From positions 1 through 57,408 of the forward strand of contig JAJYVD010000011.1 in the NCBI GenBank assembly GCA_021792185.1: a DNA stretch of 57,408 nt. The letters are read 5' to 3'. Positions within the stretch are counted from its first letter, which is position 1; the number at the start of each line of letters is the position of its first letter. Below are positions 1 to 57,408 of the stretch, piece by piece. The position numbers and the translations under genes were made by a program. Below the pieces are notes generated by a model. It saw nothing but the letters and a program-made list of their open reading frames with translations, had not been told where the DNA came from and did no database searches. The DNA is from Nitrospirota bacterium. GTDB taxonomy: Bacteria; Nitrospirota; Thermodesulfovibrionia; Thermodesulfovibrionales; Dissulfurispiraceae.

Positions 1-73
1 TCTGCCTTACCATGATGATGTCCTCTCCTGCCATCCTGTCCTCCCCTTAAATCAGACAGTTTAGCAGTCTCTT

Positions 74-119
74 TATAGGACATTTCTATTTTGGCTATAT
101 AGGACATTATCATTTTGGC
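74..119. repeat. two tandem copies of a 22-bp motif, possible IS end
   Basis: Two near-identical 22-bp units begin at 74 and 98 (24-bp period). Both start TATAGGACATT and end CATTTTGGC or CTATTTTGGC. Short repeated motifs of this kind occur in the ends of IS21-type elements, so this may be the edge of an insertion sequence lying mostly left of the window. No transposase is visible. The rest of 1-234 holds no gene I can support; at 140-160 two short blocks resemble parts of the dispersed repeat described at 34084. Confidence 0.4.
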
Positions 120-234
120 GTTACACTCAATATCGGCTCATTGGAGCATGGATGTTAAACTTATTATGAGTTATAAGTTATGACCCGGATTCCCGCTCCT
201 TGAAAAAAGGGTAAACCATCTGATAGTATTAACG

Positions 235-1683
<1,449 letters not shown>

Positions 1684-1684
<1 letters not shown>

Positions 1685-2460
1685 TGTCAAAGGGCAAGAA
1701 GAGATTTATTATCCTGTTCGTTCTTTCTCTTGTTGCCCTGACGCTGGTAACCTGCCAGCACGACAGAAAATCCTCTTTCCTGTTCCGTGTATTATCATAT
1801 CCCTATGACGTTTTGAATAACCTGACATCCCGTATAAGCACGGCCTCTAAGGATCACTGGAATACCTTTGAGGAAAACAGACGCCTTAAGAAAGATCTCA
1901 CCGCAGCGCTTCTTGAAAAACAGCGCTGTGTCGAGATACTTCAAGAAAATAAACGTTTAAAAGAACTTCTCTCCTTGAAAGAGCATTCTCCGAAATACGC
2001 CGCATCCGCAAAGATAATAGCGCGCGGCTACGACAAATTATTACATACCATGATCCTCGATAAAGGCAAAAACAGCGGCATAAAAAAAGACATGGCGGTC
2101 ATAACGGCAAAAGGCCTCGTAGGCAAGATTTATTCGGTGAAAGATGATTCTTCCGAAGTATTGCTTTTAAGGGATCCTAATTTCTCGGCTGCGGTCAGGC
2201 TCCAAAACAGCAGGCGCGAAGGTGTTGTGTCCGGAACCGGTTACCGCTACTGCATCCTCAAATACATACCGCCGGAAGAAGAAGTGGAAAAAGGCGAATC
2301 GGCCGTAACTTCGGGACTTGACGGCATTTTACCTCCGGGGTTGCCTGTAGGCATGATCGGTCATGTCAAAAAAGAAGGTATAGAATTTTTTCAGGATATA
2401 AGGATATTGCCTTTTCAGGATGATACAACGCTGGAAGAGGTGGTTGTCTTAGGCAAATAA
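1684..2460 (+). CDS. mreC: rod shape-determining protein MreC
   Basis: A 258-residue periplasmic scaffold of the elongasome. It has an N-terminal membrane anchor (about residues 6-24), a charged coiled-coil (about 58-100) and a C-terminal beta-rich core with the conserved GLVGKIYSV and SGLDGILPPGLPVG segments. Its ATG overlaps the last base of the mreB stop codon (TAATG), so translation is probably coupled. It links MreB filaments to PBP2, encoded two genes downstream. Confidence 0.95.
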
Positions 2461-2463
2461 TCT

Positions 2464-2970
2464 ATGAATTACGCGAAATGGATATTCATTATCTTTCTGA
2501 CGTTTCTACTTCAAACCCAGTTCTCTTTTTTCCGCAGTCCTCTGACCTTTACGGTTGTCCTCGCTTATTATTTTGCCCTGAAAAGCCTGCCCCGCCAATC
2601 TCAAGGGGGGGAATATTTCGGCAGCGGCGCGGAGATAAAAAGCGCCGCATTCGGGGCATTCATAGGTCTTCTGGAGGACATCCTTTCGGGATCCGTCGCA
2701 GGCCCAAATTTATTCAGCAAGGGGCTGATAGGGTTTATCGGTGTCGTGGCGTTCACAGAGGTCGTATTCAAATGGACGCCGGTTCTCGGCATTATTACTA
2801 TAGTTCTCTTTACGGCGCTTGACGGTATTATTGTCACAGGCATGCGTTCTCTGTTTACTTCTATACATATAAACGCAGTTACCGCAGCGCAGATTATTTT
2901 TATTCAGGCGCTTGTAAATATACCGTTTGGTATAATATTAAAACCAAAAAAATTCCGCCTGACGGATTAA
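2464..2970 (+). CDS. mreD: rod shape-determining protein MreD
   Basis: A 168-residue, very hydrophobic protein of the length typical for MreD, with about five membrane segments and the conserved stretch GLLEDILSGS (about residues 72-81). It partners MreC in the inner membrane. It starts 3 bases after mreC stops and ends one base before mrdA. MreD is poorly conserved, so position in the operon carries much of the assignment. Confidence 0.92.
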   Translation: MNYAKWIFIIFLTFLLQTQFSFFRSPLTFTVVLAYYFALKSLPRQSQGGEYFGSGAEIKSAAFGAFIGLLEDILSGSVAGPNLFSKGLIGFIGVVAFTEVVFKWTPVLGIITIVLFTALDGIIVTGMRSLFTSIHINAVTAAQIIFIQALVNIPFGIILKPKKFRLTD

Positions 2971-2971
2971 C

Positions 2972-4747
2972 ATGACACTATACAGAATAAAATTAGGCTC
3001 TTACATTATAATCGGGATATTACTGATATTCGGCCTACGTCTCTGGCAGCTCCAGATGCTGGACGGCGATAAATATAAAAGATTGTCGGAGGACAACAGG
3101 CTGAGGATATTAAAGACGCCGGCGCCGAGGGGTATTATATACGACAGGAACGGGATACCGCTGGTAAAAAACATCCCTTTCTTCAGTGTCTCGATCACCA
3201 CGGACAATCCAAAAAAAATCGATATCGATTCTCTCTCCGCTCTTCTCGGTTTAAAAAAGCAGGAGGTGGAAGAGAAGCTCAACAAAAAGGACAACAGCCC
3301 TTTCGTCCCGGTAAAACTCAAACAGGGATTGAGCTTCGAAGAAATAGCGCGTATCGAGGCCGGAAGGTCGGACTTCCCCGGGCTCTTTGTGGAAACGGAT
3401 GTGGGAAGGGAATATCTCTTCGGCAAGGTAGGCGCCCATATCATCGGATATTTAGGAAAGATAACCCAGTCACAAATGAAAAACCCGCAACTCAGGCATT
3501 TCCCTCCCGATGCATTGATAGGCCAGTGGGGAGTTGAAGCGCTGCATGACGGCCAGCTCAGGGGAATTCCCGGAGAAAGAATAATAGAGGTAGACGCACT
3601 CGGAAGAGAATTGAGGCTGATACAGGAGAGGCCGTCCGTTAAAGGCAATGACGCAGCGCTCAGCATAGATATAAACATTCAGAAAGCGGTCGAAGATTCG
3701 TTCGGAAATAAAGCAGGAGCCCTCGTGGCGCTCAAGCCGGATTCCGGAGAGATACTCGCCCTTGAGAGCCTTCCATCCTTTGATCCAAATACATTCTCGC
3801 GGGGCATAATCTATGACGACTGGAAGGCGTTGACGGATGACAAGAAAAAACCGATGCTCAATAGAGCGGTGCAGAGCCAGTATCCGCCCGGATCAACATT
3901 CAAAATAATAACGGCAATAGCAGCGATCGAGGAGGGGATAATCCATCCGGATACAAAGGTCATCTGCACCGGCGGAATAAATTTCGGGAAATGGACATTC
4001 GGGTGCTGGAAAAAAGGAGGGCACGGCTCCGTAGATTTTCATAAAGGGATTGTAGAGTCATGCGATGTATATTTCTATGAGCTGGGCAAGAGGCTGGGAA
4101 TGGACAGGATTTATAAATATGCCGATGCCTTCGGGCTCGGCAGGGAAACGGGCATTGATCTGATACCGGTAAAGGAGCGGCAGGGGCTCATACCGAATAC
4201 CGAATGGAAAAGGGAAAAGAAGAAAACACCGTGGTATCTCGGAGACACCTTCATTTCAGCCATAGGACAGGGGTATGTTACGACTACGCCTATTCAAATG
4301 GCAGTGATGATGTCGACCTTTGCCAACGGAGGAACCATATACAAACCCTCAGTCATAAAGGGAACCCACGCTCCGGCCGGCGTGGTTAAATTAAAGCCGG
4401 AAACTATCGAAATGATAAAAGATGCCCTCTCCGGCGTTATTAACGAATCCAACGGCACGGCGCAGGGAGCGCGATCTTCTTTAGCCGTGATAGGCGGTAA
4501 AACAGGGACAGCTCAGGTCGTAGGCAAAAAGAAGGGAGCGGTTGCCGAACGTTTTATGGATCACGCATGGTTTGTAGCGTTCGCTCCGGTAGATAATCCG
4601 GAAATAGCGCTCTCGGTCTTTGTGGAGCATGGAGGCAGCGGAGGAGCGACTGCGGCGCCTATAGCAAAGAGGGCTATAGAGGCTTATATGAAAAGCAAAA
4701 ACGGGCAAGAGGCGATAGGCAAGGGGCAAAGAGATGCTGAAAATTGA
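2972..4747 (+). CDS. mrdA: penicillin-binding protein 2 (peptidoglycan DD-transpeptidase)
   Basis: A 591-residue class B PBP that cross-links peptidoglycan during cell elongation. A single N-terminal membrane anchor (about 10-29) is followed by the PBP dimerisation domain, including the APRGIIYDRNG motif (51-61), and then the transpeptidase domain. The active-site motifs are STFK at 308-311, SCD at 363-365 and KTG at 510-512. It sits between mreD and rodA, its glycosyltransferase partner, which it overlaps by 14 bases. Confidence 0.96.
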   Translation: MTLYRIKLGSYIIIGILLIFGLRLWQLQMLDGDKYKRLSEDNRLRILKTPAPRGIIYDRNGIPLVKNIPFFSVSITTDNPKKIDIDSLSALLGLKKQEVEEKLNKKDNSPFVPVKLKQGLSFEEIARIEAGRSDFPGLFVETDVGREYLFGKVGAHIIGYLGKITQSQMKNPQLRHFPPDALIGQWGVEALHDGQLRGIPGERIIEVDALGRELRLIQERPSVKGNDAALSIDINIQKAVEDSFGNKAGALVALKPDSGEILALESLPSFDPNTFSRGIIYDDWKALTDDKKKPMLNRAVQSQYPPGSTFKIITAIAAIEEGIIHPDTKVICTGGINFGKWTFGCWKKGGHGSVDFHKGIVESCDVYFYELGKRLGMDRIYKYADAFGLGRETGIDLIPVKERQGLIPNTEWKREKKKTPWYLGDTFISAIGQGYVTTTPIQMAVMMSTFANGGTIYKPSVIKGTHAPAGVVKLKPETIEMIKDALSGVINESNGTAQGARSSLAVIGGKTGTAQVVGKKKGAVAERFMDHAWFVAFAPVDNPEIALSVFVEHGGSGGATAAPIAKRAIEAYMKSKNGQEAIGKGQRDAEN

Positions 4748-5861
4748 CAGAAGGCTGATAAAAAACTTCGACTGGATAACGTTCCTGCTGATAACTACCC
4801 TTTCCCTTATCGGCATAATGACTATTTACAGCGCGACAAGGCCTCCTTTAGGAGTGGGCGAACATCCTGATTTTTATGCGAAACAAATATTGTGGTTTGT
4901 GATAAGCATGATAGCGCTTATTGTAGTCGCAACCGTCAACTATATATGGCTTTACAGACTATCTTATCCGCTCTATGCCCTCGGGCTGATTCTTTTGATT
5001 GTCGTGCTTTTCACAGGAAGGACGAGCATGGGGGCCCAGAGGTGGCTGAGCATTGGACTCGTCTCGTTTCAGCCCTCCGAATTTTTCAGGATTTTCTTTA
5101 TAGCAGGTTTTTCCGCATATCTTACCAATATCGGCACACGTTTCACCGAAAAGATTCCCATTAAAAGCATATTGATATTCGCGATATTCCCACTCGTTTT
5201 ATTAATCAAGCAGCCAGATCTCGGAACAGCCATACTTCTGATGTCGTTGTTCGTCATACTCTCCGTTTCAAAAGGGATCAGCAGGAAGATCACAACGCTC
5301 ATAATCATTATAGGACTTATTTCCATCCCCTTCTTAGGCAACATCCTATGGGAAGGGCTTAAAGAATACCAGAAAAACCGCCTGATAGCCTTTATCGATC
5401 CCGATATAGATCCGGCAGGCATAGGTTATCACATCACGCAGTCGAAGATATCGGTAGGCTCCGGCGGCTTTTTCGGAAAGGGCTATTTGAAAGGCACGCA
5501 GGGGCCGCTCAGGTTTTTGCCTGAAAAACATACCGATTTCATATTTTCGGTATTCGCCGAGGAGTGGGGTTTTATCGGAAGCGCTCTGCTTTTAGGAATA
5601 TATTTGCTGCTCTTTTTAAGGGGGCTGGATACCGCAATGAAGGCTAAAGACGAATTCGGGAGATTAGCTGCAACAGGGATAACCGCTATGTTCTTCATAT
5701 ACTTCTGTGTCAATATAGGCATGACCCTCGGGATAATGCCGGTAGTGGGGGTTCCCCTGCCCTTTGTGAGCTACGGCGGCACCGCGCTCCTGAGCAATTT
5801 CATAGCTGCTGGCATATTGATAAACATCAGAACAAGAAGGTTTGAATTGTTTTATCCGTAA
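4734..5861 (+). CDS. rodA: rod shape-determining peptidoglycan glycosyltransferase RodA
   Basis: A 375-residue SEDS-family polytopic protein. It polymerises lipid II and works with PBP2. Recognisable SEDS blocks include [19 protein letters not shown], the C-terminal [10 protein letters not shown] and [17 protein letters not shown]. The start overlaps the end of mrdA by 14 bases, showing tight coupling. It is the last gene of the shape operon; ribH begins 40 bases later with its own strong ribosome-binding site. Confidence 0.96.
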
Positions 5862-5901
5862 TTATGATAAAATATGCACAAACTTTAATCCGGAGGAAAG
5901 A

Positions 5902-6363
5902 ATGAAAATCATAGAAGGAGAACTTCAGGCAAAGGGAATTAAATTCGGCATTATCGTGAGCAGGTTCAACGACTTCATAACATCGCGTCTCCTTGACGGC
6001 GCGGTTGATGCGTTGATAAGACACGGCGCGAAAGAAGACGATATAGAAGTGGTGAAGGTTCCCGGCTCATTCGAGATACCTCTTGCCGCAAAAAAGATGG
6101 CATCAAAAGGTTCATACGGCGCGGTCATATGCCTCGGCACGGTTATACGGGGAGCAACTCCTCATTTCGACTATGTAGCGTCCGAGGTCTCGAAAGGCAT
6201 AGCTGCGGCATCCCTTGAAACAGGAGTCCCCATAGCCTTCGGCGTGATAACCTCCGATACGATCGAACAGGCAGTCGAAAGGGCAGGCACAAAGGCGGGC
6301 AATAAGGGATGGGACGCAGCCATTACAGCGATAGAAATGGCGCAAGTTCTAAAGAAATTATAA
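5902..6363 (+). CDS. ribH: 6,7-dimethyl-8-ribityllumazine synthase
   Basis: Makes the riboflavin precursor 6,7-dimethyl-8-ribityllumazine from the ribitylaminouracil intermediate and dihydroxybutanone phosphate. The 153-residue protein has VSRFNDFIT (substrate loop), [27 protein letters not shown] with the catalytic His, and [12 protein letters not shown] place the start at the ATG at 5902, behind GGAGGAAAG, rather than at an ATG 60 bases upstream that would add residues not seen in the family. The other rib genes are not in the window; neighbouring nusB is a common partner of ribH. Confidence 0.96.
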
Positions 6364-6405
6364 CTCTATATGCCCTTCCATGCCCGATTAACGACCTTAA
6401 ATAAT

Positions 6406-6455
6406 ATATGTCAGGTGCGGCGAAAAGAGGCGTCTTTGAGCCGTGCCTGACATAT
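6406..6455 (+). promoter_or_regulatory. stable hairpin in the nusB leader
   Basis: ATATGTCAGG at 6406-6415 pairs with CCTGACATAT at 6446-6455, and the stem continues inward through GCGGC against GCCG(T)G with two mismatches; about 18 bases form the loop. There is no T-run, so it is a poor intrinsic terminator. It ends one base before the Shine-Dalgarno region of nusB, where it could affect translation or act as an RNA processing site. Function is inferred. Confidence 0.5.
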
Positions 6456-6465
6456 AGGGGAGATT

Positions 6466-6912
6466 ATGAAAAGAAGAAAGGCGCGGGAGTATGCGCTGCA
6501 ATTTTTATACAGAATCGATTTCGTAAATATTTCTCCGGGAAACAACACAGGGGCAAAACGCCTTCCCAATATTAAAAACAACCTCGAAATCTTCTGGGCT
6601 GACACGGCAGAAAAAGATTCCGACACAAAGGCATTCGCCGAAGACATAATCTCAGGGACCATCAAAAAACTCAAGGAAATAGACCCCCTGATTCAAAAAA
6701 CGGCGCAGAAATGGAATATCTCCCGGATGGCAAGCATCGACAGGAATATTTTAAGATTCGCCACGTATGAGCTTTTGTTCAGGAAAGATATTCCGGCGGC
6801 GGTGACAATTAACGAAGCCCTTGAAATCGCCAAAAAATATTCCACATTGGAATCCGCGCCCTTTATTAACGGCATCCTCGATAAGATAGCGAAAGAACAC
6901 GCCAAGAAATGA
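6466..6912 (+). CDS. nusB: transcription antitermination factor NusB
   Basis: A 148-residue all-helical protein that joins NusE (S10) at boxA in rRNA transcripts. It opens with the RRKAREYALQFLYRID block and has the C-terminal signatures ISRMASIDRNILRFATYEL, AAVTINEALEIAKKY and FINGILDKIAKE. Length is normal with a slightly long variable N-terminal loop (residues 20-45). It follows a hairpin at 6406 and ends two bases before the phosphoesterase gene. Confidence 0.95.
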   Translation: MKRRKAREYALQFLYRIDFVNISPGNNTGAKRLPNIKNNLEIFWADTAEKDSDTKAFAEDIISGTIKKLKEIDPLIQKTAQKWNISRMASIDRNILRFATYELLFRKDIPAAVTINEALEIAKKYSTLESAPFINGILDKIAKEHAKK

Positions 6913-6913
6913 A

Positions 6914-7639
6914 ATGAATTATGCAGTAATCTCCGATGTCCATGCTAATATAGAAGCCCTCAGAGCGGTCTTAACCGAAATAAGAAACAAAAAAATAACC
7001 GATATCCTTTTCTTGGGAGATGCCGTCGGATACGGCCCTGACCCGGATGAATGCGTGGAGGTCTTGAAATCCGAATGCAAAGTCCTTCTTGCCGGAAACC
7101 ACGACAAGGCCGCGATAGGGCTTACGGATATAGAATTTTTCACCCCTTATGCAAGGGCCGCCATAGAATGGACTAAAGAAACGATCACAGAAAAAACAAT
7201 TTCCATATTGAAAGACCTTCCTGTATCAAAAGAGATAGAAGACAGCAAAATACTTCTTGTGCACTCTACTCCGAAGCAACCTGAAGAATGGCACTATCTT
7301 TTAAGCCTATGGGACGCGGAGATCAATTTCCACTACTTTGAAAACAAGATATGCCTCTTAGGTCACAGCCACAGGCCCTCTATAATCGAGAGACTGCCTT
7401 CAGGAGAAATGATTGCATATAGAGATGAAGCGATGATCGGTGATGCGGAAAGATATATGATCAACGCCGGAAGCGTGGGCCGGCCGAGGGACGGAGACCC
7501 GATGGCGTGCTATGTTGTTATCGATGACGAGTCCGTAAAACTGCACCGAGTCGAATACGACATAAAGAAAACTCAGGATAAAATGAGGCGCGCCGGACTG
7601 CCTATACAGTTGATAGAGAGATTGGCAAGAGGGGTTTGA
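6914..7639 (+). CDS. metallophosphoesterase, calcineurin-like
   Basis: A 241-residue protein with the dinuclear-metal motifs of the family in order: SDVHANIEAL near the N terminus (DxH), LGDAVGYGPDP (GD), GNHD (about residue 61), a middle VHSTPKQP and the GHSHRP block (about 150). This YfcE-like subgroup is usually annotated as phosphodiesterase or protein phosphatase; the true substrate is unknown. It is probably transcribed with nusB and converges on the Tim44-like gene. Confidence 0.85.
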   Translation: MNYAVISDVHANIEALRAVLTEIRNKKITDILFLGDAVGYGPDPDECVEVLKSECKVLLAGNHDKAAIGLTDIEFFTPYARAAIEWTKETITEKTISILKDLPVSKEIEDSKILLVHSTPKQPEEWHYLLSLWDAEINFHYFENKICLLGHSHRPSIIERLPSGEMIAYRDEAMIGDAERYMINAGSVGRPRDGDPMACYVVIDDESVKLHRVEYDIKKTQDKMRRAGLPIQLIERLARGV

Positions 7640-7675
7640 ATCTGGTTGAACCGTGCTCGACAGCATTACATCATG

Positions 7676-8692
7676 CTACTCCTCCTGCTGCATGGCCGAA
7701 AGCTGCCAGTTCTGCATACCTATCTGTCTTACAAATGTCCAGTATTCCATAAACCTGACCGGCTCGCCTCGGCTTCCTTCTATCAGCCTCCCCGCCTCAT
7801 CCGTAGTATAGTCGAGAACGCTTGCCGTAATCTCTGCTGTTATATAGTCTTTGCCTTCTTCCTGCCACGCCTCCGTAATATTTACATTTCTCATTGCGAT
7901 ATTCTCAAGCCTGTCGATCCGGCCTTCAGCCTTAAGCCTTGCGGACTCGGCGCGCATGACTTCCCACGCCTCGGAGGCGAGGAGGTGTCTTACAGGCTCC
8001 ATATCCCTGTTCATCCATGAAGCCTGAACCTTGAAAAAGATATCGGTTACAGTATCCTTGAATTTATTTTCGTCGAATGACGGATCGAACTGTCGTATAT
8101 TGGAAAGCCCTATATTGAGATTGTCGGCATAAGGTGATACCGTCTGGGTATTCGTTGTCTCCTGAGCCGGCTGGTAACTGTAGTTCTGCCGGGAATCAGG
8201 CGTATAATCATGGCTGTAATTTTGTCCATAGCCGCCTGATGGAGCGGTGGCTGCGGTCTCCCTTCTTGATTTAAGAAATCTGAAGAGAAGGAAAATTCCG
8301 AGACCTATTAGGATTATCTCGATAAGCCCGATGCCGCCGAATCCTCCGAATCCTCCATGTCCTGCTCCGAATCCCAGGCTGCTGAAAATCATGCTTCCTA
8401 TAAAACCTCCTAAGAGCCCGCCTGCCAGCGCCTTCATAAAGCCCCCTGAGCGTGAAGGCTGCTGAGGCGCTGCCGAAGGAGGCAGTTGTCTCTGCTGCTG
8501 TGTTTGCTGGCTCTGGAATTGATTCTGAGCCGGCGCAGGCTTGTCAGGCTTTGCTGGAGGAGTGTATGTCCGGGACCCCCTGCTTCCGAAGCCCGAGCTC
8601 TTTCCTCCGCCTCGTGCGCGGGCGAAGGCATTTTCTTGGAGATACACCGTAAAGAATGCCAACAGCACCAAAATTGTCACTATTTTTTTCAT
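7676..8692 (-). CDS. Tim44-like domain membrane protein
   Basis: A 338-residue protein. An N-terminal signal or anchor (about residues 1-24) is followed by a low-complexity region rich in Gly, Ser, Pro and Gln, a Gly-rich hydrophobic stretch with a second membrane segment (about 120-155), and a C-terminal domain of about 150 residues resembling the Tim44/MRP-L45 fold (FKDTVTDIFFKVQASWMNRD). Bacterial Tim44-like proteins have no firmly established role. I start it at the ATG at 8692, behind GGAGG at 8703-8707; the open frame extends further but runs through tRNA-Lys, so that extension is not coding. Confidence 0.82.
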   Translation of the reverse strand: MKKIVTILVLLAFFTVYLQENAFARARGGGKSSGFGSRGSRTYTPPAKPDKPAPAQNQFQSQQTQQQRQLPPSAAPQQPSRSGGFMKALAGGLLGGFIGSMIFSSLGFGAGHGGFGGFGGIGLIEIILIGLGIFLLFRFLKSRRETAATAPSGGYGQNYSHDYTPDSRQNYSYQPAQETTNTQTVSPYADNLNIGLSNIRQFDPSFDENKFKDTVTDIFFKVQASWMNRDMEPVRHLLASEAWEVMRAESARLKAEGRIDRLENIAMRNVNITEAWQEEGKDYITAEITASVLDYTTDEAGRLIEGSRGEPVRFMEYWTFVRQIGMQNWQLSAMQQEE

Positions 8693-8730
8693 AGGTTTTA
8701 TTCCTCCAATTGGAACGCCTTGAAAATACT

Positions 8731-8806
<76 letters not shown>

Positions 8807-8933
8807 ACATAAAATCAGACAATTACAATACAAAAAATCTCCGTTAATCGTCAAGTTTAACCTCGCAATAAAGGCAATGTATTAGCCTGAAGCGGCTTTA
8901 GCCTATATTATTCATAAATCACGAAAGCCAAAT

Positions 8934-9095
8934 CGGAAGGCAAAGTATTGGAGCGACTTCGGCAGCCCAAGCGTAACGCAGGTTAAGGTTGAGGTTAAGG
9001 TTAAGAAAGAAAAACTCAGCCTCAACCTTAGCCTTAACCTGTCGTTGAAAGGCGGGATGCCTTTCGAGAATGAAGCGGAAATGCTTTGTCTTCCG
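8934..9095 (+). repeat. dispersed structured repeat, copy A (variant core)
   Basis: Copy A of the family described at 34084. The ends pair: CGGAAGGCAAAG at 8934-8945 with CTTTGTCTTCCG at 9084-9095 (12 positions, one G-T). The conserved hairpin GAAAGGC-GGGAT-GCCTTTC lies at 9047-9065. Unlike the other copies, the central CAGCCC/GGGCTG hairpin is broken: after CAGCCCAAGCGTAACGCA the sequence switches to an unrelated GGTTAAGG-rich inverted repeat (8981-9040). It fills most of the 373-base gap between tRNA-Lys and apgM, which otherwise shows no gene. Confidence 0.85.
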
Positions 9096-9179
9096 GTATA
9101 ACAAAGTTTAGATAGTGCAGTTGCTAAAAGCCGCATTCTTGCATTATCATTTTTACATCCTACGCTTAAGGAGACTGCG

Positions 9180-10388
9180 ATGCAAAAACTGATAAAACCT
9201 TTGGTCCAGAAAAACGATACAAAGATAATTCTCGTTGTACTCGACGGCCTCGGCGGGCTTCCGATTAACGGAAAGACCGAGCTTGAGGCTGCCGATACGC
9301 CTAACCTCGACGCCCTCGCAAGGGAATCCGCGTGCGGGCTTCATGTCCCTGTTGCTTTAGGCATTACTCCCGGAAGCGGGCCCGGACATCTTGGCCTTTT
9401 CGGATACGACCCTATCGAATGCCAGATCGGAAGGGGAATACTTGAGTCTCTCGGCCTCGGCGTTGAAATAAAAAATACCGATGTTGCCGTAAGATGCAAT
9501 TACGCGACAATAAAGGACGGGATTATTGTTGACAGGCGCGCAGGAAGGATGCCCACGGAACAGACTAAAAAACTCACAGAGAAATTGCAGGCTGAGATAA
9601 AAAAGATTGACGACGCGGAAATAATCTTTGCTCCGGGAATGGAGCACCGTTTTGCGGTGCGGCTGAGATTTCCGTCAGCGCTCGAACATGATGCGGCAAT
9701 GATACCCGACACCGATCCTCAAAAAGAAGGAAAGGCTCCTATTCCCCCAACGCCTCTGTCAAAGAGCGCAGAGAAAGTATCGAAGGTCGCGGAAAAAATA
9801 ATCGGCACGGCGCATGAGATATTGAAAAATGAGGAAAAGGCAAATTTTATTCTCACAAGGGGTTTTGCCGTAATGCCGCACATTTCGACATTTGAAGATG
9901 CCTTTGGACTGAAGGCGCTTGCTATCGCCAATTATCCGATGTACCGCGGACTTGCAAGGCTTGTGCACATGGATACACCTGCACTTGAGGGAACTGTCGA
10001 AGATGAGATAAATTTTTTAAAACAGAAATACAATGAATATGACTTTTTCTTTGTGCATGTAAAAAAGATTGATTCATACGGCGAAGACGGCAACTTTAAA
10101 GGCAAGGCCGCGCGAATAGAGGAATTCGACAAGCTCCTGCCGCAGATACTTGATTTAAAGCCTGATGTCCTCGTAATAACAGGCGACCACTCGACTCCTG
10201 CATTATTGAAGAGTCATAGCTGGCATCCTATCCCGGTGCTTATCAAATCGCCTTATGTGCTCGGCGGGTTGTGTTCGGTATTTTCGGAACGCGAATGCAC
10301 GAAGGGAGAACTCGGCATATTCCCCGCGATAAACATCATGCCTCTCGCGCTCGCGAATGCATTAAGGCTGAAAAAGTTCGGGGCGTAA
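9180..10388 (+). CDS. apgM: 2,3-bisphosphoglycerate-independent phosphoglycerate mutase, archaeal type
   Basis: Interconverts 3- and 2-phosphoglycerate in glycolysis and gluconeogenesis. The 402-residue protein belongs to the alkaline phosphatase superfamily. It opens with VVLDGLGGLP, has the TPNLDALA block, GITPGSGPGHLGLFGYDP (the region of the phospho-acceptor Ser), RCNYATI and the C-terminal VITGDHSTP and HSWHPIPVLI metal-site blocks. The length and blocks are those of the ApgM form, not the longer GpmI. It has a good AAGGAG site and is followed after 9 bases by the TatD-rSAM gene. Confidence 0.95.
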   Translation: MQKLIKPLVQKNDTKIILVVLDGLGGLPINGKTELEAADTPNLDALARESACGLHVPVALGITPGSGPGHLGLFGYDPIECQIGRGILESLGLGVEIKNTDVAVRCNYATIKDGIIVDRRAGRMPTEQTKKLTEKLQAEIKKIDDAEIIFAPGMEHRFAVRLRFPSALEHDAAMIPDTDPQKEGKAPIPPTPLSKSAEKVSKVAEKIIGTAHEILKNEEKANFILTRGFAVMPHISTFEDAFGLKALAIANYPMYRGLARLVHMDTPALEGTVEDEINFLKQKYNEYDFFFVHVKKIDSYGEDGNFKGKAARIEEFDKLLPQILDLKPDVLVITGDHSTPALLKSHSWHPIPVLIKSPYVLGGLCSVFSERECTKGELGIFPAINIMPLALANALRLKKFGA

Positions 10389-10397
10389 TACCGTATA

Positions 10398-11756
10398 ATG
10401 ATAGATACTCATTGCCATCTTGAAATGGAGCCGTTTGACGCTGACAGGGAAGATGTCATCAAAAGGGCGAAAGACGCGGGTTTAGAGGCTGTTATAACCA
10501 TAGGCTCTGATTTTGAAGGAAGCAAGGGCGCTGTCGAGCTTGCGGGGAAATACGACTTTGTTTACGCATCCGTAGGCATTCATCCTCATGACGCGAAGGA
10601 TTTTAACGAAGATGTCTTCAGGCAGATAACGGAGTGGACAAAAAATCCCAAGGTAGTAGCGATCGGAGAGACAGGCCTCGATTATCATTATGACCATTCT
10701 CCCCGCGACGTTCAGCGGGACGCGTTTATAAAACAGCTTAGTTATGCAGTCGAATCGGGCGTTCCCGCCATTATTCACAGCAGGGAAGCAAAGGAAGATA
10801 CGCTGAGAATCCTTGAGGAATCGCGCGTTTCAAAGGGCGTCCTGCATTGCTTTTCCGGAGACATGGAGACTGCAGAGAGGGCAATGGAGATGGGGCTTTA
10901 TATTTCATTCGCCGGGACGGTTACTTTTAAAAAGGCCTTACAGATTCAGAAAATCGCTAAAGTCATTCCAGACGAATATCTGCTTATCGAAACGGATGCT
11001 CCATATCTTGCGCCTGAGCCTTTCAGAGGCAAACGGAATGAACCTGCTTTTGTAAAACATACCGCTGAATTCATAGCAAAGCTGAGGGGAGTATCAACGG
11101 AGGATATTGACAGGATTACCACTCTTAACGCAAAGCGTCTCTTCGGCATAGGAGATATGCCGGGCATGGGAGAGATAGCTTATAAGATACGTGAAAGTCT
11201 TTACCTGAATATAACCAACAGATGCACGAGCAAATGCAGCTTCTGTATCAAGTTTCACAGCGATTTTGTGAAAGGCCATAATCTCAGGCTTGCGGGAGAG
11301 CCTTCGGCGGATGAATTAAAATCGGCGATTGGAGACCCTGCCTTATATCAAGAAGTCGTTTTTTGCGGTTACGGAGAGCCTTTGCTCAGGCTTGACGCGG
11401 TAAAAGAGGTTGCCTCGTGGATAAAGGAAAAGGGAGGCAAAGTAAGGATCAACACAAACGGACACGGAAACCTTATACACAAAAGAAACATCCTGCCTGA
11501 ATTACAGGGGCTTGTGGATTCGATTTCAATAAGCCTCGATGCTCATGACGAAAAAACTTATAACAAAATCTGCAATCCCGCGTTCAAAAACGCATTCAAT
11601 GAAGTCGTGAACTTTATAAAAGAAGCAAAGAAATCTATACCTGAAGTCACAGCTACAGTCGTAACCGCGGAAGGCGTTGATGTAGATAAATGCAAGGAGA
11701 TTGCCGATTTCCTCGGAGTAAAGCTAAGGGTTAGAAGGCTGGATGTTGTCGGTTAG
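10398..11756 (+). CDS. TatD-family nuclease fused to a radical SAM domain
   Basis: A 452-residue two-domain protein. Residues 1 to about 255 are a TatD-type metal-dependent deoxyribonuclease (DTHCHLEMEPF, GIHPHDAK, GETGLDYHYD, IIHSREA, LHCFSG, ETDAPYLAP). From about 270 a radical SAM domain follows, with LNITNRCTSKCSFC giving the CxxxCxxC cluster motif, a CGYGEPLLR block and a SISLDAHDEKTYN block. TatD-linked radical SAM proteins are known as separate or joined genes in anaerobes; their reaction is unknown. The 3' end overlaps the convergent hisS gene by 33 bases. Confidence 0.92.
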   Translation: MIDTHCHLEMEPFDADREDVIKRAKDAGLEAVITIGSDFEGSKGAVELAGKYDFVYASVGIHPHDAKDFNEDVFRQITEWTKNPKVVAIGETGLDYHYDHSPRDVQRDAFIKQLSYAVESGVPAIIHSREAKEDTLRILEESRVSKGVLHCFSGDMETAERAMEMGLYISFAGTVTFKKALQIQKIAKVIPDEYLLIETDAPYLAPEPFRGKRNEPAFVKHTAEFIAKLRGVSTEDIDRITTLNAKRLFGIGDMPGMGEIAYKIRESLYLNITNRCTSKCSFCIKFHSDFVKGHNLRLAGEPSADELKSAIGDPALYQEVVFCGYGEPLLRLDAVKEVASWIKEKGGKVRINTNGHGNLIHKRNILPELQGLVDSISISLDAHDEKTYNKICNPAFKNAFNEVVNFIKEAKKSIPEVTATVVTAEGVDVDKCKEIADFLGVKLRVRRLDVVG

Positions 11757-12992
11757 GATTGCCTGAATATCTTTTATTTCAACCTCTCCCTGTTCGCCTT
11801 TTTTAAGATTCTTCCACTGGATCTTTCCTGCCTTAAGTTCGTTCTCTCCTATTATCAACGCTAACTCGGCTCCGATCCTGTCGGCTTTTCTCAACTGGCT
11901 TTTCAGGGATGCTCCCGCGTAATTAGGCTCGACCCAGAAACCTTTGGCCCTTAAATCTTCAGCTATCCTGAAGCCCTCGATCTCAGCCTCTTTCCCGAGA
12001 GTTGCGATAAATATCTTAGGCGACGGATGCTCATCGCTCCAGATTTCTTTTAAAAGCGTTGCGATCCTTTCCATGCCGATTGCAAAGCCTATTGCTGGAG
12101 TCGAGGGACCGCCGAACTCCTCGACAAGCCTGTCATATCTTCCGCCTGCCGCCACTGCCTTCTGCGCTCCTAAATGCTCGCTCGTTACCTCGAAGGTCGT
12201 CCTCGTGTAATAATCGAGACCCCTCACTAAATTCGGATTCAGCGTATAAGATATTTTCATTAAGTCCAGTCTCGATACGAGTTCATTAAAATGCTCCCTG
12301 CAATTTCCGCATAAATGCTCTGCAACAGCGGGCGCTCCTTTTCTAAGCTCTATGCACCTCTCTACCTTGCAGTCCAGTATTCTCAAGGGATTTGTGTTGT
12401 ATCTCCTTTGGCAGTCCGGACAGAAATCGGACAGTCTATTTTCAAAAAACTTCAAGAGGGCGTTTTTGTAATCAGGCCTGCATTTTTCGCAGCCGATGGA
12501 ATTCAGCTCGAAATTCACTTCCTTAAGCCCTATCCCTTCGAGGAGATTTTTGAGCATTGCTATAACCTCGGCGTCGATGGACGGCTGGGAAACTCCGAAT
12601 GCCTCAACCCCTATCTGATAGAACTGCCTGAACCTGCCTTTCTGCGGCCTCTCGTATCTGAACATCGGGCCCGAATAAAAGAACTTCTGAGGAGACGGGA
12701 GATTATAGAGATGATGCTCCACATAGCATCTTACGGCAGGCGCAGTTCCTTCAGGACGCATTGTAATGCTTCTCCCAGCCTTGTCGGGAAACGTGTACAT
12801 CTCTTTTTCGACTATATCCGTTGTTTCTCCGATACTCCTGATAAATATGTCGGTGGATTCTATGATGGGGATCCGTATCTCCTGAAAGCCGTATCTCTGA
12901 AATACCTCTCTCGCAACGGATTCTATTTTCTGCCAGATATGGATGTCCGGAGGCAGTATGTCCTGAATGCCCTTTAGAGCGTTATACGCCAC
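11724..12992 (-). CDS. hisS: histidyl-tRNA synthetase
   Basis: Class II aminoacyl-tRNA synthetase of 422 residues charging tRNA-His. Class II motif 1 is near IIESTDIFIRSIGETTDIV, motif 2 is GPMFRYERPQKGRFRQF, and the histidine-binding blocks are LVRGLDYYTRTTFEV and AAGGRYDRLVEEFGG, followed by motif 3 at GFAIGMERI. A C-terminal anticodon-binding domain (about 325-420) is present. The start overlaps divIVA by 11 bases, so hisS is the downstream gene of the proC-yggT-divIVA-hisS run. Confidence 0.96.
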   Translation of the reverse strand: MAYNALKGIQDILPPDIHIWQKIESVAREVFQRYGFQEIRIPIIESTDIFIRSIGETTDIVEKEMYTFPDKAGRSITMRPEGTAPAVRCYVEHHLYNLPSPQKFFYSGPMFRYERPQKGRFRQFYQIGVEAFGVSQPSIDAEVIAMLKNLLEGIGLKEVNFELNSIGCEKCRPDYKNALLKFFENRLSDFCPDCQRRYNTNPLRILDCKVERCIELRKGAPAVAEHLCGNCREHFNELVSRLDLMKISYTLNPNLVRGLDYYTRTTFEVTSEHLGAQKAVAAGGRYDRLVEEFGGPSTPAIGFAIGMERIATLLKEIWSDEHPSPKIFIATLGKEAEIEGFRIAEDLRAKGFWVEPNYAGASLKSQLRKADRIGAELALIIGENELKAGKIQWKNLKKGEQGEVEIKDIQAILTDNIQPSNP

Positions 12993-13452
12993 CTTCCTCC
13001 CCTTCCCTTTCCTTATCGAATTCGAGCATCTTGAGATGGCTGTCTATAAGCCTTTTAATCTCCTCTTTGAAATGGCGCCTGATGCCCTTGAGGTCGACAA
13101 TATCCTCGTGTATCTTTACAACCTTTTCCTGCGCATCTTTTATCATGGTATCGGCCCTAAGCTCGGCCTCTTTGAGAATCAATTCGGCTTCCTTTCGCGC
13201 ATTGGTCTTGTAATCCTCAACCATCTGCTGCGTGGCCATCAGGGTTTCGCGGAGAGTGGCGTCCATATTGCTGTATTCCTTAAGCTGCTCGTCAGCCCTG
13301 TTTAACTGCTCTTTTAAAGAGGCGTTATCCCTTAGAAGCTCCTCAAGTTCCTCCCGCAGCAGTTCGAGAAAAGAGTATACCTCATCAACATCGAACCCCC
13401 TGAACCGCATCGGGAACTGCTTTTGTTGAATATCAAGCGGCGTTATCCTCAT
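12982..13452 (-). CDS. divIVA: DivIVA domain protein
   Basis: A 156-residue coiled-coil protein. The N-terminal block ITPLDIQQKQFPMRFRGFD with VDEVYSFLELLREELEELL is the DivIVA lipid-binding and dimerisation signature, and most of the rest is heptad-like coiled coil. DivIVA proteins sense negative membrane curvature at poles and septa; in Gram-negative bacteria the role is less clear. It overlaps yggT by 4 bases and hisS by 11, the usual yggS-proC-yggT-divIVA arrangement next to cell-division genes. Confidence 0.93.
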   Translation of the reverse strand: MRITPLDIQQKQFPMRFRGFDVDEVYSFLELLREELEELLRDNASLKEQLNRADEQLKEYSNMDATLRETLMATQQMVEDYKTNARKEAELILKEAELRADTMIKDAQEKVVKIHEDIVDLKGIRRHFKEEIKRLIDSHLKMLEFDKEREGEEGGV

Positions 13453-13763
13453 ATCAAAGCCCCTCCTTTCATTTTATAGCCTATTTCTATCAATGACCCT
13501 ATCAGGAATTTCTGAACAAATATGATAGCAAGAATGACTATCAAAGGAGAAATGTCGATGGGGCCGAGCCTGTGCCCTATAAGCCTTCTTATGGGTCTTA
13601 AAACCGGATCTGTGACAGCATGAAGAAACCTTACGATTGGATTGTAAGGGTCGGGGTTGACCCAGCTTATCAGAGCGGCGATTATTACGACCCATTTGTA
13701 AATATCCAGCAGTATGTCGAGGATGTTCGCTGCCGCCAGCACCAGATTTGCAAAAATAAACAT
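13449..13763 (-). CDS. YggT family membrane protein
   Basis: A 104-residue protein with two or three membrane helices. The signatures are LISWVNPDPYNPIVRFLHAVTDP followed by the repeat-like PVLRPIRRLIG, then a hydrophobic DISPLIVILAIIFVQ helix. YggT is implicated in osmotic or membrane homeostasis and is often beside proC and yggS. It overlaps proC by one base and divIVA by four. Confidence 0.93.
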   Translation of the reverse strand: MFIFANLVLAAANILDILLDIYKWVVIIAALISWVNPDPYNPIVRFLHAVTDPVLRPIRRLIGHRLGPIDISPLIVILAIIFVQKFLIGSLIEIGYKMKGGALI

Positions 13764-14551
13764 TACTCCCTCCTTCCGAGCTCTTCAGCGCGCCTGACAG
13801 CAGCGTGAAGCGCGTCGATTACTATATCTTCAATATTTTTTTCCTCAAAGACTTTCAGCCCCGCCGCTGTAGTCCCTCCCGGAGATGTTACCATCTCCCT
13901 GAGCTTTTCCGGTGACATGCCTGTATCGAGCAGCTTCGCAGTTCCCAATAATGTTTGAACGGCAAGTTCAACGGCATGACTTCTGTTAATCCCCATTTTT
14001 ACGCCCCCTTCTATCATTGCCTCTACAAACAATGCGATAAAAGCAGGGCCGCTGCCGGACAAAGCGGTAACCGCGTTCATGTACTTTTCGGGCATGGTTA
14101 GCACTTTGCCCACGGACATGAATATCTCTCTCACCATTGCGATATCCTTATCCGAGAAACATTCGCATAATGACATAACGGACATGCCCTCCTGAACAAT
14201 CGCAGGGGTATTGGGCATTACCCGTATAAGCTTTTTAGTATTCAGCTTTGATTGTAAGTATGAAAGCGTTATTCCTGCGGCGATCGACACGACCGTCTTA
14301 TCATCCGTAACACCGTCTTTTATCTCATCGAGGGCAGAGGCCATGTTCTGCGGCTTAACGGCGAGAATGATTATGCTGCAAGAAGATGCGATTTCTTTAT
14401 TGTCGGCCGTTGTCTTTACCCCGTATGTCTGCTCCACATATTTCCTTCTATCTTCCCTCGGCTCAGAGACGATAATATCCTTCATCCCCTGAGAGGTCAT
14501 GCCTTTTATCAATGCCTCAGCCATGTTCCCGCCGCCAATGAAACCGATCAT
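13763..14551 (-). CDS. proC: pyrroline-5-carboxylate reductase
   Basis: Catalyses the last step of proline synthesis with NAD(P)H. The 262-residue protein opens with the Rossmann motif MIGFIGGGNMAEALIKG and carries AVKPQNM, RVMPNTPAIVQEGMS and the catalytic-domain block ALSGSGPAFIALFVEAM. The ATG at 14551 follows AAGGAGT. The first 12 codons and the ribosome-binding site (14515-14564) are repeated at 15705-15754, beyond the DUF1016 gene, so this 5' end appears to have been rebuilt by an insertion. Confidence 0.96.
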   Translation of the reverse strand: MIGFIGGGNMAEALIKGMTSQGMKDIIVSEPREDRRKYVEQTYGVKTTADNKEIASSCSIIILAVKPQNMASALDEIKDGVTDDKTVVSIAAGITLSYLQSKLNTKKLIRVMPNTPAIVQEGMSVMSLCECFSDKDIAMVREIFMSVGKVLTMPEKYMNAVTALSGSGPAFIALFVEAMIEGGVKMGINRSHAVELAVQTLLGTAKLLDTGMSPEKLREMVTSPGGTTAAGLKVFEEKNIEDIVIDALHAAVRRAEELGRRE

Positions 14552-14564
14552 CTATTTACTCCTT
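14515..14564. repeat. direct repeat of proC 5' end, proximal copy
   Basis: This 50-bp segment (first 12 codons plus ribosome-binding site of proC) matches 15705-15754 at 44 of 50 positions, including 22 consecutive identical bases (14515-14536 and 15705-15726). The three differences inside codons are all silent; three more lie between the ribosome-binding site and the ATG. The two copies flank the DUF1016 gene in direct orientation, as expected for an insertion that restored the interrupted gene. Confidence 0.9.
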
Positions 14565-15681
14565 TCCTCTCCTCAACTATTCTCATCTCCACAAATCTCT
14601 GCCTTTCATGCTCTATTTCCCGCTTGAGCATTTGGGGGTCAGGTAATTTTAACTTATATTTCGAAGCAAATACCTTATTATTCATACCGCCGAGGGCATA
14701 CTCTACAACCGTATTCTTTTTGTCTGAACAAAGAATAATACCTATAGGATCATTTTCATCAGAAAGTTTCCCTTTGTCTTTGAGATAATTCACATAAAGA
14801 TTCATTTGTCCTGCATCAGCATGGGTAAACTCACCAATTTTCAGGTCTATGGCAACAAGACATCTTAGGACTCTATGATAAAGAAGGAGGTCAAGGCGAT
14901 AATGGCGTCCTTCAAGGGTTATCCGCTTTTGCCGCGCAACAAATGTAAAGCCGTTTCCAAGTTCGAGAAGGAAATGCTCCATGTGCCTTATCAAGGCTTC
15001 TTCCAATTGTGACTCTGAATACTCCTCTTTTAAACCAAGAAATTCGAGGATATAAGGGTCTTTTATTTCATCTTCAGGCTTAAGGGTAATTGGTTTCTCA
15101 TGGGCTTTGGCAATAACTGCCGTCTTGCGTCTGGACAGAGCGGTTCTTTCATAGAGCATGGATTGAATCTGCCTATCCAGTTGCCTTACTGACCAGTTTC
15201 CACGGACACACTCCGATTCATAGAATTCGCGCTTAAAAAGCTCATCAAGACGAAGTAATAAACGGTAATGTGACCAAGATAAGATGAATCTTTCAGTGAG
15301 TGGATGAATTGCCAAGGTTATTTCAGAATTCCGAGACAGTGTTGCGGATTTCTGCCCTTCTAATTTCCGAGACATTGTCTCGGAAATTGTAATTGGATAG
15401 CATAAGTAAAAACTTCTCATTGCTTCAAGATTGTCGGGAGAAAAACCACGCCCGAATTTCTTGTTCAAGTCTCGTGACAATTTTGAAATTAATTCTTCCC
15501 CATACTCCGCGCGCCTTTTCCCTTTCTGTTCGTATTTCACAATTCTTCTGCCGATGAGCCAATAAGTTGCCACAAGAGCGGTATTTACATATCGAACTGC
15601 GGTCTTCCGCCCCTGCTCAATAAGGGATGCAAGGTCGGTGATGAGGGTTGAATATGTATGCTTTTTAGTGGGTTGTTTCAT
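14548..15681 (-). CDS. DUF1016 / YhcG-type PD-(D/E)XK nuclease domain protein
   Basis: A 377-residue protein with two parts typical of the YhcG (DUF1016) family: an N-terminal helical domain (GRKTAVRYVNTALVATYWLIGRRI, GEELISKLSRDL, GRGFSPDNLEAMRSFY) and a C-terminal nuclease-like domain with RHYRLDLLLYHRVLRCLVAIDLK, whose D and D-x-K residues fit a PD-(D/E)XK site. Members are widespread accessory genes with roles suggested in DNA repair, defence or mobile elements. It overlaps proC by 4 bases and is preceded by a 15-codon proC remnant; it has no clear ribosome-binding site of its own. It interrupts an otherwise conserved yggS-proC run, indicating acquisition. Confidence 0.9.
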   Translation of the reverse strand: MKQPTKKHTYSTLITDLASLIEQGRKTAVRYVNTALVATYWLIGRRIVKYEQKGKRRAEYGEELISKLSRDLNKKFGRGFSPDNLEAMRSFYLCYPITISETMSRKLEGQKSATLSRNSEITLAIHPLTERFILSWSHYRLLLRLDELFKREFYESECVRGNWSVRQLDRQIQSMLYERTALSRRKTAVIAKAHEKPITLKPEDEIKDPYILEFLGLKEEYSESQLEEALIRHMEHFLLELGNGFTFVARQKRITLEGRHYRLDLLLYHRVLRCLVAIDLKIGEFTHADAGQMNLYVNYLKDKGKLSDENDPIGIILCSDKKNTVVEYALGGMNNKVFASKYKLKLPDPQMLKREIEHERQRFVEMRIVEERKGVNR

Positions 15682-15693
15682 GCAGTAATATGT

Positions 15694-15741
15694 TCAATTA
15701 TGTACCTCAGCCATGTTCCCGCCGCCTATAAAACCTATCAT
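15694..15741 (-). pseudogene. duplicated 5' fragment of proC
   Basis: A 15-codon frame on the minus strand reading MIGFIGGGNMAE and then VHN-stop. The first 12 residues are identical to the start of ProC, and a good AAGGAG site precedes it (around 15749-15754). It is the stump of the ancestral proC start left beside yggS when the DUF1016 gene arrived. It still looks translatable, and its stop lies 12 bases before the DUF1016 ATG, so it could feed ribosomes to that gene by reinitiation (inference). Confidence 0.85.
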
Positions 15742-15805
15742 CCGCTTACTCCTTGCATTAAAAATAAACGCCTTTTCTTAATCCTCTATAATACACCAAA
15801 TCAAC

Positions 15806-16495
15806 CTATTTTCTTTCCCCGAATATTGCAGTTCCTATCCTCACCATCGTCGCTCCTTCTTCAATCGCAACCTCAAAATCGCCGGACATGCCCATCGATA
15901 ATTCAGGAAGGCTGTATCCTTCTCTCCCCGCTTCATCCCTGATTTCTCTCAGCCGCTTAAAATACGGCCTCGCTTTTTCCGCGTCTTCGAAATACGGAGG
16001 CATTGTCATAAGCCCTTCGAGTTTTAAATTGTGAAGCCCTTTTATTTCTTCGAGTAACGACATCAGTTCTTTTTCCGAAACCCCGTGCTTTGCTTCCTCC
16101 TCCGACAGCTTTACCTGAATTAGAATTCTTTGAATTTTTCCCGCCTTTTCAGCCTGCCTGTTGAGTTCCTCCGCGAGCGCCGCAGAATCTACGGTCTGAA
16201 TTACGTCAAACAACTGCACAGCGTATTTAGCTTTGTTTTTCTGAAGATGCCCGATAAGGTGCCACTCAATCCTTGAATTTGAAATTTCTGATATCAGATC
16301 TGAAATTTTTTTCTGCGCCTCCTGAACCCGGTTCTCTCCGAAACACCGCAGCCCTGCGTCAACAGCCTTTTTAACGGCCTCCGCGCCTACAGTTTTTGTT
16401 ACCGCAACAAGTTTTACCTCGCTCGGGCATCTTCCGGCACGCATTGCAGCATGGCTCATCTTTTTCAGTATTAAAGATGCATTTTCTATCGGCAT
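15806..16495 (-). CDS. YggS/PROSC family PLP homeostasis protein
   Basis: A 229-residue PLP-binding, fold-type III barrel protein without known enzymatic activity that buffers pyridoxal phosphate. Visible blocks: VKLVAVTKTVGAEAVKKA with the PLP lysine, CFGENRVQEAQKK, WHLIGHLQKNKAKYAV, LEGLMTMPPYF and LSMGMSGDFEVAIEEGATMVRIGTAIFG. It is normally adjacent to proC; here 124 bases, the proC stump and the DUF1016 gene lie in between. Confidence 0.95.
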   Translation of the reverse strand: MPIENASLILKKMSHAAMRAGRCPSEVKLVAVTKTVGAEAVKKAVDAGLRCFGENRVQEAQKKISDLISEISNSRIEWHLIGHLQKNKAKYAVQLFDVIQTVDSAALAEELNRQAEKAGKIQRILIQVKLSEEEAKHGVSEKELMSLLEEIKGLHNLKLEGLMTMPPYFEDAEKARPYFKRLREIRDEAGREGYSLPELSMGMSGDFEVAIEEGATMVRIGTAIFGERK

Positions 16496-16551
16496 ATTGA
16501 GTTATAGTAGTATCAATTCCAAATAAATTCAAGACTGTGTTATCATTTTAA

Positions 16552-18027
16552 ATGGCTGAAAAACTTTCTTTCGATCTTTCGTTGAACAAAAAACTTATTC
16601 TCATAATGCTCTTTTTAAGCTTTATTCTTATCTCCATCCTCTTGTTTTTTTATTCACAGGCGGAACAGACGCTTTTCCATGAAATAGAGAGGCAGACGAT
16701 AGAACTTACAAAGGCAATTCAGATAGGGGTCGAAGAAGTTACCGCATCAGGCACTACGGACGAGGCGAGGTTATCGACATACCTTAAAGACCTGAATACA
16801 AAAGGAGTCAAGGAAATTTCCATAATAAGCAATGCGGACGAAATTGTTGCGAGCAGCAACCCCGCGAAGATTGGACAACCCCTGACCCACAAAAGAAAAG
16901 AGCTGATTATTAAAGCAGAGCTGGGAGAACCTGTGTCACAAGAAGGCAGCACATACAATGTCATAGTGCCTGTTATTGCCGGCAGCACCCAGTACGGCTA
17001 TATCCATTTAAAGATAAACAAGGATGATTTCTCCGAGATCCTCAGAACGAACGCGGTCAAAAGGATTGCCGCTACCCTCTTTGTTTTTGGAATCGGAATT
17101 ATAATGTCATTCTTTCTTGCAAAACGCTATACCCGGCCAATCAAACAGGTCGTTGACGCGGCTCAGAGAGTCGCTGCCGGAGACCTTAACCAGAGCATTC
17201 CGGTAGAGAGCAGGGATGAGATAGGGCAACTGTCCCAAAGCTTCAATTTTATGGTGGGCAAGCTCAGGGAAAGCCGGACCCTTGAAGAAAAATTAAGGGA
17301 AGCGGAGAATCTTTCGGGACTTGGACAGCTTTCGCGGAGCATGGCGCATGAGGTCAGGAACCCTTTGAATTTCATAAATCTCAGCGTAGATCACATAGGT
17401 GGAAAATACAGGCCGGACGATGCCGAAAAACGGAAAAAGTTCGATAATCTTATAGGCGGGATAAAACAGGAGATACAGAGGCTCGATAAGCTCGTCAACG
17501 ACTTCCTCGATTACAGCAGGCCCATCAGGCTTAATATCAGCCGTGTGAAGGTCGAAGACCTCCTTGAAGATGTTATCGCATTAATCTGGGCAAAAGCGGA
17601 AGCTGACGGGATACAGATTGTCAGGGAATATTCTGCGGCCGGAATGGAGATCATGGTGGATACCGACCTCTTTAAATCGTGCATATTGAATACCATTACC
17701 AATGCCTTTCATGCAATGGGGGCATCCGCCGGCTCAGGGGTGCTAAAGATAAAAACAGGAACGGCCGGCAATGAGTTTGTCTTGTCTATAACCGACAACG
17801 GCAGCGGAGTCGCTACCGAGAACCTTTCTAAAATCTTTGAACCCTTCTTCTCCACAAAACAAAACGGTCTCGGCCTTGGATTGCCCATGACCAAAAGGGT
17901 CATGGAGGAGCACAACGGAAGGGTTGAGTTCGAAGGCGTTGAAGGCGAGGGAAGCTCGGTAAGGCTGATCCTGCCGATATCCAACAGCACAGGAGGTAGC
18001 ACCGTTGGCAGTAATCGCAGTAATTGA
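16552..18027 (+). CDS. membrane sensor histidine kinase
   Basis: A 491-residue kinase. Order of parts: membrane helix (about 14-34), extracytoplasmic sensor of about 130 residues with a PDC/CACHE-like look, second helix (about 170-190), HAMP domain (about 190-243), dimerisation domain with the phospho-acceptor His266 in SMAHEVRNPLNF, and ATPase domain with the N box (NTITNAFHAMG), DNGSGV and GLGLGLPM. It overlaps the next gene, an NtrC-type regulator, which is surely its partner. The signal is unknown. No clear ribosome-binding site precedes the ATG. Confidence 0.93.
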   Translation: MAEKLSFDLSLNKKLILIMLFLSFILISILLFFYSQAEQTLFHEIERQTIELTKAIQIGVEEVTASGTTDEARLSTYLKDLNTKGVKEISIISNADEIVASSNPAKIGQPLTHKRKELIIKAELGEPVSQEGSTYNVIVPVIAGSTQYGYIHLKINKDDFSEILRTNAVKRIAATLFVFGIGIIMSFFLAKRYTRPIKQVVDAAQRVAAGDLNQSIPVESRDEIGQLSQSFNFMVGKLRESRTLEEKLREAENLSGLGQLSRSMAHEVRNPLNFINLSVDHIGGKYRPDDAEKRKKFDNLIGGIKQEIQRLDKLVNDFLDYSRPIRLNISRVKVEDLLEDVIALIWAKAEADGIQIVREYSAAGMEIMVDTDLFKSCILNTITNAFHAMGASAGSGVLKIKTGTAGNEFVLSITDNGSGVATENLSKIFEPFFSTKQNGLGLGLPMTKRVMEEHNGRVEFEGVEGEGSSVRLILPISNSTGGSTVGSNRSN

Positions 18028-19396
18028 CGACGAACACCGCCAGAGGGATATTCTCAAGACCATACTCGAGGATGAAGGGTATGAAGTATACACCGCATCT
18101 TCCGCGGAAGACGGACTCGACTTAATAGGGAAAATGAATCCGGATGTGGTTATTACGGACCTCAAGATGGGCGGTATGAGCGGGATGCAGCTTTTAGAGG
18201 CTATTCCCGATGATTCGCTCCAGCCGGCGGTTATAATGATGACAGCTTACGGCACCATATCCTCTGCTGTGGAGGCCGTGAAAAAAGGCGCCTTCGATTA
18301 TCTTGCCAAGCCTCTCGAAAAAGACGTAATCGTTCTAACCGTAAAGAAGGCCGCTGAGCGGGCGCGGCTTCTCAAAGAAAATATCAGGCTGCAAGACGAG
18401 CTTTTCGGCAAATTCAAGATGGACGGGATTATCGGCGGCTCCCAAAAGATGAGAGAGGTTATAGAGATCGCTAAAAAAGTCAGCCCGACCACGGTAACCG
18501 TCCTTATTCAGGGTGAAAGCGGTACAGGGAAAGAGCTTATAGCAAGGGCACTCCATTACAACAGCAACCGGAAGACAGCGCCTTTCGTTGCGGTCAATTG
18601 CGCCGCCATTCCCGACAATCTTATAGAAAGCGAGCTTTTCGGATACGAGCCCGGGGCATTCACAGGCGCTGCTCACAGAAAAGTCGGGCTTTTTGAATCA
18701 GCCAACGGCGGCACGCTATTTTTGGATGAGATAGGGGATCTGCCGCTATTGACCCAGACAAAAATACTGAGGGTTTTGCAGGACAAGGAGATAAGAAGGC
18801 TCGGCGGAAAGGACAGCGTCAAGGCCGATGTAAGGATAATTGCGGCAACTAATAAAGACCTCGAAAAGGAGGTCTCCCATGGAAAATTCAGGGAAGACCT
18901 TTATTACAGGCTAAAAGTTGTGACCATAGAGCTTCCGCCTTTGCGTGAAAGAAAAGAAGACATAGAATCTTTTGTAAGCTTTTTCATCGAGAGATATAAC
19001 AAGGAGTTCGGCAAACGGATAAAAGGAATAAACGAAACCGCGAAAAAGGCGCTTATGGACTACCACTGGCCCGGAAATATCAGGCAGCTCGAATTCGTCA
19101 TCGAAAGGGCGGTGCTGATGAGCGACACGGATACCATAAGTCTAAATGACATAAAAAGCGAACTCCGGCTGCCGCAGGCGAAAGGCATCTCCGGTATAGA
19201 GATACCGGATGAAGGTCTTGATTTTGAAGAACTGGAAAGAGACTTAATAAAACAGGCGATGTTAAAATCCAATAACGTGGCAGCAAAAGCAGCCCGACTG
19301 CTCGGCATGAGCTATAAGACCTTCTGGTACAGACTCGAAAAATTCGGCATACATGCATCCGTAAAAGAGGACAAACTTCCCGAAAAGAGGAATTAA
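18005..19396 (+). CDS. NtrC-family sigma-54-dependent response regulator
   Basis: A 463-residue regulator with a receiver domain (phospho-acceptor Asp52 in VVITDLKMGGMSG), an AAA+ domain with Walker A GESGTGKE (170-177), the sigma-54 contact loop GAFTGA (217-222), and a C-terminal Fis-type helix-turn-helix (AAKAARLLGMSYKTFWYRL). The start is a TTG at 18005 behind AGGAGG, overlapping the kinase gene by 23 bases. It should activate sigma-54 promoters; a good candidate lies 95 bases after its stop (19491). Confidence 0.95.
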   Translation: MAVIAVIDDEHRQRDILKTILEDEGYEVYTASSAEDGLDLIGKMNPDVVITDLKMGGMSGMQLLEAIPDDSLQPAVIMMTAYGTISSAVEAVKKGAFDYLAKPLEKDVIVLTVKKAAERARLLKENIRLQDELFGKFKMDGIIGGSQKMREVIEIAKKVSPTTVTVLIQGESGTGKELIARALHYNSNRKTAPFVAVNCAAIPDNLIESELFGYEPGAFTGAAHRKVGLFESANGGTLFLDEIGDLPLLTQTKILRVLQDKEIRRLGGKDSVKADVRIIAATNKDLEKEVSHGKFREDLYYRLKVVTIELPPLRERKEDIESFVSFFIERYNKEFGKRIKGINETAKKALMDYHWPGNIRQLEFVIERAVLMSDTDTISLNDIKSELRLPQAKGISGIEIPDEGLDFEELERDLIKQAMLKSNNVAAKAARLLGMSYKTFWYRLEKFGIHASVKEDKLPEKRN

Positions 19397-19409
19397 AGAG
19401 ACAGGCAAT

Positions 19410-19487
19410 AGGCAATAGGTTATAGGCTATAGACATAAAAACGCCCATTTTAAGCCCTTTGCCTACCGTTTATCGCCTATAGCCTGT
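19410..19487. promoter_or_regulatory. inverted repeats between the NtrC-type gene and a sigma-54 promoter
   Basis: This stretch has direct copies of GGCAATAGG followed by TATAGGCTATAG, and further on TTTATCGCCTATAGCCTG, whose reverse complement matches AGGCTATAG-A-CATAAA of the first block closely. The arms could form a transcript hairpin or be the upstream activator sites of the NtrC-type regulator, since they lie within about 80 bases of the -24/-12 promoter. Both readings are inference. Confidence 0.4.
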
Positions 19488-19490
19488 TTA

Positions 19491-19506
19491 TGGCATGAAA
19501 GTTGCT
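19491..19506 (+). promoter_or_regulatory. sigma-54 (-24/-12) promoter
   Basis: TGGCATGAAAGTTGCT has the invariant GG of the -24 box and GC of the -12 box at the right spacing (consensus TGGCAC-N5-TTGC). The predicted start of transcription, near 19517, leaves a leader of about 45 bases to the ATG at 19562. It follows an NtrC-type activator gene, which supports the call. Confidence 0.75.
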
Positions 19507-19561
19507 TATTTAGCAGTGCTAAAAATTGGGGAATTCTTTTAAAAAGGGAGGTGATTAAAGA

Positions 19562-19798
19562 ATGAAGAAGATCATAGCATTGGTCGTAGCACTTCTTTTT
19601 GCTTTTGCAATGACATCAGTCGCATTCGCGGCCGAGAAGGCAGCAGCTCCGAAGGCTGAGAAGGCAGCTCCGAAGGCCGAAGAGAAGAAGATGGACGATA
19701 AGAAGGCTGACGAGAAGGCCGACAAGAAGGCTGACAAGAAAGAGAAGAAGGCTAAGAAGGCTAAAAAAGCAGACGAAAAGAAAGAAGAGAAGAAATAA
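19562..19798 (+). CDS. exported lysine/alanine-rich low-complexity protein
   Basis: A 78-residue protein. A standard signal peptide (residues 1 to about 23, ending SVAFAAE) is followed by about 55 residues almost entirely of Lys, Ala, Glu and Asp, with KADKK and KKAKK repeats and no recognisable fold. It is preceded by GGGAGGTGATT and a sigma-54 promoter and followed by a strong terminator, so it is a single-gene transcription unit. The function is unknown; a highly charged, disordered periplasmic protein is what the sequence shows. Confidence 0.85.
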   Translation: MKKIIALVVALLFAFAMTSVAFAAEKAAAPKAEKAAPKAEEKKMDDKKADEKADKKADKKEKKAKKAKKADEKKEEKK

Positions 19799-19813
19799 TT
19801 ACTTCTCGCATAT

Positions 19814-19848
19814 AAAGGGCAGATGCTCTGTCATCTGCCCTTTATTTC
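19814..19848 (+). terminator. intrinsic terminator
   Basis: AAAGGGCAGATG at 19814-19825 pairs perfectly with CATCTGCCCTTT at 19832-19843 around a six-base loop, followed by ATTTC. This 12-bp stem ends the unit of the lysine/alanine-rich protein. Confidence 0.85.
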
Positions 19849-19879
19849 TGCTTAGTACGGATAATGTGGAGGATTCTTA

Positions 19880-20248
19880 ATGAAGAAGGCGCTTTCAATC
19901 TTATTGTCATTTTTGCTTGCCGTTGTTTTAGCTAACACGGCTGTTGCCGCTGAAAAAAAGCCTAAAGCGATTCAGAAAACAGGAGAAGTTGTAGCAATAG
20001 ATGTTGCGGCAAAATCTCTGACAATAAAACCGGTTAAATATAAGGATACGATTGCGATAACTATAAACGAAAATACCCTCGTGAAGATGCTGCGGGAAAA
20101 AAAATCCTTGACGGATATAAAGGTCGGCGATACCATAACGGTATGGATATTTGAGAAAGATAATGTTGCAAAGAGCATCGAGATAAAACCCGTGAAGACC
20201 GAAAAAGCCGATAAAAAATCGGAGCCCGCAAAACCTGCTAAAAAATAA
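19880..20248 (+). CDS. exported small protein with OB-like core
   Basis: A 122-residue protein. A signal peptide (residues 1 to about 24, ending AVAAE) precedes a beta-rich region of about 75 residues (TGEVVAIDVAAKSLTIKP, ITINENTLVKM, VGDTITVWIF), which resembles small OB-like periplasmic domains such as DUF5666, and a Lys/Pro/Ala-rich tail like that of the preceding protein. The start follows TGGAGG. The role is unknown; the similar tail suggests the two exported proteins may work in the same place. Confidence 0.8.
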   Translation: MKKALSILLSFLLAVVLANTAVAAEKKPKAIQKTGEVVAIDVAAKSLTIKPVKYKDTIAITINENTLVKMLREKKSLTDIKVGDTITVWIFEKDNVAKSIEIKPVKTEKADKKSEPAKPAKK

Positions 20249-20392
20249 AAACTTAATAATAGACGCGCTCTATAAAGAAACAATGCTTAAGATTGTCCGT
20301 TTCTCATGACTTTTTGACCTTTTACCGGTTTCTGCGATAAAATAACGGATTATCAAAAACATACCCATGCTTGTTATTAAGGAGGCATTGCA

Positions 20393-21559
20393 ATGATCAA
20401 CATTCAACTTGCGGACCGCGTAAAAAACCTGCCGCCGTATCTCTTCGCGACCATCGATAAAATGAAACAGAATGCCCTCTCGAAAGGTATTGACCTCATA
20501 GACCTGAGCATCGGCGATCCCGATATTCCAACTCCTCCGCATATAGTTGACGCCATGAAAAAGGCCGTTGTGAATCCGGAGCATCACCGCTATCCTTCAT
20601 ACGCCGGAATGCTCTCTTACCGCGAAGCTGTAGCTGATTGGTATAAACAGAGATTTAATGTAACCCTCGACCCTAAGACCGAGGTTTTATCCCTCATCGG
20701 CTCTAAAGAAGGTATCGGGCACATACCCCTTGCCTTTGTTAATCATGGAGATGTTGTGCTTGTTCCGTCACCCGGTTATCCTGTCTATCCGGTCGGGACA
20801 TTGTTTGCAGGCGGGGAGTCGCATATGATGCCGCTTAAGGAAGAAAACGGCTTTCTTCCTGATTTTAAGACGATCCCGGAAGATGTTTTAAAAAGGGCAA
20901 AGCTGATGTTCCTCAATTATCCTAATAATCCTACGGCGGCAAGCGCTTCGCAAGGATTTTTCAAGGAAGCCATAGCCCTCGCCTCAAAATATAATATCAT
21001 CATATGCCATGACGCCGCATATTCCGAGATGTATTATGACAACGAAAAACCGATAAGTTTCCTTGAAGTGGAAGGCGCAAAAGACGTGGGCATAGAGTTC
21101 CATTCATTGTCCAAAACGTATAACATGACCGGATGGAGGATAGGCTTTGCAGTGGGCAATAAAGAGGTTGTAGCCGGGTTGGGAAAAATTAAGAGCAATC
21201 TCGATTCCGGCGTTTTTCAGGCTATTCAGGACGCATCCATAGTCGCCCTCCAGACAGAGGATTCTGTTTTATCGGAGATTAGAAGGATATATCAGAACCG
21301 CCGCGATGCGCTCTATGAAGGACTGAAGGGGTTGGGCATTCAGGCAAATAAGCCGAAGGCGACATTTTATTTATGGGCAAAGGTTCCGAAAATTTTTGAT
21401 TCTACAAAATTCGCAGCCCATCTCCTCGAAAAGACCGGCGTATTGGGAACGCCCGGTGTAGGTTTCGGCGATCCCGGAGAAGGATATATACGGTTTGCTC
21501 TCACCCAGCCTGTTGAGCGCATAAAAGAGGCTGTCGAAAGGATAAGGAAAGCGTTATAG
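20393..21559 (+). CDS. dapL: LL-diaminopimelate aminotransferase
   Basis: A 388-residue fold-type I aminotransferase. It converts tetrahydrodipicolinate directly to LL-diaminopimelate, the short lysine and peptidoglycan route. The DapL-type start (INIQLADRVKNLPPYLFATI) is followed by LSIGDPDIPTPPHI, LNYPNNPTA, and the PLP-lysine block HSLSKTYNMTGWR. It has its own GGAGG site and is set apart from neighbours by non-coding gaps; 21560-21634 contains repeated CGTTATAG/CTATAACG half-sites of unclear meaning. Confidence 0.94.
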   Translation: MINIQLADRVKNLPPYLFATIDKMKQNALSKGIDLIDLSIGDPDIPTPPHIVDAMKKAVVNPEHHRYPSYAGMLSYREAVADWYKQRFNVTLDPKTEVLSLIGSKEGIGHIPLAFVNHGDVVLVPSPGYPVYPVGTLFAGGESHMMPLKEENGFLPDFKTIPEDVLKRAKLMFLNYPNNPTAASASQGFFKEAIALASKYNIIICHDAAYSEMYYDNEKPISFLEVEGAKDVGIEFHSLSKTYNMTGWRIGFAVGNKEVVAGLGKIKSNLDSGVFQAIQDASIVALQTEDSVLSEIRRIYQNRRDALYEGLKGLGIQANKPKATFYLWAKVPKIFDSTKFAAHLLEKTGVLGTPGVGFGDPGEGYIRFALTQPVERIKEAVERIRKAL

Positions 21560-21634
21560 CGTAAAGCGTTGAGCGTTATGGAGCAAATGAATTTAACGCA
21601 AAAACGCTATAACTCTATAACCCTATAACGCGTT

Positions 21635-22096
21635 ATGGCGATTGTTTATATAGGCATCGGCTCGAATATCGGAGAGAGACAAGCCAACTGCATGAAGGCT
21701 ATTGAAGCATTAAAAAGCAAAGGCATTACAGTCAAAAAAATATCATCGATGCATGAAACCGAGCCGTGGGGGCTGAAGGAACAGCCGAAATTCATAAACA
21801 TGACTGTAGAGGCTGAAACATCCATGTCCCCGGAAGAACTTCTATCCGCGCTGAAAGGCGTAGAAAAAGATATGGGAAGGAAACGGACCGTTAAATGGGG
21901 GCCGCGAATAATAGACCTTGACATCCTGTTTTATGATGATATAGTAATTGATATGGAACATTTGCGCATACCTCATCCGTTGCTCCATAAAAGGGACTTT
22001 GTCCTCAACCCTCTTGCCGAAATCGCGCCAGGCAAATTACATCCGGTATTGAGAAAGACCGTTGAGCAGCTTAAGGAGGAATTGGCCTGTGATTAA
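21635..22096 (+). CDS. folK: 2-amino-4-hydroxy-6-hydroxymethyldihydropteridine pyrophosphokinase
   Basis: Transfers pyrophosphate from ATP to the pterin in folate synthesis. The 153-residue protein has the full family pattern: YIGIGSNIGER, ETEPWGLKEQPKFINM, LKGVEKDMGR, KWGPRIIDLDILFYDD and IPHPLLHKRDFVLNPLAEI. It overlaps the next gene (yjbQ family) by 8 bases. Other folate genes are not in the window. Confidence 0.96.
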   Translation: MAIVYIGIGSNIGERQANCMKAIEALKSKGITVKKISSMHETEPWGLKEQPKFINMTVEAETSMSPEELLSALKGVEKDMGRKRTVKWGPRIIDLDILFYDDIVIDMEHLRIPHPLLHKRDFVLNPLAEIAPGKLHPVLRKTVEQLKEELACD

Positions 22097-22481
22097 GACC
22101 TTGAACATAAAGAGCAGGTCAAAGACCGAGTTCATCGATATCACGGATGATATCCATGAAGCCATAAAAGAATCCGGCGTTAAAAGCGGGGTCTGCTATA
22201 TTTATGTTCCCCACACAACAGCGGGGGTTACGATAAACGAAGGCGCCGATCCTTCGGTAAAAAGGGATATACTTACGACCCTCAACAGGCTTATTCCGTT
22301 TGAAGGCGATTACCAGCACATGGAGGGAAACTCTGCCGCGCATATAAAATCCAGCCTCGTAGGAGTATCCGCAAACATTTTAATAGAAGACGGCAGGGCT
22401 GTCCTCGGCACATGGCAGTCGGTGTATTTCTGCGAGTTCGACGGGCCGAGGCACAGAAGGGCCATTGTCAAGATAATTTAA
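22089..22481 (+). CDS. YjbQ family protein (secondary thiamine-phosphate synthase type)
   Basis: A 130-residue protein of the UPF0047/YjbQ family: FIDITDDIHEAIKESG, YIYVPHTTAGVTINEGADP, HMEGNSAAHIKSSLVG, LGTWQSVYFCEFDGPRHR. Family members show weak thiamine-phosphate synthase activity, but the physiological role is open. I use the GTG at 22089, preceded by AAGGAGG at 22073-22079; an upstream ATG inside folK would add nine residues not typical of the family. Confidence 0.92.
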   Translation: MIKTLNIKSRSKTEFIDITDDIHEAIKESGVKSGVCYIYVPHTTAGVTINEGADPSVKRDILTTLNRLIPFEGDYQHMEGNSAAHIKSSLVGVSANILIEDGRAVLGTWQSVYFCEFDGPRHRRAIVKII

Positions 22482-22482
22482 T

Positions 22483-23328
22483 TTGACTGGAAAAGACTTA
22501 CATACAGAAGTCGACTTTCTGAAATCAGAGGTCAAAAGACTCAGAAAATCCTTAAGCGAATTAACGCCGGCGCTCTCCGTAATACTTAAGAGGCGCGGCT
22601 TTAAAATATACAAAAAAGAGCCTCCCGATGACCTGCTGATCCCGCGAGAAAGTTTCATAGACAGCTATTACGAAATGCTCAAGAGATATTCTTTCAGGCT
22701 CTTCCTGCGGGATGTGATCAAACATCAGCCGTTGTTTACACTGCAGCAGGTAACGAGATACGCGACAAAAGAGGTTACAGGAGAATACATAGACTATCTT
22801 ATTAAAACAGGACTTATTGTTTCAGAAGACGGCGCGTATAACCTCGCCGGAAGGCCTATCAAGAGCTTCGGCGACACGTTGGAGTGGTTTATGGCCGAAA
22901 TCCTCAAGCGCGAATTTTCGGTAGAGACAGTATGGGGGGTAAAAATAAAAGGCCGGTCCATAGGAGGTGATTATGACCTCCTGTCAAAAATAGACGGCTC
23001 TGTCCTTTACATGGAAATAAAATCTTCTCCTCCAAAGCAAATATACCTGAACGAAATAAGCGCCTTTTTTGACAGGGTGTATGACCTGATGCCTGAGATA
23101 GCGATATTCTTCATGGATACAGAATTGAGGATGAAGGATAAGATAGTTCCCATGTTCGAGGATGAATTGAAGATGAGGTTCTCCGGGCCTCCTGAAGTAA
23201 CAAGGATGGAAAAGGAGCTTTTTGAAATGCAGACAGAAAGGCCGAAAATATTTATAATAAATTCAAAGGACAGTATTGTAAATAATATCGAAAAGGTTTT
23301 AATTCGATATTTCAGAGGATATAATTAA
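22483..23328 (+). CDS. uncharacterised protein with a PD-(D/E)XK-like core
   Basis: I do not recognise a named family. The 281-residue protein has a short N-terminal coiled coil (residues 8-30), a helical region, and from about 130 a nuclease-like core: GDTLEWFMAEILKREF, then GGDYDLLSKIDGSVLYMEIKSSPP, where D-x(n)-E-x-K fits a restriction-endonuclease-like active site. It starts at a TTG one base after yjbQ ends, without a strong ribosome-binding site, so it is probably translated by coupling. The composition is like that of its neighbours, with no sign of recent transfer. Confidence 0.7.
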   Translation: MTGKDLHTEVDFLKSEVKRLRKSLSELTPALSVILKRRGFKIYKKEPPDDLLIPRESFIDSYYEMLKRYSFRLFLRDVIKHQPLFTLQQVTRYATKEVTGEYIDYLIKTGLIVSEDGAYNLAGRPIKSFGDTLEWFMAEILKREFSVETVWGVKIKGRSIGGDYDLLSKIDGSVLYMEIKSSPPKQIYLNEISAFFDRVYDLMPEIAIFFMDTELRMKDKIVPMFEDELKMRFSGPPEVTRMEKELFEMQTERPKIFIINSKDSIVNNIEKVLIRYFRGYN

Positions 23329-23329
23329 G

Positions 23330-23353
23330 AGGACAAAGTATTTCCGCTCATCA
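23330..23353. repeat. fragment of the dispersed structured repeat
   Basis: The sequence AGGACAAAGTATTTCCGCTCAT matches the end of copy E (GAACAAGGTATTTCTGCTCATTCTCG at 25906 onward) but stops before the hairpins. It looks like a decayed or aborted half copy just upstream of the small Cys-rich gene. Confidence 0.5.
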
Positions 23354-23366
23354 TAGGAGGTAATGA

Positions 23367-23507
23367 ATGACCGAAAATAAGGTATTATGCGTCGTGTGCG
23401 CGTGGAAGGCCACCTGCCAGAAGCAGTTTTCGATAAAGGCCGGACAGAAATGCACGGAGTTTGTGAGGGATGTATCGATAAAAAAAGAAGAAGAAAAGAA
23501 AGAATAA
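23367..23507 (+). CDS. small Cys-rich protein, putative metal binding
   Basis: A 46-residue frame with a near-perfect TAGGAGGT site 7-14 bases upstream of its ATG. It opens MTENKVLCVVCAWKATCQK and has a fourth Cys in GQKCTEFVRD, giving C-x2-C-x5-C-x15-C, and ends in a Lys/Glu-rich tail. The cysteine spacing suggests a small zinc or iron site. It is convergent with polX. Short length limits confidence, but the ribosome-binding site and cysteine pattern argue for a real gene. Confidence 0.65.
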   Translation: MTENKVLCVVCAWKATCQKQFSIKAGQKCTEFVRDVSIKKEEEKKE

Positions 23508-23526
23508 TCGAAGGCTGGAGCATTGA

Positions 23527-25245
23527 TTATATGAAGGGCTTCAACCGCTTCAACAGTCTTTCCGCTTCGAGCGTATTCAGCACATCGCCTTTTTCGAGCC
23601 AGCCCCGGCGCGCGATGGATACGCCGTATCTCATGTAGTCGAACTGATTTATTACATGAGTATCGGTGCTTATAACCATCTGTATTCCCATTTCCTTTGC
23701 CCTTTTTGCATAAACATCATTAAGGTCAAGCCTTAACGGATAGGCATTTATCTCTATAGCTGTGCCGGTCTCCTTAGCCACTCTCAATATCTCATCCATA
23801 TCCACATCATACGCATCCCTTTCTCCGATGAGCCTTCCGGTCGGATGCGCTATTATGCTCACATACGGGTTTTTCATTGCCGATGCCATACGATAGGTGA
23901 GTTGCTTCTCAGGCTGCCTGAATCCGGAATGTATGGATGCAACGACAATATCGAGCTCTTTCAACAGGTCGTCCGAAAAATCGAGAGTGCCGTCGCTACG
24001 TATATCGACCTCTACGCCGTGAAGCACCCTGAAACCTTTAAGTTTTTTATTTATCGCGGCTATCTCCTTTTTCTGCTCAAGGAGCCTCTCGCCGGTCAAT
24101 CCATGCGCAATGCCGAGTCCCTTTGAATGATCCGTCAAGGCAATATATGAGTAGCCCCTTTCTTTTGCGGCCTCTATCAATTGCTCGAATGTATGGCTTC
24201 CGTCGCTCCATTTGGAATGGACATGGAGGTCGCCCTTTATATCTTTAATCTCAACAAGCCCCGGCAGTTTCCCATCTAAAGCGGCGTCTATCTCTCCTTG
24301 ATCTTCCCTTAATTCAGGAGGGATATATGGAAGTCCTAAAATCCTGTAAACATCCTCTTCCTTTTCCCCTCCCATTTTTTTATCGTCTTTTTCACGGAAT
24401 ACCCCGTATTCGTTGATCTTGAGCCCTCTCTTCATTGCCATCTCTCTGAGCCTTATATTGTGATCCTTGCTGCCGGTAAAATAAGCCAACGCTGCGCCGT
24501 ATGCCCCCTTCTCGACAACCCTCAAATCCACCTGCAAACCCTCATGGATTATAATGCTCGACTTTGTATGCCCATGCATGAGAACCTGTTTTACATTTGG
24601 AAGATGCACAAAGACCTTCATCACTTCTCCGGGATTATCGGATGTAACAAGGATATCGATGTCCTTTATGGTATCCTTCCATCTCCTTAAACTGCCTGCG
24701 ATGTCTATTTTATTTACAGGCGCACTCTTCTTAAGTTTTTCAAGAATGTCGATTGCGAGGGGAAGCACTTTTCCGAGGGGCTGGCGCTCCCTTCCCCTTT
24801 TGAGCATCTCTATGCCCTTTAAGATATTTTCTTCGGTCTTTTCCTTTATGCCCGGAAGCCCTGCTAATTTATGAGCGGCAGCGAGCCTTTCAAGGTCATC
24901 TATGTCTTTGATTTTAAGTTTGTCATAAAGTAATTTCGACGTCTTCGGCCCGAGTCCCGGCACAGAGAGAAGTGTGAGCAACCCTTCGGGAACCTCATGC
25001 TTCAGTTCGTCATAAGCCTGCATCCTTCCGGTCTTCAGGTATTCTTCGATCTTTCCGGCAAGGTCCTGGCCTATTCCCGGAATCTTCAAAAGCTCTTCAT
25101 GAGCAACATCTTCGATATTTTTTGACATGCCTTCGATATTCTGCGCGGCTCTTCTGTATGCCCTTATGCGAAAGGGGTTCTCGCCCTTTATTTCAAGAAG
25201 CTCCGCGATTTCATCGAATATCTTTGCTATCTCCTGATTTTTCAT
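23527..25245 (-). CDS. polX: DNA polymerase/3'-5' exonuclease PolX
   Basis: A 572-residue bacterial family X polymerase with a PHP domain. The N-terminal helix-hairpin-helix lyase-like region (KIFDEIAELLEIKGENPFRIRAYRRA, IPGIGQDLAGKIEEYL, VPGLGPKTSKLLYD) is followed by the nucleotidyltransferase core (AGSLRRWKDTIKDIDILV, with the catalytic Asp pair) and a C-terminal PHP exonuclease (DLHVHSKWSDG, YIALTDHS, GVEVDI, HPTGR, STDTH). It acts in base-excision repair. The ATG at 25245 gives the usual N terminus; a longer frame would add 13 residues. Confidence 0.95.
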   Translation of the reverse strand: MKNQEIAKIFDEIAELLEIKGENPFRIRAYRRAAQNIEGMSKNIEDVAHEELLKIPGIGQDLAGKIEEYLKTGRMQAYDELKHEVPEGLLTLLSVPGLGPKTSKLLYDKLKIKDIDDLERLAAAHKLAGLPGIKEKTEENILKGIEMLKRGRERQPLGKVLPLAIDILEKLKKSAPVNKIDIAGSLRRWKDTIKDIDILVTSDNPGEVMKVFVHLPNVKQVLMHGHTKSSIIIHEGLQVDLRVVEKGAYGAALAYFTGSKDHNIRLREMAMKRGLKINEYGVFREKDDKKMGGEKEEDVYRILGLPYIPPELREDQGEIDAALDGKLPGLVEIKDIKGDLHVHSKWSDGSHTFEQLIEAAKERGYSYIALTDHSKGLGIAHGLTGERLLEQKKEIAAINKKLKGFRVLHGVEVDIRSDGTLDFSDDLLKELDIVVASIHSGFRQPEKQLTYRMASAMKNPYVSIIAHPTGRLIGERDAYDVDMDEILRVAKETGTAIEINAYPLRLDLNDVYAKRAKEMGIQMVISTDTHVINQFDYMRYGVSIARRGWLEKGDVLNTLEAERLLKRLKPFI

Positions 25246-25310
25246 ATATATACTTAGGGTATAACAACTGCCGCTGACATGCAAATCCGAGATATTTAGT
25301 ATAATAAGAC

Positions 25311-25892
25311 ATGAAACGATACATCCTTGCGATAACAGGCGCGAGCGGCTCGATATTCGGAGTAAGACTGCTTGAGGAACTGCTTAAAGTTGCGGAGGTT
25401 CATCTTGCAGTATCATCGAATACATTTCCCATTATTAAAGATGAGACCGGAATAGACTGGTCGGCAGATACCGAAAACAAAATCAGAAAGCATTTCAAGA
25501 CTAAAAGGCTGTTTTTTTATGAGGACAAATTCATGGAAGCTCCCATAGCGAGCGGCTCGTTTAAGACAGACGGTATGCTTGTTGTTCCATGCTCTATGAA
25601 GACATTAGCAGGAATTGCCAATGGGTACGCGAATAATCTAATTGAAAGGGCTGCGGATGTAATTATAAAAGAAGGGCGCCCGATGCTGCTTTCTCCGCGC
25701 GAAATGCCTTTCAGCGCGATACATCTTGAGAATATGTTGAAACTTGCAAGGCTCGGCGTCAAGATAGCGCCGCCTATTCCTGCCTTTTATCACAAGCCAA
25801 AAAACTTAGACGATATGGTGAGCTTTATCGTGGGAAAGATATTGGATAGTTTTAATATTGAGCATGAACTTTTTAAAAGATGGGGCGCTTAA
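25311..25892 (+). CDS. ubiX: UbiX family flavin prenyltransferase
   Basis: Makes the prenylated FMN cofactor of UbiD-type decarboxylases. The 193-residue protein shows AITGASGSIFGVRLLEEL, the SGSFKTDGMLVVPCSMKTLAGIA block, and LLSPREMPFSAIHLENMLKLA with PAFYHKPK. No UbiD is in the window. It lies divergent to polX and ahead of repeat copy E. Confidence 0.94.
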   Translation: MKRYILAITGASGSIFGVRLLEELLKVAEVHLAVSSNTFPIIKDETGIDWSADTENKIRKHFKTKRLFFYEDKFMEAPIASGSFKTDGMLVVPCSMKTLAGIANGYANNLIERAADVIIKEGRPMLLSPREMPFSAIHLENMLKLARLGVKIAPPIPAFYHKPKNLDDMVSFIVGKILDSFNIEHELFKRWGA

Positions 25893-25903
25893 CGTGGTAT
25901 AAC

Positions 25904-26028
25904 GGAGAACAAGGTATTTCTGCTCATTCTCGAAAGGCATCCAGCCTTTCTCCGAGGCTACGCCAGCCCGCTTAACCATCCTTGGCACGCTATGGGCTGC
26001 CGAAGCCGCTTCAATACCCTGTCCTCCC
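25904..26028 (-). repeat. dispersed structured repeat, copy E
   Basis: Inverted relative to copies A and B. Ends GGAGAACAAGG (25904-25914) and CCCTGTCCTCC (26018-26028) pair at 9 of 11 positions. The hairpin GAAAGGC-ATCCA-GCCTTTC is at 25932-25950, and CAGCCC/GGGCTG arms frame the central loop (about 25964-25999). It fills the gap between ubiX and the Cys-rich gene. Confidence 0.85.
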
Positions 26029-26113
26029 TGTCCAACGTTAAAAAGCCTCCCATCCAATTATCGATATGATTTATCTCATATATCCCGCGCGTCTTTTTTG
26101 TTAAAATAAAATT

Positions 26114-26362
26114 ATGAAAGAGAGCTGCCCTGGAAGTAAAGAGATAACAAATCCGTATCCGGAAGACCTGATTTGCGCCTTTTGTATGCATAAAAACGAA
26201 ATATGGTCCGACGAGCCTGATACCTCATGTAAAAAATGCGGAAAACCCATAACCAGAGACATGAAGCCCTCCTGCCTCCAGTGGTGCCCTGCGGCCAAGG
26301 AATGCGTAGGCGCTGAAAAATACGAGCGGTTAATGAAAAAGTTCAGCGAACAAAATTCTTGA
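26114..26362 (+). CDS. small Cys-rich putative zinc protein
   Basis: An 82-residue protein with nine cysteines. Two CxxC pairs (CAFCMHKNEIW and CKKCGKPITRD) look like a zinc ribbon, and a third set follows in PSCLQWCPAAKECVG. The N-terminal CPGSKEI adds another Cys. I believe related small proteins occur in anaerobic bacteria, but I know no function. It is followed after 31 bases by hemH. No strong ribosome-binding site is visible upstream. Confidence 0.75.
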   Translation: MKESCPGSKEITNPYPEDLICAFCMHKNEIWSDEPDTSCKKCGKPITRDMKPSCLQWCPAAKECVGAEKYERLMKKFSEQNS

Positions 26363-26393
26363 ATCCTTTCCGCTAATCCTGTATCCTAATTTT

Positions 26394-27332
26394 GTGATAG
26401 GCGTTATCCTTTTAAACATGGGCGGGCCCGATTCGCTCGATGCTGTCAAGCCCTTCCTGCAAAATCTCTTTTCTGACAGGGATATAATCCGCCTCGGCCC
26501 GTCGTTCCTCCAGAAAACCATCGCATCAATCATCATAAATAAAAGACTGAAAAGCGTTATGGAAGCCTACAGCCTTATCGGAGGCAAATCTCCGCTCACT
26601 GACATTACCGCAGCCCAGGCAAAGGCGCTGGAGAAATTACTGCCCCACGTAAAGGTCTATGTCGGAATGAGATACTGGCATCCGTTCATCGAAAGCGCCG
26701 TTGACCATGCCTTAAAAGACGGGGCAGACAGGATTTTGGGCTTAAGCCTTTATCCGCACTACTCAATAGCCACTACAGGATCTTCAATAAAAAAGTTCGA
26801 AGAGATTATAAAAAAATACCATGTGGATCATTTCTGCGTGACCTCGTGGTTTAATCATCCGCTTTACATAAACGCACTTGTCGAAAAAATACAGCATGGT
26901 TTAAGGGCATTTGACAAAAAACCTGTTGTGCTTTTCAGCGCGCACAGCCTCCCTAAAAAATTCATAGATAAAGGCGATCCGTACGTGAATGAGATAAACG
27001 GCACGATACAGGCAATAACAAAAAAATTGGATATCGAGTGGAGGCTTTCATACCAGAGCAAGACAGGCCCTGTGAAATGGCTTGAGCCTACAACAGAGCA
27101 TATGCTACATGAGCTTGCGGATGAAGGGGTAAAAGACCTTCTTGTAGTGCCAATAAGCTTTGTATCCGACCATATAGAAACCCTTTACGAAATAGACATG
27201 CTTTATAAAGACATAGCTCAAGACCTCGGAATAAACCTTAAAAGGGTTGAATCTTTGAATACATCTCCGAAATTCATAGAGGCTCTCAAGGATATTGTCA
27301 TAACAAACGTAAAGAACGAAGGATGGCTGTAA
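26394..27332 (+). CDS. hemH: ferrochelatase
   Basis: Inserts Fe2+ into protoporphyrin IX in the last step of protoheme synthesis. The 312-residue protein begins at a GTG (VIGVILLNMGGPDSLDAVKPFL), the typical HemH N terminus, and has GMRYWHPFI, LSLYPHYSIATTGSS, the catalytic-His block LFSAHSLPKKFIDKGDPY, SYQSKTGPVKWLEP and VPISFVSDHIETLYEID. It is followed after one base by the protoporphyrinogen oxidase gene. Confidence 0.95.
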   Translation: MIGVILLNMGGPDSLDAVKPFLQNLFSDRDIIRLGPSFLQKTIASIIINKRLKSVMEAYSLIGGKSPLTDITAAQAKALEKLLPHVKVYVGMRYWHPFIESAVDHALKDGADRILGLSLYPHYSIATTGSSIKKFEEIIKKYHVDHFCVTSWFNHPLYINALVEKIQHGLRAFDKKPVVLFSAHSLPKKFIDKGDPYVNEINGTIQAITKKLDIEWRLSYQSKTGPVKWLEPTTEHMLHELADEGVKDLLVVPISFVSDHIETLYEIDMLYKDIAQDLGINLKRVESLNTSPKFIEALKDIVITNVKNEGWL

Positions 27333-27333
27333 A

Positions 27334-28545
27334 ATGGGCAACTACGACATTGTTATAATCGGCGCTGGAATCAGCGGGCTGAGCCTTGCCCATTACTGCG
27401 CGAGAGAAGGGCTTAAGGCATTCGTTATAGAAAAAAGCGAAAGAACAGGCGGCACCCTGCACTCTGAACGCTTTGAAGACATCGGTTTCTGGATAGAGAT
27501 GGGCGCCCATACCTGCTACAACTCTTACCGCAATTTGATAGGGATAATGGAAGACAGCGCGTTCCTCGACAAACTTATTCCCCGCGAAAAAGTCCCGTTC
27601 AAAATGCTCGTTGACCGCAAGATAAAATCTATCCCTTCGCAGCTTGATTTTCTGGAACTCCTGCTGTCAGTGCCGAATATTTTCAGCCTGAAAAAACAAG
27701 GGCAGAGCGTAAGGTCTTACTATTCAAAAATACTCGGAAATAAAAATTTCGATTGTGTGCTGTCCCCTGCGCTTAACGCGGTAATTTCTCAGGATGCGAG
27801 CGATTTCCCTGCTGACATGCTTTTTAAAAAGCGCCTCAGAAGAAAAGATATTATGAAAAAATTCACCCTTACTAACGGAGTTCAAACGATCACCGATTCC
27901 ATCTCGTCTCAAAAAACGATCGAGATAATAACAGGCAAAGAAGTCCTTTCAATCGAACATAACAGCGGCCTTTTCAAGACTGCCACAGACGGCGAAATAT
28001 ACGAATCAGAGAGTTTGGCTGTTGCCGCGCCAGCTTCTGTCGCAGCGCAGTTGCTCAGGGAAAGCTTTCCGGAACTATCAAAAAACCTTTCGCAGATCAA
28101 GGTCGAATCCGTGGAGTCTGTCGGCATTGCAATTAAAAAAGATCTGACGGCTTCGATACCGCCAGTGGCAGGAATTATCCCTTCATCTGACAGCTTTTAT
28201 TCCGTTGTATCAAGAGATACTGTTAAGCATGACTCGTATCGTGGGTTTACATTCCACTTCAGACCCGGTGTTCTAAATAACGATGCCAAGCTAAAACGGA
28301 TAGCAGAGGTGCTTGGGATTAAGACGTCGCAGATCGAGCATATGGCTGAGAAAGAAAACTTTGTGCCCTCTCTCAAAGTCGGGCACGAGAAATTGGTCGG
28401 TAAAATAGATCAATCCCTATCAACAAGCCGCCTCCTTTTGACAGGGAATTATTTTGACGGCATGGCAATAGAGGACTGCGTTACAAGGTCGCGCAACGAG
28501 TTTGTGAGATTAAAAAAGCTGAGCGGGTTATTGGAGGCCACATGA
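27334..28545 (+). CDS. hemY: protoporphyrinogen oxidase, HemY-type
   Basis: A 403-residue FAD-dependent oxidoreductase of the amine oxidase fold. The N terminus has the dinucleotide motif IVIIGAGISGLSLAHYCAREG and the C terminus the FAD-binding block LLLTGNYFDGMAIEDCV. Next to ferrochelatase, the role is oxidation of protoporphyrinogen IX to protoporphyrin IX. The protein is shorter than many HemY (about 450 aa), so another porphyrin oxidase function is not excluded. Its stop codon overlaps the ATG of the DUF4263 fragment. Confidence 0.88.
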   Translation: MGNYDIVIIGAGISGLSLAHYCAREGLKAFVIEKSERTGGTLHSERFEDIGFWIEMGAHTCYNSYRNLIGIMEDSAFLDKLIPREKVPFKMLVDRKIKSIPSQLDFLELLLSVPNIFSLKKQGQSVRSYYSKILGNKNFDCVLSPALNAVISQDASDFPADMLFKKRLRRKDIMKKFTLTNGVQTITDSISSQKTIEIITGKEVLSIEHNSGLFKTATDGEIYESESLAVAAPASVAAQLLRESFPELSKNLSQIKVESVESVGIAIKKDLTASIPPVAGIIPSSDSFYSVVSRDTVKHDSYRGFTFHFRPGVLNNDAKLKRIAEVLGIKTSQIEHMAEKENFVPSLKVGHEKLVGKIDQSLSTSRLLLTGNYFDGMAIEDCVTRSRNEFVRLKKLSGLLEAT

Positions 28546-29144
28546 AAAGAAGCCAATTTGATGAAGCCGTTCAAGCTTTTTGCGAGTTTGAGAAGAAGCA
28601 TTCCAAGAAGAAATATTTGGATTATTTAGAGCAAGCGACAAGTGAGAGCCAAATGCAACTCTTTTTTGAGAGCAACCCAATAGTCCTCCCAGGTCTCTTC
28701 GACCGTCATAATGGCCCCTATGAAGATATTGTAATATCAAAGCTTAGGCTGGCAGACGAATATGTAACAGATTTTGCGTTCATTTCTGTTGATTCGGGAA
28801 ATGCACAAATAACCTTAATAGAAATTGAGTCACCCAATATCAAGATTTTTAGAAACTCAGACGGCCAATTTAGCGCCCCCTTGAATAAAGCAATTCAGCA
28901 AATGCGTGATTGGACCTCTTGGCTCTCCACCAATGAAACCTTTACAAAGGATTTATTGAGAAAAATATACCATAGAAGCGTATTCAGATATCAACACGTT
29001 ATTTCAAAGGTAATCTTAGTAGCTGGCAGGAGAGAGCAAGTTACCCAAAACGTTCAAAGGGAGAAAAGAAGGAAAAATGGGACAGCAGGCTGTCCCATTT
29101 ATTTCAGTTGCCCGCAGTTAGGCTTCACGGCTCGACAATCTTAA
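28542..29144 (+). pseudogene. DUF4263 (Shedu-like nuclease domain), C-terminally truncated
   Basis: A frame of 200 codons. Residues 1 to about 165 fit the DUF4263 domain found in Shedu defence proteins: SQMQLFFESNPIVL, DEYVTDFAFISVDSG, ITLIEIESPNIKIF (the D and E-x-E positions of a PD-(D/E)XK-type site) and LNKAIQQMRDWTSWL. After VILVAGRREQVTQNVQREKRR the sequence turns into unrelated residues that run through a perfect hairpin (29075-29100) and into vapC. Loss of the expected C-terminal end suggests a remnant. The ATG overlaps the hemY stop, so it was spliced exactly onto the end of hemY. Confidence 0.7.
29075..29100. terminator. perfect hairpin between the DUF4263 remnant and vapC
   Basis: AAATGGGACAGC (29075-29086) and GCTGTCCCATTT (29089-29100) form a 12-bp perfect stem with a two-base loop, with A-rich sequence before and ATTTC after. 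It can serve as a bidirectional terminator for the two converging genes. Confidence 0.7.
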
Positions 29145-29559
29145 TCCCCTCTGCCATCGGCAGCCGCCTGAAATCCGCGCTGTTCAGCGTAAGCAGAGTT
29201 TCGGCTCCGGCTTTTACAGCACTCGCGCAGATAAGCGCGTCATATATTATTCCCCCTGAAAATCCATCGTCTTTCAGTTTCTTTATTACAGCCTTATAAT
29301 CAGCAGATGTCAAAGCGGTTATCTCCGCTATATTAAGAATGTCTTCCTGCATCAGACGCCATGCAATATCTGGAGTTATGCGGGGACTTACCGGCAGAGT
29401 CGTAAGAACTGCATAAAGTTCAGCGAGAGTATGCGAAGAGGCAATCAGGGAAAGCTCTCCTGATTTTGCCTTCTTGAGCCATTTGAAAGCGCGCGCATGC
29501 TCGGGATGCGGTTTTACGAGAGCAGCTACAAAGACGCTCGTATCAAAAAGAACTTTCAT
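29125..29559 (-). CDS. vapC: VapC-type PIN domain toxin
   Basis: A 144-residue PIN-domain ribonuclease toxin. The acidic active-site residues are in FDTSVF (residue 6), HTLAELYAVL (middle Glu), IYDALICASA (about 105) and LLTLNSADFRRLP near the end. It lies two bases after the AbrB-type antitoxin gene, giving a vapBC toxin-antitoxin pair whose toxin would cleave RNA, commonly tRNA or rRNA. Confidence 0.92.
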   Translation of the reverse strand: MKVLFDTSVFVAALVKPHPEHARAFKWLKKAKSGELSLIASSHTLAELYAVLTTLPVSPRITPDIAWRLMQEDILNIAEITALTSADYKAVIKKLKDDGFSGGIIYDALICASAVKAGAETLLTLNSADFRRLPMAEGIKIVEP

Positions 29560-29561
29560 TG

Positions 29562-29819
29562 CTATGCTCCTGCCGTGACTTTAGCATTCCGATCTTCGCG
29601 GACTTTACGCACCCATGATGCTATGTCACCGGAGGCTTCTCCATCAAAAACCAACAGCCCGTTCTCAACCAGCAAGGATGGCTTTACGGACACCTGCCTG
29701 ATAACAATCTCCTGATCCTGCTCTTGTATCTCGACCTGAGCGCCCGGCGCAAGGCCGAAACGCTTCCTCATCTCTTTCGGCACCACTATCCTGCCGAACC
29801 TGTCAATCGTTGTCTTCAT
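29562..29819 (-). CDS. vapB: AbrB/SpoVT-type antitoxin of the vapBC pair
   Basis: An 85-residue protein with an N-terminal swapped-hairpin AbrB DNA-binding domain (TIDRFGRIVVPKEMRKRFGLAPGAQVEI) and a C-terminal region likely to bind the toxin. I start at the ATG at 29819, preceded by AGGAGGTGATTGCC; a GTG at 29828 lies too close to the ribosome-binding site. Antitoxins of this type usually repress their own operon. No gene is seen between here and the nucleotidyltransferase remnant (29829-29991). Confidence 0.9.
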   Translation of the reverse strand: MKTTIDRFGRIVVPKEMRKRFGLAPGAQVEIQEQDQEIVIRQVSVKPSLLVENGLLVFDGEASGDIASWVRKVREDRNAKVTAGA

Positions 29820-29991
29820 GGCAATCACCTCCTATGCCATTATAACATGCCAAAAAATCGAAAAATACGATTTGACATTAAAAGCATGGAGGCATGGGCT
29901 GAAAAAGAGGCTTTACCTTGCCGCCTTAAAAAACAAAGATTGCTGCTTTCCCTTCCCAAATATTGCTAAATATGCTAATATCTTTTTCATA

Positions 29992-30392
29992 AAGACAGAT
30001 ATAGACATTATTGTAGACTTCGAACGCGGAAATCTCATGAAATTTGTCGAGGCTGCCAGGAAATTGAAATTAAAGCCGAAGGTTCCTGTAAAACTCGACG
30101 ATTTCATCGATGCGGAAAAAGACAATCGTGGATTGACGATAAGGGCATGATGGTATTCAGCCTTTTTGATCCGGAGAATCCTTTTTTTCTTCTTGATGTT
30201 TTCGTTGAAATGCCGTTTAATTTTAATGAGGCATATAACCAGAGGGAAAAGATGAAGTTTGAAGACACTGAAATCCCGATAGTTCCAATGAAGGAATTAA
30301 TAGCGATGAAAAAGAGGGCCGGCAGGCCGCAGGACAGGGCAGATGTTTTTTATCTCGAAAAAATCCTAAAGGAGTGGGAAAATGAAAAGTAG
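29992..30392 (+). pseudogene. nucleotidyltransferase (AbiEii/DUF6036-like) remnant, frameshifted
   Basis: Two frames together match one protein. The first (from 29992, KTDIDIIVDFERGNLMKFVE to DAEKDNR) covers the end of the nucleotidyltransferase active-site region; the second (WIDDKGMMVFSLFDPENPF to the stop at 30392) covers the rest, including IPIVPMKELIAMKKRAGRPQDRADV. The junction is near 30130, where one base seems lost between AAT CG and TGG ATT. The usual first 40-45 residues, with the GG motif, are missing. The gene is therefore broken, or the base is a sequencing error. The partner gene is 30382-30621. Confidence 0.75.
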
Positions 30393-30621
30393 CCAGCCTG
30401 CAAAACAGAAGGAACCTCTTTTATACTTCAAGACAAAAGAAGACATTCAGGCATATCGGAAGAAGTCTGTGATGTTAAAACTCCAATGGCTTGAGGCACA
30501 AATGGAATTTTTCCACAAGGTAATGCCTGAAAAGGCAAAAAGGATCAGGGAAGGGAGAGTTTTAGGCAATCAGCCTTTCATCATAATCTCAAGCAGCCTG
30601 TCCAGTTCGTCGAGCGAATAA
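30382..30621 (+). CDS. small hypothetical protein, partner of the nucleotidyltransferase remnant
   Basis: A 79-codon frame overlapping the end of the remnant by 11 bases, with GGAG upstream. The first 55 residues (KEPLLYFKTKEDIQAYRKKS, MLKLQWLEAQMEFFHKVMPEKAKRIREG) look genuine; the end reads as a Ser-rich stretch that is the antisense of the parB 3' end (overlap 52 bases). The original stop was probably lost when this segment came to lie against parB. Function unknown. Confidence 0.55.
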   Translation: MKSSQPAKQKEPLLYFKTKEDIQAYRKKSVMLKLQWLEAQMEFFHKVMPEKAKRIREGRVLGNQPFIIISSSLSSSSSE

Positions 30622-31397
30622 TACTCTATCTCTATTGTCCCTTGTTTGTCCTTGTGGTGTATTTTTACCTTTGTTCCGAGGGATTGGGTGAGCTTGTGTT
30701 CGAGGTCAGCCACCTCAGGCAGTTTTTCGGTTTTCTTTTTCTGTTTCGCCGGCTGGGACAGCCTCTTGCATAAAGCCTCGGCCTCTCTTACGCTCAGGCC
30801 TTTCTTAACTATCTCCTTAGCGGCGGCTATCTGTTTTTGCCTGTTTTCGATGGTCAGCAATGCCTTTGCATGACCCATGGATATGCTGTCGTTGTTGATA
30901 AGAGACTTTATCTCTTCCGGCAGTTTCAGGATTCTCAAATAATTCGCTATGGTCGCCCTGTCCTTTCCGACCCTTTGAGAAAGATTTTCCTGCGTAAGAT
31001 TAAATTCCTTTAGGAGCCTGTTGAATGCCTCGGCGGTTTCCACGGCATTCAATTCTTCGCGCTGGATGTTTTCTATAAGCGCTATCTCGACCGCATCCTG
31101 AGAGGAGACGTCTTTGATAAGCGCGGGGATTTTTTTGAGCCCCGCAAGCGTTGCGGCGCGCCATCTGCGCTCGCCCGCGATAAGCCTGAACGTGCCGTCC
31201 CCGACCCTCTGGACGATTACGGGCTGAAGTACACCCTTTTCTTTTATCGAAACCGAAAGCTCTTTTAATGCATCGTCTTTAAATATCTTTCTCGGCTGGT
31301 ATTCATTGCGAAGGATCTTTTCTATCCCGATATTAATTACTTCTTCGCCCTTTTCCGGGAGCAGGGCCTCAAGCCCTTTACCTAACGCTGCCTTCAT
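30570..31397 (-). CDS. parB: chromosome partitioning protein ParB
   Basis: A 275-residue CTP-dependent DNA clamp that loads at parS. It has the ParB N-terminal domain (INIGIEKILRNEYQPRKIF, GVLQPVIVQR, LIAGERRWRAATLAGL, ALIENIQREELNAVETAEAFNRLL), a helix-turn-helix (LSQRVGKDRATIANYLRILKLP) and a C-terminal dimerisation domain. It overlaps parA by 20 bases. I saw no TGTTTCACGTGAAACA-type parS site near it. Confidence 0.96.
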   Translation of the reverse strand: MKAALGKGLEALLPEKGEEVINIGIEKILRNEYQPRKIFKDDALKELSVSIKEKGVLQPVIVQRVGDGTFRLIAGERRWRAATLAGLKKIPALIKDVSSQDAVEIALIENIQREELNAVETAEAFNRLLKEFNLTQENLSQRVGKDRATIANYLRILKLPEEIKSLINNDSISMGHAKALLTIENRQKQIAAAKEIVKKGLSVREAEALCKRLSQPAKQKKKTEKLPEVADLEHKLTQSLGTKVKIHHKDKQGTIEIEYYSLDELDRLLEIMMKG

Positions 31398-32148
31398 TCA
31401 ACATCTCCTTTGCTAAGGATAAATAGCTCTGTGCGCCCTTTGAGCGGGCATCGTAGAGGATTGCGGGCTTGCCGTGGCTCGGGGCCTCTCCGAGAGTAAC
31501 GTTTCTCGGGATAAGGGTGCGATAGACCTTTTCCCTGAAGAATTTCCTTACCTCTTCCGCAACCTGATGCGCCAATGTATTTCTGGGGTCGAACATCGTA
31601 AGGAGTATCCCCTCTATGTCCAATGAGGGGTTAAAAGAGCCCCGCACGAGCTTAAGGGTCCTCGATAAAAGTCCGAGACCTTCGAGGGAGTAATACTCGC
31701 ATTGCACAGGAACAATAACGGAATCCGCGGCGACAAGGCCGTTTAAAGTAAGCAGTCCGAGGGACGGCGGGCAGTCGATGAATATATACCGGTACCTGTC
31801 TTTAACCTTTGCGATCTCATTTATCAGTATATGCTCCCTCCCATCTTTCTGGACAAGCTCCACCTCAACGCCGAGCAGGTCTATGTTTGAAGGCACTATA
31901 TGGAGGTGCGGCACGGCCGTCTCTATAATTACCTCTTCGAGCGGCAATCTTCCGGTATAAATATCATAGAGGCTTTTCTGCAGTTCATCCCTGTTTATGC
32001 CGAGGCCGCTCGTTAGATTGCCCTGAGGGTCGGTGTCTATGACGAGAATGTCTTTTTCCGCGAGGGCGAGGGATGCCGCAAGGTTAACGGTTGTTGTTGT
32101 CTTTCCCACCCCGCCTTTCTGGTTGGCTATAACGATAGTCTTTCCCAT
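31378..32148 (-). CDS. parA: chromosome partitioning ATPase ParA (Soj)
   Basis: A 256-residue Walker-type ATPase. It has the deviant Walker A KGGVGKTTTTVNLAAS, the Walker A' region LVIDTDPQGNLTSGLG, and FIDCPPSLGLLTLN. It lacks the extra N-terminal DNA-binding domain of plasmid ParA, so it is the chromosomal Soj type. Together with ParB it moves replicated origins. In many genomes parAB sits close to oriC, but none of the usual origin markers are in this window. Confidence 0.96.
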   Translation of the reverse strand: MGKTIVIANQKGGVGKTTTTVNLAASLALAEKDILVIDTDPQGNLTSGLGINRDELQKSLYDIYTGRLPLEEVIIETAVPHLHIVPSNIDLLGVEVELVQKDGREHILINEIAKVKDRYRYIFIDCPPSLGLLTLNGLVAADSVIVPVQCEYYSLEGLGLLSRTLKLVRGSFNPSLDIEGILLTMFDPRNTLAHQVAEEVRKFFREKVYRTLIPRNVTLGEAPSHGKPAILYDARSKGAQSYLSLAKEMLNEGSVR

Positions 32149-32181
32149 GAATAGATTATTTTATCATTTTCGGCTCTATTT

Positions 32182-33951
32182 TCACCGGATATTTTTCATG
32201 AACTCTATCCATATGGGCAGCGCCGACTTTGCGCCCGCTTCTTTAGGCCCTATGGGCTTGTGGTTGTCCCTGCCTACCCAGACGCCTACGACCAGCCTGT
32301 CGTCAAAGCCTATGAACCATGCGTCCGAGAAATCGTTCGTCGTTCCGGTCTTGCCGTAAACAGGCCTCTTAATCTCTTTTGCCTTTGTAGCGGTTCCCGC
32401 CTCCACTACCGCCCTCAGCAGGACTTTCATCTTATCGACTATATCAGGTTCGAACGCCATGTCCGAAGAAACTAATGCCTCTTCGAGGGGGACGCCGTCC
32501 TTGCTTATTATCCGCTCATAAGTGGTCGGATATATCCTGTTTCCCGTTGCGAAAGCGGCATAGGCAGAGGTCAGTTCGAGGAGGGTAACGTCGGACGCGC
32601 CGAGGGCAATGGGGAGGTAAGGCTGGAGCACGGTTTTAATGCCGCATTTTTTTGCGGTCTCTATAACGTTATGAATTCCCACATCATGGGCCAGCCTGAC
32701 AGTCGCGGAATTCAATGAGAGGGCTAAGGCTGTTTTCATCGGGATATATCCTCGATATTCGCCGTCGTAATTTTTGGGAGACCATGTGGTGTTAGGTTTT
32801 CCTCCAGGAAATGTTACGGGTTCGTCGAGGACTTCATCCGTTTCGGACATGCCGTCTTCGAGCGCGGCCGCATAAACGAACGGCTTGAACGCGGAGCCGG
32901 GCTGCCGCAATGCCATAGTTGCCCTGTTGAACTGGGTTTCCCAAAAATCATTGCCTCCAACAAGGGCCTTAATATGACCGTTTCTCAAGTCGATCGCTAT
33001 AAGGGCTGCCTGAACTCCTTTACGCACCCGTTTTTCTATAACGGCGATTCCGTTGGCAACAGCCGTTTCCGCTATTTTTTGCATTTCATAGTCGACAGTG
33101 GAGTAAACCTTAATGCCGGAAATGTATATCGCGTTTCCGTATTTAGCCTCGAGGCCTTGCCTCAGCAATTCAACGAAATAAGGCGCCTCGTATTTTCTGT
33201 AATTGGGCTTGGCCGGCAAAGGCTCTGCATTTGCCCTCTCGTACTCATCCCGCGATATTAATCTGCTTTCAAGCATCTTTGTCAGCACTATCTGCCTTCT
33301 CGTCAGGGCCTTGCCCGGGTTTCTAAAAGGAGAATAAAGCGTAGGGGCCTTTTGAAGCCCTGCGAGCAGGGCGGCTTCTCCGAGGGACAGATCTCTTATC
33401 GGCTTGTCGAAATATGTCTGGGCTGCCGCCTCGATGCCGTAAGCCCTTGTGCCGAAATACGCCTGATTAAGATACATTCCAAGTATCTCGTCTTTTGTAT
33501 ATTTTTTTTCTATCTGGACGGAAATCATCGCTTCCCTGACCTTTCGCGACAGGCTTTTTTCGGGCTTTAGAAAGAGCATCTTGGCGAGCTGTTGGGTAAT
33601 GGTGCTTCCGCCTTCCACTATGCTCTGCGCTATAAGGTCTTTATACAGCGCTCTCAGTATGCCGATGATATCGACGCCGGGATGAGAATAAAACCTCTGG
33701 TCTTCGACCGCGATGAATGCCTTTTTTATGCGCTCCGGTATCTGATAGTGGGGAATAAAGTTCCTTCTTTCCTGATAGAATTCGGCCAACACCTTTCCGT
33801 CTGAGGAATACACGAAAGAGGACTGCATGGGGGTATAGCCTTCGAGGGATTTTATTTCCGGGAGGCTGGAGAGGTTCCACGCGATAAATCCGCCCAGTGC
33901 GCCGATGACGACGGAGATAACGGTAATCAGCAAAAGCTTTAACCAATGCAT
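32182..33951 (-). CDS. class A penicillin-binding protein 1A (bifunctional)
   Basis: A 589-residue peptidoglycan synthase. N-terminal anchor (about 5-28); glycosyltransferase domain with VEDQRFYSHPGVD (catalytic Glu), GGSTITQQLAK and RKVREAMISVQIE; transpeptidase domain with RQPGSAFKPFVYA (SxxK), SLNSAT (SxN) and YGKTGTTNDFSDAWFIG (KTG). It is short for PBP1A because it lacks the OB insert and C-terminal tail. It follows parAB on the same strand and is divergent from moaC. Confidence 0.95.
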   Translation of the reverse strand: MHWLKLLLITVISVVIGALGGFIAWNLSSLPEIKSLEGYTPMQSSFVYSSDGKVLAEFYQERRNFIPHYQIPERIKKAFIAVEDQRFYSHPGVDIIGILRALYKDLIAQSIVEGGSTITQQLAKMLFLKPEKSLSRKVREAMISVQIEKKYTKDEILGMYLNQAYFGTRAYGIEAAAQTYFDKPIRDLSLGEAALLAGLQKAPTLYSPFRNPGKALTRRQIVLTKMLESRLISRDEYERANAEPLPAKPNYRKYEAPYFVELLRQGLEAKYGNAIYISGIKVYSTVDYEMQKIAETAVANGIAVIEKRVRKGVQAALIAIDLRNGHIKALVGGNDFWETQFNRATMALRQPGSAFKPFVYAAALEDGMSETDEVLDEPVTFPGGKPNTTWSPKNYDGEYRGYIPMKTALALSLNSATVRLAHDVGIHNVIETAKKCGIKTVLQPYLPIALGASDVTLLELTSAYAAFATGNRIYPTTYERIISKDGVPLEEALVSSDMAFEPDIVDKMKVLLRAVVEAGTATKAKEIKRPVYGKTGTTNDFSDAWFIGFDDRLVVGVWVGRDNHKPIGPKEAGAKSALPIWIEFMKNIR

Positions 33952-34014
33952 AGTAATATTATACCTAAGTTAACCGATTCTTATGTTATCATAAGGCCAT
34001 CTCCGTAATGACAC

Positions 34015-34047
34015 ATAGCGCAAATCCGCAAAGCGGACCTGCGCTAT
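34015..34047. repeat. perfect two-step palindrome upstream of copy B
   Basis: ATAGCGCA (34015-34022) pairs with TGCGCTAT (34040-34047), and inside TCCGC pairs with GCGGA around an AAA loop. The hairpin lies between the divergent PBP1A and moaC genes, 37 bases before repeat copy B. It may be a small REP-like palindrome or a terminator; no T-run follows. Confidence 0.6.
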
Positions 34048-34083
34048 ATCTCGTCATATCGGTTGTCTCAAGGATTGCTTAAG

Positions 34084-34213
34084 GACGGAAGGCAAAGTAT
34101 TGGAGCGACTTCGGCAGCCCACGCGTAGCATGGATGTTTAAGCGGGCTGGCGTAGCTTCGGAGAAAGGCGGGATGTCTTTCGAGAATGAAGCGGAAATGG
34201 TTTGGCTTCCGTC
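34084..34213 (+). repeat. dispersed structured repeat, copy B (reference copy)
   Basis: The family consensus, read in this direction, is: paired end; GTATTGGAGCGACTTCGG; a central hairpin CAGCCC ... GGATGTTTAAGC-GGGCTG; GCGTAGCTTCGGA; a second hairpin GAAAGGC-NGGAT-GCCTTTC; CGAGAATGAAGCGGAAATG; paired end. In copy B the ends are GACGGAAG (34084-34091) and CTTCCGTC (34206-34213); the central hairpin arms are at 34115-34120 and 34144-34149; the second hairpin is GAAAGGC-GGGAT-GTCTTTC (34163-34181) with one G-T pair. It lies in the 293-base gap between PBP1A and moaC. Confidence 0.88.
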
Positions 34214-34244
34214 AGAACAAAGATATGTACGTTAGGAGGGTATT

Positions 34245-34730
34245 GTGGGCAAGCTCACGCACTTTGACGAAGAAGGCAAGGCCAGAATGGTGGACGTATC
34301 CGAAAAACTCCCTACGCAGAGGGAGGCGATAACCGTGGGCTCCGTCTATATGAAGCCGGAAACCATAAGGCTTATAAAGGACAGACGGATTTCAAAGGGA
34401 GACGTGTTCGGGGTTGCGAGGGTTGCGGGTATTATGGCCGCAAAAAGGACGCCTGATCTGATTCCCATGTGCCATCCGCTGAATATAACATCCGTGAATG
34501 TCGATTTTGATGTCGATGAAAAGGAAAGCAAGGTCGATATAAAAACAACGGTGCGGATCGTAGGACAGACAGGGGTCGAAATGGAGGCATTGACAGCAAC
34601 TTCCGTTGCCGCGTTGACAATCTATGATATGTGCAAGGCCGTGGATAAAGAGATGGTGATTTCCGGGATAATGCTCATGGAAAAACGCGGCGGCAAGAGC
34701 GGGGAATTTAAAAGAACCTCTCAACAGTGA
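34245..34730 (+). CDS. moaC: cyclic pyranopterin monophosphate synthase
   Basis: Molybdenum cofactor synthesis, converting 3',8-cyclo-7,8-dihydro-GTP to cyclic pyranopterin monophosphate. The 161-residue protein has [58 protein letters not shown] and [11 protein letters not shown]. The start is a GTG with TTAGGAGGG 6-14 bases upstream. No other moa genes are in the window. It overlaps the convergent AMMECR1 gene by 23 bases. Confidence 0.96.
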
Positions 34731-35223
34731 ATCTGTATATCTCTATATCCCTGTCATCGGGAGCTATGCCTGCCTTCATCTTGGTGATATGTAACTGTTC
34801 CTCAACCGTATTCACGCCTTCAAGATCGGGCAATAATAATCCTTTTAAAAATCCTTTTACGACTATTATGCCGTATTTCTTGGGGTCTAAAGCGGAAATA
34901 TCTTCGACCTTTTCGGGTTCGGATAATACGTCTACGGAATATTCTAACTCGCGCAATTCATTTTCCGCAACTTTGGGGAATCGGGGGTCTTCCATCGCCG
35001 CGGAGATCGCGTTTTTTACGATCTCTTTATAAATATTTTCCTCGCACGGAACAAATGTGCCTATACATCCCCTGAGTTCGCCGTGTTTTTTCAGGGATAT
35101 AAAGACACCCGCCTTTTTTTGCATTTCAGGGGCGAGTTTTTCCGGAGGAGGGATAATTTTTTTCTTCTTTACATATCCCTCGACAACTTTCTTTGCAAGT
35201 TCTGCATAAGGATGCATTTTCAC
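34708..35223 (-). CDS. AMMECR1 domain protein
   Basis: A 171-residue protein of the AMMECR1 family: [19 protein letters not shown] is the hallmark block, followed by [30 protein letters not shown] and [17 protein letters not shown]. In many anaerobes the domain goes with a Memo-like protein and a radical SAM protein (AmmeMemoRadiSam), but neither partner is adjacent here. It overlaps the polyprenyl synthase gene by 4 bases. Biochemical role unknown. Confidence 0.92.
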
Positions 35224-36185
35224 TTTTCTCTTTGCATGGCGTATTCGGCCATCGCAAAGAGGCTCTCCTTTTCCCTCGAATCGGGAAATACCGACAGCTC
35301 CGATTTCGCATCTTCCACAAGGGTGTTGGCCGCCCTTAAGGACTCTTCTACGGCGTTGTATTTTGAAAATAACTCCAGTATCCTGTTCAGTCCGGCGCCC
35401 TCGCCCTTTATTATTTCTTTTATTTCATCCCGTTCCGGTTGAGATGCGTTTCTCAGCAGATATATCAACGGCATTGTAATCTTGCCTTCATTAAGGTCTT
35501 TTCCGAGCCTTTTGCCCAGATCGTTTTGCTCCGCCACATAGTCGAGTATATCGTCCGCAAGCTGAAATGCAATGCCTGTCTTCAAGCCGAATCGCGAAAG
35601 CGCATTCTCTTTCTCATCCGATAGATTGGAGAGTATTCCGCCTATCCTGCACGCCGCCGCTACGAGCACGCCCGTCTTTGCAGATGCTATTTCAAAATAT
35701 TCTTCTTCGGTTATATCCGGGTCGCCGATCTTATTGAGTTGGAGGATTTCCCCCTCGGTCATCTTTGTCGTGGCCTCGGATAACGCCTCCATAATTTTCT
35801 GGCTTTTCTGGCTGACGGCCAATTTAAGCGCATTGGAATACAAAAAATCTCCGACCAGTATTACCACCTGATTTCCCCACAGGGAATGCGCTGCCGGCCG
35901 TCCCCTTCTCGTGTCCGCGCCGTCTATTACGTCATCGTGCAGCAGCGAGGCCGTATGTATAGCCTCTATGATCGCGGCGAGGAGATTGCGGTTTGCCCCT
36001 TTATAACCGCAGAGGTCGGCTGCGAGCAAAAGGAATAAAGGCCTTATTCTTTTTCCGCCGCTGTTCAGGAGGTGTTTCCCGACCATAGGTATTAAAAAGA
36101 TATTGCTCTTGAAAATTTCGAGCAATTCCAGGTCAACGGCTTTCAGGTCTTCGGAATATTGTGAAAAAATATCGTCTATTTTCAT
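35220..36185 (-). CDS. long-chain polyprenyl diphosphate synthase
   Basis: A 321-residue trans-prenyltransferase. First aspartate-rich motif [19 protein letters not shown], second [10 protein letters not shown], and an N-terminal [18 protein letters not shown] block. It resembles octaprenyl/heptaprenyl synthases supplying the quinone side chain. Product length cannot be read with confidence; the residues before the first motif (AIHTASL) are small, which fits a long-chain product. It overlaps the AMMECR1 gene and follows mtnA by 7 bases. Confidence 0.93.
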
Positions 36186-36192
36186 AGTTGGC

Positions 36193-37260
36193 TCATCTCG
36201 GCTTCAATCTTAGAGCTTCGATATCTGCATCTTTTTTTGCTAATTTCTTTATATCGCCCGGCTTAAACGCCCCTTTTTCGGTAAAAATAGCAGAGACATA
36301 TTTTGCTGGCGTAACGTCAAAAGCCAAGTTTATTACATTCACCCCTTCGGGCGCAACCCTATGTCCCCATATTGTAGTAACCTCCTCCGAACCGCGCTCT
36401 TCGATGGGAATGAGTTCTCCGGATTTCATGCTGAAATCTATGCTGCTTAAGGGCGCGGCCACATAAAAGGGTATGCGGTGTTCTTTGCAAAGCACAGCAA
36501 CGGTATATGTCCCTATTTTGTTTGCCACGTCTCCATTCCGCGTCGTCCTGTCCGTGCCCACAATGACAAGATTTATCGTGCCTTTTTTCATTAATGCCCC
36601 TGCAGTGTTATCGGTTATCAATGTTACGGGAACGCCTGCCTGCATAAGCTCCCATGCTGTCAGCCGCGCGCCCTGAAGAACCGGCCGTGTTTCATCCGCG
36701 ATTACCTGTATCCGTTTTCCCTGCTCCTTTGCCGCTATCAGCATCGGCGCCGTTGCCGTGCCGTAGCCTCCTGTTGCAAGGCTGCCTGCATTACAATGGG
36801 TAAGTATGGTATCTCCGTCCTTTATAAATTCAGCGCCCCATTTTCCTATCGCCTTATTTATCTCGATGTCCTCCTGAAGGATTTCATTCGCTTCTTCGAT
36901 AAGCAATTGCTTAAGCCTGCTTACAGGTTCGTCTTTGTTTGCCGAAAGTAGTTTTTTTATACGTTCGACCGCCCATCGGATATTCACAGCAGTAGGTCTT
37001 GTAGAGAGCAGCACCTGCATAACCGTCTCAAGTTGTTTCTTAAAACCGGCAAAACTGTCCGCTTTTATCTCCTGCGCTCCGAGTGCGATGCCCATTGCAG
37101 CAGCAATGCCTATAGCCGGGGCTCCGCGTATCCAGAGCTTTTTTATGCCTTCCGCGACCATGTGGTAATCTGCGCATTCGATAAATCTCACCTCAAGGGG
37201 CAGCCTGCTCTGGTCGAGCATTACAACCTTATTGTTCTTCCATTCGATAGTGGCGACCAT
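36193..37260 (-). CDS. mtnA: S-methyl-5-thioribose-1-phosphate isomerase
   Basis: Converts methylthioribose-1-phosphate to the ribulose form in methionine salvage. The 355-residue protein has RGAPAIGIAAAMGIALG, LTHCNAGSLATGGYGTA (catalytic Cys), DETRPVLQGARLTAWEL, GTDRTTRNGDVANKIGTY and the C-terminal RGSEEVTTIWGHRVAPEGV. Other mtn genes are not in the window; in many anaerobes MtnA acts in 5'-deoxyadenosine or methylthioadenosine shunts. It starts one base from the NRAMP-like gene. Confidence 0.96.
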   Translation of the reverse strand: MVATIEWKNNKVVMLDQSRLPLEVRFIECADYHMVAEGIKKLWIRGAPAIGIAAAMGIALGAQEIKADSFAGFKKQLETVMQVLLSTRPTAVNIRWAVERIKKLLSANKDEPVSRLKQLLIEEANEILQEDIEINKAIGKWGAEFIKDGDTILTHCNAGSLATGGYGTATAPMLIAAKEQGKRIQVIADETRPVLQGARLTAWELMQAGVPVTLITDNTAGALMKKGTINLVIVGTDRTTRNGDVANKIGTYTVAVLCKEHRIPFYVAAPLSSIDFSMKSGELIPIEERGSEEVTTIWGHRVAPEGVNVINLAFDVTPAKYVSAIFTEKGAFKPGDIKKLAKKDADIEALRLKPR

Positions 37261-38502
37261 TTATCCTCCTGTTGCGCCCGGTATTATTGTAGTAATGAGC
37301 AAGAATGCGGTAAGACCGATTATCACTATAATGGTTCCCCACGATATATAGTTGTAGCTTTTCGGATTGATATATTCTCCCATCAGGCTTTTGTTGTTGA
37401 CGAGCATCAGCGCGAAAATAAGCACGAAAGGCAGCAGCAGACCGTTAATGACCGAGGAAAGCACCATCAGCAAGACAAGGGGCGCTCCTGGTATTAATAT
37501 AACTACTGCGGCAAGCGCCACCGTAAGGGTATAAATCCACATAAACTGCGGCGCCTCTTTGAATGTCTTGTTTACGCCGGCCTCCCAGCCCATAGCCTCG
37601 CAGATGTAATATGCCGTTGCAAGCGGAACGATAATAGCGCCCAGCAGCGACGCGTTTGCAAGGCTCAGGGCGAAGAGCAGCGACGCGTAATCCCCCGCGA
37701 ACGGCTTCAGCGCCACGGCGGCTTCGGATGCCTCGTTTATCCGGATGCCGTAAGGGAACAGCAGAGTGCCGCATGTTACGATTACGAAAAAGCTTACGAT
37801 GTCGGTTATAGAGCATCCTATGATTACATCGAGCCTCGATGCCTTGTAATTCTCCTTTTTTATGCCCTTTTCCGCAATGGAAGACTGCAGATAAAACTGC
37901 ATCCACGGCGTTATCGTAGTTCCTATAATGGCTATGCTCAACACGATGTATTCTGAATCCCACTTTATTTGAGGCATAACCGTGCTCTTTACAACGGTTA
38001 TCCATTCAGGTTTCGCCATGATACCGGATATCACATAGCCGAAATACAGGAGGCATGCGATGAGGAGTATTCTCTCTATAAAGCGGTAACTGCCCTTTGT
38101 TACGAGCATCCATATGGATACCGCACCCAAAGGCACCATTATATACTTGCTTACGCCTATTATTTCCATGCTTGCCGCCCATCCCGCAAAGTTGGCGACA
38201 GTTGTCCCGAAATTAGCAACGAGCAGACCGAGCATCAGGTAGAAGGTTGTCTTTACCCCGTAGTTTTCACGTATAAGATCCGCCAGCCCCTTGCCTGTTA
38301 TAACGCCCATGCGCGCTATCATCTCCTGAATCACGACAAGGGCTATGGTAGTGGGTATAAGCGTCCAGAGCAGGGCGTATCCGAAGCGGGCGCCTGCAAC
38401 GGAATATGTCGTTATTCCGCTCGCGTCGTTGTCGATATTTGCCGTGATTATGCCGGGACCCATTACGGCTAAAAACAGGAAGATTCTTTCGCGCAGCTTC
38501 AT
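37261..38502 (-). CDS. NRAMP-related divalent metal transporter, probable Mg2+ type
   Basis: A 413-residue, 11-helix protein of the NRAMP/SLC11 fold. The N-terminal GPGIITANIDNDASG aligns with the first NRAMP helix, but the metal-binding DPGN reads DASG (26-29). In helix 6 the usual M-P-H reads T-P-W (198-200, in GTTITPWMQ). Canonical Mn/Fe NRAMPs need the Asn and Met; their loss marks NRAMP-related magnesium transporters (NRMT). The start overlaps by 4 bases the stop of an MgtE-like regulatory protein, which supports Mg2+ as the substrate. Substrate is inference. Confidence 0.87.
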   Translation of the reverse strand: MKLRERIFLFLAVMGPGIITANIDNDASGITTYSVAGARFGYALLWTLIPTTIALVVIQEMIARMGVITGKGLADLIRENYGVKTTFYLMLGLLVANFGTTVANFAGWAASMEIIGVSKYIMVPLGAVSIWMLVTKGSYRFIERILLIACLLYFGYVISGIMAKPEWITVVKSTVMPQIKWDSEYIVLSIAIIGTTITPWMQFYLQSSIAEKGIKKENYKASRLDVIIGCSITDIVSFFVIVTCGTLLFPYGIRINEASEAAVALKPFAGDYASLLFALSLANASLLGAIIVPLATAYYICEAMGWEAGVNKTFKEAPQFMWIYTLTVALAAVVILIPGAPLVLLMVLSSVINGLLLPFVLIFALMLVNNKSLMGEYINPKSYNYISWGTIIVIIGLTAFLLITTIIPGATGG

Positions 38503-39761
38503 ACCTTCCTCCGCTTTCTCTTTGCGGAAGGAGGCAGTATCCTGTCGATGATATCGTCTATGGCGACAATGCCGAGGAGAAACCCTTCGCTGTCCACCAC
38601 CGGAAGGGCAAGGAGGTTATACTTCGAAATTATCTCTGCGGCTACCATTTCATCGGCATCCGGCGTTACGGTTTTCAGTTTGGTCTCCATTATCTCGGAG
38701 AGCCGCGCGTCGGCTTCCGCAAGCAGGAGATCCCTAAGGGAGGTTACGCCTATGAGTTTTTCCTGATCATCGAGCACATAAATATAGTAACCGCTCTCTA
38801 TTTCTTCCGCGTCCCTTTTAAAGCGCTCGATCGTTTCCCGCACGGTCGTTTGCGGAGAATAGGCGATGAACTCGTTTGTCATCAAGCCGCCCGCAGTGTC
38901 TTCTTCGTGGCCGAGGAGTTCCTGAATGTCTTCGGCATCTTCCTTTTCTATGTGCTCGAGTATCTCCTTTGCCTTCTCGGTGGGCAGGTCGCTCAATACG
39001 TCCGCAGCCTCGTCCGGAGGCATTTCTTCGATTATATCAGCCGCTTTCTCGGTATCCATGGCGTTTATTATATCCGCCTGCATTTCGGGCTTTAACTCCG
39101 AGAGGGCCTCCGCAGCGGTTTCGATGTCGAGGTCTTTAAACAGGTGCGTTCCCTCTTCCCTCGACACCTTGCTTATTATGTCGGCGATATCGGCAGGATG
39201 AAGCTCCGACACCATCTGCCTCGGCACCGTTAGGGTTATAGCCTGGAGCTTCGGCTTTAAGGGCTGGATGTAGTTCCAGCTTATCAGGTTATACGGCATG
39301 CGTGTCTGGAACAGCTTTAAAAATCCTTCGCTTCCCCTTTCAACGCCGAGCCTCCGTAGGATTCCCCTGATCCCAACGTCAACGGCGATTAGCACGGCGT
39401 CGTCGTCATAGCCCTCGAGTTTGATGTCGTTGGCCCTTACCACCTTTGCGCCGTTGGCGTCTACTATCTGCTTATCGAGTATATCTCTTACCGCAAGCAG
39501 GTCGTCCTCGCTTACGGCATAAGTCTTCAAGAGGCTTGCGGTCAGATACGTGGAGATTATTCGCTTGTTGAACAGGTTGATCTGCTCCCATGTGATCCTG
39601 AATAACTGCTTGCCGCGTTCTATTATAAGAGCGGAGACCTTCGGAAGAGGATCACCCTTGATGACAATAATATCCTTTACCCTTCCGGTAATCTCTCCCT
39701 TAGGGTCGAATACGGGTTTCTTTATAATGTCGCTGAGGAATAATTCGCCGAATAAAGGCAT
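38499..39761 (-). CDS. soluble MgtE-N/CBS domain protein with PRC-barrel
   Basis: A 420-residue protein with no membrane segment. Parts in order: PRC-barrel-like beta domains (about 8-145, with DPKGEITGRVKDII and DANGAKVVRANDIKLEG), an MgtE N-terminal superhelix (about 195-290, repeated EMPPDEAADVLSDLP-type helices) and a CBS pair (about 293-415, LMTNEFIAYSP, VTSLRDLLL, LPVVDSEGFLLGIVAIDDI). This is the cytosolic Mg2+ sensor of an MgtE channel without its pore. Its stop overlaps the ATG of the NRAMP-like pore, suggesting that the two form one regulated transporter. Confidence 0.88.
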   Translation of the reverse strand: MPLFGELFLSDIIKKPVFDPKGEITGRVKDIIVIKGDPLPKVSALIIERGKQLFRITWEQINLFNKRIISTYLTASLLKTYAVSEDDLLAVRDILDKQIVDANGAKVVRANDIKLEGYDDDAVLIAVDVGIRGILRRLGVERGSEGFLKLFQTRMPYNLISWNYIQPLKPKLQAITLTVPRQMVSELHPADIADIISKVSREEGTHLFKDLDIETAAEALSELKPEMQADIINAMDTEKAADIIEEMPPDEAADVLSDLPTEKAKEILEHIEKEDAEDIQELLGHEEDTAGGLMTNEFIAYSPQTTVRETIERFKRDAEEIESGYYIYVLDDQEKLIGVTSLRDLLLAEADARLSEIMETKLKTVTPDADEMVAAEIISKYNLLALPVVDSEGFLLGIVAIDDIIDRILPPSAKRKRRKV

Positions 39762-39847
39762 ACGGAATTAGTATACATTATTCAAAAAAATCAATTCAAA
39801 AAAAATTTGATTATTTTTTCCGACCTGAGTATAATCATTGCAAATAT

Positions 39848-41734
39848 ATGAAAGATACCATTAAAAAACTTATAAACACCCTGACGTTCACGGACCTTCC
39901 TATCCGCAATAAATTTATCCTGTTCTCGGCCGGCGCCCTTTTCTGGCTTGTAGTTATCGCAGCTATAGGACTGATTGTGCTTTTTGATATTAACGCCAAA
40001 TCCAAAAGAATGGTGGATATCATTGTGCCTCAGGAAAAAACGGCAAACATAGTGATAAGAAAACTGAGGGGCGCAAGTATCTCTGCCCATAAGATAGCCT
40101 TATATAAGGACACTGAAAGGATGAATATCCATTATCTTAACGGCAAGGCGCGGCTGGAGGACTGCCGTTCTTATCTGAATATCCTGTTGATGGGAGGCAG
40201 AATAAAGGATTACTCGCGCGGCACCGGGCAGTTTTATAACGAGTTCATTGTCATTCCGTTGAACGATTCCGAAAAAAGGAGACTCATAGAAGATGTTATT
40301 GCCAAGGTAGATAATCTCGAAAAGCTTCTGTCTGAAATGGCTGATATGAAATTCGGCAAAGCCAACATGGAGGTGTTGCAGGATAAATTGTCAGAGTATG
40401 ATTTGCTTACGCGGGATACGGTAAGCGCCATAAATGACTATGCCATAAGCATTGATAAGGAATGGAAGGAGTTTACCGGCATCATAAAAACCCGCCTGAT
40501 CCTCTCCATAATGCTCATCAGCTTGGCCTTTGTTGTTGCCGTTATGCTTTCAGGCGTCTTCGGTCTGTTGATATCCCGGTCCCTGGCAAAACCCATTAAA
40601 GCAATCATAACGCAGATTAAGGCGCTCTCAACAGGAGAGATAGACCTTACGAAAAAGCTCGATGTTACATCAAAGGACGAACTCGGCATGCTTTCCACCG
40701 AATTCAACAAGCTGATGGACACCATAGAGCATGTGACCTCTTTCAAAAAGGTCATAGAAGAGGATGAAAGCACCGATGACATTTATATGCGCTTAGGAAG
40801 GATATTCATAGACGACCTCGGGTTGGACAACTGTGTCATCTATGAGGTGGCGGACAACAAAAATGCCATGAAAATAGTATATCCTCCCGAAGCGGAGGGC
40901 GTAGAGCTTCACTGCAAGCGGGATATTCAGCACGACTGCGGCCTTTGCAGGGCAAAAAGAACGGGCCATACCGTTTCATCCGTCGATTATCCCAAAATAT
41001 GCAAATACTATGTGGAAGGCTTAAATGATATGCATGTCTGCATTCCGATAATAGTCGGAGGCAATGTGGGAGGAGTCGTCCAGTTTGTATGCGGCAAGCG
41101 GGGAAGCTGCGATATGGCGGATATAGAAAAAAAGGTAAGCAGGGCGCGGCAGTATATCGATGACGCGCAGCCGGTATTGGAGGCTAAACGCCTCATGAAG
41201 GTGCTGAAAGACTCTGCAGTGAAAGACCCCATGACCGGCCTGTATAACAGGAGATTCATAGAAGAGGTATACGAAGGCCTTATTTCCGGGACCAACAGAA
41301 GGGGAACGATTTTAGGTCTCCTTATGTGCGACCTCGACTTTTTCAAACAAACAAACGACACATACGGACACGACATAGGAGACGCCGTTATTAAAGAAAC
41401 AGCCAATATCCTGAAAAAGGTCGTCAGGGGAACCGATATGGTAGTTCGTTTCGGCGGGGAGGAGTTCCTCGTCTTACTGCTCGATATAAAATCCGGAGAC
41501 GCGGTTGATGTGGCCGAAAAGATACGGGAGAGGGTCGAGGACATGAAGGTCAGAGTCAGCGGCGGCTTTATTCAAAAGACTATCAGCGTAGGCGTATGCG
41601 AATTCCCTACGGACACACAGAACTTCTGGGAAGCGGTCAAATACGCGGACGTGGCTCTCTATAAGGCAAAAGAGCAGGGCAGGAATAAGGTAATAAGGTT
41701 TTCCGCGGAGATGTGGGCGGAAGAAAAGTATTAA
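39848..41734 (+). CDS. membrane diguanylate cyclase with HAMP and GAF-like domains
   Basis: A 628-residue c-di-GMP synthase. A first membrane helix (about 24-48), an extracytoplasmic four-helix-type sensor (about 50-210), a second helix (about 218-240), HAMP (about 240-295), a Cys-rich GAF-like domain (about 305-440, with HCKRDIQHDCGLC) and a GGDEF domain (about 460-620). The active site reads GGEEF and the inhibitory RxxD site is present (RGTD five residues upstream). The cysteines could hold a redox or metal cofactor. The signal is unknown. Confidence 0.93.
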   Translation: MKDTIKKLINTLTFTDLPIRNKFILFSAGALFWLVVIAAIGLIVLFDINAKSKRMVDIIVPQEKTANIVIRKLRGASISAHKIALYKDTERMNIHYLNGKARLEDCRSYLNILLMGGRIKDYSRGTGQFYNEFIVIPLNDSEKRRLIEDVIAKVDNLEKLLSEMADMKFGKANMEVLQDKLSEYDLLTRDTVSAINDYAISIDKEWKEFTGIIKTRLILSIMLISLAFVVAVMLSGVFGLLISRSLAKPIKAIITQIKALSTGEIDLTKKLDVTSKDELGMLSTEFNKLMDTIEHVTSFKKVIEEDESTDDIYMRLGRIFIDDLGLDNCVIYEVADNKNAMKIVYPPEAEGVELHCKRDIQHDCGLCRAKRTGHTVSSVDYPKICKYYVEGLNDMHVCIPIIVGGNVGGVVQFVCGKRGSCDMADIEKKVSRARQYIDDAQPVLEAKRLMKVLKDSAVKDPMTGLYNRRFIEEVYEGLISGTNRRGTILGLLMCDLDFFKQTNDTYGHDIGDAVIKETANILKKVVRGTDMVVRFGGEEFLVLLLDIKSGDAVDVAEKIRERVEDMKVRVSGGFIQKTISVGVCEFPTDTQNFWEAVKYADVALYKAKEQGRNKVIRFSAEMWAEEKY

Positions 41735-41774
41735 AACCTCGGATTGCGGAAAGGCGTTCCCGTTTTATCTGCAG

Positions 41775-41831
41775 CTATAATAATTTTTTAAACTCATCGA
41801 GAGTAAGTCCAGATTTACTGTTTATGAACGC
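41775..41831 (-). pseudogene. orphan 3' end of a reading frame at the cassette edge
   Basis: On the minus strand a frame without a start codon reads AFINSKSGLTLDEFKKLL and stops at 41775. It looks like the natural C terminus of a small protein, such as an antitoxin, but begins right at the outer edge of attC1 (41830). It may be what remains of a gene cut by the arrival of the cassettes. Evidence is limited to 18 codons. Confidence 0.35.
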
Positions 41832-41902
41832 TTAACGCTTGAGTTGACCCGTGCGAATGAAGCGGAGCGTAATGAGCATCAGCGGTGAGCGATTTGTTAG
41901 GC
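41830..41902 (-). other. attC-like recombination site 1
   Basis: Read on the minus strand, a 73-base site opens with GCCTAAC (R'' consensus RYYYAAC) and closes with GTTAAGC (R' consensus GTTRRRY). Between them, AAATCGCTCACCGCTG and GGGTCAACTCAAGC form imperfectly paired L-type arms. The TAA stop of mazF (41897-41899) lies inside R''. This placement, immediately 3' of the gene on the same strand, is that of an integron cassette. Confidence 0.72.
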
Positions 41903-42232
41903 AATTATTTCATTCAATCCCTCAATCACTTGTGCTAATTCCTCTTGAGTTGCTCTTGCAATGAGTTTCCCGATTCTCTCTATGGAAAGAGTCCTGATTT
42001 GACTTATCTTAATCCAAGATCGTTTAGGTAAATTGGCTGCTTTTAATTCTAAGGTCAACGGGAAACCAGCACGTTGCGGCTGACTTGTAATTGCTACTGC
42101 GATAACAGTTTCAGAACGTTCATTAAAAACATCGTGGCTCAAAATCAACACAGGCCGCAAGCCTGCCTGCTCCCGACCTCTCACAGGGTTTAAATCAGCC
42201 CAGCGAATATCGCCTCTCAGTATTCGGGCCAT
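41897..42232 (-). CDS. mazF: MazF-type endoribonuclease toxin
   Basis: A 111-residue PemK/MazF toxin: [29 protein letters not shown] is the family N-terminal block, followed by [11 protein letters not shown] and a central [15 protein letters not shown]. It cleaves mRNA at short motifs. It overlaps the antitoxin gene by 16 bases and its stop codon sits inside the attC1 site. Toxin-antitoxin cassettes are known to stabilise integron cassette arrays. Confidence 0.93.
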
Positions 42233-42459
42233 TCGCTCAAATCCTCAGTCAATCCTTCATCTGCCATCGCCTTTTCGAAGGCAGGATCAAGCTTGGTACA
42301 CTCTTTTGCCAACCGGCTGTGCTTGATTCTCCGAAGTTTTTCAACTACAGCTTCCTGAATTGCCTTGCTGCGGTTCTGAAAGATATGTTCACTAACCAGT
42401 CTATCTAACTGTTCAATAGATTCTTCATCCATTGTTATCGCTATTTTTGCTTTACCCAT
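42217..42459 (-). CDS. mazE: ribbon-helix-helix antitoxin of the mazEF pair
   Basis: An 80-residue antitoxin. The N-terminal [20 protein letters not shown] and [14 protein letters not shown] form a ribbon-helix-helix DNA-binding domain; the acidic C terminus ([14 protein letters not shown]) would wrap the toxin. It follows GGAGGG and has its own promoter (42484-42511), so the pair is expressed independently of its position in the array. It probably represses its own promoter. Confidence 0.9.
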
Positions 42460-42483
42460 AAATCCCTCCTGGTATTACATTAT

Positions 42484-42511
42484 ATCATACCGTGGAGAAT
42501 TTGGAAATCAA
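42484..42511 (-). promoter_or_regulatory. promoter of the mazEF cassette
   Basis: On the minus strand TTGATT (42511-42506) and TATGAT (42489-42484) are separated by 16 bases, a good sigma-70-type match, with GGAGGG and the mazE ATG just downstream. It lies just inside the cassette boundary at attC2. Confidence 0.6.
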
Positions 42512-42517
42512 TTTTTT

Positions 42518-42585
42518 GCCTAACGCTGGAGCTCATGGGGAGGCGGGGCAGTTTCCCGCCGATCCCATGAAGCACCTCGTTAGAG
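42518..42585 (-). other. attC-like recombination site 2
   Basis: On the minus strand a 68-base site opens with CTCTAAC (one mismatch to RYYYAAC) and closes with GTTAGGC, a perfect GTTRRRY. The arms GAGGTGCTTCATGGG and CCCATGAGCTCCAGC pair with unpaired bases on one side, as in true attC sites, and a GGCGGGAAAC/CCCCGCC hairpin caps the fold. It lies three bases after the stop of the 197-residue gene on the same strand. Confidence 0.78.
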
Positions 42586-42588
42586 AGA

Positions 42589-43182
42589 TTACAAATTATG
42601 CTTGATTTTATATTTAATCTCATCTGTATAGAACGGCTTAAAAATTGAATCAGACTTTTTCAATTTATCAATTGGATAGCCTATATAATTACTGAATTGT
42701 TCCAAGTCAATTGGTTGCCAAGTAGGTCCTTCACTGCCATATGGGATAACCATGCTATATTCATCTTTACCATAATTCCACGGTGTCCCTTTGGGCCAGT
42801 TCTCTATCCAGATAGGGTCTTGTGACTTTTTTAACGCATTAAAAATGCTTTCTTCTTCATCGTTTATTATTTTCTTAGCTTCTTTCATTATGAAAACGAG
42901 TGTCGCTTTAATTATACTTTTTGTTTCCAGAATGAAATTAGAATAATCATCGAATTTCTTTGTGATTATTTTCTTTTTTTTCTCTTTACGATCTTTTTCA
43001 ATTTGTTCTCTCATCAAACTATACAGTATCTCAAATGCATTCATTACAGAGGTACCATGCATTCCTGGCAGTTGGGAGCAAATAATAACCATCGGTTTCT
43101 CCTCCTCATGTAAAATTCTTATATGACATTTTGAAGGTGCTCCATGAAAACCTTTAAAATCGAAATAGAATTGTTTTTGCAT
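42589..43182 (-). CDS. cassette-borne hypothetical protein
   Basis: I do not recognise a family. The 197-residue protein is soluble and AT-rich in its codons compared with its neighbours. A beta-rich start (QFYFDFKGFHGAPSKCHIRIL) is followed by a Lys/Glu-rich helical segment (about 60-125) and an aromatic, Pro-rich end (WIENWPKGTPWNYGKDEY, PYGSEGPTWQPIDL). It starts after AGAGAGGG and ends at attC2, so it is best described as an integron-type cassette gene. Such genes are mostly of unknown function. Confidence 0.72.
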   Translation of the reverse strand: MQKQFYFDFKGFHGAPSKCHIRILHEEEKPMVIICSQLPGMHGTSVMNAFEILYSLMREQIEKDRKEKKKKIITKKFDDYSNFILETKSIIKATLVFIMKEAKKIINDEEESIFNALKKSQDPIWIENWPKGTPWNYGKDEYSMVIPYGSEGPTWQPIDLEQFSNYIGYPIDKLKKSDSIFKPFYTDEIKYKIKHNL

Positions 43183-43447
43183 TCATGCCCTCTCTTTGTA
43201 TATATTTTTTGCTCTAACAATTACTATACGAACTGTCGTATTTTCCGAAAACCGATTAAAATATAGCACACATTGAAGATTTTTGAAAGAGGAAAAGTTG
43301 TTTGAAATCAATTATGTGGTGTTCCCTCAATTTCGCATTTTGTGATATTACGGACTAAAAGCGAAAGGTCGTATAATATGGCAAAATCGCCTAAGCAAAT
43401 TTTTGTTCTGATTTTGTCAGTTATGCCGAGAAATAAGAAGAAATTAA

Positions 43448-43532
43448 TGGTGCCGAAGGCGGGACTCGAACCCGCATAGGTTGCCCCACACGCCCCTCAA
43501 ACGTGCGTGTCTACCAGTTCCACCACTTCGGC
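43448..43532 (-). tRNA. tRNA-Leu (anticodon GAG)
   Basis: An 85-base cloverleaf on the minus strand starting GCCGAAG and ending CTTCGGC-A-CCA. It has a long variable arm (TGGGGCAACCT region), a D arm TGGTGGAACTGGTAGACAC, an anticodon stem CACGT/GCGTG with loop TTGAGGG giving GAG, and a T arm GCGGG-TTCGAGT-CCCGC. CCA is encoded. The gap 43183-43447 upstream of it holds only the right edge of the cassette region, possibly at 43211-43218 (GTTAGAGC on the minus strand). Confidence 0.95.
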
Positions 43533-43566
43533 ATCTTATCAATATACCAGTAAATACACGGTCTTT

Positions 43567-44271
43567 TCAAGTATTCTGCCTGGGCATCGAGCGGGCAAGA
43601 GCCGCGACTGTAACGCTCTTTGCGCCTGCTTTCATTAATGCCCGCGCGCATTCCCTTACGGTAGCGCCGGTTGTTATCACGTCGTCTATCAGCAATAAAT
43701 CCATGCCGCTTATTTTTCCGGACGCGGAAAACGCGTTCTTTAGATTTTTCAGCCTTTCATCTCCGCCCACATCGGTTTGCGGTGGTGTCTCTTTTATCTT
43801 TTTAAGCACATCCTGCATCAGCGGTACCCTTAATTTTTTTGAAAGATGGGCGGCTATGGCAGCGGTCTGATTGAATTCCCTTTTCTTAAGGCCATTGTGA
43901 TGCATGGGAACAGGGACTATTCCGTCAACTTCGGGCAGAGGCAGTTCCAAAAGCAAAAGCCCGAGAGGTTTCGATAATCTTTTTACGCCGTTGAATTTAA
44001 GCAGGTGGACGGCCTCTTTTAATGCGCCTTCGTAAATGCCGTAATAAAGCGCCCTTGCAAATGGAGGCATTGCTTTCATGCAGGATTCGCAGAGGGTCGT
44101 ATGAATGGAAATCGCAGGGAGCCCGCATATGCCGCAAGCGGGGCCTGAATATTTTTCGATGCCCTTCCAGCAAGACGTACAGAGCGGGTTATAAAGATAG
44201 TTATCCGATTTGCTTTGGCATACAGGGCATTTTGAAGGGAAAAAAAGGTTAAGTAATTTGCTGAACAGCAT
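43567..44271 (-). CDS. comF: ComF family phosphoribosyltransferase-like protein
   Basis: A 234-residue protein with N-terminal zinc-binding cysteines (CPVC, LCTSC, CGICG, LCESC), the linker block KFNGVKRLSKPLG, VPVPMHHNGLKKREFNQTA, and the PRPP motif LLLIDDVITTGATV. ComF proteins assist uptake or processing of single-stranded DNA in transformation; their reaction is unknown. No other competence genes are nearby. Confidence 0.92.
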   Translation of the reverse strand: MLFSKLLNLFFPSKCPVCQSKSDNYLYNPLCTSCWKGIEKYSGPACGICGLPAISIHTTLCESCMKAMPPFARALYYGIYEGALKEAVHLLKFNGVKRLSKPLGLLLLELPLPEVDGIVPVPMHHNGLKKREFNQTAAIAAHLSKKLRVPLMQDVLKKIKETPPQTDVGGDERLKNLKNAFSASGKISGMDLLLIDDVITTGATVRECARALMKAGAKSVTVAALARSMPRQNT

Positions 44272-44300
44272 GTTGGTCTGAATTATTAAATGTTGTTATA

Positions 44301-44426
44301 GGCAGGACATAGCATTTCCGCTTCATTCTCGAATGGCATCCTGCCATTCTCCGAAGCTGCGCCAGCCCGCTTAAACATCCGTGTTACGCTTGGGCTGCCG
44401 AAGTCGCTCCAATACCATGCCCTGCC
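44301..44426 (-). repeat. dispersed structured repeat, copy C
   Basis: Inverted relative to A and B. Ends GGCAGG-A-CAT (44301-44310) and ATG-C-CCTGCC (44417-44426) pair at 9 of 10 positions. The second hairpin is GAATGGC-ATCCT-GCCATTC (44331-44349), where an A-T pair of the other copies is replaced by T-A. The central arms are CAGCCC and GGGCTG. It lies between comF and purA; at 44435-44454 another fragment (TTGCGGAAATACCTTGTCTC) repeats the family end in the opposite sense. Confidence 0.87.
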
Positions 44427-44477
44427 TGATAATTGCGGAAATACCTTGTCTCCCATAGTTAGAGATTTATATATTGC

Positions 44478-45767
<1,290 letters not shown>

Positions 45768-45774
45768 TTACCTC

Positions 45775-47352
45775 TTATAGATTTATTACCTTGACATCAA
45801 GGATATTGGGAAGATTTTTAATTTCGTTAAGGGTCTTGTCCGATACCGGAGAGTCTATATTCACCACCGATATCGCCCTTCCTCCGGCGGCTTCCCTTCC
45901 GAAATGCATCCTCGCTATATTGATATTGTTTTTGCCCATGAGCGTTCCGATATTCCCTATGACGCCGGGCTTGTCATTATTATACATAAATAGCATGCTC
46001 CCTTCAGGCACTATTTCCACGGTAAAGTCATCTATCTTTACGATCCGGGGGTCTTTCTTGCTGAAAAGCGTTCCGGATACGGAGAGTTCCTTTTTGGGGG
46101 ACTTGACCCTCATGACTATTATGCTCTGATAATCGCCTGCGTCCATGCTCTTTGTCTCCTTTACCTCTATACCCCTCTCCTTTGCGATGAAAGGCGCGTT
46201 CACAAAATTTACCGTCTCTTCGAGGATCGGCGTAAGAAGTCCCTTAAGCGCCGCGATGGTAACCGGTGACGATTTCAGTTCAGACGCATCGCCCCTGTAT
46301 TCTATGGTAACCTCCGTGATGCCGCCCTCGAATATCTGCGAGGCAAAGCTCCCGATCTTTTCGGCAAGATTTATGTAAGGCTGTAAAACTGCCACCTGAT
46401 CCGCCGGTATCGAAGGGAAGTTCACCGCGTTTCTGATCGTGCCGTGAACGAGATAATCGACTATCTGCTCCGCAACCGCTATGGCGACGTTTTCCTGCGC
46501 CTCTTGAGTGGATGCTCCGAGATGCGGCGTGCAGATAACATTTTCATGCCCGACCAGCGGATTATTTTCCGGCGGCTCTTTTTCAAACACATCGAGAGCC
46601 GCGCCCGCAACCTTGCCGCTTTCGAGGGCGTCATAAAGCTCTTTTTCGTTTATAATTCCGCCCCTCGCGCAGTTGATTATGAACACGCCGTTTTTCATTG
46701 TCTTTAGAGTCTGCGTGTTAATAAGGTTCTTTGTTTCCGCCGTTAATGGGGTATGCACGGTTATAAAATCGGCCTCTTTAATAAGCTCCGCAACCTCCAT
46801 TTTCTTGATGCCCATCTGTTTTGCTTTTTCTTCGCTTAAAAACGGGTCGTAGGCTATGACGTTCATTCCGAGCCCCTGCGCCCTCTTCGCGACCTCGCCG
46901 CCGATGTTGCCGAGTCCTATAACTCCGAGGGTCTTATTGAAAAGCTCCGCGCCCATGAACTTCTTTTTTTCCCATTTGCCTTCGGCCATGGAGGCATTTG
47001 CCTGAGGTATCTTGCGGGCAACAGCAAACATCATGGCGATAGTATGCTCTGCCGTGGTTATAGTATTTCCGCCTGGAGTGTTCATTACGACAATGCCGCT
47101 TTTTGAAGCTGCGGCTTTGTCCACGTTGTCAAGGCCCGAACCCGCGCGTCCGATTACCTTGAGGTTTTTAGCGGCGTCTATGATATCCGCCGTAGCCTTT
47201 GTAGCGCTTCTTACGATAAGTGCGTGATACTCTCCGATGATTGATTTCAGTTCTTCCGGTTTTAATCCTGTCTTGACGTCCACGTCAAGCCCGGCCTTTC
47301 TCAGGATTTCTACTCCTTTTGATGAGATGTTGTCGCTTACCAGTACCTTCAT
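45775..47352 (-). CDS. serA: D-3-phosphoglycerate dehydrogenase
   Basis: First step of serine synthesis, oxidising 3-phosphoglycerate. The 525-residue long form has a substrate and NAD-binding part (LKVIGRAGSGLDNVD, GVIGLGNIGGEVAKRAQGLG, NCARGGIINEKEL, CTPHLGAST), an intervening domain (about 320-440) and a C-terminal ACT domain (GSMLFMYNNDKPGVIGNIGTL) that in other bacteria binds serine for feedback control. It sits beside a class V aminotransferase gene, consistent with a serine pathway module. Confidence 0.96.
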   Translation of the reverse strand: MKVLVSDNISSKGVEILRKAGLDVDVKTGLKPEELKSIIGEYHALIVRSATKATADIIDAAKNLKVIGRAGSGLDNVDKAAASKSGIVVMNTPGGNTITTAEHTIAMMFAVARKIPQANASMAEGKWEKKKFMGAELFNKTLGVIGLGNIGGEVAKRAQGLGMNVIAYDPFLSEEKAKQMGIKKMEVAELIKEADFITVHTPLTAETKNLINTQTLKTMKNGVFIINCARGGIINEKELYDALESGKVAGAALDVFEKEPPENNPLVGHENVICTPHLGASTQEAQENVAIAVAEQIVDYLVHGTIRNAVNFPSIPADQVAVLQPYINLAEKIGSFASQIFEGGITEVTIEYRGDASELKSSPVTIAALKGLLTPILEETVNFVNAPFIAKERGIEVKETKSMDAGDYQSIIVMRVKSPKKELSVSGTLFSKKDPRIVKIDDFTVEIVPEGSMLFMYNNDKPGVIGNIGTLMGKNNINIARMHFGREAAGGRAISVVNIDSPVSDKTLNEIKNLPNILDVKVINL

Positions 47353-47412
47353 AACAAATATCTCCTTTTATTTAGCTCCTCATAACAGAGTGAGCGGTGT
47401 AGCAAAGTGATG

Positions 47413-47550
47413 ATAGGAGGTAGTAAAGAGCATTTCCGCTTCATTCTCGGAAGGCATCCGGCCTTCCTCCGAAGCTACGCCAGCCCGCTTAAACATCCAT
47501 GTTACGCTTGGGCTGGCGAAGTCGCTCCAATACCCTTTACTACCTCCTAT
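47413..47550 (-). repeat. dispersed structured repeat, copy D
   Basis: The best paired copy: ATAGGAGGTAGTAAAG (47413-47428) is perfectly complementary to CTTTACTACCTCCTAT (47535-47550), a 16-bp outer stem unlike that of any other copy. The second hairpin is GGAAGGC-ATCCG-GCCTTCC (47449-47467), with a G-C pair where others have A-T. The central arms CCAGCCC/GGGCTGG are intact. It lies between serA and the aminotransferase gene. Confidence 0.9.
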
Positions 47551-47564
47551 CTATAAAATAATTT

Positions 47565-48704
47565 TCACGCCATCAACAATTCCTGCGCCTTTGCGACGCC
47601 TGTTCCCAATTTTACATCATGCCCCATATGCTTAAGCACCATTTCGAGCGCCGCAATACCAGTGATAACATCGAACGTATCCGCATATCCGAGGTGGGCA
47701 AGCCTGTAAATCTTGCCTTTGGCCTTGTCCTGCCCTCCCGCGCCTGTTATCCCGTATTTCTCGCGAAGGGTTTTATAAACGAGCTGGCCGTCTATTCCGG
47801 CAGGCATTTCAATGGCTGTAACGGAATTGCTCGGAGACTCTTTGGAGTAAAGACCGAGGCCGAGGGCCTTTACAGCCTCCCTCGCTGCATGTGCAAGCAT
47901 TGCATGTCTTTTAAAGACATTCTCAAGCCCTTCTTTCTGGAGCATCTTTATCGCCTCGTTGAGCCCTATAATCAAAGTAACCGCCGATGTAAAGTTCGTC
48001 TGGTTCTTAGCGAGGTTTTCCCTCTCCTTTTTGAAATTGAAATAGAACTTGGGCATTTTTGACGTTTCGCCTTTCTTCCATGCCTTTTCGCTCACGCTTA
48101 CGAACGCGAGCCCCGGAGGGAGCATCAGTCCCTTTTGCGAGCCTCCTACCATTATATCTATGCCCCACTCATCCGTCCTTATATCCTGAGCAACGAGCGC
48201 GCTTATCGCGTCAACGATAAAAAGCGTGTCAGGATAATTCTTTATAACCTTTCCGAGCCCTTCGATGTCGTGATACACGCCTGTCGATGTCTCTGTCGCC
48301 TGAACGAACACGCCCTTGATTTCAGGGTCTTTCTTCAATGCCGCCGCGACTGCCGCGGGCTTTATGGAATATCCCCATTCAACCACCACATCTTCAACCT
48401 TTAATCCGTAGGCCTGACAAATCTTTGTCCACCTCTCGCCGAACTTTCCGCCGTTGACAACAAGCACCTTGTCTCCGGCATTGAAGAAGTTGTTCACAGC
48501 TCCGACCATTCCGCCGGTTCCTGTGGAGGCAAGGATAAGAACATCATTCTTTGTCTGAAAGAGCCACTGAAGCCCTTTCTTGGCTGAATCGAGCACCGGA
48601 AGGAAATCCGGAGATCTGTGATGTATTATCGGCATAGCCATAGACAACAGCACCTCAGGCGGCACAGGCGTAGGCCCGGGGGCTAAAAGGTATCTCTTTA
48701 ACAT
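47565..48704 (-). CDS. class V aminotransferase (alanine-glyoxylate / serine-pyruvate type)
   Basis: A 379-residue PLP enzyme. It begins MLKRYLLAPGPTPVPPEVL, has HHRSPDFLPVL, the STGTGGMVGAVNN block, VDAISALVAQDI, and the PLP-lysine block VGGSQKGLMLPPGLAFVSV. The start at 48704 has AGGAGG; a longer frame reaching 48824 runs into non-coding DNA. Next to serA, it is a good candidate for phosphoserine (or serine-glyoxylate/pyruvate) transaminase, since no serC is seen. The exact substrate is inference. Confidence 0.9.
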   Translation of the reverse strand: MLKRYLLAPGPTPVPPEVLLSMAMPIIHHRSPDFLPVLDSAKKGLQWLFQTKNDVLILASTGTGGMVGAVNNFFNAGDKVLVVNGGKFGERWTKICQAYGLKVEDVVVEWGYSIKPAAVAAALKKDPEIKGVFVQATETSTGVYHDIEGLGKVIKNYPDTLFIVDAISALVAQDIRTDEWGIDIMVGGSQKGLMLPPGLAFVSVSEKAWKKGETSKMPKFYFNFKKERENLAKNQTNFTSAVTLIIGLNEAIKMLQKEGLENVFKRHAMLAHAAREAVKALGLGLYSKESPSNSVTAIEMPAGIDGQLVYKTLREKYGITGAGGQDKAKGKIYRLAHLGYADTFDVITGIAALEMVLKHMGHDVKLGTGVAKAQELLMA

Positions 48705-48825
48705 AAGTCCTCCTACTAATTTAAGTTTCGTATTTTTAAATTCAGGCAATTTCGCAAGATATGTATGATAATACAAACCCATTGTATTTGAAAAGTCTTT
48801 TATTAAAGGGTAAAATAGAGGCACT

Positions 48826-49230
48826 ATGAACGAAGTTCTCTTCAGAAAAATTGAAAGACTTAAAGAAGAAGTGCTTTATCTTGAAACGAATAAAAAAAAT
48901 CTTCTAAAAAATATTGAATTATCCGCAGAGATAAAAAAGATTACAGAAAGGTCTGTTTATCTTTGTGCGGAAATAGCGCTTGATATTGCCGAGACAGTTA
49001 TTGCCATTAAGGGGCTTCCAAAACCTTCCACCTACAGTGATTCGATTTACAAACTCGGAAATCATAAAATCATGCCAAAGGAATTTGCCCGGAAATTCAC
49101 ATATATAGCCGGGCTAAGAAACTTTCTGGCGCATGATTATCAGGTCGAGACCACAGCGGATTTACTGAGGTTTCTTAAGACAGGGATCACCGATATGAAA
49201 AAGTTTATCGGGTTTATGGAGAGAATATGA
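48826..49230 (+). CDS. hepT: HepT-type HEPN toxin
   Basis: A 134-residue all-helical HEPN ribonuclease. The R-x4-H-x-Y active site is visible as RNFLAHDY (about residues 97-104). It overlaps the nucleotidyltransferase antitoxin gene by 4 bases (ATGA). In characterised pairs MntA inactivates HepT by adding AMP to the Tyr of this motif. It stands divergent from the aminotransferase gene. Confidence 0.92.
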   Translation: MNEVLFRKIERLKEEVLYLETNKKNLLKNIELSAEIKKITERSVYLCAEIALDIAETVIAIKGLPKPSTYSDSIYKLGNHKIMPKEFARKFTYIAGLRNFLAHDYQVETTADLLRFLKTGITDMKKFIGFMERI

Positions 49231-49616
49231 AGGAACAAATAGAGAAAATCAAAAGGCTGCTTAAAAGCAATCCTTATATTGAATTTGCCTACCTGTTCGG
49301 CTCACAGGCAAAAGGGCTGGCTGATTATAGAAGCGACTGGGATATCGCTGTATATTTTAATAAAGACCCTAAAAAACTTCCGGCGTGGACGGTCTTCAGC
49401 CTTGAGGCAGAAATATCAAGGGAGCTAAGCAAAGAAGCGCAAATAATCACACTGAACGGCCTTGATTCCCCTGTTTTGATTTTTCAAATCATAAAGGACG
49501 GGATATTGCTTGTTGATAACGATCCGGAAAGGCGGATTGTTTTTGAAGCTCAGGCACTGTCAAAATATCATGATTATCAGTATTATTTAAAAAGGCAGAT
49601 GGCGGGAAGAACTTGA
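49227..49616 (+). CDS. mntA: MntA-type nucleotidyltransferase antitoxin
   Basis: A 129-residue minimal nucleotidyltransferase. The active site is complete: YLFGSQAKGLADYRSDWDIAVYF carries the GSx(9)DxD-type signature. It overlaps hepT and should neutralise it by AMPylation. Residues 75-129 form the helical end usual in the family. The pair is a likely acquired, self-maintaining module next to selA. Confidence 0.92.
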   Translation: MKEQIEKIKRLLKSNPYIEFAYLFGSQAKGLADYRSDWDIAVYFNKDPKKLPAWTVFSLEAEISRELSKEAQIITLNGLDSPVLIFQIIKDGILLVDNDPERRIVFEAQALSKYHDYQYYLKRQMAGRT

Positions 49617-49675
49617 AAATTGCTGGTTCGTGAGGATTGTGCCGTTACCATATATTAGAGGAGAAAAGATTAACA

Positions 49676-51070
49676 ATGAATAAGAAAAAGCTTCTTTCAT
49701 CCCTTCCATCCGTTGACGAAATCCTGAAATCCGAAAAAGGATTAGAGTGGCAGGAAACATACCCGAGGCGGTATGTATTGAAAGCCACCCGCGAGATCAT
49801 CGAGCACAACCGTCAGGCGATTCTCAAAGACGAGCTTAAAGAAATTTCATTGGAAGATATGCTCCCGCATATTCGGCACAGGATCGAAAGGCTTTCCGCC
49901 CTCAGCCTAAAGCCTGTTATCAACGCGACAGGCGTTGTCATGCACACAAACCTCGGCAGGTCTGTGCTTTCCGAAGAGATTTTGGAAAACGTAAAAAGAG
50001 TCGCCTGCGGGTATTCGAATTTAGAATACGACCTCGAAAAGGGAGAAAGGGGCAAAAGGTATTCTCACATACAAAGGTTATTGAATGAAATAACAGGAGC
50101 CGAGAGCAGCCTTATAGTGAATAACAATGCGGCGGCTGTGTTCGTATGTCTGACCGCGCTCGCGAAAGGCAAAGAGGCCGTTGTTTCGAGGGGAGAGCTT
50201 GTCGAGATAGGGGGCTCTTTCAGGGTTCCTGATGTGATGAGTGCGAGCGGCGCAATCCTCAGGGAGGTCGGAACAACAAACAAAACCCATCTCAGGGATT
50301 ATGAAGCGGCAATCAATGAAAATACAGGGCTGCTTTTAAAGGTTCATCAATCCAATTTCAGGACAATCGGCTTTACAAAACAGGTAGAGATAGACGAACT
50401 CGTAACCCTCGGTAAAAAGCACGGCATACCGGTGATGTTCGACCTCGGCAGCGGATGCCTTATTGATTTAAAACCGTATGGCGTTCATATCGAGCCTACA
50501 GTTCAGGAAATAGTCAAATCAGGCTGCGATATCGTTACATTCAGCGGAGACAAGCTCTTGGGAGGCCCTCAGGGCGGAGTGATTGTCGGAAAATCCGAGA
50601 TAATAGAGAAGATTGCCAAAAATCCGCTTATGCGAGCCGTGAGGATAGACAAGCTTACTCTCTCAGCCTTTGAGGCGGTTTTAATGAATTATCTCGATGA
50701 GGATAAGGCAAAAGCTCATATACCTACGGTGAGGATGCTTTTGCAGGCTGTAAATGAGATAAAGGCGAGGGCAAAGAAAATTTTGACGAGGCTTAAGCGG
50801 GAAATAAAAGAGAATGTGGCTGAAATGGATGTGATTGAAGATTCGTCCCAATCAGGCGGCGGCGCTCTGCCAGAAATAGAATTCAAGACATTTGCAGTTG
50901 CCGTAAGGCCTAAAAAGTTATCCGTGAACAGGCTCGAAGAACGCCTGCGCCACGGCAACCCGCCGATAATCGCGAGGATTAAGGATAACGCATTGATCCT
51001 CGACGCGAGGACTGTGGGGGATAATGAGGTTGAGGGGTTGGTGAAGGGGATAGAGGGAGCGATGTTGTAG
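49676..51070 (+). CDS. selA: L-seryl-tRNA(Sec) selenium transferase
   Basis: Converts seryl-tRNA(Sec) to selenocysteinyl-tRNA(Sec) with selenophosphate. The 464-residue PLP enzyme has PVINATGVVMHTNLGRSVLS, EYDLEKGERGKRYSH, NNNAAAVFVCLTAL, VSRGELVEIGGSFRVPDVM, VHQSNFRTIGF, and the PLP-lysine block TFSGDKLLGGPQGG. I use the ATG at 49676 (AGAGGAG upstream); an earlier ATG adds 13 unlikely residues. selB and selC, usually nearby, are not in the window, so selenoprotein use is implied but not shown. Confidence 0.95.
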   Translation: MNKKKLLSSLPSVDEILKSEKGLEWQETYPRRYVLKATREIIEHNRQAILKDELKEISLEDMLPHIRHRIERLSALSLKPVINATGVVMHTNLGRSVLSEEILENVKRVACGYSNLEYDLEKGERGKRYSHIQRLLNEITGAESSLIVNNNAAAVFVCLTALAKGKEAVVSRGELVEIGGSFRVPDVMSASGAILREVGTTNKTHLRDYEAAINENTGLLLKVHQSNFRTIGFTKQVEIDELVTLGKKHGIPVMFDLGSGCLIDLKPYGVHIEPTVQEIVKSGCDIVTFSGDKLLGGPQGGVIVGKSEIIEKIAKNPLMRAVRIDKLTLSAFEAVLMNYLDEDKAKAHIPTVRMLLQAVNEIKARAKKILTRLKREIKENVAEMDVIEDSSQSGGGALPEIEFKTFAVAVRPKKLSVNRLEERLRHGNPPIIARIKDNALILDARTVGDNEVEGLVKGIEGAML

Positions 51071-51078
51071 GGAAAAAT

Positions 51079-52935
51079 TTATAATGACTTCAGCTTTTCC
51101 TCAAACTCCTTAGCCTTTATTTCCATCTCTCCCGTAAGAGACGCAAGCTCGTCAAAGAGCCCGTCTATTTTTGCCTTTGCTTCATGAATCGATTTTGAGA
51201 ATGTCTTTATGGCCTCTCCGTCGCCTTTTACGGATGCCTCCAAAAGTGCCTGAGTATCCTTTTCCATGCTCTCCTCAATCTGCATGATGGTTTCTTCGGC
51301 CTCGGAGATTTTTTTCTGAATCGCGCCCAATACCCTTGACCGGCTGTTTATCAATTCGGCCTTCATGCGGCGCAAGTCTTTTTTTGCCGCGCCTTTTGTC
51401 TGTCCGCCGCTGTTTTCATCGGCGCTGCCGGTCTCGGCAGTCTCGCTCTTCCAGCCTACGCGGTCGAGGAAGTCCTGATACGTTCCTTCGAATACGCTTA
51501 CCTTTCCTTCATCAAATACGATGAGCCTTGTTGCCAGAGCGTGGAGTATCATTTCGCTGTGCGTAACGATGACCACCGAGCCCTCAAATGCGTTGATGGC
51601 TTCAAGAAGGGAGTCGGTGGATTCCATGTCGAGGTGGTTTGTGGGCTCGTCCAGCAATAGGAGGTTCGCCGGGCTTACGAGGAGCTTTCCAAGCAGCACG
51701 CGGCTCTTTTCTCCGCCGGAAAGCACTGATATTTCTTTCAGGGCATTGTCTCCCTCAAACATCATGATACCGCAGATATTGCGGGCGGCCTTACGGCTGT
51801 ATTCAGGAAGGGCGTCGATTATTTCTTCTTCGACTGTCTTTTTCGGATCGAGGCGCTGTATGTTTGTCTGTCCGAAGTATGCGAGCTTTAATTTCGGATG
51901 GCGGGAGATAGCGCCGTTCAGGGGAGTAAGCTCTCCTGCCAAAAGGTTCAGAAGCGTTGTCTTTCCCTTGCCGTTCTTTCCGATAATGGCTATGCGCTCG
52001 TTTCCTCCTATGAAAAGGCTCAGCTTATCTATGAGGGCAGGGCCGTCCTCTGAAAATGAAAAAGAGATCTCTTTTGCCTCAAGCAGCAGCTTGCCGGTGA
52101 AAGGCTCGGACTTGAATTCAAAATCGAGGGTCTTTATGTCGGAGATTTTTTCGAGCCGCTCTTTTTTCTGCAGGGCCTTTATTTTTGACTGCACGGCGCT
52201 TGCGCGCGTTGCCTGCGCCCTGAAGCGGTTGATGAACTGCTCTATTTCCGAGCGTTTCTTTTCTTCATTTATCCGGGTCTTTTCATAGACCTCTTCTTCC
52301 ATGAGCAGTTGTTCATACAGCTTTTGGGTACCGCCTGATGCCTTGCGTATTTTTCGCCGGTGTATGCCCATAGTATGAGTTGTTACGCTGTCCATAAAAT
52401 CCCTGTCGTGGGTGATGAGTATAAGTTCGCTCTTCCATGATCTGAGAAATCGCGCAAGCCATCTTATCGAAACTATATCGAGATAATTGGTGGGCTCGTC
52501 GAGGAGAAGCAGATCCGGCTCGGATACGAGGAGCTTGGCGAGGTTCAGGCGGATCTGGTATCCTCCTGAAATCTCATAGGGGTCTCGGAGAAAATCATCG
52601 GCAGGGAATCCGAGGCCGGTTAAAACCGACTTTACCCTGTATGTCTCGTCTCTTCCGTCTTCAAGAGGCGCGAGCCCGAGGCATCCTTCTTTCAATACAG
52701 AATCTTCGGTGAAATTGATATGCTGAGACAGATGGCCTATCCTGTAATTGTTCGGGATGCTTATAACCCCCGAATCGGGTTTTTCTTTGCCGAGGATGAG
52801 CCTGAACAGGGTGGTCTTTCCGTGGCCGTTTCTGCCGACAAGCCCGATGCGCTCGCCCGCGTTGACGGTAAAGCCGATATCGTCGAAAATAACCTGTTGG
52901 CCGTAAGCCTTTGATAAGCTGCTGATCTGTATCAT
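51079..52935 (-). CDS. ABC-F family ATPase
   Basis: A 618-residue soluble protein with two ABC domains and no membrane part. First Walker A GLVGRNGHGKTTLF, signature block YEISGGYQIRLNLAKLL, second Walker A AIIGKNGKGKTTLLNLL and signature VLSGGEKSRVLLGKLL, with the ABC-F inter-domain linker (about 200-275, Arg/Lys/Glu-rich) and a C-terminal coiled coil (about 535-618) as in Uup/YheS-type members. Such proteins act on ribosomes. It is convergent with selA. Confidence 0.94.
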   Translation of the reverse strand: MIQISSLSKAYGQQVIFDDIGFTVNAGERIGLVGRNGHGKTTLFRLILGKEKPDSGVISIPNNYRIGHLSQHINFTEDSVLKEGCLGLAPLEDGRDETYRVKSVLTGLGFPADDFLRDPYEISGGYQIRLNLAKLLVSEPDLLLLDEPTNYLDIVSIRWLARFLRSWKSELILITHDRDFMDSVTTHTMGIHRRKIRKASGGTQKLYEQLLMEEEVYEKTRINEEKKRSEIEQFINRFRAQATRASAVQSKIKALQKKERLEKISDIKTLDFEFKSEPFTGKLLLEAKEISFSFSEDGPALIDKLSLFIGGNERIAIIGKNGKGKTTLLNLLAGELTPLNGAISRHPKLKLAYFGQTNIQRLDPKKTVEEEIIDALPEYSRKAARNICGIMMFEGDNALKEISVLSGGEKSRVLLGKLLVSPANLLLLDEPTNHLDMESTDSLLEAINAFEGSVVIVTHSEMILHALATRLIVFDEGKVSVFEGTYQDFLDRVGWKSETAETGSADENSGGQTKGAAKKDLRRMKAELINSRSRVLGAIQKKISEAEETIMQIEESMEKDTQALLEASVKGDGEAIKTFSKSIHEAKAKIDGLFDELASLTGEMEIKAKEFEEKLKSL

Positions 52936-52960
52936 GAGGATGAAGTGTGGATGGTGAATC

Positions 52961-53932
52961 TCAGCCGTTCAATATCTTTGCCGCGTCTTTCGCGAAGTAA
53001 GTGAGGATAATATCCGCTCCCGCGCGTTTGATGGATGTGAGAATCTCTAACATTACCCTGTCTTCGTCTATCCATCCCATTTTCCCGGCTGCTTTAACGA
53101 GCGAATATTCTCCGCTCACGTTATAGGCTGCTACCGGGATCGCGAATGTTGATTTGACGTCGGATATTACGTCGAGATAAGAGAGCGCAGGTTTGACCAT
53201 TACAATGTCCGCGCCTTCTTCTATGTCGAGAGCGACCTCGCGCAATGCCTCGCGCCTGTTCGCCGGGTCCATCTGATATGAGCGCCTGTCTCCGAACTGA
53301 GGCGTGGATTCCGCGGCTTCCCTGAAAGGCCCGTAAAACGCGGACGCGTATTTTGCCGCGTAGGACATTATGGGAATCTCTGAAAATCCCTCCCTGTCGA
53401 GACTATTCCTTATTGCCGCAACCCTTCCGTCCATCATGTCCGAGGGAGCTACCATATCCGCTCCCGCCTTTGCGTGAGATACGGCTTCCATTGCGAGCAG
53501 TCCGAGGGTTTTATCGTTATTAACTTCTCCCTTTTCTATAATGCCGCAGTGTCCGTGGTTCGTGTATTCGCACATGCATACATCGGTAATTACATATAAT
53601 TCCGGGACGGCGTCTTTGATTGCCTTAATAGCGGTTTGAACGATTCCGTTGTCGTCATACGCGCCGCTGCCCATTTCATCTTTGTGTTCGGGTATGCCGA
53701 AAAGGATTATTGACGGAATTCCGAGGGAATAAATCTCTTTCGCGTTTTTGACCGCTTCATCGACAGATTCTTGATAACATCCGGGCATGGAGGAAATCTC
53801 CTTTCTCACGCCCTTGCCGTATGTCACAAAGAGGGGATAGATAAAGTCATCAGGAGTGATGGCGGTTTGGCGCACCATCCTCCTGATGGTCTCGTTTTTT
53901 CTAAGCCTTCTGCATCTGTGCGTCGGGAACAT
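52961..53932 (-). CDS. hemB: delta-aminolevulinic acid dehydratase (porphobilinogen synthase)
   Basis: Joins two aminolevulinates to porphobilinogen. The 323-residue protein has [20 protein letters not shown], the zinc-binding cysteines in [14 protein letters not shown], the Schiff-base lysines in [17 protein letters not shown] and [12 protein letters not shown], and [12 protein letters not shown]. The cysteines indicate a zinc-dependent form. With hemH and hemY at 26-28 kb, it supports protoheme synthesis. It starts inside the stop codon of the HesB-like gene. Confidence 0.97.
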
Positions 53933-54252
53933 TATCCGCAGCTACTGCAGCCTGAACTGCAAGAAGGCGCGTCTCCGCCGGAAAGGACAAAGCCTTCCCG
54001 TTCACCGTCAACGATGTAATCGAGCTGCATGCCGCCTAAAGCGGAAACGGTATTTTTATTCACAAAAACCCGCAGTCCGTTCTTCTCGATTACTTCGTCG
54101 TCAGCCGCAGGCTGCTCGTCTATATCGAGGCCGTAAGAAGGCCCGCAGCAGCCTCCTTCGGCGCTGTAGATCCTGAGTCCCCAACTGTCCTTTCCTTCAG
54201 ACGCCAATATCTCTACCGCCTTTTCAGCAGCCTTGTCCGTGATTGTTACCAC
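53932..54252 (-). CDS. HesB/IscA-like protein with a Cys-rich tail
   Basis: A 106-residue protein starting at a GTG behind GGAGG (54259-54263). The core ([62 protein letters not shown]) is the HesB fold. The usual C-terminal CGC is replaced by a longer CSSGCSSCG tail, and the first Cys position is a CC pair. It may carry Fe-S or other metal. It overlaps hemB by one base. Some relatives in anaerobes are selenoproteins, but no in-frame TGA is seen here. Confidence 0.85.
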
Positions 54253-54353
54253 TTTATACCTCCAAAAGTTTGATATTATAGAATAAAAAAATATTCCCTT
54301 AAAAAGCAAATATTGCCTTTCCACAAATCAACCGACTTGGGTTATACTTTATA

Positions 54354-55415
54354 ATGCTTTTGATACATAGGTCGATGCTGAAGGAGCTTCTCACAACCCT
54401 CCTTCTGTCAATATTTTTTCTGAACTTTACCCTCATGATGGAAAAGCTCCTGAGGCTGAGCAGGATACTTTCGGGCGTCGGCTCGACCCTTTCCGATATC
54501 GCGAAGATAATTCTTTATCTGCAGCCCCAACTTCTTATCCTTACAATACCGATGGCTATGCTCCTTTCGGCGCTGCTGGCCTACGGCAGGATGAATGCCG
54601 ACAACGAACTGGTGATATTGAAAGGCAGCGGCATGTCTTTCAGGGATATATCCGCGCCTGTTTTATATTTAGGACTGGCATGTCTTGCCCTGAGCCTTGC
54701 GATGAGCTTTTATTTAGGTCCTAAGGGAAGCAGCCTCATGAGGGCCAAGATAACCGAGATATTGACTACCCGGGCACCCATGACCATAGAAGAGGGTATA
54801 TTCAACACGGCGTTCAAGGACATTGTAATATTGGTGAAGGAAAAACCGGCTCCGGACAAGCTGGCGGGGATACTGATCGTTGACGAGAGGAAAAAGGAGG
54901 AGCAAAAGGTAATAGTGGCAAAGGAAGGCAGGATAGTGCCTGAAGGCGAATCTTTGAGCTTTTCCCTCGGCAACGGGCATGTCTATATGACAAAGAAAGA
55001 GACGTTCACGGATATAGGCTTCGGAAATTATCATTTTAAGCTCAATCCCACTATAGAGTCCTCGGAAAGGAAGAACAGCGAGATGACCCCTTCGGAACTG
55101 CTTAAGGCATCGAGGCAGTTTCCGGATAGAAAGACGCAGTTCTTTCTCGAATTTCACAGGAGGCTTTCAATGCCGGCCATATGCCTTATAATAATTCTTT
55201 TGGGGCCTTCTCTCTCTCTTATGTCCGGCAAATCAGGAAGAATGGGAGGGCTTACAGTAGGGCTTTCAGTATTTGCGGCGTATTATTCCCTGCTACTTTA
55301 TGGAGAAAATCTGGTAAGGTCCGGAAAGCTCCCTCATGCGATAGGCGCATGGATGTCTTTCTTGATTCTGGGCGCGTTCGCGCTCTTTATATTCGAGAGG
55401 TTGAATAAAAAGTAA
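54354..55415 (+). CDS. lptF: LptF-type permease of the LPS transporter
   Basis: A 353-residue YjgP/YjgQ family protein: two N-terminal and four further membrane helices flanking a periplasmic beta-jellyroll-like domain (about 120-260). Blocks: IPMAMLLSALLAYGRMNADNELVILKGSG and a C-terminal EFHRRLSMPAICLIIILLGPSL. With LptG and LptB it extracts lipopolysaccharide from the inner membrane. It is followed directly by the lptG gene. Confidence 0.9.
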   Translation: MLLIHRSMLKELLTTLLLSIFFLNFTLMMEKLLRLSRILSGVGSTLSDIAKIILYLQPQLLILTIPMAMLLSALLAYGRMNADNELVILKGSGMSFRDISAPVLYLGLACLALSLAMSFYLGPKGSSLMRAKITEILTTRAPMTIEEGIFNTAFKDIVILVKEKPAPDKLAGILIVDERKKEEQKVIVAKEGRIVPEGESLSFSLGNGHVYMTKKETFTDIGFGNYHFKLNPTIESSERKNSEMTPSELLKASRQFPDRKTQFFLEFHRRLSMPAICLIIILLGPSLSLMSGKSGRMGGLTVGLSVFAAYYSLLLYGENLVRSGKLPHAIGAWMSFLILGAFALFIFERLNKK

Positions 55416-56537
55416 ATGCTGATAATACAGAGGATGTACATAAAAGAGTTTCTAAAGGCGCTCCTAATACTTACCTTCGGGATATCCGTGGTATTCAGCA
55501 TCATAGGCCTGATAGATAAGATAGACGACTTTATGCCTCATAAACCGGCCTTCGGCCTTCTGATTAAATACACCTTTTTCAGTATTCCGAGATATATCCA
55601 TTATCTGCTGCCGATGGCGATACTCTTAAGCGGCCTCTTTATATTTTCTCAGGCTATCAAGAGAAAAGAGATCGTTGTTATTAAGGCAGCTTCAGGCAAG
55701 CTGAAGAGCATTCTTGCGCCCTTTGTCGCAATGGGGCTGATGATCACGCTCTTTGCTTTTTTCCTCGGTGAGATGGTTGTCCCGGCTGCTTCTAAAAAGA
55801 TACACGCCATAAAGAATAAGATAATGAAAAAGGAAAAGGGCGTGGCCTTTAAAGAGGGGACTCTCTACATGAGGGGCAGGGACGGCTCTGTTGTGAGGAT
55901 ATCCCTTTTCCTGCCCGATAAAAATATTTCCAAAGAAGTAAGTATTTTTAAGTTTGACGCGGACGGACTTAAGGAAAGGATTGACGCGGAGATTGCGGAA
56001 TGGGAGGGAAGCGCATGGAAACTGAAAGGGGTAACTGTCTATGATATTGCAGCAGGAACGACGAAAATCCTAAAGGAGAAGGCCTATGAGGGCATAGAGT
56101 CTCCGAAGATATTTCAGGAGGACGTCTGGAAGGTCGAGGAGATGACGATGCCGGAGCTTATAAAATACCAGCGCAGGCTGACAGAGGCCGGGTTTAAAAA
56201 TATAAAACTGGTGGTGGATATCAGTTCGCGGCTTTCATATCCCCTGATCAATATGTTCATGCTCCTCCTTGGAATGTCTTTATCGTTAGGAGGAGATTTT
56301 GCGGAGCAGCGTCTTTTAAAGCTCATCGCATCTCAGAAGGTAAAAGAAGGGGCTATAGGAAGCGGTATTATAGCGGCGGGATTGGGATTGGCGATAAGCC
56401 TAATTTACTGGTTCGGGTATTCACTTTTTCTGTCTCTCGGATACGCGGGGACTATCCCGCCTGTTGCAGCGCCGTGGTTCGTGCCTCTTGCATTCGCGGG
56501 AGTTTCGGTTTATATGTATAGTCAGATACCGGAGTGA
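55416..56537 (+). CDS. lptG: LptG-type permease of the LPS transporter
   Basis: A 373-residue YjgP/YjgQ family protein, paralogous to its neighbour. It has IIQRMYIKEFLKALLIL, LPMAILLSGLFIFSQAIKRKEIVVIKAASG, a periplasmic domain (about 130-270) and DISSRLSYPLINMFMLLLGMSLSLGG with four C-terminal helices. It begins immediately after the lptF stop codon. It implies an outer membrane with lipopolysaccharide. No lptB, lptC or lptA is in the window. Confidence 0.9.
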   Translation: MLIIQRMYIKEFLKALLILTFGISVVFSIIGLIDKIDDFMPHKPAFGLLIKYTFFSIPRYIHYLLPMAILLSGLFIFSQAIKRKEIVVIKAASGKLKSILAPFVAMGLMITLFAFFLGEMVVPAASKKIHAIKNKIMKKEKGVAFKEGTLYMRGRDGSVVRISLFLPDKNISKEVSIFKFDADGLKERIDAEIAEWEGSAWKLKGVTVYDIAAGTTKILKEKAYEGIESPKIFQEDVWKVEEMTMPELIKYQRRLTEAGFKNIKLVVDISSRLSYPLINMFMLLLGMSLSLGGDFAEQRLLKLIASQKVKEGAIGSGIIAAGLGLAISLIYWFGYSLFLSLGYAGTIPPVAAPWFVPLAFAGVSVYMYSQIPE

Positions 56538-56610
56538 AAGAGTTGTAGATTGCTTTGCACCCATTCCTGCAATTTTTTGGGCACAGGCATTAACTGAAAG
56601 ATTGTCTATA

Positions 56611-57095
56611 TCAAGGATTAATCGCTCCTGTTAAAATATTATTTCTTCTTTTTACAAGGGCATAATAAGTCGCCCCTTCTTTTTCCCAGCTAACAACAGC
56701 AGTGTCTTTGAATTCCCCGTGTTTGATAGTAACAATTATGCTGCTCCATGCCAATATTATTGAATTGTTTTTTACCTTACCGCTTGCCCTAATCCAGCCC
56801 AGCCGCCTTGATCGTTTTTTAAATCTCCCCAGGAATAAATTGCTGAAACGCTTCCCAGAGAAAGGGCTATTTTTTCTATTATAATCGTTACATCCCTCCC
56901 GTTATTGTAGGTGCCTTCCCAAACGCCGGAATAATTTGCGATATTAGCCGGTATGCTTGAATCGGGTGGGATGATTCTCGCTGCCCATGGACTTTTCTCA
57001 TCAGGAAGCGGAGTGGAAATACCTCCCGTAGCGCAGGCTGTCAAAGCAAGCGCAAGCAAAAGCAATGAAAACCCTATTTTTACTGTCTTTTTCAT
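56611..57095 (-). pseudogene. small lipoprotein gene, frameshifted
   Basis: The ATG at 57095 follows AAGGAG. A lipoprotein signal (MKKTVKIGFSLLLLALALTAC, lipobox LTAC) is followed by a beta-rich domain (ANYSGVWEGTYNNGRDVTIIIE). After GGW the frame runs to an early stop at 56772, but a +1 shift resumes WIRASGKVKNNSIIL to GAINP-stop at 56611. A tandem GGCTG duplication (GGCTGGGCTGG on the minus strand, near 56800) explains the shift. Either a recent mutation or an assembly error. Family not recognised. Confidence 0.7.
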
Positions 57096-57235
57096 ATCCT
57101 TATTCTCCTTTTTTAAGTTTTGATCCCTTGCTTTCACCTATAAGCCTAAGGCTAATTTAGGACTATAAACTCAAAATTCAACAATTGTTTATTTCTATTT
57201 CTTATCCATGCTATACTTTGAGTGAGGTAATGGCT

Positions 57236-57313
57236 ATGGTAAAAGCAAATGTCAAAAAGGCTAAAAAGCATCTTTCCAAATTGGATAACGTAAAATATTT
57301 TTCGCACAATTGA
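57236..57313 (+). pseudogene. truncated start of a Phd/YefM-like antitoxin
   Basis: A 25-codon frame beginning MVKANVKKAKKHLSKL, which resembles the first strand and helix of Phd/YefM antitoxins, then changing to DNVKYFSHN-stop. A GAGGT site lies about 10 bases upstream. The break after LSKL is probably where another element joined. Tentative. Confidence 0.4.
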
Positions 57314-57378
57314 GTCATGGTGGCCTCGAATCTGGTAATGTAGTTTCGCTGAAAACAAAAAACCAGAGGAGGAACACC

Positions 57379-57408
57379 ATGACACAAGGACATTGTAACG
57401 CAAAAAGA
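57379..57408 (+). CDS. partial gene at the window edge
   Basis: The ATG at 57379 follows AGAGGAGGAACACC, a very strong ribosome-binding site, and the first ten codons read MTQGHCNAKR before the window ends. Since it starts just after a cut antitoxin gene, it may be the first gene of an inserted element such as a transposase. Ten codons are too few to name a family. Confidence 0.45.
   Translation, partial: MTQGHCNAKR

Follow-up and report, generated by a model that had tools for sequence, protein, structure and literature searches.

A DUF1016/YhcG gene between two diverged copies of the proC start in a Nitrospirota genome, and a candidate recombination route for its insertion

The 57,408-nucleotide stretch of Nitrospirota DNA analyzed here (the window) contains a putative nuclease gene of the DUF1016/YhcG family that was inserted at the start of the pyrroline-5-carboxylate reductase gene proC and is bracketed by two diverged copies of that start, one of them a stump and the other serving the intact gene. 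From this repeat, an empty site in a relative, the foreign character of the inserted gene, and the recurrence of the layout with a lack of specificity for cargo or target, we infer both a recombination route and a donor: it seems to us probable, though by no means assured, that host recombination joined a fragment from another lineage to the resident gene, using homology at one end and an illegitimate joint at the other, yielding a product of the kind termed long target duplication with the nuclease gene as cargo.

The DUF1016 insertion at proC

On the minus strand, the order of features in the window genome (G000) is yggS, a native gap, a proC stump, a 23-nt filler, the DUF1016/YhcG gene and proC. 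The native left neighbor yggS (15806-16495; PLP homeostasis protein, Pfam Ala_racemase_N) is followed by the native yggS-proC intergenic sequence (15755-15805) and the left copy of the repeat (15705-15754), which comprises the native proC ribosome-binding site and codons 1-12 and is now the stump. The left-junction filler (15682-15704) separates this stump from the start of the inserted gene for a putative PD-(D/E)XK nuclease (14548-15681), and the right, functional copy of the ribosome-binding site and codons 1-12 (14515-14564) provides the start of the intact proC (13763-14551; Pfam P5CR_dimer and F420_oxidored). A sequence-only reading of this DNA had proposed that the proC start occurs twice, and our repeat search bore this out to the nucleotide, returning a 50-nt direct repeat with 88% identity (44/50), a spacing of 1190 and a score of 35 (the maximum across 500 Markov resamples of the region being 14.5). 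That reading had also called the three coding differences silent, which they are (codon 2 ATC/ATA, codon 4 TTC/TTT, and codon 5 ATT/ATA; probability ~0.01 under random change); the other three differences fall in the interval from Shine-Dalgarno to ATG. All six lie within the first 28 nt, and there are none in the remaining 22 nt (codons 6-12; chance 0.024), which suggests, from just six differing sites, a switch between native and foreign sequence inside the repeat. A comparison with relatives offered too few sites to tell the native copy from the foreign one: the stump agrees with the genus at codons 4 and 5 and the restored copy at codon 2; the right copy is probably the arm that arrived with the insert. 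At the other end of the insert the DUF1016 TGA (14548-14550) overlaps the proC ATG (14549-14551), and the proC ribosome-binding region supplies the last codons of DUF1016 (a tail of about KGVNR); DUF1016 homologs elsewhere (in G005, G063, and G041) stop short of this proC-derived tail. DUF1016 is the sole gene between the repeat copies, and in agreement with the earlier reading we found no tyrosine or serine recombinase and no transposase in the insert. There is one proC in the genome, so the stump does not come from a second proC gene, a source that the earlier reading had itself raised.

The proposed insertion into a native proC site was supported by the genus sister G002, in which DUF1016 is missing and proC directly follows yggS (the two genes also adjoin in G007). 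The left flank in the window follows this empty site from the intergenic sequence into the stump, so that the left copy occupies the place of the native start. The earlier reading had suggested looking for DUF1016 genes at the same place in relatives, and they are there: in G013, from another genus, a restriction-modification operon is followed by a proC stump (a 28-codon frame), DUF1016 and proC, with repeat copies that are 95% identical, and in G027, also from another genus, a proC stump (MIGFIGSGNMAEA...) precedes a broken DUF1016 and proC. On the G001 contig, which lacks yggS, a methylase gene is followed by DUF1016 and proC with no stump, and in G030 the DUF1016 tail alone remains ahead of proC. 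The right junction, where the end of DUF1016 runs into the proC ribosome-binding site, is common to G000, G001, G013, G027, and G030; the left junctions are all different (G000, G001, G013, and G027 compared), and since the filler sequence differs in every relative we take it to be an illegitimate joint. In addition, a type ISP restriction gene sits at yggS-proC in G019 and PADLOC candidates are present there in G013 and G027; this interval is an accretion site for defense-type genes. In G005 and G063, close relatives of the DUF1016 gene occupy a different site, kdsD-kdsC.

The inserted gene, which is single copy in the window genome, matches PF17761 (E=3e-43) and PF06250 (E=1e-59), with both the DUF1016_N and YhcG_C domains above their curated Pfam cut-offs. 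Residues D264 and K281 are invariant in 13 diverse DUF1016 members, and D279 of the (D/E)xK motif is present. The YhcG/DUF1016 family is COG4804 (PMC1189080), and the window gene is like the family in its domain content, catalytic residues and scattered, accessory distribution; a likeness of YhcG to Holliday-junction resolvases was predicted earlier. The gene also matches PADLOC PDC-S02, a single-gene defense candidate (E=2.5e-142), and we regard it as a candidate phage-defense nuclease. The earlier reading held that the segment was foreign and brought its own proC start, and composition and divergence agree with this: GC is 41% in DUF1016 vs 48% in proC, and between G000 and its congener G001 nucleotide identity is 75.9% for DUF1016 vs 85–90% for proC, yggT, and hisS. 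Given its AT-richness, and a divergence between the congeners that exceeds that of its neighbors, we consider the gene foreign, and the congeners probably do not share it through ancestral inheritance. A foreign tract extending into proC was rejected, there being none at the 5' end, where the G000 proC tracks its genus. In mid proC (alignment columns 400-480) the genus sisters match at 59-60/80 positions and other genera at up to 65/80, possibly a small recombination tract.

The stump consists of the ribosome-binding site and 15 codons (MIGFIGGGNMAEVHN and a stop; 15694-15741, minus strand). Its stop lies 12 nt ahead of the ATG of DUF1016, a start that lacks its own Shine-Dalgarno sequence, and the corresponding distance is 1 nt in G013 and 14 nt in G027. 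The suggestion that the stump feeds translation of the nuclease gene is in keeping with this spacing, but the frame controls were similarly close; as a general rule for stump and cargo we rejected translational coupling, other frames often being equally close, and for the stump and DUF1016 in the window it is plausible from the arrangement of the two frames. Elsewhere in the window, a 117-bp intergenic direct repeat (90%; 44300-44416 and 47418-47534), which resembles the peptide read at 8919-9136, is a dispersed intergenic repeat of the G000 genome.

Repeat-bracketed genes at other loci

DUF1016 is carried by 69 of the 230 genomes of the class Thermodesulfovibrionia that we searched. Direct repeats were sought in 450-nt flanks on both sides of each gene, in genomes that are mostly metagenome assemblies and in which contig ends cut some flanks. 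In this class repeats bracketed 19/80 DUF1016 genes vs 5/307 control ORFs of similar size from the same loci (p=3e-10, relatedness ignored), and in other phyla 6/65 vs 4/181 (p=0.02, relatedness among genes ignored). The earlier reading had suggested a search for other DUF1016 genes flanked by duplicated 5' ends of their neighbors. About half of the DUF1016 positives are clear duplications of a neighbor's start or end, the others being intergenic, short or decayed. Duplicated starts belong to proC, to type III methylase genes (L162, L146, and L152) and to a Bro-N/DinD-like gene (L078), and duplicated gene ends to HsdM and Eco57I-type genes (L115 and L137); overall the targets include proC, dtd, ubiE, ychF, mod, hsdM, and other restriction-modification genes.

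The family control sets were small (22–28 genes each). Among them, AAA_14 ATPase genes were bracketed in 8/23 cases, or 7/22 minus one duplicate (p=1e-6, relatedness ignored), and HsdS genes in 0/25; with slightly looser edge limits AlbA_2 genes gave 3/22 and Fic genes 1/26. At L210, for instance, an AAA_14 gene is bracketed by a duplicated ubiE start (139 bp, 95%). Duplicated starts or ends of neighbors bracket the AAA_14 genes at L210, L227, L221, and L226, and the AAA_14 set includes a duplicated P-loop/zeta-toxin-like start (98 bp, 92%). The bracketed Fic gene (L346) lies between two copies of the end of ychF, a core gene (46 bp; 1039-1084 and 2143-2188).

At several loci (L078 5300-14100, L146 1500-4500, and, on the minus strand, L152 and L137) we observed arrays of successive cargo genes, e.g., DUF1016, Bro-N/DinD-like and PIN-like genes among others, each with a further copy of the start or end of a restriction-modification gene; from their layout they look as if stacked through repeated insertion. 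Two DUF1016 loci (L079 on G098:C9 and L178 on G218:C27) have identical coordinates and repeats in genomes of different families, either a recent transfer or a binning error. In Necropsobacter (L323) two identical 22-bp sequences (4903-4924 and 6033-6054) lie on either side of the DUF1016 gene; they contain AAAGTGCGGT, which we take to resemble the Pasteurellaceae DNA uptake signal.

Routes to the duplicated start

A larger insert in dtd of G072, consisting of an hsdM piece, DUF1016 and hsdS, is bracketed by 373 duplicated bp (93%). All 23 differences between the two copies fall in the first ~200 bp, and the copies agree throughout the last ~177 bp, up to the junction (chance 2.5e-7). Upstream the left copy matches the empty site of G160, and upstream of the right copy is HsdS, as in G158. 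Such a mosaic is expected from one homologous crossover in dtd and one illegitimate joint deeper inside it, and the divergence of the window repeat shares this polarity. Elsewhere the polarity was mixed or reversed, and a single polarity for all loci was rejected; the mixed and reversed patterns would fit the same route with the homologous arm on the opposite side, and some loci may have formed otherwise. At L266/L076 (1299-2663) we also observed a chimeric ORF, an in-frame fusion of a dtd start (124 codons) with part of an N6-methylase; DUF1016, hsdS and an intact dtd lie downstream of it.

In the account that we prefer for proC, the incoming fragment would have come from another lineage in which DUF1016 already ran straight into a proC start. 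Its proC end would have undergone homologous recombination with the resident proC start, and its other end would have been joined illegitimately a few codons into that gene, so that the resident start would be left as a stump and the incoming start would restore proC. The segment between crossover and joint would be duplicated exactly, the remainder being foreign in one copy and native in the other, and the nuclease gene would be cargo that gains a host promoter and not a mobility machine of its own. The recurrence of the layout with other genes and targets points to ordinary one-sided recombination and not to a dedicated jumping enzyme; counting against this account, the stump-less DUF1016-proC form that would serve as donor was found in G001 only. 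Cargo placed just behind a start would be transcribed and translated from host signals, and the imported start would preserve the function of the host gene; this may be why such insertions survive selection. Single accessory or defense genes could enter core genes by this route with no transposase and with the core gene still working; its traces, lone genes set between diverged copies of the start or end of a gene, can be counted (about a quarter of DUF1016 genes in one class), and it would explain the gathering of such genes at core-gene starts such as that at yggS-proC and next to restriction-modification genes.

Insertion with long target duplication has been reported for all types of restriction-modification systems (Nobusato 2000; Furuta 2010; as relayed in PMC3031569 and PMC1643837). 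As described in those relayed accounts, it likewise places a gene within a gene between long direct target repeats of variable length, with no transposase and a link to defense or restriction-modification, and the window has an empty allele (G002), a long direct repeat, and neither transposase nor recombinase. It differs from what is described there in that its insert is a lone DUF1016, its repeat is 12% diverged and in part identical, its duplicate exactly restores the ribosome-binding site and start, and AAA_14 genes behave alike. A homologous anchor combined with an illegitimate joint is known from transformable bacteria and from E. coli conjugation and was proposed for the type VI immunity-gene stacks of Vibrio cholerae (PMC5361080 and PMC3240628); in the laboratory this homology-facilitated illegitimate recombination is reportedly rare, and it was described as displacing sequence, not duplicating it. 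By our account the window would likewise combine one homologous anchor with one illegitimate joint: the foreign-to-native switch expected of an anchor is clear at dtd in G072 and suggested in the window by its six informative sites, and the joint on the other side is non-homologous and variable. Successive additions in the Vibrio arrays stack and leave remnants of older genes, as here. However, in the window a core-gene 5' end would serve as the anchor and is restored, whereas in Vibrio it lies upstream of the effector and the old effector is displaced. With DUF1016 as its only gene, the insert has no recombinase of the type expected for an integrase-type genomic island that restores its target.

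DUF1016 might instead be a homing-like selfish nuclease that cuts the empty start, with repair copying in the nuclease gene together with a recoded, cut-resistant start, and to this its intact nuclease residues, the foreign gene portion with silent-only differences, the recurrence at proC in three genera and the close relatives at kdsD-kdsC would all be suited. The mobile ORFs in atp6 of Allomyces and Glomus mitochondria (PMC3630166) have the same layout, a nuclease gene beside a foreign target part that replaces the native one, with mainly synonymous differences and an endonuclease biochemically shown to drive mobility; as these are the closest look-alike with an active nuclease, we keep a homing-like nuclease as a reading, though a quite unlikely one. 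Those ORFs carry a C-terminus and encode LAGLIDADG or GIY-YIG enzymes of reported activity, whereas the window has a 5' end, a putative PD-(D/E)XK nuclease and non-nuclease genes that are found in the same setting. A foreign target part does restore the gene in the window, but we did not find the constant ends, single target or dependence on a nuclease that homing would bring: the left ends vary, many unrelated genes serve as targets, the duplicated piece is in some cases the end of a gene and not its start, and AAA_14 ATPase genes are bracketed by repeats at a rate no lower than that of DUF1016, as are some AlbA_2 and Fic genes. Given non-nuclease cargo, variable left ends, unrelated targets and the duplication of both starts and ends, no role of the nuclease in insertion is needed. 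The sequence-only comparison with a specific, target-restoring mobile element, if driven by the nuclease, fared poorly on these same grounds; the case for DUF1016 as the specific driver loses weight once the AAA_14, AlbA_2, and Fic genes are considered, and a self-mobilizing, target-restoring nuclease is less likely than our preferred account.

It is also unlikely, in our judgment, that insertion duplicated the 50-bp target exactly, through a staggered break or replicative joining, and that later mutation or gene conversion diverged the copies. This was the original reading of long target duplication for restriction-modification genes, at least as those accounts are relayed, and the identical halves at dtd do require a real duplication of part of the target; yet a dead stump should gain non-silent changes, when the window has silent ones only (chance ~0.01), and the diverged dtd half abuts foreign HsdS sequence, which an imported arm fits better. 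A circle bearing a proC start and DUF1016, integrated through a single Campbell-type crossover, would produce diverged repeats in one step and account for the restored gene and the absence of a recombinase, and excision between the repeats would presumably regenerate it. However, it predicts a left copy that passes from native to foreign, a right copy that passes from foreign to native, and differences throughout, when one dtd half is fully identical; no circle was seen, and we hold this origin to be distinctly improbable. Although the assembly is fragmented (89 contigs), we give virtually no credence to an assembly or binning artifact, as the recurrence of the structure in the independent assemblies of G013 and G027 refutes it, and both the left flank and proC agree with the genus.

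A palindrome within the DUF1016 coding sequence

In the window DUF1016 gene, the coding linker that joins the N-terminal domain to the C-terminal one contains a perfect odd palindrome, TTCCGAGACA-T-TGTCTCGGAA (i.e., TTCCGAGACATTGTCTCGGAA; 15365-15385), and an imperfect second copy with three mismatches (15329-15349); apart from this partner, no match with three or fewer mismatches was found elsewhere in the genome. At least 9/10 complementary positions around one center were present in 96/162 DUF1016 genes from many phyla vs 20/810 synonymous-codon shuffles (p about 1e-67, relatedness among genes ignored). The geometry was odd in 95 genes and even in 3, as compared with 2 genes for a control region of the same genes. 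There were 70 different 9-nt arms among 95 genes, and 19 genes had two to four palindromes with different arms; as the arms vary yet stay complementary, selection acts on the symmetry and not on one sequence.

An RNA hairpin was rejected as the cause, as G-U pairs showed no excess over A-C mismatches (small numbers), so we favor a DNA-level symmetry. Because YhcG was predicted to be like Holliday-junction resolvases, our guess is that the DUF1016 protein might recognize a cruciform or hairpin formed by these sequences. Going further, DUF1016 could be a self-mobilizing, target-restoring, structure-specific nuclease of the Holliday-junction-resolvase kind that cuts cruciforms formed by the palindromes of its own gene, these being under selection throughout the family, yielding broken ends that move the gene with a recoded piece of the target, a combination that we rate as highly improbable. 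In the literature that we searched we found no description of either the insertion pattern or the coding palindrome of DUF1016; the palindrome is a first lead on what DUF1016 recognizes, and may be more novel than the insertion. In their typical form (L063–L344) the palindromes have arms of about 13 nt with AATT outer ends and a core that is often CAGACA-S-TGTCTG, and are perfect or near-perfect.
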